DNA of 64,000 nt from Deltaproteobacteria bacterium. GTDB taxonomy: Bacteria; Desulfobacterota; Binatia; JACPRU01. The DNA lies in contig JACPRU010000065.1 of NCBI GenBank assembly GCA_016189835.1, positions 1 to 64,000 on the forward strand. The letters run 5' to 3'. The notes below the pieces were generated by a model. The model saw only the letters and a list, made by a program, of their open reading frames with translations, did not search any database and was not told the origin of the DNA. The first letter of the stretch is position 1. Every line of letters starts with the position of its first letter. The position numbers and the translations under genes are program-made. Positions 1-64,000 of this stretch are shown here, one piece after another.

Positions 1-83
1 AAACGGCCGGGGGCGCTTGGGATGGGAGAGATGCGAAAGGCTGGAAGTGACCCTCGCTTCCCCGACCCGCGATACGCAGGTCT

Positions 84-235
84 GCCTAACGCCTCGGACG
101 AGAACGGAGCCATCTCGGCAAGGGCCTTGCGGCGAAGGGGGTTCGAACGCGAGCAGCCACGCGAGTCGTTTGCTTAGACAGCGGACCTCAACCGCCCTCG
201 GGTGATTGCGCGGACCTGTCGAATAGAAGTTAGGC
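84..235 (+). other. possible integron attC site (degenerate)
   Basis: GCCTAAC at 84-90 and GTTAGGC at 229-235 bound the interval; inner arms pair weakly (CTCGgACgAG vs TTCGACAG). Confidence 0.35.
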
Positions 236-559
236 CGCTCGGACCACAAGACGCCCACGGCGCCGTGATCTCGGCTTCTCGCTGACCACGATCTCAACGT
301 CGCGATTGAGCGCGTTCAGAAACCGAATCAGCCGCTCGACCGAGAAGCCGCTGAGCCGCCCATTCCGAAGCGCCGACACCTTCGGCTGATCTATGCCCAG
401 GATTTTCGCCGCTTCAGCCTGGGTCAAGCCTCGCTTCCGAATGCTTTGCTCGATCTCGTAAGCCAAGCGGGCCTTCGCAAGAGCCTCTTCAGGCTGGGGT
501 CGCCCCAAGTCAGCAAATACGTTGCCGCTGCTCCGCGTGACCTTGATGCGCGCGCTCAT
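230..559 (-). CDS. XRE-family helix-turn-helix antitoxin (HigA-like)
   Basis: 109 aa; RSSGNVFADLG then HTH GLTQAEAAKILGIDQPKVSALRNGR; ATGA overlap with upstream toxin ORF. Confidence 0.85.
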   Translation of the reverse strand: MSARIKVTRSSGNVFADLGRPQPEEALAKARLAYEIEQSIRKRGLTQAEAAKILGIDQPKVSALRNGRLSGFSVERLIRFLNALNRDVEIVVSEKPRSRRRGRLVVRAA

Positions 560-957
560 TGCCTGCCTCCCGAAGTCGCCTCGGTATCCATCTCCGCTGC
601 CCGCGTCAGTCTCTGCTCGATCAACTCGACGTCCCTCCTCGGCGTCTCGACTCCCTTCTTCGACTTTTTCTGAAACGCATGCAGTACGTATACCGCGTGA
701 ACCAAACGCACCGTATACACCGCTCGGTACGTATCTCCTTGGTGATCCGAGATCATCTCGAGAACCCGGCCTCCCTTGAACCCCTTGAGCGGCTTGGTCT
801 TGCGGTGCTTATCGCCCATCTGCGCGAGGTAGATTCCATAACCCATCTCATCCTGAACCTCGTCCGGGAACCTCTTCAGGTCCTCAAGGCTCGTGCCCAC
901 CCACACTGCCGGTCTCGGCTTACGCCCTTCCTCCCCCACGACCGTACCATGCCACAT
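556..957 (-). CDS. Gp49-like / RelE-HigB superfamily toxin
   Basis: 133 aa; FPDEVQDEMGYGIYLAQMGDK...VYTVRLVHAVYVLHAFQKKSKKG typical of phage-derived Gp49-like toxins. Confidence 0.85.
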   Translation of the reverse strand: MWHGTVVGEEGRKPRPAVWVGTSLEDLKRFPDEVQDEMGYGIYLAQMGDKHRKTKPLKGFKGGRVLEMISDHQGDTYRAVYTVRLVHAVYVLHAFQKKSKKGVETPRRDVELIEQRLTRAAEMDTEATSGGRQ

Positions 958-989
958 CTAGCATGGGTGCGCAAGGCGGCCTAACCAAG

Positions 990-1127
990 GCCTAACCAGG
1001 CGCTGCAGCTGACGCCGAGCAGCTGTCCTGACTCACCGCCGGTGGTTCGCGCCTCTCGCTTTTTCGGTCGGGTCGTCTCGTGGTATGCATCGACTGCTCG
1101 GCGCAGCTGAGCGCCAAAGCGTTAGGC
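990..1127 (+). other. integron attC recombination site
   Basis: GCCTAACCAGGCGCTgCAGCTGaCGCCGAGCAG ... CTGCTCGGCGCAGCTGAGCGCCAAAGCGTTAGGC: arms are complementary apart from the core spacer and two extra bases (g, a) six apart on the left arm, the attC layout. Confidence 0.85.
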
Positions 1128-1433
1128 TGCTTCGGGATGTTTGCGACGACGTTGAGCCACGTGGAGCCGCACGCGCATTCCCGCGCGCGAGAGCATCTCC
1201 ACGAGTCCATCGATACTGAACAGATCGATTCGGCCGCGGACGAGATCACTGATCCGCGGCTGTGTGGCACCCAACAGCCTGGCAGCCTCAGCTTGCGTGA
1301 CCTTTCGTCGCTTGATGAGCCGGGTGATCTGCAACATGAGCTCCGCTCGAAGCTTGAGGCTTTCCGCCTCCTGCCTGCTGAAACCGAGATCACGGAACAC
1401 ATTCCCCCTCGATCGCTCAATCTTCATTGCCAT
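1122..1433 (-). CDS. XRE-family helix-turn-helix antitoxin (HigA-like)
   Basis: 103 aa; RSRGNVFRDLG and HTH KVTQAEAARLLGATQPRISDLVRGR; paralogous to 230-559. Confidence 0.85.
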   Translation of the reverse strand: MAMKIERSRGNVFRDLGFSRQEAESLKLRAELMLQITRLIKRRKVTQAEAARLLGATQPRISDLVRGRIDLFSIDGLVEMLSRAGMRVRLHVAQRRRKHPEAA

Positions 1434-1438
1434 CGTCT

Positions 1439-1789
1439 CTATTCCCAGTTCCGGCTCTTCCGAGCGGTCCGTCGCGCGTTGAGAAGGGCCTTCAGCCTCG
1501 TTCGCGCGAGCTCGATGTCCTCTCTCGCCGTCTTCCTTGCCTTTTTCTCGAAGGCATGGAGCACGTAGATCGATTCCTCAAGGCGCGTCACGTACAAGAC
1601 GCGATGTTCGAGCTTGGTATGAATTCGAATCTCCTGAACCCCCAGGCCAACGCTTGGCATCGCCTTCCAATCCGTCGGTTCGGTCCCGCTCTGCACGAGG
1701 TAAAGTTCATAGCCTGTCCGTTTCCGCGCATCGTCCGGAAACCCGCGCACGTCTCTTCGCGAGGAGCCCAACCACGTCAGCTGCCGCAT
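1439..1789 (-). CDS. Gp49-like / RelE-HigB superfamily toxin
   Basis: Start at MRQLTWLGSSRRDVRGFPDDARKRTGYELYLVQSG; YVTRLEESIYVLHAFEKKARKT; followed by antitoxin gene. Confidence 0.85.
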   Translation of the reverse strand: MRQLTWLGSSRRDVRGFPDDARKRTGYELYLVQSGTEPTDWKAMPSVGLGVQEIRIHTKLEHRVLYVTRLEESIYVLHAFEKKARKTAREDIELARTRLKALLNARRTARKSRNWE

Positions 1790-1799
1790 CCCATCACGC

Positions 1800-1827
1800 A
1801 GTATACAAGATTCTGTATGCGTGGCAA
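1800..1827 (-). promoter_or_regulatory. putative sigma70 promoter with overlapping palindromic operator for the 1122-1789 TA module
   Basis: Minus strand TTGCCA-N16-TATACT; overlapping ATACA-agattc-TGTAT (1803-1818); 11 nt upstream of toxin ATG. Confidence 0.5.
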
Positions 1828-1830
1828 GCA

Positions 1831-1857
1831 GCCTAACGGTCGTTGGGCGGCTGAGAG
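1831..1857 (+). other. possible truncated attC left half
   Basis: GCCTAACGGTCGTTGGGCGGCTGAG; RYYYAAC core but no convincing right-hand partner downstream. Confidence 0.25.
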
Positions 1858-1922
1858 TTGGGCACGCGAGCATCGCCAGCGACGCTCTTGAAGAGCCTAC
1901 ATGATGTAGCTACACTCCGGCG

Positions 1923-2083
1923 GTGCGGTTTGAGTGGGATGAGGCGAAGCGGAAGGCATTCTGGGCGGTCGCGTCGTAGCCATCGCCCACACAGAGCGTG
2001 AGGATGCCATCCGGTTCATCTCCATCAGGCGGGCAACCAAGAATGAGGAAAAGAAGTACTTCGCGAAGATCCCCGAGGCGTAA
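1923..2083 (+). pseudogene. brnT toxin gene with internal deletion and frameshift
   Basis: VRFEWDEAKRKA (BrnT N-terminus) runs into a different frame encoding LGGRVVAIAHTEREDAIRFISIRRATKNEEKKYF (BrnT C-terminus); the middle is missing. Confidence 0.8.
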
Positions 2084-2297
2084 GGGCATCAATCTCTCGG
2101 ATATCCCCGAGGTGTCTCCCGAGGCGTTCGCTAGAGGGTTGGTTCGCAAGGGGCTAGAGCCGGTGGCTCGCAAAGCGCAGGTCACCCTGCGGATCGACGC
2201 CGACGTCATCGAGTGGTTCCGGGACCGAGGTCGGGGCTACCAGACTCGGATCAACGCGGTTCTCAAGGCGTTCAAAGACGCCCACGGTCGTGCCTAG
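2043..2297 (+). CDS. BrnA-family antitoxin
   Basis: LSDIPEVSPEAFARG...QVTLRIDADVIEWFRDRGRGYQTRINAVLKAF; overlaps the brnT remnant end as in brnTA operons. Confidence 0.85.
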   Translation: MRKRSTSRRSPRRKGINLSDIPEVSPEAFARGLVRKGLEPVARKAQVTLRIDADVIEWFRDRGRGYQTRINAVLKAFKDAHGRA

Positions 2298-3155
2298 TAG
2301 GCGGGGAAACGCTCGACGTGCAGGCGAGGATGGCGGGCAAGGAGTTGGCGGACGGCGGGACCGCGATGAATGGAGCCTCCGTCCCAGAGCAGGATGATGT
2401 GCCCGCTCAGGTGCCGCAGCAGCAGGCGCAATAAGCAGCGACCTCGAGGTGGGTACTGTTGTCGAAGTGGAAGTGGAGGCCCAGGCGACGACGCCGGGGA
2501 CTCACGGTCACTGCGGAGATCGCCGAGATCTTGTCGCGCTCGTAGCGGTGGAAGACCAGCGGCGTCTTGCCGCAGGGAGCCCAGGTGCGGCGCACGGTCG
2601 GGATGAGAAGGAAGCCGCTCTCGTCCAGGAAAACGACATACGCCATCAGTCGTCGGGCTTTTTTTTAATCTCGACCCAACGGTAGCGCTTCCAATGAGCG
2701 ATCGCCGCTTCGTTCCGCTCCACTGCCCGTCGTTCGGGCTTCTGATAACTCCACCCGAGTTCCGCCAGGATGCGGCTCACGTGCGCTGGATGGTAGTCGA
2801 TCCTCAACTCCTGCTTGATCACGGCGGCGATCCGCCGGGTGGTCCACAGATCGTTCGGGTAGCCGTAGCGCCGAGCCCCCACGGCAAGGATCTTCGGCAG
2901 GCGCTGCCGCTGCCGGGGCGTCAGCTTCGGCGGCCGCCCCGCAGCAGGTCTTGCCGCCAGACCCTGCTCTCCCTTCCGGCGCCACGTCTCACGCCACTGC
3001 CACACGGCGCTCACTGCTGCGCCGATCATCCGCGCCACCGCCGACAGCGAGTTCCCGGCTTCCAACAGCCGCACTGCCCGCCGCCGACGCCTCTCCAGCT
3101 CCGCCGGGCTTCCACGCGCTTCCGGGTCACGATGGGCAGCGCGCGCCTGGGTCAT
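2294..3155 (-). mobile_element. IS630-family transposase remnant
   Basis: N-terminal HTH ORF (2646-3155), A8 run, then DDE ORF (2407-2646, VVFLDESGFLLIPTVRRTWAPCGKTP); a further frame continues RLLLRHLSGHIILLWDGGSIHRG...LHVERFPAY then stop; C-terminus missing. Confidence 0.8.
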
Positions 3156-3371
3156 CCCGTGCTCGACGACACCGACCAGGCCATCCTCGCCAGCCTCGCC
3201 GGCGGCAAGGGGCGCCCGACGAGCGAGATCGCCGAGGCGATCGCACTCACCCCGCGCGCCACGCGCACCCGTCTGGCCCGGCTCGTCGGCCGCGGGCTGG
3301 TGCGCGAGATCGGCACGGGGCCGCAGGACCCGCAGCGGCGCTACTACCTGGCCGATCGAGGCCCGGCATGA
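3132..3371 (+). pseudogene. winged-helix C-terminal fragment (ATP-binding/transcriptional-regulator-like)
   Basis: LDDTDQAILASLAGGKGRPTSEIAEAIALTPRATRTRLARLVGRGLVREIGTGPQDPQRRYYL; upstream part absent at the IS boundary. Confidence 0.5.
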
Positions 3372-3768
3372 AGCTCACCCTCCACAGCAGCTCGAAGCCC
3401 ACCTCTGGGGCGCGGCGAACATCCTGCGCGGCAAGACCGCGGGGCAGGACTACAAGAACTACATCCCGTCGCTGATGTTCTACAAGCGCCTCTGCGACCG
3501 GTGGGAGTGCGAGGCTCAAGGACGGCGTACAGGAGCGCTATCTCAGCTACTACGGCATCCGGCGCGTGATCCAGGACGGGGCCACGCCGGAGGTGCACTA
3601 CATACGGGACAAGGTGCCGTTCAAGGTGGACGAGGAGCCGCTGAGCGTCGGGTTCGAGCAGATGTGCGCGGAGATGGAGCTGGGGGACGAGGAGGCGAAG
3701 GACTCCATCCAGCGCCAGCGCGCGCAGTGGAAAGAGCTGGCCCGCCATCACAGCGCAGCTGAGAGCCG
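3368..3768 (+). pseudogene. decayed type I restriction-modification remnant (HsdM N-terminus joined to HsdR-like segment)
   Basis: QQLEAHLWGAANILRGKTAGQDYKNYIPSLMFYKRLCDRWE (HsdM) after a 2-nt frameshift, then ERYLSYYGIRRVIQDGATPEVHYIRDKVPFKVDEEPLSVGFEQMCAEMEL (HsdR-like). Confidence 0.7.
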
Positions 3769-3852
3769 GATCGTGTGGCCGCTTGAATCAGTAGTGGTAC
3801 CGGGCCTGAAGGAAGTCGACGCGATCGGCGCGGGTGAGTGCCAAGTCGTCGA

Positions 3853-6183
3853 TCAGGCGATGACCTTCGCGGAGCGCAGCTCGGCGATCTCGACCGCCCC
3901 CAGGCCGAGGACGCCGCGCAGCACCGCCTCGGTGTGCTCGCCGTGCAGCGGCCCCGGGCGGTCGACGCGGCCGGGGGTCGCGGAGAGCTCGGCGGGGACG
4001 CCGTCGAGCACCACCGTCCCGCCCTCCGGCGTGGCCACCGCCTTCCAGTAGCCGCGGGCCCGCAGGTGCGGGTCGTGGGCGCAGAGGTCCTCGCCGTTGG
4101 CGACCGTGGAGGCGGCCACGCCGCGCCGCTGGCAGAGCGCGGTGACCTCCTCGGGGGCGTGCGTCGCCGTCCAGCGCTCGACGAGCGCGTCCAGTGCCGC
4201 GGCGTCGGCCAGGCGCGAATCGGCGGTGGCGAAGCGGGGATCGGCCGTCCAGGGCTCGCCGACGACAGCCGCGAACGCCCGCCATTCGGGCTCGCTCAGC
4301 ACCGCGATCGCCACCCAGCGGTCGTCGCCGGCGCAGCGGTAGACGCCGTGCGGCGCGCCCGGAGCTTCCTGGGAGCGGTTCTCGGGCCGCTCGGGCTCTG
4401 CTCCCCGATTGGCGAGCTCGACGAGCATCGGGCCCATCAGCGCGGTGACGCTCTCGAGCTCCGAGAGGTCGACGAACTGCCCCTCGCCGGTGCGGCGGCG
4501 ATGATGCAGGGCGGCGACCACGGCGAGCGCACCGGCGAGCCCCGCGCAGACGTCGGCGTGCGAGAAGCCCCAGCCCACCGGCTCGCCGCCGCGCCGGCGC
4601 ATCAGAGCCGTGTGGCCGCAGAGCGCTTGCAGCGTCGGGCCGAAGCTCACCCAGTCGCGCCGCGGACCGCTCGCTCCGAAGCCCGACATCGCGACGGCGA
4701 TGACGTCGGGGCGCAACCGGCGCAGGCCGTCGTAGTCGAGGCCCCATTGCGCCATGACGCGCGGGCTGAAGTTGTCGATCACCACGTCGCTGCGCGCCGC
4801 CAGGCGCCGGGCGAGAGCGATGCCCCGCGGGCCCCCGAGGTCGAGGATCACGCTCTGCTTGCCGCGGTTCAGGTTGCCGAACAGCCCGCCGCGCCGCTCG
4901 GCGTCGAGCGTGGCCGGGCGCTCGACCTTGATCACCTCGGCGCCGTGGTCGGCGAGGATGCGGCTGGCCAGCGGGCCGGCGAAGACGTGCGTGAAATCGA
5001 GCACGCGGATGCCGTCGAGCGGCCGGCCGGCCGGGAGCGGCGAGGCGGCCGGGAGCGCCGCGCTCGGCGCCGGCGCGGCCGCTTCCGCCGCCCGGCCGGC
5101 GTCGCCGAGCGCCGGCGCGGCCGCGCGCGTTCGCAGCGGCGAGCGCGACATGCGAAACGGCGGACCCGGGAAGCGCAGCCGCGTTCCCGGGATCGGCGCG
5201 AAGAAGCCGCGCGCGGCGAGCTGCGGATCGCAGAGCAGCGCCTGCGGTCCGCGCACGGCGGCGAACGGCAGGCGGCGGAGCTGCGCCCCCTCGAGGATCT
5301 CCGCGGCGGTCCGATCCGCCGCCCAACGGTTGAGCCGCGCGTAGATCTCGCCGGCGTGCTCGCGGCGGACCTCGAGGTCGTCCCACTCCCGCTCGGCGAG
5401 AGGGCCGCCGACGCCCTGCTTCATCGTCCAGCCGGCGAGCGTCGCCCAGTCCCCCATGAGCGACAGCGTCGCGTGGCCGTCGCGACAGCGGGTGGTGCGG
5501 AACAAGCCGCTCCAGTGCAGCGGCGCGCGGCGCGGCTCGATGCGGCGCTCGTGGTTCCAGGCCGCGCTCACCTGCTCGAGCGCGCCGACCACCGCTTCCT
5601 GGACGCTGACGTCGACCGTCTGGCCGCGCCCGCTCCGCTGCCGCTCGACGAGCGCGAGCAGCGCGCCGATCACGGCGTGGATCGAGGCCGCGTGATAGGC
5701 CTGGAGGCCGAAGCCCTGCAGCGGCGCCTCGCCGGCGAACCCGTTGGGGAACAGCATGCCGCCCGCGGCCTGCGCCACCAGGTCGGAGCAGCGAAAGCCC
5801 GCGTGCGGTCCGCTCGGCCCGAACGGCGTGACCCGCACGGCCACCAGGCGCGGGTTCGTGCGGCGCACGGCTTCGGCGTCGAGGCCGTACGGCGGGGGCT
5901 CGGACGGCGGCGTGGAATCGAGCCAGACGTCGGCCGAGGCGAGCAGCCGCCGCAGGCCGGCCGCGTCGGCGCGGCGCGCGGGGTCGCAGACCACGCTCCG
6001 CTTGCCGGCGTTGTAGAACGCGAAGAACGAGCCGCGCGGGGGAACGCGCCGCGACGGCGCGCCGGACGGCGGCTCGATCTTCCAGACCCGGGCGCCGAGG
6101 TCGGCGAGCAGCCGCCCGGCGAGCTCGGCGGCGGCGCCGGCGGTCTCGATCACGCGGACGGCGTCGAGCGCGCCTTCAGACAC
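3853..6183 (-). CDS. CaiB/BaiF family CoA-transferase, two fused domains
   Basis: 776 aa with two class III CoA-transferase repeats (GRLLADLGARVWKIEPP; GPLASRILADHGAEVIKVERP). Confidence 0.9.
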   Translation of the reverse strand: MSEGALDAVRVIETAGAAAELAGRLLADLGARVWKIEPPSGAPSRRVPPRGSFFAFYNAGKRSVVCDPARRADAAGLRRLLASADVWLDSTPPSEPPPYGLDAEAVRRTNPRLVAVRVTPFGPSGPHAGFRCSDLVAQAAGGMLFPNGFAGEAPLQGFGLQAYHAASIHAVIGALLALVERQRSGRGQTVDVSVQEAVVGALEQVSAAWNHERRIEPRRAPLHWSGLFRTTRCRDGHATLSLMGDWATLAGWTMKQGVGGPLAEREWDDLEVRREHAGEIYARLNRWAADRTAAEILEGAQLRRLPFAAVRGPQALLCDPQLAARGFFAPIPGTRLRFPGPPFRMSRSPLRTRAAAPALGDAGRAAEAAAPAPSAALPAASPLPAGRPLDGIRVLDFTHVFAGPLASRILADHGAEVIKVERPATLDAERRGGLFGNLNRGKQSVILDLGGPRGIALARRLAARSDVVIDNFSPRVMAQWGLDYDGLRRLRPDVIAVAMSGFGASGPRRDWVSFGPTLQALCGHTALMRRRGGEPVGWGFSHADVCAGLAGALAVVAALHHRRRTGEGQFVDLSELESVTALMGPMLVELANRGAEPERPENRSQEAPGAPHGVYRCAGDDRWVAIAVLSEPEWRAFAAVVGEPWTADPRFATADSRLADAAALDALVERWTATHAPEEVTALCQRRGVAASTVANGEDLCAHDPHLRARGYWKAVATPEGGTVVLDGVPAELSATPGRVDRPGPLHGEHTEAVLRGVLGLGAVEIAELRSAKVIA

Positions 6184-7591
6184 GCGTGAACAGATCGCCG
6201 GCCGTCTCCGCCGTCAGCTCCGAGACGCGCGAGACGCGGTCGGCGAGCTCCGCCAGGGTTTCGAGCGTCGAGCCGCCGACGTCGATGAGGATCGCGTAGA
6301 GCGAGAAGTCGAGGCGCTGCTTCTCGGCGAGGAAGCGCCGCTTCCATTCTTCGCTCACCCGGCATTCGCCGTCGCTGATCAGCACGACGTCGCCGCGGCG
6401 GAAGCGCGAGTCGCCGAGGCACTCGACCGCGGCGTCGAGCGGGTGCTCGAAGTCGGTGCCGCCGCCGGCGAAGTAGTCGGCGAGATCGAGCGAGCCCTCG
6501 AGATCCGCGGCGTAGCGCTCGCCGCGGTTCAAGTCGAGCGTGTACAGGCCGGTCTCCGGAGAGGAGAAGAGGATCGCCCGGAAGCGCCGCCGCTCGCGCC
6601 GGGCGATGTCGAGCAGCGTCAACGCCACGGCCTTAGACCAGATCTCCTTGTCGCCCGCCATCGAGGAGCTGGTGTCGAGGCAGACCACCATCGGGCCGCG
6701 GCCCCGCTCGTCGTCGCCGCGCAGGCGGTACTGGAGGAGCGCGCCCTCGACGTAGCGGCGCCTCCAATCGAGCCGCAGCACGGGATGGCGCAGGCCGATC
6801 AACTCCTGGGGCAAGAGCCGCGCGAGCTCGCGTCCGGTCTCGACGTCGAGGATCTCCTCGCTCGGGCGCTCGAACAGCCGGTGACGCAGCGCCAGCGCCT
6901 GCTCGCGCATGCGGCCGAGGAGCCGGGAGAGCTTGCGGAGCTTCGGATTGTGCGCCAGGCGCCGGCCGAGCTCGAGACTGCGCGCCGCCGAGCCGGGGCC
7001 GCGCGCGCCGAGCGCCCGCCCCCAGCTCTCCGCCTCGTCGGCGGCGTCGTCGAGCTCCTGGGCGACGCCGAGGGCCTCGGCCTCGAGCCGCTTCTTGCCC
7101 GCTTCGGCGCGGTTGGCGACGTCGCGCGCGACCTCCGCGGCGCGGCGCTCGAGCCGCCGCTCGGCCACCAGCGCCTCGCGCGCGAGGCGCTCGCGCAGCG
7201 CGTCGATCTCGGAGCGCGCGTCCTCGCCGAGCTCCGCGTCGCCCCGCATCTCCTCGGCGCGCTCGATCTCGCGCAGACGCTCGGCGTGCTCGGCCTCGTC
7301 GTGCCGCAGCGCGAAGTGGTCGAGGAGATCGCGCCGCGAGAACAGCTTTTCGGAGCGCAGCAGCTCGAGCGCGCGCTCGCCGAGCAGCACGGCGCCGAGC
7401 CCGGCGCGGATCTCGTCGAGCTGGGTGCGCGCCTTCAGGTGCTCGTAGGGGGTGGAGGCCAGCAGGCCGTCGAGCAGCACGCGGTTCACGCGCGCGCTCG
7501 GCGCCACGGAGGATTCGGGGAGCGGGAGCACGTTGTACTTGTAGAGCGCGGCGAACAGATCCTGAAGCAGCGCGGCGAACTGCGGCAGCAA
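6176..7591 (-). CDS. VWA domain-containing protein (ViaA/CoxE-like); true start may be upstream
   Basis: MVVCLDTSSSMAGDKEIWSKAVALTLLDIARRERRRFRAILFSS (MIDAS DTSSS); open frame continues upstream of the listed start. Confidence 0.8.
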   Translation of the reverse strand: MLPQFAALLQDLFAALYKYNVLPLPESSVAPSARVNRVLLDGLLASTPYEHLKARTQLDEIRAGLGAVLLGERALELLRSEKLFSRRDLLDHFALRHDEAEHAERLREIERAEEMRGDAELGEDARSEIDALRERLAREALVAERRLERRAAEVARDVANRAEAGKKRLEAEALGVAQELDDAADEAESWGRALGARGPGSAARSLELGRRLAHNPKLRKLSRLLGRMREQALALRHRLFERPSEEILDVETGRELARLLPQELIGLRHPVLRLDWRRRYVEGALLQYRLRGDDERGRGPMVVCLDTSSSMAGDKEIWSKAVALTLLDIARRERRRFRAILFSSPETGLYTLDLNRGERYAADLEGSLDLADYFAGGGTDFEHPLDAAVECLGDSRFRRGDVVLISDGECRVSEEWKRRFLAEKQRLDFSLYAILIDVGGSTLETLAELADRVSRVSELTAETAGDLFTRV

Positions 7592-7761
7592 GACCGCGCC
7601 ACGCTCCTCGACCGCCCGCAGCGATGCCGAATCCCGGCGCAGCTCCTCGAAGCGCGCGCGGTCGTAGGAGTCGGTCTCGATCCACGCGGTGCCGGAAGGA
7701 ATCCGGTGCCGCCGGGTGGTCGCGGATGCCGGCGGAGCGGCGGGTTTCCGGCGTCGACGCC

Positions 7762-7968
7762 TCAGTGGTGGAACTCTTTCTTGGTGTAGAACTGCTCGAG
7801 GCCGGAGAGCACCTCCACGAGGTGCGCGAACTCGTCCTCGTTCAGGTAGATGTCGACGCCGTGGTTGTAGAGCGAGAAGGCGACGTTGGTGCGCCCCTCG
7901 TCATCCCAGTAGCGGAGCACGCGGAAGCACTCGCACTCGTAGAGAACCTTCTCGTCCTTTTCGCCCAT
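7762..7968 (-). CDS. small hypothetical protein between RavA-like and ViaA-like genes
   Basis: 68 aa MGEKDEKVLYECECFRVLRYWDDEGRTNVAFSLYNHGVDIYLNEDEF...; fits the operon gap. Confidence 0.65.
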   Translation of the reverse strand: MGEKDEKVLYECECFRVLRYWDDEGRTNVAFSLYNHGVDIYLNEDEFAHLVEVLSGLEQFYTKKEFHH

Positions 7969-8010
7969 GAGGGATCCTTTCGAAGCCAGGCTAGCACGTT
8001 CGCGCGGGGG

Positions 8011-23846: not shown

Positions 23847-25733
23847 ATGGGATTTTCGGCGCCCTACGGGCTCGTCTCGCTGCTCTTCCTCGTGCTGCTG
23901 GTGTTGCTGCATCGGCGCCGCCGTCAGCAGCGCGACCTCGACGTCTCGAGTCTGCTCCTGTGGCAGGCGGTTCCCGATGAGCCTGCGCGGGACAGGGTGC
24001 GGCCCAATCTCCTGCTCGCGGTCCAGCTCGCGTTGCTCGGCGCGCTCGCCCTGTCCGTGGCTCGTCCGTACTGGGTCGAGCGCGCGGCGTCGGTGACCGG
24101 CGGCAGAGCGGTGCTGCTCTTCGATGCCTCGGCGAGCATGCAGACGCTGGAACGAGGCGAGCGCCGCTTCGACCAGGCCCGGCGACGGGCCGGCGAGGTG
24201 CTCGCCGGCCTCGGCGAGGGCGTAGAGGTGATGATGATCGAGGTCGCCGCCCACCCCCGGGTGGTGGTCGCGTTCACGCGCGACCGCAGCCTGCTCGCCC
24301 GCGCCCTCGAGGGACTGGAGCCCGGCGATGGTCCGACTCGGCTGTCGCTCGGCGTGCAGTTCGCCCACTCCGTCGCCGGCGGCGGCCAGGGGCCTCTGGA
24401 GATCGACGTGTTCACCGACCTGCCCCGGCAAGAGCTGGCGTTCTCGCCCGCCGCCGGCGAGCGGTTGCGGTACTTCCGCTTCGGCCGCAGCGACGACAAC
24501 GTGGCGCTGGCCGGGCTGCGCGTTCACCAGAACGCGTTTCAGGATGCCGACGAGGCCCGCGGCTACGCGCTCGTCAAGAACTACGCGCATCGACCGAAGG
24601 AGCTCGAGCTGCACGTGGCGCTCGACGCCAAACCGGTGCTCGACGAGACGCTGCACCTCGCGGCGCGCGAGTCGCGCATGGTGCCGATCGGCCGGCTCGG
24701 TCGGCCGGGCAGGCTCGAAGCGCGGCTCGACGTCGCGGACGCGCTGGCGGTGGACAACCGAGCGATCGCCTTCGTCCGGCCGGCCCGCAAGATCCGGGTC
24801 GTGGCCGTGAGCACCAAGCCGGCGGTGGTCGACGACCTGAAAGCGCTGGCACGCGGCGTCCCCGCGCTCGATCTGCGTCCGGTGGCGCCGACGGAGGTCC
24901 GTGGCGAAGATCTGACGCGAGCCGATCTCGTGGTGTTCCACGACTTCGCGCCGCGTATCGCGCCCGCGGTCAACGCCCTGTACGTCTATCCGCCGGCGTC
25001 GAGCGCGCTCTTCCCGTCGAAGCGCGACGTCGTGTCGGCGCAGATCCTCGACTGGAACGAGTCGGATCCGGTGCTGCTCGACCTTCGCTACCTCGAGGCG
25101 CTCGCGCTCGACCGGTCGCGCCTGCTCGACCTTCCACCCTGGGCGCACATGCTGCTCAGCTCCCGCGCCGAGGGCCGCGAGTTTCCGCTCGCCTTCGGCG
25201 GAGAGACCGACGGCCACCGGGTGATCTGCTTCGCCTTCGACCTGGAAGGCCGGTCGCTCGTGCGCAGCGAGAATCTCAGCCTGCTCTTGCTGGTGTTGAA
25301 CGCGCTGCGATGGCTGACGCCGCCGGACTCCGGCGCTCCGCTGCAGATCGACGTCGGCGAGAGCTATCGCGAATCGCTGCGAGAGCCGGTCGCGTTCACG
25401 GTGACCGCGCCGGACGGCAGGGCCGAGGCCCGCGCGCCCACCCTGCGCCTGGCGGTGGAGCCGACGCGCGCGGGAGAATACCGGATCGACGGCGGAGCGA
25501 TTCATCGCACGATCCTCGCCAACCTGTTCGACGGCGAGGAATCGGACGTCGGCCGCGCGGACGGGCCCGGTGAAGAGAGCGTCGACGGCGCCGCCGCGCC
25601 GCGCCCGATGGTCTCGGCGACGATGCTCCACGAGTTCGGCCGGGCGCTGCTTCTCGCCGGCTTCCTGCTCGCGCTGGCCGAGTGGGGCTACTGGGGGTGG
25701 CTGCAACGCCGCCGGAGGCCGCATGTGGACTGA
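23847..25733 (+). CDS. BatA/VWA domain membrane protein
   Basis: N-terminal FSAPYGLVSLLFLVLLVLLHRRRRQQRDL; AVLLFDASASMQTLERGERRFDQA; C-terminal TM. Confidence 0.85.
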   Translation: MGFSAPYGLVSLLFLVLLVLLHRRRRQQRDLDVSSLLLWQAVPDEPARDRVRPNLLLAVQLALLGALALSVARPYWVERAASVTGGRAVLLFDASASMQTLERGERRFDQARRRAGEVLAGLGEGVEVMMIEVAAHPRVVVAFTRDRSLLARALEGLEPGDGPTRLSLGVQFAHSVAGGGQGPLEIDVFTDLPRQELAFSPAAGERLRYFRFGRSDDNVALAGLRVHQNAFQDADEARGYALVKNYAHRPKELELHVALDAKPVLDETLHLAARESRMVPIGRLGRPGRLEARLDVADALAVDNRAIAFVRPARKIRVVAVSTKPAVVDDLKALARGVPALDLRPVAPTEVRGEDLTRADLVVFHDFAPRIAPAVNALYVYPPASSALFPSKRDVVSAQILDWNESDPVLLDLRYLEALALDRSRLLDLPPWAHMLLSSRAEGREFPLAFGGETDGHRVICFAFDLEGRSLVRSENLSLLLLVLNALRWLTPPDSGAPLQIDVGESYRESLREPVAFTVTAPDGRAEARAPTLRLAVEPTRAGEYRIDGGAIHRTILANLFDGEESDVGRADGPGEESVDGAAAPRPMVSATMLHEFGRALLLAGFLLALAEWGYWGWLQRRRRPHVD

Positions 25734-28380
25734 CCTGCTGTCGGGCGCGGCGGCGCTGGCGGTCGATGCGCCGTGGCGGCTGTGGCTGCTCGCGCCCGGC
25801 TCGGCGGTCGTGGTCGCGGCGGTGTGGCGTGCCGGGGGCGGCCGAGCCGTGTACGCCTCCGCGGCGCTGCGGCTGGCGGCGGTGGCGCTGCTGGTGTTCG
25901 CCGTGGCGGGGCTGTCGCTGCGGACCCGCGAGGAGGCGCAGGACCTGTGCATCGTGCTGTCGGCCGACGCCTCCTCGAGCGTCGACGGCGGCGCCGAGCG
26001 CGTGGCCGGGGAGATCGGGCGCGAGCTGGCGGCGAAGCTGCGGCCCTCGGACCAGCTCGGCCTGATCGCGTTCGCCCGCCAGGCCGAGGTCGTCGCCTGG
26101 CCGTCCGCGCCGCCGCGCCCGCCGAGCGCCGCCGAGGTGAAGCTCGATCGCTCCGCGACGCGGCTGGCCTCCGGCATCGAGGCCGCGGTGCCGCTCTGCC
26201 CGGAGGGCAGCGAGCGGAAGATCGTGCTCGTGACCGACGGCAACGAGACGCTCGGCGACGCCCGACGGGCGGCCGAGCTCGCGCGCCAGACCGACACGCG
26301 CGTCTACGCCGTCGCGCTCGGCGCCGGAGGCGACGACGGCCCGTCGCTCGAGAAGTTGACCGCGCCTCCGCTGGTGCGCGAGGGGTCGGTATTTCCGGTG
26401 CGGGCGCTCGTGCGCAACGGCGGCGCGCAACCCAGGAGCGCGACGATCGAGGTCCTGGTCGACGGCCAGACCGCCTCGCGAGCGGAGGTGCGCCTCGATC
26501 CCGGCATCAACGTCTTCGAGATCCCCTACCAGTTGCACGAGAAGGGCTCCTATCGGCTCGCCGCGCGGCTCGCCGGCGACGGTGCGTCGCGCGAGCAGCG
26601 CAGGGAGATGTCGCTCGCGGTCGCCGGGCCGGTCCGCGCGCTGGTCGTCGGACGCAGCCGCGACAGCGCGCTCGCCAAGGCGCTGCAGCTCCGCGAGGTG
26701 GCGGTCGAGTTCCGCGAGCCGGCGGGCTTCCCGAAGCTCGAGGACCTGCTGCAGTTCCACTGCGTGATCTTCGACGACGTCGCGCGCAAGGAGCTTTCCG
26801 ACGCCGCCCTGGAGGCGCTGGAGTCCTACGTCAAGGACTTCGGAGGCGGATTCCTGATGACCGGCGGCGCGCGCAGCTTCGGGGACAAGGGCTACCAGAA
26901 GTCCGCGGTCGAGAGGGTCCTGCCGGTCCACCTGATCGAGCAGGAGCAGAAGCCCAAGGGCCGGCCGCCGATTGGCGTCTTCCTGCTCGTCGATCGATCG
27001 AACAGCATGAGCTACAACAGCCGGCGCCACGACATGCGCGACGGCGAGAAGATGAAGTACGCGCGCGCCGCCGCGCTGGCCCTGGTCGAGCAGCTGCGGC
27101 CCGAGGACCGGATCGGCGTGATCGCCTTCGACTCGGACCCGTACGTGCTCGGTCCGCTGCGGCCGCTTTCCGAGCAGCGCTCGGTGCTCGAGGACCGCAT
27201 CTCGCGCCTGGTTCCGGGAGGCGGCACGGACTTCAAGGCGGCGATGGAGATCGCCACCGCGCAGCTCGTGCAGAGCGGGCTGAAGACGCTGCACGTCATC
27301 CTGCTCACCGACGGCGATACCAACCGCGGCGCCGCCGACCACGTCGCGGTGACTCAGGCGATGGCCCGGCTCGGGATCAGCGTCACCACCGTCCGCATCG
27401 GCGACGACGACGTCAACCTGGCCTTCCTCGAGCAGATCTCGCAGGACACAGGCGGCCGCTTCTACCACGTCGAGGACATCGAGCTGCTGCCGCAGCTGAT
27501 CGTCAACGACACCCGTCAGGCGCGCGGCGACAAGGGCGAAGGCGTCCCGCCGGTCGAAGAGAAGCCCGGGGGAGCGCCGCTCGAGGGCCCGCGCCGGCCC
27601 GACATCGGCGAGGCCACGGAAGTGGTGCGTGGGCTCTCCGCGCGGGAGCTCCCTGTCGTACGCTCCGTGCCGCAGAGCAAGCTGAAGAACGGCGCCGATC
27701 TCGTCCTCTACGTCGGCGCCGGGACGCAGAAGCTGCCGCTGCTCGCCACCTGGCAGTACGGTCTGGGCCGGGCGGCCGCCTTCCCGCTCGATCCGGCGCA
27801 GCCGGATGCCGCAATCTGGTCCGCCTGGCCGGGCTTCGCGAAGCTCTGGTCGCAGCTCGTTCGCTGGGCGATCCGCGAGGAGGCACCGTGGGAGACGAAG
27901 CAGTCGGTGCGCCTGCGCGACGGCACGCCGTTCCTCGAAGTCCAGACCTTCGACGATCTCGCCGGCGGGATCGACGCGCAGGTGTTCCTCCAGCCGGATC
28001 GTCCGCTCGAGGTGGCGCTCACGCCGGTGGCGCCGCGGCTGTTCCGCGCTCCGTTGCCACCGCTGCCCGCGGGCCGCTACGCGTTGCTGCTGACGCGGCA
28101 GGACGCCGGACACCCGGTGCAGAAGCGGGAGATGCTCACGGTGGACGCGTCGACGATCGAATCGGCGGACGCCGAGCAGGCGCGCCGGCTCCCCGACCTC
28201 GATCTGCTGCGCGAGATCAGCACCGAGACCGGCGGGTCGCTCAACCCGACGAACGACGAGCTGCTCGCTCGCCACGGCGCGAGCCACGCGAAGCGACATC
28301 GCCTCGACGGGATGCTGGTGGTCCTGGCGCTGTCGGCGCTGCTCGCCGACATGGCGCTGCGCATGCGCGCCGAGCCCTGA
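25723..28380 (+). CDS. VWA domain protein with glutamine-amidotransferase-like segment
   Basis: Two VWA-like motifs (LSADASSSVDG; LLVDRSNSMSYN) flanking YVKDFGGGFLMTGGARSFGDKGYQKSAVERVLPV. Confidence 0.85.
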   Translation: MWTDLLSGAAALAVDAPWRLWLLAPGSAVVVAAVWRAGGGRAVYASAALRLAAVALLVFAVAGLSLRTREEAQDLCIVLSADASSSVDGGAERVAGEIGRELAAKLRPSDQLGLIAFARQAEVVAWPSAPPRPPSAAEVKLDRSATRLASGIEAAVPLCPEGSERKIVLVTDGNETLGDARRAAELARQTDTRVYAVALGAGGDDGPSLEKLTAPPLVREGSVFPVRALVRNGGAQPRSATIEVLVDGQTASRAEVRLDPGINVFEIPYQLHEKGSYRLAARLAGDGASREQRREMSLAVAGPVRALVVGRSRDSALAKALQLREVAVEFREPAGFPKLEDLLQFHCVIFDDVARKELSDAALEALESYVKDFGGGFLMTGGARSFGDKGYQKSAVERVLPVHLIEQEQKPKGRPPIGVFLLVDRSNSMSYNSRRHDMRDGEKMKYARAAALALVEQLRPEDRIGVIAFDSDPYVLGPLRPLSEQRSVLEDRISRLVPGGGTDFKAAMEIATAQLVQSGLKTLHVILLTDGDTNRGAADHVAVTQAMARLGISVTTVRIGDDDVNLAFLEQISQDTGGRFYHVEDIELLPQLIVNDTRQARGDKGEGVPPVEEKPGGAPLEGPRRPDIGEATEVVRGLSARELPVVRSVPQSKLKNGADLVLYVGAGTQKLPLLATWQYGLGRAAAFPLDPAQPDAAIWSAWPGFAKLWSQLVRWAIREEAPWETKQSVRLRDGTPFLEVQTFDDLAGGIDAQVFLQPDRPLEVALTPVAPRLFRAPLPPLPAGRYALLLTRQDAGHPVQKREMLTVDASTIESADAEQARRLPDLDLLREISTETGGSLNPTNDELLARHGASHAKRHRLDGMLVVLALSALLADMALRMRAEP

Positions 28381-28465
28381 AGGAGTCTGCGCGCGCTGGC
28401 GTCATCGACACGGGTCGGAGCAGCAGCTACATCTAGCCGGCGAAGCGCGCTCTGCGAGGTCCACC

Positions 28466-29239
28466 ATGCGAATCGTTCCGGTTCCCGTTCTGCTCGACAA
28501 CTACGCGTATCTGGTGATCGCCGAATCCGGCGCCGCCGCGGTGGTCGACCCCTCGGAAGCGGCACCGGTGCTGCGCGCCGTGGAGCGCGAGGGCGCCACC
28601 CTGGCGGCCATCTGGAACACCCATCACCACTGGGACCACGTCGGCGGCAACCGCGACTTACTGATCGCGCATCCCGACCTGCGAGTGGTTGGATACGCGG
28701 GCGACCGCGCGCGCATCCCGGGGATCACCGACCCGGTGGAGGACGGAGCCCAGTTCGATTTCGGCGGCGGCATGGTTCGCGTGATCTTCGTCCCCGCGCA
28801 CACGAGCGGGCACGTCGCCTACCATCTGCCGCTACAAAACGCGGTCTTCACGGGCGATACGCTGTTCGCCGGCGGCTGCGGCCGGCTGTTCGAAGGCGAC
28901 GCGCGCATGATGTCCGACTCGCTCGGCCGACTGACCGCGCTGTCCGCCGACACGCGGGTGTTCTGCGGCCACGAGTACACCGAGAAGAACCTGCGGTTCG
29001 CGCTGACGCTCGAGCCGAGCAACGCCGAGCTCGCCGCGAAGTACCGGCGGGTCGAAGCACAGGTGGGGCGTGGCGAGCCGACGGTCCCGACCACCATCGC
29101 GGAGGAGCTGGCCACCAACCCATTCCTGCGCCCGAGCAGCGAGGAGCTTCGCCGGGTGGTGCTGGCGAAGTTTCCTGATTGTCCGGACGATCCGATCGCG
29201 GTCTTCGCCAAGACGCGCGAGCTCAAGGATTCATTCTGA
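28466..29239 (+). CDS. gloB: hydroxyacylglutathione hydrolase (glyoxalase II)-like metallo-hydrolase
   Basis: NTHHHWDHVGGN metal motif; FTGDTLFAGGCGRLFEGDARMM; FCGHEYTEKNLRFA. Confidence 0.92.
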   Translation: MRIVPVPVLLDNYAYLVIAESGAAAVVDPSEAAPVLRAVEREGATLAAIWNTHHHWDHVGGNRDLLIAHPDLRVVGYAGDRARIPGITDPVEDGAQFDFGGGMVRVIFVPAHTSGHVAYHLPLQNAVFTGDTLFAGGCGRLFEGDARMMSDSLGRLTALSADTRVFCGHEYTEKNLRFALTLEPSNAELAAKYRRVEAQVGRGEPTVPTTIAEELATNPFLRPSSEELRRVVLAKFPDCPDDPIAVFAKTRELKDSF

Positions 29240-29454
29240 TCCAACCGGCGATACAAGCCGCTGATTTCATTGCGTTACAAATGTTTTGCGGATGGATGCA
29301 GTGGCGGGCGTGGCGCGGCTCCATTCTTGCTTTACATTGGGCGAGAACACCGCTGTCGACGGATCACCGCACCCGTCGGCGTGTGGTTCGGGTTTGATAG
29401 CTGTGGCGAAGAGAAGAGCTTTCGTTCTATTATGAATAGCAGGAGGAGTTTGAA

Positions 29455-29745
29455 TTGAAACGCATTCCCGGAATCCGGCCTCGCTTCACGCGCTGTACGA
29501 TCGTGCGTCCTGACGGGAGCGTTCTGGAAGCATGGGAGATGTTCGTCGGAGATCGCTCCTACGGGCGGTCGAACAGCCGGAGCGCGCTGCTCAAATCGTG
29601 GGAAGCCCGCCTGGAGGAAGCCGAGAACGGACGACCTTTCGCATTTCGGCCCATGTACCGTCGCTCGCATCATCCCGAGCGCGCGGCCACCAAGCGCACC
29701 GACGAGAAGACCAATCGCAGCAACGCCAGCCGACGCGGTTCCTGA
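29455..29745 (+). CDS. small basic hypothetical protein
   Basis: 96 aa TTG-start ORF with AGGAGGAG just upstream. Confidence 0.5.
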   Translation: MKRIPGIRPRFTRCTIVRPDGSVLEAWEMFVGDRSYGRSNSRSALLKSWEARLEEAENGRPFAFRPMYRRSHHPERAATKRTDEKTNRSNASRRGS

Positions 29746-29766
29746 GCGGGCCGTCGAGCCGCCGCT

Positions 29767-31554
29767 TCAATCGCCGTCGGGCGTCGCGGCGCGCGTCTCG
29801 TCGAGCAGCTGGCTGAACTGCTCGACGTCGATGTAGCCGACCCTGCGACGGTGCTCGCGGCCGCTCGGCGCGAAGAACAACGTGGTCGGCACGCCGAGCA
29901 CGCCGTACTTCGAGAGCGTCGCCTCGGCCTCTCTCGACATCTCGGTCACGTCGGCGCGCAGCATGGCGAACTGCGCGGCCCGCGCGGCGACCGGCGCCGA
30001 GACGAACGTCGTGCGCTCCATCTCGATGCAGGGCAGGCACCAGTCGGCTCGGAAGTCGACGACCGCCGGTCGCCCCTCGCTGCGTGCCTGCTCCAGCGCG
30101 GCGGGCGAGAATTCCTGCCAGGAGATCGCCGTCGGCTTCGCTCCGGCGGAGGGCAGGGCTGCCCACAGCGCGGCGAGCACCGCCGCCGACCCCGCCAGCC
30201 GCTTGAACAACGGGAAGTGCCGCAGCTCGCGCCCATGGGGGTCGAGAAAGCCGAGCGTGATGCCGGCCAGAGCGATCAGTCCCGCCGCCGTCCACTCGAG
30301 CGTCTGCGTCGACAGCAGCGGGCTCACGAAGTAGAGCGCCAGGCCGAGCAGCACGAACCCGAAGAGCCGTTCGACCCACACCAGCCATTCCCCCGCGCGC
30401 GGCAGCCTCGCGATCGACCCGGCGACGGCGCCGAGCAGGACGTACGGCGCACCGAGCCCGAGCGCCAGCGTGAAGAACAGCCCGAAGCCGAGCAGCGCCT
30501 CGCCGCGAGCGCCGACGACGAGCAGCAGCCCGACCACGACCGGACCGACGCAGGGCGCCGCGACGATGCCCATGGTGAGCCCCATGAACAGCGCACCGAC
30601 GAAGCCCCCACCGGCCTTTCCCGCTCGTTGCAGCAGCCAGGCGGGCGGCCGCAGCGTGTAGAGGCCGAAGCTCGAAGCCGCCAGCGCCACCATCAGCGCG
30701 GCCATGCCGATCAGCGTCATCGGGCGTTGCAGGGCGCTGCCGAACATCCCGCCCGAGAACGCGGCGCTGACCCCGAGCGCGGAGAACGTGAGCGCGATGC
30801 CGAGCGCGTAGACGCCCGCCAACAGCACCGCCCGCCCGCGCTGCTCGCGGGCCTGCCCGCCGAAGTACGCCACCGTCACCGAGATCAACGGATAAACGCA
30901 GGGCGTGAGGTTCAGCCCGAGGCCCATGAGGAAGATCAAGAGCAGGGTCGGCGCCAGTCCGTACTGCGCGAGCCAGCGGTCGACCGGCGTCGGGCTGCCC
31001 GCGCCGGCCGCCGAGCTCGAACCGGCCTCGAGGTCGGCGGGGCGCCGCACGAGAAACGTTCGCTCGACGTCCCTCGGGGGGAGGCACCGAGTGTCGTCGC
31101 ACGCCTGGTAGTGGAGTCTCGCTGCGAAGCTCGCACCCTGCGAGTCGATGCCGGCCGCGACCGACAGCGGTACGCGAAAGCGCACCCGCCCGCTGTACAC
31201 GCGGATCGCCTTCCCCGCGGTGAACGCGAACCGGCGGCTCTCGGCCGGCGGATACTCGATCTCACCGACCGCGAATCCGGCAGGCGGCGTCACGGTGAGC
31301 GTCGTCGCGATCATCGCGTCGGAGCTCGGCTGGTGGGCATTGACGTGCCAGCCCTCCGCGACCTCGGCTTGCAAGACGACCTCCAGGGCACGACGCGAGG
31401 GCGAGTAGTTCGCGCTCTCGACCCGCAGCTGGACGATCTCGTCGGGAATCGGCGGGGGTTCCGCGCCGCCGAGTCCGCTCGGGCCGAGCGCCAGCAGCAG
31501 GGCGGCGACGGCGATGAACCGTATCCCGTGCTCTTGTGGAAGATCTCGCTCCAC
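29767..31554 (-). CDS. dsbD: protein-disulfide reductase DsbD
   Basis: LGLNLTPCVYPLISVTVAYFGG, GIVAAPCVGPVVVGLLL, C-terminal thioredoxin FRADWCLPCIEMERTTF. Confidence 0.92.
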   Translation of the reverse strand: MERDLPQEHGIRFIAVAALLLALGPSGLGGAEPPPIPDEIVQLRVESANYSPSRRALEVVLQAEVAEGWHVNAHQPSSDAMIATTLTVTPPAGFAVGEIEYPPAESRRFAFTAGKAIRVYSGRVRFRVPLSVAAGIDSQGASFAARLHYQACDDTRCLPPRDVERTFLVRRPADLEAGSSSAAGAGSPTPVDRWLAQYGLAPTLLLIFLMGLGLNLTPCVYPLISVTVAYFGGQAREQRGRAVLLAGVYALGIALTFSALGVSAAFSGGMFGSALQRPMTLIGMAALMVALAASSFGLYTLRPPAWLLQRAGKAGGGFVGALFMGLTMGIVAAPCVGPVVVGLLLVVGARGEALLGFGLFFTLALGLGAPYVLLGAVAGSIARLPRAGEWLVWVERLFGFVLLGLALYFVSPLLSTQTLEWTAAGLIALAGITLGFLDPHGRELRHFPLFKRLAGSAAVLAALWAALPSAGAKPTAISWQEFSPAALEQARSEGRPAVVDFRADWCLPCIEMERTTFVSAPVAARAAQFAMLRADVTEMSREAEATLSKYGVLGVPTTLFFAPSGREHRRRVGYIDVEQFSQLLDETRAATPDGD

Positions 31555-31613
31555 CGATTGCCGATCGCAACGCGGGCGCGCTCGCCTGTCAAACAGCGGC
31601 GGTTGACGCGAAG

Positions 31614-32795
<1,182 letters not shown>

Positions 32796-32954
32796 GATGA
32801 CGAGAACGACGTCCCAAGCTATCGAGAGCCTAACGCCGAGTAAAGGCGCCCCTCCCGGCGTCGGCCGGGCGGCGAATTGGACAAGCCGCTGCGGAGTTTG
32901 ATAGCCGGGCGTCGGCCGGCGCATGGGGCGCCGCCCGGAATGGAGGAGATTCCG

Positions 32955-33455
32955 ATGGCGAAGATCACGCTGCGAGGCAATCCCATTCACACCACCGGAG
33001 AGCTGCCGGCCGTCGGCAGCCGGGCGCCGGATTTCGTCCTGGTCGACGGCAAGCTGGCGAACAAGAGCCTGGCGGACTTCGCCGGCAAGAAGAAGCTCTT
33101 GAGCATCGTTCCGAGCCTCGACACGCCGGTGTGCGCGCTGTCGACCAAGAAGTTCAACGAGCACGCCAAGGCGCACCCGGACACGGTGATGCTGATGATC
33201 TCCGCCGACCTGCCGTTCGCGCAGGGCCGGTTCTGCTCGGCCGAGGGGACCGCCAACGTCGTGCCGCTGTCGCTGATGCGCTCCCGCCGGTTCGCCGAGG
33301 ACTACGGCGTGCTGATCGAGGACGGGCCGCTCGCCGGCGTCACGGCGCGCGCCGTCGTGGTGCTCGACGCCGACGACAGGGTGCTGCACGCCGAGCTCGT
33401 GCCGGAGATCGCCCAGGAGCCGAACTACGACGCCGCGCTGAAGGCGCTGGGGTGA
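32955..33455 (+). CDS. tpx: thiol peroxidase Tpx
   Basis: [59 protein letters not shown]. Confidence 0.93.
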
Positions 33456-34711
33456 CCGCCGCGCCGGGAAGCGAGGGGCTCGCCGAGGCGTATGGCGAGA
33501 TCCGCCGCGTGACCGAGCGGCTGGCGGCGCCGCTGTCGGCGGAGGACTGCGTCGTGCAATCGATGCCGGACGCGAGCCCCGTCAAGTGGCACCTGGCGCA
33601 CACCACCTGGTTCTTCGAGACGTTCGTGGTGAGCGCCGCGCGGCCGGCGGCGCGGCCGTTCCATCCCCAGTTCCGCGTGCTCTTCAACTCCTACTACAAC
33701 GCGGTCGGCCCCCAGCACCCTCGCCCCGAGCGCGGGATGCTCTCGCGTCCCGCGCTCTCCGAGGTCCGAGCGTACCGCGAGCACGTCGACTGCCGCATCG
33801 CCGAGCTGTTCGCCGAGGGCGCCGTGGACGAATCGCTGGCGGCGCGCGTCGAGCTCGGCCTGCACCACGAGCAGCAGCATCAGGAGCTGATCCTCACCGA
33901 CCTGAAGCACATGCTCTGGTCGAACCCGCTGCGGCCCGCCTACCGCGACGGTCCGCAGCGGGCGGAGGGCGAGGCGGGCCGGCTGCGCTGGCGGCGGCAT
34001 GCCGGCGGCGCGGCGTCGATCGGCCACGCGGGCGGCTCGTTCTCGTTCGACAACGAGCGGCCCCGTCACCGAGTGATGCTCGAACCGTTCGAGATCGCCT
34101 CTCGGCCGGTGACGACCGGCGAGTTTCTCGAGTTCATCGAAGACGGCGGGTACGAGCGCGCGGAGCTCTGGCTGTCCGACGGCTGGGACGCGGCGCGGGC
34201 GCAGCGCTGGCGCGCGCCGCTCTACTGGCGGCGCGAGGACGGGGCCTGGCGGATCTTCACGCTGTCGGGCGCGCGGGATCTGCGGCGCGACGAGCCGGTC
34301 GCTCACGTGAGCTTCTACGAGGCGGACGCGTTCGCCCGCTGGTCGCAAGCGCGGCTGCCGTCCGAGGCCGAATGGGAGGTCGTGGCGGCGAAGGAGCCCG
34401 TCGCGGGGAACCTGCTGGAGAGCGGGCTGCTGCATCCGGCTCCCTCGCCCGCGCCGTCGAGCGCGCCGCCGGCGCAGCTCTTCGGCGACGTGTGGGAGTG
34501 GACGCGGAGCGCTTACGCGGCCTACCCGGGCTTCCGGGCCGCCGCCGGAGCGCTCGGTGAGTACAACGCGAAGTTCATGTGCAACCAGCTCGTCCTGCGC
34601 GGCGGCTCGTGCGTCACGCCGCGCTCGCATCTGCGCGCCACCTACCGCAACTTCTTCCCGCCGCAGGCGCGCTGGCAGTTCAGCGGGCTGCGCTTGGCAC
34701 GCGACCCCTGA
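33452..34711 (+). CDS. egtB: ergothioneine biosynthesis protein EgtB-like
   Basis: DinB-like [13 protein letters not shown], metal motif [17 protein letters not shown]-terminal FGE-sulfatase region [21 protein letters not shown]. Confidence 0.9.
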
Positions 34712-34729
34712 GGGCGCGCGGCGGCTGCG

Positions 34730-34993
34730 GTGCGGTTGACGGTCCAGGTCGCGCCCGGCGCGCGGCGCGATCGCATCGTCGGCTGGCTCGACGACGCGCT
34801 GAAGGTGGCGGTCCAGGCTCCACCCGAGCGCGGCCGGGCCAACGAGGCGGTCGCCGCGCTGCTCGGCGAAGCGCTCGGCGTGGAGGTGAGACTGCTGCGG
34901 GGACGCTCCTCCCGGCGCAAGCTGTTCGAGATCGTCGGCCTCGACGGCGCCGCGGTGCGCGCGCGGATCGCCGCCCGCGTGGCGCGCCCGTAG
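34730..34993 (+). CDS. DUF167 / YggU family protein
   Basis: VQVAPGARRDRIVGWLDDALKVAVQAPPERGRANEAVAALLGEALGV. Confidence 0.88.
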   Translation: MRLTVQVAPGARRDRIVGWLDDALKVAVQAPPERGRANEAVAALLGEALGVEVRLLRGRSSRRKLFEIVGLDGAAVRARIAARVARP

Positions 34994-34997
34994 CGGG

Positions 34998-36827
34998 CTA
35001 CTCGACGGTGACGCTCTTGGCGAGGTTGCGCGGCTGGTCGACGTCCGAGCCCCGCTGCACCGCTACGTGATAGGCGAGGAGCTGAAGCGGGAGGGTCAGC
35101 AGCAAGGGCGACAGCAGCGGGTGCGTCGGCGGAACGACGAGCAGCTCGTTGGCGACGGCCGCGAGGTCGTCGCTCGCCCGGTCGGTGACGGCGATGATCT
35201 TGCCCCCGCGCGACTCGACCTCCTTCAGGTTCGACAGCGTCTTGGGGAAGACTTCGTCGTGCGGCGCCAGCACCACGACGGGCATGGCCTCGGTGATGAG
35301 CGCGATCGGCCCGTGCTTCATCTCGCCGGCGGGATAACCCTCGGCGTGGATGTACGAGAGCTCCTTCAGCTTGAGCGCGCCTTCGAGCGCCACGGGGTAG
35401 TTCACGCCGCGCCCGAGGTAGAGGAAATCCTGGGCTTGGGAGTACTTCCGCGCCACTCGCACGATGGGCTCGTCGCCGCTCAAGGCCTGCTCGGCGAGCT
35501 GCGGGACGTTGCGGAGCTGGGCGAGCAGGTCGCGTGCCCGGGCTGCTTCCAGACGCCCCAGGCGCCGGCCGAGGCTCACGGCGAGCAGGAAGAGAGCGGC
35601 GACCTGCGTGGTGAACGCCTTGGTCGACGCCACGCTGATCTCCGGGCCGGCGTGGGTGTACAGCACGGCGTCACAGCGGCGTGCGATCGAGGAATCGACC
35701 ACGTTGCACACCGCGAGCGTGGCCGCGCCCGCGCGCCGCGCTTCCTCCACGGCTCCCAGCGTGTCGGCGGTCTCGCCCGACTGCGAGACGACGATCAGCA
35801 GATCCCGCTCGCCGAGCACCGGACGGCGGTAGCGAAGCTCGCTCGCGTAGTCCACCTCGGCGGGCAAGCGCGTCAGCTGATTCAGGAAGAACTTGCCGAT
35901 CAGCGAGGCGTGCCAGGCGGTGCCGCACGCCGCCAGCGTCACGCGCTCGATCCGCGGCCAGCGCTTCTCCAGGGCGTCGAGCTCCCCGAGCGGCGCATCG
36001 GCGCTCTCCAGTCGGATCCGGCCGCGCAGCGTGTCGATCAGCGCCTGCGGCTGCTCGTGGATCTCCTTCAGCAGGAAGTGCTTGTGGCCGCCCTTCTGCG
36101 CCGTCACCGGGTCCCACGTCACGTGCCGCGGCGGGCGATCGCGCGGCCGGCCTTCGAAGTCGGTGAGCGTGACGCCGCCGCACGTCAGCTCGGCGATCTC
36201 GCCGTCCTCGAGGAAGATCATGTCGCGAGTGTATTCGAGGATCGCCGGGATGTCGGAGGCGATCAGATTCTCCTTGCGGCCGATGCCGATGACGATCGGG
36301 GTCGCCGTCTTGGCGGCGACCAGTCGATCGCGTTCGAGCTCGCTCATCACCACGATCGAGAAGGAGCCGTGCAGGCGCCGCACCGCCCGACGGGTCGCCT
36401 CCGCCAGGCCCACGCCGGGCCGAAGCTCCTCGTCGATCAGGTGGGCGATCACTTCCGTGTCGGTCTCCGAGGCGAGCTGCCGGCCGCGGTGCTCGAGCTC
36501 GGCGCGCAGCTCCAGGTAATTCTCGATGATGCCGTTGTGGATCAGCACGACCCGGCCAGCGCGGTGCGGATGCGCGTTCTCCTCCGACGGCCGGCCGTGC
36601 GTCGCCCAGCGCGTGTGGCCGATGCCGATCGAGCCGACCAGCGGCGTCTCGGCGAGCATCCGCTCGAGGTTGGTGAGCTTGCCGACGCAGCGGCGCACCT
36701 GGATGCCGTCGTCGTCGAGCGCGGCGACGCCGGCCGAGTCGTAGCCGCGGTACTCGAGCCGCCGTAGCGCTCCGATCAGCACCCCACTCGCCTCGCGGGG
36801 CCCCACGTACCCGACGATGCCGCACAT
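34998..36827 (-). CDS. glmS: glutamine-fructose-6-phosphate aminotransferase
   Basis: MCGIVGYVGPREASGVLIGALRRLEYRGYDSAG; duplicated SIS domains; C-terminal DVDQPRNLAKSVTVE. Confidence 0.96.
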   Translation of the reverse strand: MCGIVGYVGPREASGVLIGALRRLEYRGYDSAGVAALDDDGIQVRRCVGKLTNLERMLAETPLVGSIGIGHTRWATHGRPSEENAHPHRAGRVVLIHNGIIENYLELRAELEHRGRQLASETDTEVIAHLIDEELRPGVGLAEATRRAVRRLHGSFSIVVMSELERDRLVAAKTATPIVIGIGRKENLIASDIPAILEYTRDMIFLEDGEIAELTCGGVTLTDFEGRPRDRPPRHVTWDPVTAQKGGHKHFLLKEIHEQPQALIDTLRGRIRLESADAPLGELDALEKRWPRIERVTLAACGTAWHASLIGKFFLNQLTRLPAEVDYASELRYRRPVLGERDLLIVVSQSGETADTLGAVEEARRAGAATLAVCNVVDSSIARRCDAVLYTHAGPEISVASTKAFTTQVAALFLLAVSLGRRLGRLEAARARDLLAQLRNVPQLAEQALSGDEPIVRVARKYSQAQDFLYLGRGVNYPVALEGALKLKELSYIHAEGYPAGEMKHGPIALITEAMPVVVLAPHDEVFPKTLSNLKEVESRGGKIIAVTDRASDDLAAVANELLVVPPTHPLLSPLLLTLPLQLLAYHVAVQRGSDVDQPRNLAKSVTVE

Positions 36828-37513
36828 CAGCCCTTGCCCGCCTTCATCTTCTTGCGCTTCTCCGCGGTCCAGCCCTCGCGCACCCGCTCGCGCCGCTCGT
36901 TGTACACCAGCGCACCGGCGGGCACGTCGTGGCGCACGGTGCTCGCCGTGGCCACGTAGACGTCGTCCCCGAGCGTCACCGGCGCCACCAGCGTCGTGTC
37001 GCTGCCGACCTGCACGCGGTCGCCGATCGTGGTGGGGTGCTTGGCGAATCCGTCGTAGTTGCAGGTGATCGTGCCGGCGCCGACGTTGGTCTCGCGGCCG
37101 ATGGTGACGTCGCCGAGGTAGGTGAGATGGTTCGCCTTGGTGCCTTCCCCGACCACCGCCTTCTTGGTCTCGACGAAGTTCCCGATGTGCACCCGGGCCG
37201 CCAGCGACGTTCCGGGGCGCAGGTGGGCGAAGGGCCCGATCGCGGCGTCGTCGCCGATCCTCGACCCCGAGATCACCACCGAGAATCTCAGGTGCACCCG
37301 ATCGCCGATCTCGGCGTCCGTCAGGTAGGCGCTGCCGTCGATGCGGCAGTCCCGGCCGACGCGCGTGCAGCCGCGCAGGTGCGTGTTGGGGCCGATCACG
37401 GTTCCCGCTCCGACCGTGACCTCGCCGTCCACGTAGGTCGACTCGGGGTCTTCCAACACCACACCGGCCGCTTCCAGCCGCCGGACGGCCTCGCGGCGCC
37501 GCTCCCTGCTCAT
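36827..37513 (-). CDS. stand-alone GlmU C-terminal (left-handed beta-helix acetyltransferase) protein
   Basis: EAAGVVLEDPESTYVDGEVTVGAGTVIGPNTHL; NFVETKKAVVGEGTKANHLTYLGDVTIG..NVGAGTITCNYDG; no pyrophosphorylase domain. Confidence 0.85.
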   Translation of the reverse strand: MSRERRREAVRRLEAAGVVLEDPESTYVDGEVTVGAGTVIGPNTHLRGCTRVGRDCRIDGSAYLTDAEIGDRVHLRFSVVISGSRIGDDAAIGPFAHLRPGTSLAARVHIGNFVETKKAVVGEGTKANHLTYLGDVTIGRETNVGAGTITCNYDGFAKHPTTIGDRVQVGSDTTLVAPVTLGDDVYVATASTVRHDVPAGALVYNERRERVREGWTAEKRKKMKAGKG

Positions 37514-37559
37514 GGGTCCGCCTTGCCGCTCCGTGCGGCGTTCTGTCAATACGCCGGCG

Positions 37560-37592
37560 AAAAAACGCCCGAGGCCGGACCGACCTCGGGCG
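37560..37592 (-). terminator. Rho-independent terminator
   Basis: Minus strand CGCCCGAGG-tcggtccgg-CCTCGGGCG followed by TTTTTT, just past the 37620-38105 stop. Confidence 0.8.
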
Positions 37593-37619
37593 GGGACTCG
37601 TGGCGCCGCCGCGCCCGGC

Positions 37620-38105
37620 TCACCGCTGCGGGTCGATCAGCGCGCCGAGCAAGAACGGCCAGTCGCGCTTCCAATCGAACGCGCCGTCGTACGCGTCCCG
37701 CGCGCCGCGCCCGTAGTACGGATCGTACCGGGTCGCGTCGTACGGCGGCGGTCCGTGGGCCACCCGATTGCGGCAGTCGTAGAGGTCGCGCTGCGCGTTG
37801 CGCAGGTCGTCCCTGTACCATTGCAGCGCCTTGCGGTGCCGGCCGGTCGGAGTGATCTCGGCGATCTTGCCGCGGTCGAAGCCGATGCGGTCGATGATCT
37901 GGCCGCAGCGTGCCGCGAACTCGCCGCGGTTCCAGCGCCGGTAGCGACCGGAGTCGCCTCGGTCGTAGCGGTCGTCGTCGTCGTGATGATGGTGGTGACG
38001 CCACACGCCGGCCCACGGGGGGGGATCGGCGCCGGCGCGGGAAACGAGCGAGAGCGTCAAGCCCGCCGCGAGAGCCCCGCAGAGGAACATTGCCCGCCAA
38101 CTCAT
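37620..38105 (-). CDS. exported hypothetical protein with His/Asp run
   Basis: Signal-like MSWRAMFLCGALAAGLTLSLVSRAGA then VWRHHHHHDDDDRYDRGD. Confidence 0.7.
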   Translation of the reverse strand: MSWRAMFLCGALAAGLTLSLVSRAGADPPPWAGVWRHHHHHDDDDRYDRGDSGRYRRWNRGEFAARCGQIIDRIGFDRGKIAEITPTGRHRKALQWYRDDLRNAQRDLYDCRNRVAHGPPPYDATRYDPYYGRGARDAYDGAFDWKRDWPFLLGALIDPQR

Positions 38106-38169
38106 GGCTCGAACCTCCATACCTGAGTGCTCCAACCCCCGAAGGGGGTGCGGCGTTGCGCGGCTCTGC

Positions 38170-38646
38170 TCAGGGACCGAGCTTGCGATAACCGCCGCGG
38201 AAGAAGAGCAGGGGCGCACCGTCGCCGGCGTCCGCGACATCGACCTCGCCGAGGTAGATCGTGTGGTCGCCGGCGTCGATCGCGCGCACGACCCGGCAGG
38301 CCAGATGACCCACTGCGTCATCGAGGACGGCGCAGCCGAGCTCGTTCGTGCGATGGCCGATGCCTGCGAACTTCTCGATTCCGCTGGTGGCGAACTTGCG
38401 GGACAGCGTCTCCTGGCCTTCGGCGAGGATGTTGATGGTGAATACCCCGCTGCGCTCGAAGTACGGATAGGTGTCGGCGTTCTTGTCCACGCACACGAGC
38501 ATCAGCGGCGGAACTAGCGACACCGAGCTGACCGCGTTGGCCGTGAGACCGAACGGGCGGCCGCCCTCGTCGCGGGTGGTGATGATCGTCACCCCGGTGG
38601 CGAAGTGGCCCATCACCCGGCGCAGCTCGCTCTTGTCGATCGGCAC
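38170..38646 (-). CDS. flavin reductase domain protein
   Basis: LRRVMGHFATGVTIITTRDEGGRPFGLTANAVSSVSLVPPLMLVCV. Confidence 0.9.
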   Translation of the reverse strand: MPIDKSELRRVMGHFATGVTIITTRDEGGRPFGLTANAVSSVSLVPPLMLVCVDKNADTYPYFERSGVFTINILAEGQETLSRKFATSGIEKFAGIGHRTNELGCAVLDDAVGHLACRVVRAIDAGDHTIYLGEVDVADAGDGAPLLFFRGGYRKLGP

Positions 38647-38657
38647 GCGCTGTCTCC

Positions 38658-39914
38658 CTACCGAGCGCGCCGCACGGGGTCAATCACGGCAGGGGTCGGC
38701 GCGGGGCCCGGAGCCTCGCGTCGCAGCGTCTCCGGGATCGCCAGGCCCAGGGCCAGCGTGGCCACCGCGCACAGTCCGGCGACCACGAAGGCGACTTCGA
38801 AGCCGTACGAGGAGGCCAGCGCGCCGAGCGCCACCGGACCGAGCAGCAGGCCGACGTCGCCGGCCATGCGGTAGACGCCGATCACGGCGCCGAGCATCTC
38901 CCGCGGCGTCAGGTCGGCGACCATCGCCGCCGGCGCGGGAGCCAGGTAGCCGAGCGCCGCGCCGAGTCCCGCGCTCATGAGCAGCAGGTTCGCGAAGCCC
39001 GCCGACCCGGCGAAGCCGAAGCAGAACAGGGCGGTCGCCGCGAGCGTCGGCAACGCCACGCGCTGGCGGCCACGGCGGTCGAGCAGCGCGCCGGCATGCC
39101 AGAGCACGGCGAAGTTCGCGAACGCCGAGGCCGAGAGCACGAGACCGATCGCCGATTCGGAGAGGCCGCCGCGCTCGCCGCCGAACAGCGGGATCAGATT
39201 GCTGCGCATGCCCGCGCGCAGCGCGAATACCAGGAAGGTGAGCAGCAGGACGTAGACGAAGCTGCGGCCGGCGACGTGACGGGCCACCGCCGAGAGCGGA
39301 GGCCGCACGGCGTGCCGTTCGTGCGGCGGATACGCCTCGCGGGTCACCAGGCCCCAGCTGAGGGCGGCGACCACCAGGCCGAAGAGCGCCATGGCGTAGA
39401 ACGGCGCCCGCAAACCCCACAGCTCGGCGACCACGCCGCCGATCGTCGGGCCGAACGAGACGCCGAGCAGGACCATGCTCTGGTAGAAGCCCATGGCCTT
39501 GCCCATCTGCTCGGCGCCCACGCTGCGGGCGAACAGCGCCATGATGGTGATCACGTAGAACGCCGAACCGATTCCCTCGATGACGCGATAGACGACTAGC
39601 CAGGAGAAGCTCGTCGCGCCGGCGCAGAGGAACGCCGACAGCGCGGTGATCAGCGCCCCCGCGGTGGTCAGCGCGCGCGGGCTCCAGCGGTCCGCCAGCG
39701 CGCCGCCGGCGTAGTCGAACGCCAAGCGGCCGGCGGCGAACGAGGAGACGAGCAACCCGGCGCCGCCGTAACTGACGCCGAACTCCCGGGCATAGAGCGG
39801 CAACACCGGCGAGATGATGCTCGAGCCGAGCATGATCACCAGCGAGGTGATCGACAACAGCCTCACCTGGCCGGGCAGGCCGGAGGTGGCGCCGCGCATC
39901 CATCGAAGGGGCAT
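38658..39914 (-). CDS. MFS transporter
   Basis: About 12 hydrophobic segments; FDYAGGALADRWSPRALTTAGAL. Confidence 0.88.
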   Translation of the reverse strand: MPLRWMRGATSGLPGQVRLLSITSLVIMLGSSIISPVLPLYAREFGVSYGGAGLLVSSFAAGRLAFDYAGGALADRWSPRALTTAGALITALSAFLCAGATSFSWLVVYRVIEGIGSAFYVITIMALFARSVGAEQMGKAMGFYQSMVLLGVSFGPTIGGVVAELWGLRAPFYAMALFGLVVAALSWGLVTREAYPPHERHAVRPPLSAVARHVAGRSFVYVLLLTFLVFALRAGMRSNLIPLFGGERGGLSESAIGLVLSASAFANFAVLWHAGALLDRRGRQRVALPTLAATALFCFGFAGSAGFANLLLMSAGLGAALGYLAPAPAAMVADLTPREMLGAVIGVYRMAGDVGLLLGPVALGALASSYGFEVAFVVAGLCAVATLALGLAIPETLRREAPGPAPTPAVIDPVRRAR

Positions 39915-40003
39915 CCTGCCGGGAGACCTTAGCCCGGATGCGCGGCAAATTCCTCTGCCCCGCTTGCAGTCCGCGCTCGAGGCGTGTCAGAGATACGATT
40001 GGT

Positions 40004-40648
40004 GTGAAGAGCCGCGCGAGACTCGCCGCAGTGGTCCTGTGGATCGCGGCGCCCCTGGTGTCGGCGTGCGCCTCGGCGGGCCTCGTCCAGCCCCGCCCGC
40101 CGCTCTCCCGGGCGGGGCTCGACGAGGCCTCGCCGAGGCGGGCGCGGCACGCCGACGGCTTCTTGCCGTGGGCGGCGGACGAGCCCCAGCTGATCGTCGT
40201 CGACAAGACGTCGCGTCAGCTCGTGCTCTACCGGAACGGCGAACCGGTCAAGACCTATCCCGTGGTGCTCGGGCGCAACCCGGGGCGCAAGCTCTACGAA
40301 GGCGACCGGCGCACGCCCTCGGGCCTCTACCGGATCACCGGCAAGCGCGTGCACGCGCGCTACGTCCGCTTCATGGCGATCGACTACCCGAACGAGCGCG
40401 ATCGGGCCAACTACCGCGCGGCGCTGTCGCGCGGCTCGATTCCCCGCGCGCGCCGGGCCGTCAGCAACGGCGTGGCGGGTCTGGGTGGCCAGGTCGGCAT
40501 TCACGGTACCGACAAGGGAGAGTTGAACCGGGTCGGCATCAACTGGACGTTCGGCTGCGTGTCGCTCGCCAACCGCGACGTCGAAGAGCTGTACGGTCTG
40601 GTCCCGGAAGGGACCTGGGTGGTCATTCGCGACGAGTTGCCGCCGTAG
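40004..40648 (+). CDS. L,D-transpeptidase (YkuD) lipoprotein
   Basis: Lipobox-like LVSAC; GIHGTDKGELNRVGINWTFGCVSLANRDVEELY. Confidence 0.85.
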   Translation: MKSRARLAAVVLWIAAPLVSACASAGLVQPRPPLSRAGLDEASPRRARHADGFLPWAADEPQLIVVDKTSRQLVLYRNGEPVKTYPVVLGRNPGRKLYEGDRRTPSGLYRITGKRVHARYVRFMAIDYPNERDRANYRAALSRGSIPRARRAVSNGVAGLGGQVGIHGTDKGELNRVGINWTFGCVSLANRDVEELYGLVPEGTWVVIRDELPP

Positions 40649-40669
40649 CGGGTCGACCTCGGAACCCGG

Positions 40670-42139
40670 GTGCGTAGCCCGCAATACGTTCTCGCGCTCG
40701 ACGAGGGATCGAGCGGCGTCCGCGCAGTGCTCCTCGACGTCGACGGGCGGGTGGCGGGGCGGGCCTACCGCGAGGTCGCGGCTTCCTATCCGCAGCCCGG
40801 CTGGGTGGAGCATGACGCCGAGGCGGTCTGGAACCGGACGCTGGAGGTCGCGCGGGCGGCGTTGGCCGCCGCCGGGGCCCGCGGCGCGGCGGTCGCCGCG
40901 ATCGGGGTCACCGGGCAGCGCTCGACCGCGGTCGCCTGGAGCCGCCAAACCGGCCGGCCCTTGCACCCGGCGATCAGCTGGCAGGACGTGCGCACCGCGG
41001 AGCGCTGCGCCGAGTTGCTCGCCGCGGGGAATTTCGCCTCGCCGCTCGGAGCGGCGACCAAGCTCGAGTGGCTGCGGCGCAACGTCGGGACGGTGCGCGC
41101 CGCCGCCGACCGCGGCGAGGCGCTGTTCGGCACGCTCGAGTCGTTTCTCGTCTGGAAGCTCTCGGCCGGCCGCGCGTACGTGACCGACCCCTCGTTCGCT
41201 TCCGTCACCTGCCTGTTCGACTTCTTCACCAACGGCTGGAGCCCGGCGATGCTCGCGGCTCTCGACCTCCGCGAGGACGCCCTGCCGGAGATCCGCGCGT
41301 CGAGCGAGGCCTACGCCGAGGCCGATCCGGTGTGGATCGGCGCGGCCGCGCCGATCGCCGCCCTCGCCGGCGATCAGCAGGCGGCGGTGTTCGGACAGCT
41401 CTGCCTCGATCCGGGCACCGTGAAGATCAGCTACGGCACTTCCGCGATGTGCAACCTCAACGTCGGTCGGTCGTTGCGGTTCTCGTCGACCGGCGCATTC
41501 CCGCTGGCGCTCTGGCGGATCGGCGACGAGCTTCACTACTGCCTGGAAGGCCACGCGATCACGGCGGGGGCGGCGGTCCAGTGGCTGCGCGACGGCCTCG
41601 GCGTGATCGCCGACGTGGCGGACAGCGACGCCATCGGGCGCAGCGTGCCGGACACCGGCGGGGTATGGGCCGTCCCGGCGTTCCAGGGGCTGGGCACGCC
41701 GCATTTCGACCCGGCGGCGCGCGCGACGATCGGCGGCCTCGCGCGCGGCACGACCCGCGCTCACGTGGTGCGGGCGGTGCTCGAGGGCGTGGCGCTGCGC
41801 TGCGCGGAGGTGTTCGACGCCCTGGCCGCCGACTCGCCGGCCGGGCGCCCCTCGGCGCTGCGCGCCGACGGCGGGGCGGCGCGCAACGATCTCCTCCTGC
41901 AGCTGCAGAGCGACCTGCTCGGCGTTCCCGTCGAGCGCCCCGAAATCCTCGAGGCGGCCGCCGCGGGCGTCGCCTACCTGGCCGGCCTCGCCGTCGGGTT
42001 CTGGAGCGACGTCGCGGCTCTGCGCGGCCTGTGGCGATGTGCCGCGCGCTTCGAGCCGCGCCTGTCGGAGGCCGAGCGCGAGGAGCGTCGCGAGCGATTC
42101 CGGAAGCGGGTGGCCGCCGTGCGCGAGGTCGCCAGCTGA
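40670..42139 (+). CDS. FGGY-family carbohydrate kinase (glycerol kinase-like)
   Basis: YVLALDEGSSGVRAVLLDVDGRV; GVTGQRSTAVAW; DGGAARNDLLLQLQSDLLGVPVERPE. Confidence 0.88.
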   Translation: MRSPQYVLALDEGSSGVRAVLLDVDGRVAGRAYREVAASYPQPGWVEHDAEAVWNRTLEVARAALAAAGARGAAVAAIGVTGQRSTAVAWSRQTGRPLHPAISWQDVRTAERCAELLAAGNFASPLGAATKLEWLRRNVGTVRAAADRGEALFGTLESFLVWKLSAGRAYVTDPSFASVTCLFDFFTNGWSPAMLAALDLREDALPEIRASSEAYAEADPVWIGAAAPIAALAGDQQAAVFGQLCLDPGTVKISYGTSAMCNLNVGRSLRFSSTGAFPLALWRIGDELHYCLEGHAITAGAAVQWLRDGLGVIADVADSDAIGRSVPDTGGVWAVPAFQGLGTPHFDPAARATIGGLARGTTRAHVVRAVLEGVALRCAEVFDALAADSPAGRPSALRADGGAARNDLLLQLQSDLLGVPVERPEILEAAAAGVAYLAGLAVGFWSDVAALRGLWRCAARFEPRLSEAEREERRERFRKRVAAVREVAS

Positions 42140-42177
42140 CCCCACCACGATCGGCCGCGACGGGGCTGAATCCGCGC

Positions 42178-43253
42178 TCAGCGCGCGCCCGCGCGGTTGA
42201 CGAAGTCGATCATCTGCCGCAGCCGCCCGAAGTTCGCGCGATTGAAGTGCAGGACCAGGCGCGGCAGCGCCGCGGTTTCGTCGGCGTCTTCCTCTGCGAG
42301 CGCCGCGCTCAAGTAGAAGCGCCCGCTCGCCAGCAGATCGCGGAAGTCGTTCTCCAGGCGCTGCAGGGTCGGATCGTCGAGCGGCTGGCGCAGCCGGATC
42401 ACCAGCTTCTCGCCGACGTAGCGCGAGGAATGATAGACGCGGTAAAAGCCGCGGATCTCCTCGACCGCCTCGCCGGCGTCGTCGGTGACGCGGAACAGGG
42501 ACCGGTCTTCTTCCGAGATCAGGCCGCGCCGCAGCAACTGGCCCTCCACCCGCTCCCGCCACGCCCGCCAGTACTCGCCGCCCGGCGCGTCGAGGAGCAC
42601 GATCGGCATCGGCCCGGCCTTGCCGGTCTGCACCAGCGTCAGGCACTCGTAGGCCTCGTCGAGCGTGCCGAACCCGCCGGGAAACAGCACGACCGCGTCG
42701 GCCTCCTTCACGAACAACAGCTTGCGCGTGAAGAAGTACCGGAACGTCATGAGCTTCGGGTCGTCGGCGATGAACTCGTTCGGCCTCTGCTCGGACGGCA
42801 GCCGGATGTTGACGCCGAACGTGCGCTCGCGTCCCGCGCCCCGCTGGCAGGCACGCATGATGCCCCCGCCCGCGCCGGTGATGACCATGAAGCCCGCGGC
42901 GGCGATCTGCCGCGCGAACTCCTCGGCCTGTAGGAACGCCGGGTCGCTCTCGACCGTGCGGGCCGATCCGAACGTCGTCACCTTGGGCACGTCGCGGTAG
43001 CGGGCGAACACGCGGAAGGCGTGGCGCAGCTCGCGCAGTGCGGCGTTCAACAGACGCACGTCCGCCACCGGGGTGCGATCGTCGAGCAGCCGGACCGCCG
43101 TCACGATCAGCTCGCGGACGAACTGCGCCGCGGGCTCCGGCGCGTCGGGACGGAGCTGGCGGAGAAACTCCGCGGCGTGGTCGAGAATCGGCGATCGTCG
43201 CGGCCGGCGACGGGAGACGCCGGCGCGGGGAGCGCTCGACGCCGGGGGCTCGT

Positions 43254-43257
<4 letters not shown>
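42178..43257 (-). CDS. LOG family / TIGR00730-type Rossmann-fold protein
   Basis: [42 protein letters not shown]. Confidence 0.88.
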
Positions 43258-45320
<2,063 letters not shown>

Positions 45321-45343
45321 GGAAACAATCTAACACGCGCAGC

Positions 45344-47386
45344 TCAGCGCGCGAGCACGTACCGACCCGCGGCCGCCTTGCGCCGCCGGGCGACCTCGCC
45401 CAGCCAGACGCGCACGGAGTCGACAACGACGATGAGGACGAGCACCAGGAAGAGGCCGGTGACGGCGGCATCCAGGCGATCGTTGAAGATCAACCGTTCG
45501 AGCTTGGCGACCTCCGCCGCCGGCAGATCGCCCGCGAGCAGGCGCCGGCTTCGCGATGCCGCCGCGGCGAGGAAGCCGATGCGGGCGTCCGGGCTGAAGA
45601 TCTTCTGATAGCCCGCCGTCATGGTGATGGCGAGCAGCCAAAGGAGCGGCACGAGGGTGGTCCAGGCGTATCGCGCCCGCTCGTTCTTCAGCAGGATGGT
45701 CGTCGCCACGCACAGCGCGATCGCCGCCAGCAGCTGGTTGGCGATGCCGAACAGCGGCCACAGGCTGTTGATGCCGCCGAGCGGATCGACCACGCCCTGA
45801 TAGAGGAAGTACCCCCAGGCGCCGACCATCAAGGCACTCGACAGCAGAACCGAGGGATACCAGCTGGTGCGGCCGAGCGGCGCCCACAGGTGGCCGAGGA
45901 AGTCCTGCAGCATGAAGCGGCCGACGCGCGTGCCGGCGTCGAGAGTGGTGAGGATGAACAGCGCCTCGAACATGATCGCGAAGTGGTACCACAGCGCCAT
46001 GACCTCGCGTCCGCCGAGCGTGCGCGAGAAGATGTGTGCCATGCCGACGGCCAGGCTCGGCGCGCCGCCGGTGCGGGCGAACAGGCTCTGCTCGCCGATG
46101 TCGGCGGCGAGCGTCTCCATCTCCGCGGCGCTCACCGGAAAGCCCCAGCCGCTGATCGTCGCGGTCGCGGCCTCGGGCGTCGATCCGACCACCCCGGCCG
46201 GGCTGTTGATCGCGAAGTAGATACCGGGCTGAAGCGCCGCGGCGGCGATCATCGCCATGATGGCGACGAACGACTCCATCAGCATCGCGCCGTAGCCGAT
46301 CATCCGCGCGTCGCGCTCGTTGGTGAGGAGCTTCGGCGTGGTTCCGGACGAGACCAGCGAATGGAAGCCCGAGATCGCCCCGCAGGCGATGGTGATGAAC
46401 GCGAACGGAAACACCGTGCCGGCGAAGATCGGTCCGGTGCCGTCGGTGAAGCGGGTGAGCGCCGGCAGCTCGATCCGTGGCCGCAGCGCGACGATGCCGG
46501 CGGCGAGCGCGGCCACCGTGCCGATCTTCACGAAGGTGCTCAGGTAGTCCCGAGGGGCGAGCAGCAGCCAGACCGGCAGCACCGAGGCGAGGAAGCCGAA
46601 GGCGATGATCATCCAGGCGAGCTCCGTGCCGCCGAACGTGAAGTGAGCGGCGAGCGCCGGGTGGGCGTCCACCCAGCGGCCGCCGATCAGCGCCGCCGCC
46701 AGCAGCACGAGGCCGATTCCGGTGGTCTCGAGCACCGCGCCGGGTCGGATCACCCGCATGTACACGCCCATCAGCATGGCGATCGGGATCGTCGCCCCGA
46801 CCGTGAACGTGCCCCACGGGCTGCTGCGCAGCGCGTTGGTCACCACCAGGCCGAGCACCGCGATGAGGATCACCATGATCATCAGCACGCCGATCATGGC
46901 GACGAAGCCGCCGACCACGCCGATCTCCTCGCGGGCCATCTGCCCGAGCGATTTGCCATCGCGCCGCAGCGAGCAGGAGAGCACGCAGAAGTCCTGCACC
47001 GCGCCCCCCAGCACGACGCCGGCGAGGATCCACAACGTGCCGGGCAAGTAGCCGAACTGGGCGGCGAGCGTCGGCCCGATCAGCGGGCCGGGGCCGGCGA
47101 TGGCGGCGAAATGGTGGCCGAACACCACCCAGCGGTTGGTGGGCACGAAGTCGCGGCCGTCGTTGATGCGCTCGGCGGGGGTCGCGCGCGTCTCGTCGAG
47201 CATCAGCACCCGGGCGGCGATGAAGCCCGAATAGAACCGGTAGCCGACGGCGTAGACCGCGAGCGCGGCGATCACGAACCAGATCGCGTTGACGGTCTCG
47301 CCGCGCGCCAGCGCGATCACCGCCACCGCGCCGGCGCCGATCAGCGAGACGGCGAGCCAGGCGAGGGTCTTGACGAGGGCGGGCAT
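45344..47386 (-). CDS. cstA: carbon starvation protein CstA
   Basis: [42 protein letters not shown]; many TM segments. Confidence 0.93.
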
Positions 47387-47405
47387 CTCCTCGCAAGCGT
47401 CTAGC

Positions 47406-48656
47406 GTGGAGCTCGTGGGCGAAACAAGCAGGCGGCCGTGGCGCTTGCGGCCGCCGAGCGTGCGGCGGGATTTTCCCGCGCTGAGCGGCATCGTCTTCCT
47501 CAACGCCGCCAGCATGGGGGTCGCCTCGCGGCAGGCGCTCGCCGCCATCGACGAGCAGCGCCGCCGGCTCGCCGCCGGCCCGCGGGGTCTCGGCTGGAGC
47601 CGCTTCATCGCGGGCTTCGAGAGCGGTGTCGCGCGGGCGCGGCGCGAAGCCGCGCGTCTGTTGCGCGCCGCCGAGGACGAGGTGGGGCTGATCAGCGACA
47701 CCACGTCGGGGCTCCATCAGGCGATCGACGCCGTTCCGCTGCGCGACGGCGACAACCTCGTGCTCGGCGATCTCGAGTACCCGCAGGTCGCGCTGGCCGC
47801 CGAGAACGCGCGGCGGGAGCATGGGGTGGAGGTCCGCTTCGCGCGCCATCGGGGCGGCCGCGTTTCGATCGACGACTACCGGGCGGTGATCGATCGGCGC
47901 ACCCGCGCCGTGCTGGTCAGCTCGGTCGGCTGGGTGACCGGCGAGCGAATCGACCTCGCGGCGTTCTCCGATCTCGCGGAACGGAGCGGGTTCTTCCTGG
48001 TGGTGGATGCCGTTCAGCAGCTCGGCGGCGTGGCGATCGATTGCTCGCGGCTGCGCGTCGATTTCCTGACCGCGGGCGGCTACAAGTGGCTGAACGCCCC
48101 GTTCGGCTGTGGCGTCTTTTACGTGCGCCGCGGCGCGCACGATCTCGGGCTACGCGTGCGCCGCGTCGGCCTGCTCGGCCTCCAGGAGCCGGAGGGCGGA
48201 TGGGGCGGCTTCTACGATTCCCCCGAGATGAGGCCGCTGCCGCCGCTCGGGCCGGTGCGCAGCGCCCGGCGGTTCGAGGCGCAGGGCACGCCGAACCGGC
48301 TGGGCGCCGCGGGACTGGCCGCCGCGCTGCGCCATCGCAATGCCCAGGGCCGGCGCGCGGTCGAACGGCACATCCTCGATCTCGCCGGCGAGCTGATCGA
48401 CGAGCTCGCCGCACGGGGGGCGACGGTCTGGACGCCGAGGCCGGAGCGCCGCCGCGCCGGCATCGTCACGTTCACGTTCGGCGGCGGGGCGGCGGCGGAC
48501 AAGCGTCTGCATCGCTCCCTCGAGCGGCGCGAGATCTTCACCACGGCGCGATATTGCTCGGGCGTCGGCGGCGTGCGTGCCGCGGTGCACCTCTTCAACA
48601 CGCGCGCCGACCTGCACGCGCTGCTCGCCGCGATCGACGAATGGCGGCGTTCGTGA
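47406..48656 (+). CDS. class V aminotransferase (PLP-dependent)
   Basis: [58 protein letters not shown]. Confidence 0.87.
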
Positions 48657-49882
48657 CATCGGGAAGATCCGTGTCCGGAGCGGGGTTCCAGGTGTTTCGC
48701 GTAGGTGCGCTGCGCGTCGCCTTCGAGCGATCGGCCGGCCCGCTCGCGGGCATCGTGCTGTCGGCGCGCACCGGATCGCGCTTCGACGGCGCCCGGCCGG
48801 GGATCGCGCACCTCGCCGAGCACATGCTCTTCCAGGGGACTCGCTCGCTCGACCACGCGGCGATCAACCAGCGCGCGGCCGAGCTCGGCGGGGATCACGA
48901 CGCGAGCACCAGCTACGAAGACTTGAACCTGACCTTCCAGGTGCTGAACGCGGACGTCGCGGGGGCGATCGCGTTGCTCGCCGAGCAGGTCCTGCGCTCG
49001 GTCGTTCCACGCGACCGCCTCGAGAACGAGCGCCAGGTGGTTTGCCAGGAGATCCGCGGGCACCGCGAAGACGCGATCGGTCACCTCTCCGACGAGACCT
49101 GGGCCCGCTTCTTCGCCGACGGTCTGCGGCTGCCGCCGAGCGGGACGTTGGCGAGCGTGCGGTCGACCTCCGCGGCGGAGGTGCGCGACTTCCTGCGCCG
49201 CCGGCTGGTGGGAGCCAACCTGGTGCTGTCGATCGTCGGCGACCTGCAGTCGGGCGACGTGCGGCGAGCCGTGGCGCGGGAGTTCCGCGCTCTGGCCCCC
49301 GGGGTGGCGTGCATCGCCCCGCCGGTGCGCATCGCCCGTCGCGGAGAGGTCCGCTTGCGGCGATCGGGCCTCACCCAGCTCTATCTGACGACCCTGTTCT
49401 CGGTACCGGCGGGGCGCCGCGAGCTGCTCGCGCTCGGGCTGGCGCTCGAGATCCTCGGCACCGACCCGGACGGCCGGCTCTATCACGAGATCCGCGAACG
49501 GCGCGGGCTGTCCTACGACCTGTGGGCCGATCTTCCGGGCGGAGCGCAGTGGGCGGCGCTCGCGGTCGGGGCCGTGGCCGAACGCCGCGCCGAGCGCCGG
49601 CTGCGCGAAGCGATCGACGGAGTCTTCACGCGCGCGGCGAGCGAGGGCTTCTCGGCCGAGGAGATCGATCGCGCCCGGCGCAAGCTCCGCTACCGCTACG
49701 CGCGGCTGAGCGAGGCCAAGCTCGAACGCGCCGCGTCGCACGCGGCCGCGCTGCTCTACGGGACGCCGAGCCTCGAAGAGGCGGAGGCGATCGTCGCTTC
49801 GTTGCGCCGCGAGGAGATCGAACGTGCCTGGCGCGTCGCGCTCGGCGGTCCGCGCCTGACCGGGGTGTTGACCGGCGACTGA
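48641..49882 (+). CDS. M16-family zinc peptidase
   Basis: GIAHLAEHMLFQGT (HxxEH) plus downstream ENERQVVCQEI. Confidence 0.9.
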   Translation: MAAFVTSGRSVSGAGFQVFRVGALRVAFERSAGPLAGIVLSARTGSRFDGARPGIAHLAEHMLFQGTRSLDHAAINQRAAELGGDHDASTSYEDLNLTFQVLNADVAGAIALLAEQVLRSVVPRDRLENERQVVCQEIRGHREDAIGHLSDETWARFFADGLRLPPSGTLASVRSTSAAEVRDFLRRRLVGANLVLSIVGDLQSGDVRRAVAREFRALAPGVACIAPPVRIARRGEVRLRRSGLTQLYLTTLFSVPAGRRELLALGLALEILGTDPDGRLYHEIRERRGLSYDLWADLPGGAQWAALAVGAVAERRAERRLREAIDGVFTRAASEGFSAEEIDRARRKLRYRYARLSEAKLERAASHAAALLYGTPSLEEAEAIVASLRREEIERAWRVALGGPRLTGVLTGD

Positions 49883-49966
49883 AGAGCCGGGTGGGGAACG
49901 GCTGCCGGCCGGGCGCCTGCGCGTCTGTTGCGCGCGCCCCGGGCCGGGGGCTACAAATCGCGCTTC

Positions 49967-50902
49967 ATGGCCCTGCGCATCCTCCTCGTCGGCCAGGCCG
50001 CCTTCGGCGAACGGACGCTCGAGCGTCTCGCTCGGAATCATTCGGTCGTCGCCGTCTACTGCCCTCCCGATGCTCCGGGCGCCCAGGCGGATCCGCTGAA
50101 ATCCAAGGCGCTCGAGCGCGGCATTCCCGTCCATCAGCCGAAGTCGATGAAGACCGACGAGGTCTTCGAGCGATTCGGCGCCTGCGGCGCCGATCTCGCC
50201 GTGCTCGCGTTCGTCACGGTGATCGTGCCCGAGCGCGTCATCCGCCTTCCCCGGCTCGGTACGATCTGCTTCCATCCATCGCTGCTCCCACGCTACCGCG
50301 GCGGCAGCGCCCTGAACTGGCAGATCATCCGCGGCGAGACCCGCGGCGGCCTCACCGTCTTCTGGACCGACGCGGGAATCGACACCGGGCCGATCCTGCT
50401 CCAGAAGCCGGTGGTGATCGGACCCGACGACACGACCGGTTCGCTCTACTACGAGAAGATCTTCCCGCTCGGTCTCGACACCCTCGAGGAGGCGGTCGAG
50501 CTGGTCGCGGCGGGCCGCGCCCCGCGCATCCCGCAGGACGAGTCGCTGGCGAGCTACGATCCGCTGTGCCGTAACGAGCACGTGGCGATCGACTGGCTGC
50601 GCCCGGCGCGCGAAGTCTACGACCTGGTGCGCGGCGCCGACCCGCAGCCCGGGGCGTGGGCCGTCCATCGCGGCGAGAAGATCCGCTTCTTCGATTGTCG
50701 CCTTTCCGCCGGCGCATCCGCCGATCCGGGACGCGTGGTCGGGCTCGGCGCCGGCGGTCTGGAGGTCGCTCTCGCCGGCGGGCGGCTGGTCGCCAAGCGC
50801 GTCCGGATCGGCGACTCGCCCAAGAAGACCCCGGCGGCGGAGCTCGCCGCCGCGGCTTGCCTCGCGGTGGGCGACCGTCTGGCCGGAGGGCCGTCGGCGT
50901 GA
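49967..50902 (+). CDS. formyltransferase family protein (Fmt-like)
   Basis: CFHPSLLPRYRGGSALNWQIIRGETRGGLTVFWTDAGIDTGPILLQ. Confidence 0.87.
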   Translation: MALRILLVGQAAFGERTLERLARNHSVVAVYCPPDAPGAQADPLKSKALERGIPVHQPKSMKTDEVFERFGACGADLAVLAFVTVIVPERVIRLPRLGTICFHPSLLPRYRGGSALNWQIIRGETRGGLTVFWTDAGIDTGPILLQKPVVIGPDDTTGSLYYEKIFPLGLDTLEEAVELVAAGRAPRIPQDESLASYDPLCRNEHVAIDWLRPAREVYDLVRGADPQPGAWAVHRGEKIRFFDCRLSAGASADPGRVVGLGAGGLEVALAGGRLVAKRVRIGDSPKKTPAAELAAAACLAVGDRLAGGPSA

Positions 50903-51501
50903 CGAGCGAGGCGCAACACCCGATCCAGCGCGCGTTCGCGGACAGCATCGCCGCCAAGGCGCAGTTCCTGAAGGAGCATCTGCGGACCCTCGAGACCGTG
51001 ATCGACACCGTCGCCGCGCGCCTGCTGGCCGGCAACAAGGTGCTGTTCTTCGGCAACGGCGGCAGCGCCGCCGACGCGCAGCACCTCGCCGCGGAGTTCG
51101 TGAACCGCTTCCTGCTCGAGCGGCCGCCGCTGCCGGCGATGGCGCTCACCACCGACACCTCGATCCTGACCAGCGTCGGCAACGACTATGGCTACGCAGA
51201 GGTCTTCGCCAAGCAGGTGAAGGCGCTCGGGCGCGAGGGCGACGTCGCCGTGGCTCTGTCGACGAGCGGAAATTCTCCGAACGTGCTGCGCGCCGTGGAA
51301 GCGTGCCGGAAGCAGGGGATCATCACCGTCGGTCTGACCGGCGGCGACGGAGGCAAGCTCGGCGCCTTGGTGGATCACCACCTCTGCGTCTCGGCGAGCA
51401 AGCTGAGCCCGCGCATCCAAGAGACGCACATCCTCGTCGGGCACGTGCTGTGCGAGATGGTGGACTGCAAGCTGTTCGGACGCCACTCGGAAAGAGCGTA
51501 G
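50899..51501 (+). CDS. gmhA: SIS-domain phosphoheptose isomerase-like protein
   Basis: NKVLFFGNGGSAADAQHLAAEFVNRF; ALSTSGNSPNVLRAVEACR. Confidence 0.88.
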   Translation: MTSEAQHPIQRAFADSIAAKAQFLKEHLRTLETVIDTVAARLLAGNKVLFFGNGGSAADAQHLAAEFVNRFLLERPPLPAMALTTDTSILTSVGNDYGYAEVFAKQVKALGREGDVAVALSTSGNSPNVLRAVEACRKQGIITVGLTGGDGGKLGALVDHHLCVSASKLSPRIQETHILVGHVLCEMVDCKLFGRHSERA

Positions 51502-51505
51502 GCGG

Positions 51506-52453
51506 TTGAAGTACCGCGAAATCGATCTGTCGCGCGCCCACACCCACCCGCTCGCCTCACGCCCGAGCAAGGTCGACGCGCACGCGCTCGGACGTCCTCT
51601 CGCCGCCGGCGCATCGGTCGCGGCGCTGCTCGACAGCCTTCCCGATCTCCTCGCCGGCCGTGACCTGCGCGAAGCGGTGCGCGAGCTGGCGCGGCGGCGG
51701 CGGGCGGGCGGAGCGATCCTGCTCGGCATGGGCGCGCACCCCGTCAAGGTCGGCCTGTCGCCGCTGATCGTCGACTGGATCGAGCGCGACGTGCTTGCCG
51801 GGGTAGCGATGAACGGGGCGGGCATCGTTCACGACTTCGAGCTCGCGCTGGTCGGACGCACCTCGGAGGAAGTGGCCGATCAGCTCGCCGACGGGAGCTT
51901 CGGCATGTCCGAGGAAACCGGGGCGTTCCTCAACCAGGCCGCCCGGGAGGGTGCCGCGGACGGCATCGGCCTCGGCCAGGCCGTCGGCCGCAAGATCCTG
52001 GCCGCCCGGCTTCCCCGCGCCGAGCTCAGCATTTGCGCCGCCGGCGCGCGCCGTGGGGTGCCGGTCACCGTCCACGTCGCGCTCGGCACCGACGTCGTGC
52101 ACATGCACCCGTCCGCCGACGGCGCGGCGATCGGCGAGACCAGCCTACGAGACTTCCGCATCCTCGCCGAGCAGGTCGCCGCTCTCGAGGGAGGCGCCTT
52201 CCTCAATCTGGGCTCGGCCGTGATCCTCCCGGAGGTGTTTCTGAAGGCGCTCAATCTGGCCCGCAACGTCGGACGCCGCGTCGCCGACGTGCTGACGCTC
52301 GACATGGACTTCCAGCGACACTATCGCCCGCTCACCAACGTCGTGGCCCGACCCACGCGGCTCGGCGGCCGCGGCATCCATCTCACCGGCCACCACGAGA
52401 TCATGTTTCCGTTGCTCTGTGCGGCGTTGCGTGAGGAAATGGAGAAGCCGTGA
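51506..52453 (+). CDS. deoxyhypusine synthase-like hypothetical protein
   Basis: AILLGMGAHPVKVGLSPLIVDWIERDVLAGVAMNGAGIVHDFELALVGRTSEEV resembles the DHS NAD-fold core. Confidence 0.6.
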   Translation: MKYREIDLSRAHTHPLASRPSKVDAHALGRPLAAGASVAALLDSLPDLLAGRDLREAVRELARRRRAGGAILLGMGAHPVKVGLSPLIVDWIERDVLAGVAMNGAGIVHDFELALVGRTSEEVADQLADGSFGMSEETGAFLNQAAREGAADGIGLGQAVGRKILAARLPRAELSICAAGARRGVPVTVHVALGTDVVHMHPSADGAAIGETSLRDFRILAEQVAALEGGAFLNLGSAVILPEVFLKALNLARNVGRRVADVLTLDMDFQRHYRPLTNVVARPTRLGGRGIHLTGHHEIMFPLLCAALREEMEKP

Positions 52454-53289
52454 GCGCCAAGCGGAAGCGTCCAGCGTCGGCGTCGAGCGTCGGCGGCGGC
52501 ACGAGGCCCGTCGTCACGCTGCTCACCGACTTCGGCGAGCGAGACGGCTTCGTCGGCATCGTCAAGGGCGTGCTGTTCGGCATCTGTCCCGAGGCGCACG
52601 TCGTCGACCTCACCCACGAGGTGGTTCCCCAGGACGTCACCGGCGGCGCGCTGGTGCTGGCGAGCGCCGTGGGCTACTTCCCGCGTCGAACCATCCATCT
52701 CGCGGTGGTGGATCCCGGCGTCGGCACGTCGCGCCGGCCGATCCTGATCGATACCGAGGACTTCGTGCTCGTCGGCCCGGACAACGGCCTGCTCAGCCTG
52801 GCCTCCGACCGTTCCGCGGTGCGCCGGGTGGTCCACCTCGACCGCGCGCAGTATTTCCTGGCGTCGCCGACCCGGACGTTTCATGCGCGAGACGTGTTTG
52901 CGCCAGTGGCCGCGCACTGCGCGCGCGGCACCGATCCGGGCGAAATGGGCTCGCCGATGGACGGCTTCCAGCGGTTGAGCCTGCCCCGGCCGCGAAGAGT
53001 CGACGACGGCCTCGAAGGGCAGGTCATCCACGTCGACCGCTTCGGCAATCTGATCTGCAACATCGGGCCGGCGGACCTGGGCGACTTCCGCGCCTCGGGG
53101 CTTTCCATTAGCATTTGCGGAGTGCAGATTTCCGAGATCTCGCCCCACTATTCGTCGGTGCGCGAGGGTAAGCCGCTCGCCGTGTGGAACAGCTGGGGGC
53201 AGCTGGAGGTCGCCGTGCGCAACGGCTCGGCGGCGCGACAGCTGCGCGCCCGCAGCGGTGACCGCGTGCAGGTGAAGCTCCGGCGATGA
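52450..53289 (+). CDS. SAM hydroxide adenosyltransferase family protein (DUF62)
   Basis: VVTLLTDFGERDGFVGIVKGVLFGICPEAHVVDLTHEVVPQDV; VVDPGVGTSRRPI..VGPDNGLLS. Confidence 0.92.
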   Translation: MSAKRKRPASASSVGGGTRPVVTLLTDFGERDGFVGIVKGVLFGICPEAHVVDLTHEVVPQDVTGGALVLASAVGYFPRRTIHLAVVDPGVGTSRRPILIDTEDFVLVGPDNGLLSLASDRSAVRRVVHLDRAQYFLASPTRTFHARDVFAPVAAHCARGTDPGEMGSPMDGFQRLSLPRPRRVDDGLEGQVIHVDRFGNLICNIGPADLGDFRASGLSISICGVQISEISPHYSSVREGKPLAVWNSWGQLEVAVRNGSAARQLRARSGDRVQVKLRR

Positions 53290-54272
53290 GGCCGCTCGAA
53301 CCCTGGCCGGCCGCCGAGGGCTTCGCGACCGCGGATTGGCGAGATCCCGTCCCCGTCGCCGTGGTGGAGCGTCGGCGGCTGCCGCTGCTGAACCTCTTGC
53401 TGTTCGCGCTCACGCTGGCGACCACGACGATCGCCGGCGCCCTGAACGAGGGCGTCTCGATCGACCAGCTCGGCGGCCGATGGACCAGCGGGTTGCCGTT
53501 CTCGCTTCCGCTGATGTCGATTCTGCTGGCCCACGAGATGGGGCACTATCTGCTCGCCCGCCACCACGGCGTGCGCGTGACGCTGCCGTTCTTCCTTCCG
53601 GGGCCGCCCTTCGTGTTCGGCCCGGGCACGTTCGGCGCGTTCATCCGCATGAAATCGGCGGCGCCGAACCGCCGGGTGCTGTTCGACGTCGGCGCGGCGG
53701 GCCCCTGGGCGGGGATCTGCGTGGCGATCCCCGCGGTGCTGTACGGGCTCTACCTCTCGGAGCTGAAGCCGCTCCCGCCGACGTTCAGCGGCCTGGAGTT
53801 CGGGGAGTCACTGCTCTTCCAGCTGCTCGGCCGCCTGGTCGTCGGCCCGATCCCCCACGGATTCGACATCTTCCTGCACCCGGTCGCGCTGGCGGGCTGG
53901 TTCGGCTTCCTGGTGACGGCGCTGAACCTCTTGCCCGTCGGACAGCTCGACGGCGGACATGTCGTCTATTCCTTGTTCGGCCGCCGCCACCGCTGGATCG
54001 CGCGAACGTTCCTGTTGTGCACGGTCGCCATCGGGTTCTACGGGTGGTCGGGTTGGTTCGCCTGGGCCGTGCTGATGCTGCTCGTCGGCATCGACCATCC
54101 CCCCACGCTCGATCACGCCACGCCGCTCGATCCTCGCCGCCGGCTGATGGGTTGGATGACGCTCGGGCTGTTCCTCGTCACCTTCGTTCCGGTTCCCATC
54201 TCGCTGCTCGAGGGCGGCGTCGGGGCACGAGCCGAAGAGCTCATTCCCGCGGCGTTGCGGCTTCCGCGCTGA
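53286..54272 (+). CDS. site-2-type M50 metallopeptidase
   Basis: SILLAHEMGHYLLARHHGV (HExxH) and NLLPVGQLDGGHVVYSLFGRRHR. Confidence 0.92.
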   Translation: MRPLEPWPAAEGFATADWRDPVPVAVVERRRLPLLNLLLFALTLATTTIAGALNEGVSIDQLGGRWTSGLPFSLPLMSILLAHEMGHYLLARHHGVRVTLPFFLPGPPFVFGPGTFGAFIRMKSAAPNRRVLFDVGAAGPWAGICVAIPAVLYGLYLSELKPLPPTFSGLEFGESLLFQLLGRLVVGPIPHGFDIFLHPVALAGWFGFLVTALNLLPVGQLDGGHVVYSLFGRRHRWIARTFLLCTVAIGFYGWSGWFAWAVLMLLVGIDHPPTLDHATPLDPRRRLMGWMTLGLFLVTFVPVPISLLEGGVGARAEELIPAALRLPR

Positions 54273-54293
54273 GCCCCGTCGAAGGAGCGCGCA

Positions 54294-54746
54294 GTGGGAG
54301 AACGGCCGTCCTGGGATCAATACTTCATGATGATCACGCGTCAGGTCGCGGACCGCTCGACCTGCAATCGCGCCAAGGTGGGCGCACTCATCGCGCGGGA
54401 CAAGAACATCCTGGCCACCGGCTACAATGGCGCGCCCGCCGGTCTCCCACACTGCACGGAGGTGGGCTGCCTGATCTACCAGTCACGGACGCCGAGCGGC
54501 GAAGTCGAGGAGAACTGCTTCCGCACCATCCATGCCGAGATCAACGCCATCGCCCAGGCGGCGAAGAACGGCGCCATGATTAAGGACGCCGACATCTACA
54601 TCACGCACACGCCCTGCATTCACTGCTTCAAGGTGCTGATCAACACCGGGATCAAGCGCGTGCTGTACGAGAAGCCGTACAAGCTCGCGACGCTCGATGA
54701 CCTGCGCCGCTACTCCGAGGTGGCGCTCGTGCAGGTCGACGTCTGA
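54294..54746 (+). CDS. deoxycytidylate (dCMP) deaminase
   Basis: [81 protein letters not shown]. Confidence 0.93.
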
Positions 54747-54755
54747 CGCCCGTCG

Positions 54756-55406
54756 ATGGCCTGGACGGTCGAACGCTGGCGCCGCGTTCCGGGTCTGGAG
54801 CAGCGGTTCGGAGACCGGCTGGCTGCGGCCCCGGACGCGGTGGTCACGCTGCGGCAGGTCCACGGTCGCCTCGTCCGCCCCGTCGATGAAGTGACCGGCG
54901 AGACGATGGAGGGCGACGGTCTGGTCACCGACCGTGCGGGCGCGATCGTCGCCGTATCGACGGCGGACTGCGTTCCCGTCCACCTGATGGCGCCGGCGGC
55001 ACGGGTAGCGGCGGCGCTGCATTGCGGGTGGCGCGGCAGCGCGGCCGGCATCCTGGCGGAGGCGCTCGGGCTCCTCGGCCGGCGCTGGAACGTTCGGCCG
55101 GAGGAGGTCGAGGCCGCTCTCGGGCCGGCGATCGGCGCCTGTTGTTACGAGGTCGGTAGGGAGGTGCGGGACGCGTTCGTCGCGCGCGCCGGACCGCGGC
55201 TCGGCACGGTGGGCTTCGAGGCGTACGGCGACCGGCTCGCGTTCGACCTGCGGGCCTTCCTCGAGGCCGAGCTGCGGGAGCTGGGGGTGGCGGTGGTGGA
55301 ACGGGTGGGGCCGTGCACGGCGTGCACGATCGAGCGCCTGCATTCTTACCGTCGCGAGCGACAGACGCGCGGGCGGCAGCTGAGTTGGATCGGCTGGCGC
55401 GGCTGA
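54756..55406 (+). CDS. PgeF/YfiH multi-copper polyphenol oxidoreductase family protein
   Basis: RQVHGRLVRPVDE; VSTADCVPVHLMAP..AALHCGWRGSAAGI. Confidence 0.92.
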   Translation: MAWTVERWRRVPGLEQRFGDRLAAAPDAVVTLRQVHGRLVRPVDEVTGETMEGDGLVTDRAGAIVAVSTADCVPVHLMAPAARVAAALHCGWRGSAAGILAEALGLLGRRWNVRPEEVEAALGPAIGACCYEVGREVRDAFVARAGPRLGTVGFEAYGDRLAFDLRAFLEAELRELGVAVVERVGPCTACTIERLHSYRRERQTRGRQLSWIGWRG

Positions 55407-55504
55407 GCTTTTCCTCCCCCCGCGCGACACGTGAAATCGTTGTGGAGGAAAGCGAGGGCTGCTAAGGTTCCTGGCAGGCGCTGGCCGACGAGGAGGAATG
55501 TTCG

Positions 55505-55777
55505 ATGAAACGATCGATCGCTTGTTTGAGCCTGGTGGCGGTTCTCGGTCTCTACGGAACGGCGCTGGCGATCCCCGACGACGAATACGACGACTCTCAG
55601 TCGCACCCGTTGCGCGTCGCCGCCTATCTCCTCAATCCCGTGGGCGTCGGCCTGGAGTACGTGGTGTTCCGTCCCTTCCACTGGGTGGTTTCGCGCAACG
55701 AAACCACCGAGACGATCTTCGGCCATTCGCCGCACGGTGCCGAGGAGCTGCGCGTGCTCTCCACGCCGAGTTACTAG
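55505..55777 (+). CDS. exported hypothetical protein
   Basis: 90 aa; signal-like [29 protein letters not shown] upstream. Confidence 0.65.
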   Translation: MKRSIACLSLVAVLGLYGTALAIPDDEYDDSQSHPLRVAAYLLNPVGVGLEYVVFRPFHWVVSRNETTETIFGHSPHGAEELRVLSTPSY

Positions 55778-55790
55778 TCGGCGACGGCTC

Positions 55791-57986
<2,196 letters not shown>

Positions 57987-58409
57987 TCCTGGAGACCCCG
58001 ACGCAGATAATCGGCGTTCAGCTCCAGCGTGTGACAGATGTTCTCGTAGGCGAAGACCCAGGAATTATCCGAGGAGAACAGCCATTCCTCGGCCTCGGCG
58101 AAGAGGTCTCGTCCGCGCGGTTCGCGCTCGAAAGCAAACTTCTGGTAGCAGTCGACCGCATCCTCGAGCACCGCCAGCATCAGGCGCTTCTCGCCACGGG
58201 TCGCCGAGCCGCGCCCGCGGAAGTGCGCGAAGAACTGCGAGGGCAGTAGCGTATCCGGCTCGAAGAGGCTCACCACAGACTGACGCATCTAAAGCTCCTT
58301 CTCGGCTCCTTTGTGATGCGAGAACAATAGCGATGGAGCCTGTCAAGAAGCTAATGAAAAACTCTTTTTGTTATTATTAGTCGCCCTTATCGCGGCGCGT
58401 CAAATCGAT

Positions 58410-58772
58410 CTAGGCGGCTCGCGGAGCAGTCGCCAGCTGATGGTGGCGAGCACGCCAGGCGAGCAGAGATTTCCGCACTTTTGCGGGCGTGAGGCGAAAA
58501 AGCTCACAAAGTCGATCGAACGAGAAGATCGACTCCTGGTCGCTGGTCTCGATCCAGCACAGCGCTTCGGTGAAGGCCTCGCCACGCTCGCGGCCGAGCT
58601 GTACCTCCTTGCGGAAGGTCTCGATACCGTCGCTGAACACCGCCCACAACAGAGACATCTCCGCGGACCACCGAGGCTGCTGCTCGTAGAAGAACTGCTC
58701 GGGAAGGATGAAATCCGGCTCCAGGCTCGCGTACGTCGCCGGGTCGACAGGTTCGGCTGGCTGCTCCGTCAT
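58410..58772 (-). CDS. uncharacterised protein, paralog B of tandem pair
   Basis: 120 aa; LEPDFILPEQFF...AVFSDGIETFRKE...EALCWIETSDQESIFSFDRLCELFRLTPAKVRKSLLAWRARH. Confidence 0.75.
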   Translation of the reverse strand: MTEQPAEPVDPATYASLEPDFILPEQFFYEQQPRWSAEMSLLWAVFSDGIETFRKEVQLGRERGEAFTEALCWIETSDQESIFSFDRLCELFRLTPAKVRKSLLAWRARHHQLATAPRAA

Positions 58773-59030
58773 TTTCAGTCACTCCCTCGTGACGCTGATT
58801 GCGAAAGCAATAAATTTGCCAAATTTTGACCGATGCCCAGAGTTGGCCGGTTTCTCATACGCCTGACGAAGTTACGCGTGGAACTACACCTACTCTCTAG
58901 TGAATCCTTCTCGATACGCGGTACAACCGGCGGCATTCCTGCGACGAGAATTGTCAATCGTGACGGGACGGGTTGCCACCCGCGGCCTCGATGTCTAATG
59001 TGGCCGACGCCCGTTCGAGACGAGAGCCGC

Positions 59031-64000: not shown

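Follow-up and report, generated by a model that had tools for sequence, protein, structure and literature searches.

The window, by which we mean the whole 64-kb stretch of DNA that was analysed, belongs to contig C44, whose first base is window base 1. Its left end carries an attI region, two gene cassettes, each with a toxin-antitoxin (TA) pair, and an attC site at the end of the first (Table 1). The G+C content of this array is 61%, against 70% in the rest of the window. The BrnT/BrnA remnant to its right retains the C-terminal half of BrnT (PF04365, 6.6e-7, below the cut-off) and BrnA (PF14384, 3e-18). A broken IS630-like transposase in two pieces (DDE_3 and HTH_33) lies at 2407-3155 on the - strand, and the N-terminal remnant of HsdM, of type I restriction-modification, lies at 3391-3519 (PF12161, 2.5e-10) in a frame that is not maintained. 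A CoA-transferase gene follows these remnants.

Table 1. Features of the array and its borders, in window positions.
Feature	Position	Strand	Basis or remark
3' flank of off-contig intI (probable)	1-48	+	similarity of 2-26 to C79; contig edge
attI region	49-235	+	homology to C79 DNA 3' of intI; motif position
attI core CTGTCGAATAGAAGTTAGGC	216-235		predicted crossover G/TT at 229
gene cassette 1, 892 bp	230-1121	+	bounded by attI and attC crossover points
cassette 1 antitoxin, HTH_37	230-559	-	PF13744, 2.9e-28
cassette 1 toxin, Gp49/HigB-like	556-957	-	PF05973, 3.6e-21
extra R'' box copy GCCTAAC	979-985	+	11-bp tandem, 11 bp before attC
attC of cassette 1	990-1127	+	covariance score, compensatory changes, fold z
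attC, R'' GCCTAAC	990-996
attC, left stem half	999-1022		includes L'' 999-1004
attC, extrahelical bases	1005 (g), 1012 (a)		left arm (L'' side)
attC, loop	1023-1093
attC, right stem half	1094-1115		stem 1094-1109, L' 1110-1115
attC, unpaired spacer	1116-1120
attC, R' GTTAGGC	1121-1127
gene cassette 2, about 721 bp	1122-1842 (right end approximate)	+	starts at attC crossover; right boundary eroded
cassette 2 antitoxin, HTH_37	1122-1433	-	PF13744, 5.4e-25
cassette 2 toxin, Gp49/HigB-like	1439-1789	-	PF05973, 4.2e-19
promoter-like site TTGCCA-16-TATACT	1800-1827	-	before cassette 2 TA pair; consensus match only, 1 found vs 0.6 expected
relic boundary GCCTAACGGTCGTTGGGCGGCTGAGAGTTGGGC	1831-1863	+	recombination boxes without stem
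decayed BrnT/BrnA TA remnant	1923-2297	+	just outside array

The attC site is an imperfect hairpin in which all 29 arm pairs are standard and the central spacer is unpaired (CA against AAAGC). Its end boxes, GCCTAAC and GTTAGGC, are mutually complementary and fit RYYYAAC and GTTRRRY. A preliminary description had placed an attC layout at these coordinates, with two extrahelical bases six apart on the left arm, and the parts are as it said, six paired bases separating the two. It had also called the whole 138 bp a palindromic element; this holds for the arms (33 and 34 nt) but not for the inner 71 nt, which form a variable loop. The second GCCTAAC that it saw just upstream is real and part of an 11-bp tandem. 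Folded as single-stranded DNA, the site reaches -40.7 kcal/mol (z = -3.99), a value equalled by none of 200 shuffles. In a crude scan for R boxes and arm pairing, 3 of 300 whole-window shuffles had at least 25 arm pairs, the best having 30, as many as the real site, so that the stem and boxes alone are about a 1% event. The fold is thus suggestive but by itself not decisive.

Far stronger evidence than stem and boxes comes from a covariance model. Candidate attC sites were taken from the intI loci of other genomes and oriented by the integrase, and the model (R2) was built from 20 such sites with 22 pairs, leaving out the site in the window; searches were run with filters off. An earlier model (R1) was dropped, as trimmed right arms out of register had left it with 6 pairs only and it missed the site. 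R2 scores the site at 53.1 bits (E 8.5e-10) on the + strand and at 10.2 bits on the - strand, and the second-best site across the 64 kb reaches 17.8 bits. The strand-specific score upholds the earlier identification as attC, for which a low covariance score had been named as the outcome that would tell against it. In a search of the whole MAG, the site was the sole match. Across the class, attC matches were found in 66 of 148 genomes at E <= 0.001, and the integron platform is therefore common there. The stretch at 84-235, which has GCCTAAC and GTTAGGC ends, was considered as another attC and rejected at 8.2 bits; it belongs to the attI region.

The structure of the site is conserved in a genome of another family (G145). 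Its site at L142:2669-2806 has the same length, aligns without gaps and is identical to the window attC at 100 of 138 positions. Of the stem pairs, 8 differ in both partners and none differs in one partner alone, pairing is retained in all 29, and the two extrahelical bases, which set the strand choice of an attC, are the same. These compensatory changes show that the structure of the long attC hairpin has been maintained across bacterial families. The neighbouring cargo in G145 is different: the genes there are PpoB2 and DUF1326, and another attC lies at 527-585. The same type of attC thus occurs with different cassettes.

The MAG holds one integron integrase, at C79:423-1355 (- strand), which scores 439 bits against a TIGR02249 cut-off of 265 and matches the solved integron integrase 2a3v at E 5.8e-83; IntI-like matches on C72, C9, C86 and C27 were set aside as they fall under the family cut-off. 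The genome search for intI proposed in the preliminary description thus turned up an intact copy, and with it a homologous attI. The DNA directly 3' of the C79 intI is 75.6% identical to window 49-235 over 193 nt. The similarity stops at the GTTRRRY motif (GTTAGGC, 229-235), beyond which the genes differ, as is predicted for an attI. In about a dozen relatives, the motif (G)AATAnnnGTTRRRY is found mostly 150-285 bp 3' of intI. A weak match (E 0.019, 84% identity) links window 2-26 to C79 DNA some 16 nt beyond the stop codon of intI. From these similarities, the C44 intI very probably lies just beyond the contig end, with a stop codon that would fall some 15-60 bp outside the contig, to the left of window base 1; the integrase is very probably missing from the window because the contig begins there. 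As the two attI are only 76% identical, C79 represents another platform or the copy of another strain. A GCCTAAC at window 84-90, in the attI region, is shared with C79, and L015 and L097 have a near match to it (GCCTAAT). Lying about 145 bp before the crossover, it is possibly an accessory IntI-binding site.

The orientation of the array can be read from 28 intI loci with R2 matches, in which all 64 attC obey one strand rule. Where the array lies 3' of intI, attC is on the intI strand (14 loci), and where it lies 5', on the opposite strand (14 loci). The two kinds cluster strongly in a tree of IntI, the 3' kind requiring 3 changes as compared to 11.8 in shuffles. The C79 IntI is placed among the 3' kind, to which its close relatives showing attC also belong. 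In C79 itself (L010:1-1400), an intact inverted-type integrase and its attI are seen, with attI 3' of intI. This is the inverted-integrase arrangement, which for C44 is assigned by homology only; on this basis, the C44 platform is taken to be inverted, its intI being read in the direction of attI. An atypical arrangement of this kind is known from Treponema (PMC3607928), and a group of "inverted integrase" integrons has been named (PMC10500605).

Both cassettes carry a Gp49 toxin adjoining an HTH antitoxin and running antiparallel to the array, and identity between the two pairs is 37-40%. In both, the TAA stop of the antitoxin (230-232 and 1122-1124) is the reverse complement of the TTA in the GTTAGGC box. 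The antitoxin gene thus runs to the crossover point, its stop codon lying inside the recombination box. A homologous pair is found between two attC sites in G039 (L163), in the same antiparallel orientation, with a toxin 57% and an antitoxin 64% identical to those of cassette 2. The overlap of stop codon and box is repeated there (L163:1422-1424), making three TA cassettes in all. TA pairs, including HigB/HigA and BrnT/BrnA, are frequent integron cargo (PMC7370490; PMC8618304). The C44 pairs share this type of cargo with higBA-type cassettes and differ from them in being Gp49/HTH_37 pairs placed right at attI, the resemblance being at family level only.

The right boundary of cassette 2 consists of GCCTAACGGTCGTTGGGC without a stem. 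The stretch at 1831-1863 is not significant as attC (13.7-17.8 bits) and holds the only two GTTGGGC of the window; array boundaries account for all four occurrences of GTTAGGC or GTTGGGC in the 64 kb. The sequence is probably a collapsed attC. With 17.8 bits (E 0.05), the stretch at 1766-1848 was a candidate for the cassette 2 attC, but it has a poor stem and overlaps the toxin start, and the boundary is for these reasons called a relic.

We estimate a probability of about 0.85 that 990-1127 is the attC of the first cassette of an inverted-integrase chromosomal integron that is cut by the contig edge. After a putative off-contig intI on the + strand, the array reads, from left to right, attI, TA cassette 1 with its 138-bp attC, TA cassette 2, a collapsed boundary and decayed chromosomal debris. 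The attC structure and its conservation, the attI homology, the cassette boundaries and the TA families are what the analysis shows directly. The bottom strand of the attC is expected to form the hairpin from which the two extrahelical bases protrude. Insertion or excision of cassette 1 would follow from cleavage by IntI at G/TT in R' and recombination of the site with attI. The Gp49/HTH_37 pairs probably run on their own promoters, and this, together with their antiparallel run, suggests that they may serve as array stabilisers or as defence cargo. Against this reading stand the facts that the C44 intI is unseen, that the attI regions of C44 and C79 are only 76% identical, that only one attC is intact and that the boundary of cassette 2 is degenerate.

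The chief competing explanation is a decayed second platform that retains attI and two cassettes; the intI next to them would be gone or disrupted, and movement of the cassettes would depend on the C79 integrase acting in trans. The sole intI of the MAG lies on C79 with a different attI, the boundary of cassette 2 has collapsed, and the BrnT/BrnA, transposase and HsdM remnants directly follow the array, all of which fit such decay. The absence of an adjacent intI is, however, uninformative, since the MAG is only about 75% complete and the expected place of intI is precisely where the contig stops, and we regard decay as possible but distinctly the less likely history. The preliminary description had wavered between the edge of a chromosomal integron extending left and a CALIN-type array. 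A CALIN, an orphan cluster of attC sites at a distance from any platform, would match a window with one attC and without integrase. It is very unlikely, since cassette 1 is immediately preceded by an attI region with homology to the one on C79, and the contig break would explain the missing integrase. Moreover, CALIN denotes two or more attC by default in IntegronFinder 2.0 (PMC9024848), with no integrase nearby, and one significant attC is present in window and MAG. The proposed look for further attC upstream found none, because attI lies there, and it is the edge reading that the position of attI, directly left of the first cassette, bears out. There is next to no chance that the palindrome is unrelated to integrons, as a terminator, MITE or structured RNA. 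Its stem is strong on both strands and a few shuffles have a similar arm count, but the 53-bit attC score is strand-specific, the extrahelical bases are conserved and the stem carries double changes, the context is one of cassettes, and an Rfam search gave no match.

The inverted-integrase integron that we favour is an ordinary addition to a known system, integrons being widespread in the class and TA cassettes common cargo. It provides a further case, with well-defined bounds, of inverted-integrase integrons, which have received less study. As in the Treponema denticola type (PMC3607928), intI would be transcribed toward attI, with the array after its 3' end; C44 differs in belonging to another bacterial class, in its visibly short array and in that both cassettes carry TA pairs antiparallel to the array. 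The C79 integron has a homologous attI and the same array orientation. Its IntI is intact, and its first cassette opens with a GmrSD_N-like gene (PF03235, below the cut-off) that is truncated by the end of the contig. The attC itself resembles the VCR attC of the Vibrio cholerae superintegron in its R and L boxes, unpaired central spacer, extrahelical L-stem bases and variable terminal structure (PMC2727003). Shared sequence is claimed for the boxes only, and the window site is distinguished by its 138 bp and a 71-nt loop partly conserved within the class. A more far-reaching proposal, which we consider rather improbable, is that the genome has two diverged inverted integrons with a lineage-specific long attC, its 71-nt loop conserved between families, and that selection has favoured antiparallel TA cassettes ending exactly in the R' box because they protect the array's platform-proximal end from being lost. 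The locus also illustrates how a contig break can make an integron platform resemble an orphan attC; draft genomes often split integrons between contigs (PMC9024848).

Related elements occur elsewhere in the MAG and the class. Half of a homologous attC, 75% identical, lies at C62:28373-28471 (L011:8374-8472) of the same MAG; it keeps one arm and the loop and was rejected as attC, failing the model. About 220 bp away, at approximately C62:28692-29414 (L011:8693-9415), is a third Gp49/HTH_37 pair, its toxin 54% and its antitoxin 51% identical to those of cassette 1. Half site and pair are a probable remnant of a related cassette. In G078, of the same class, contigs C24 and C75 carry attC matches of about 130 bp in a tight series, about 0.5 kb apart, forming a dense cassette array.
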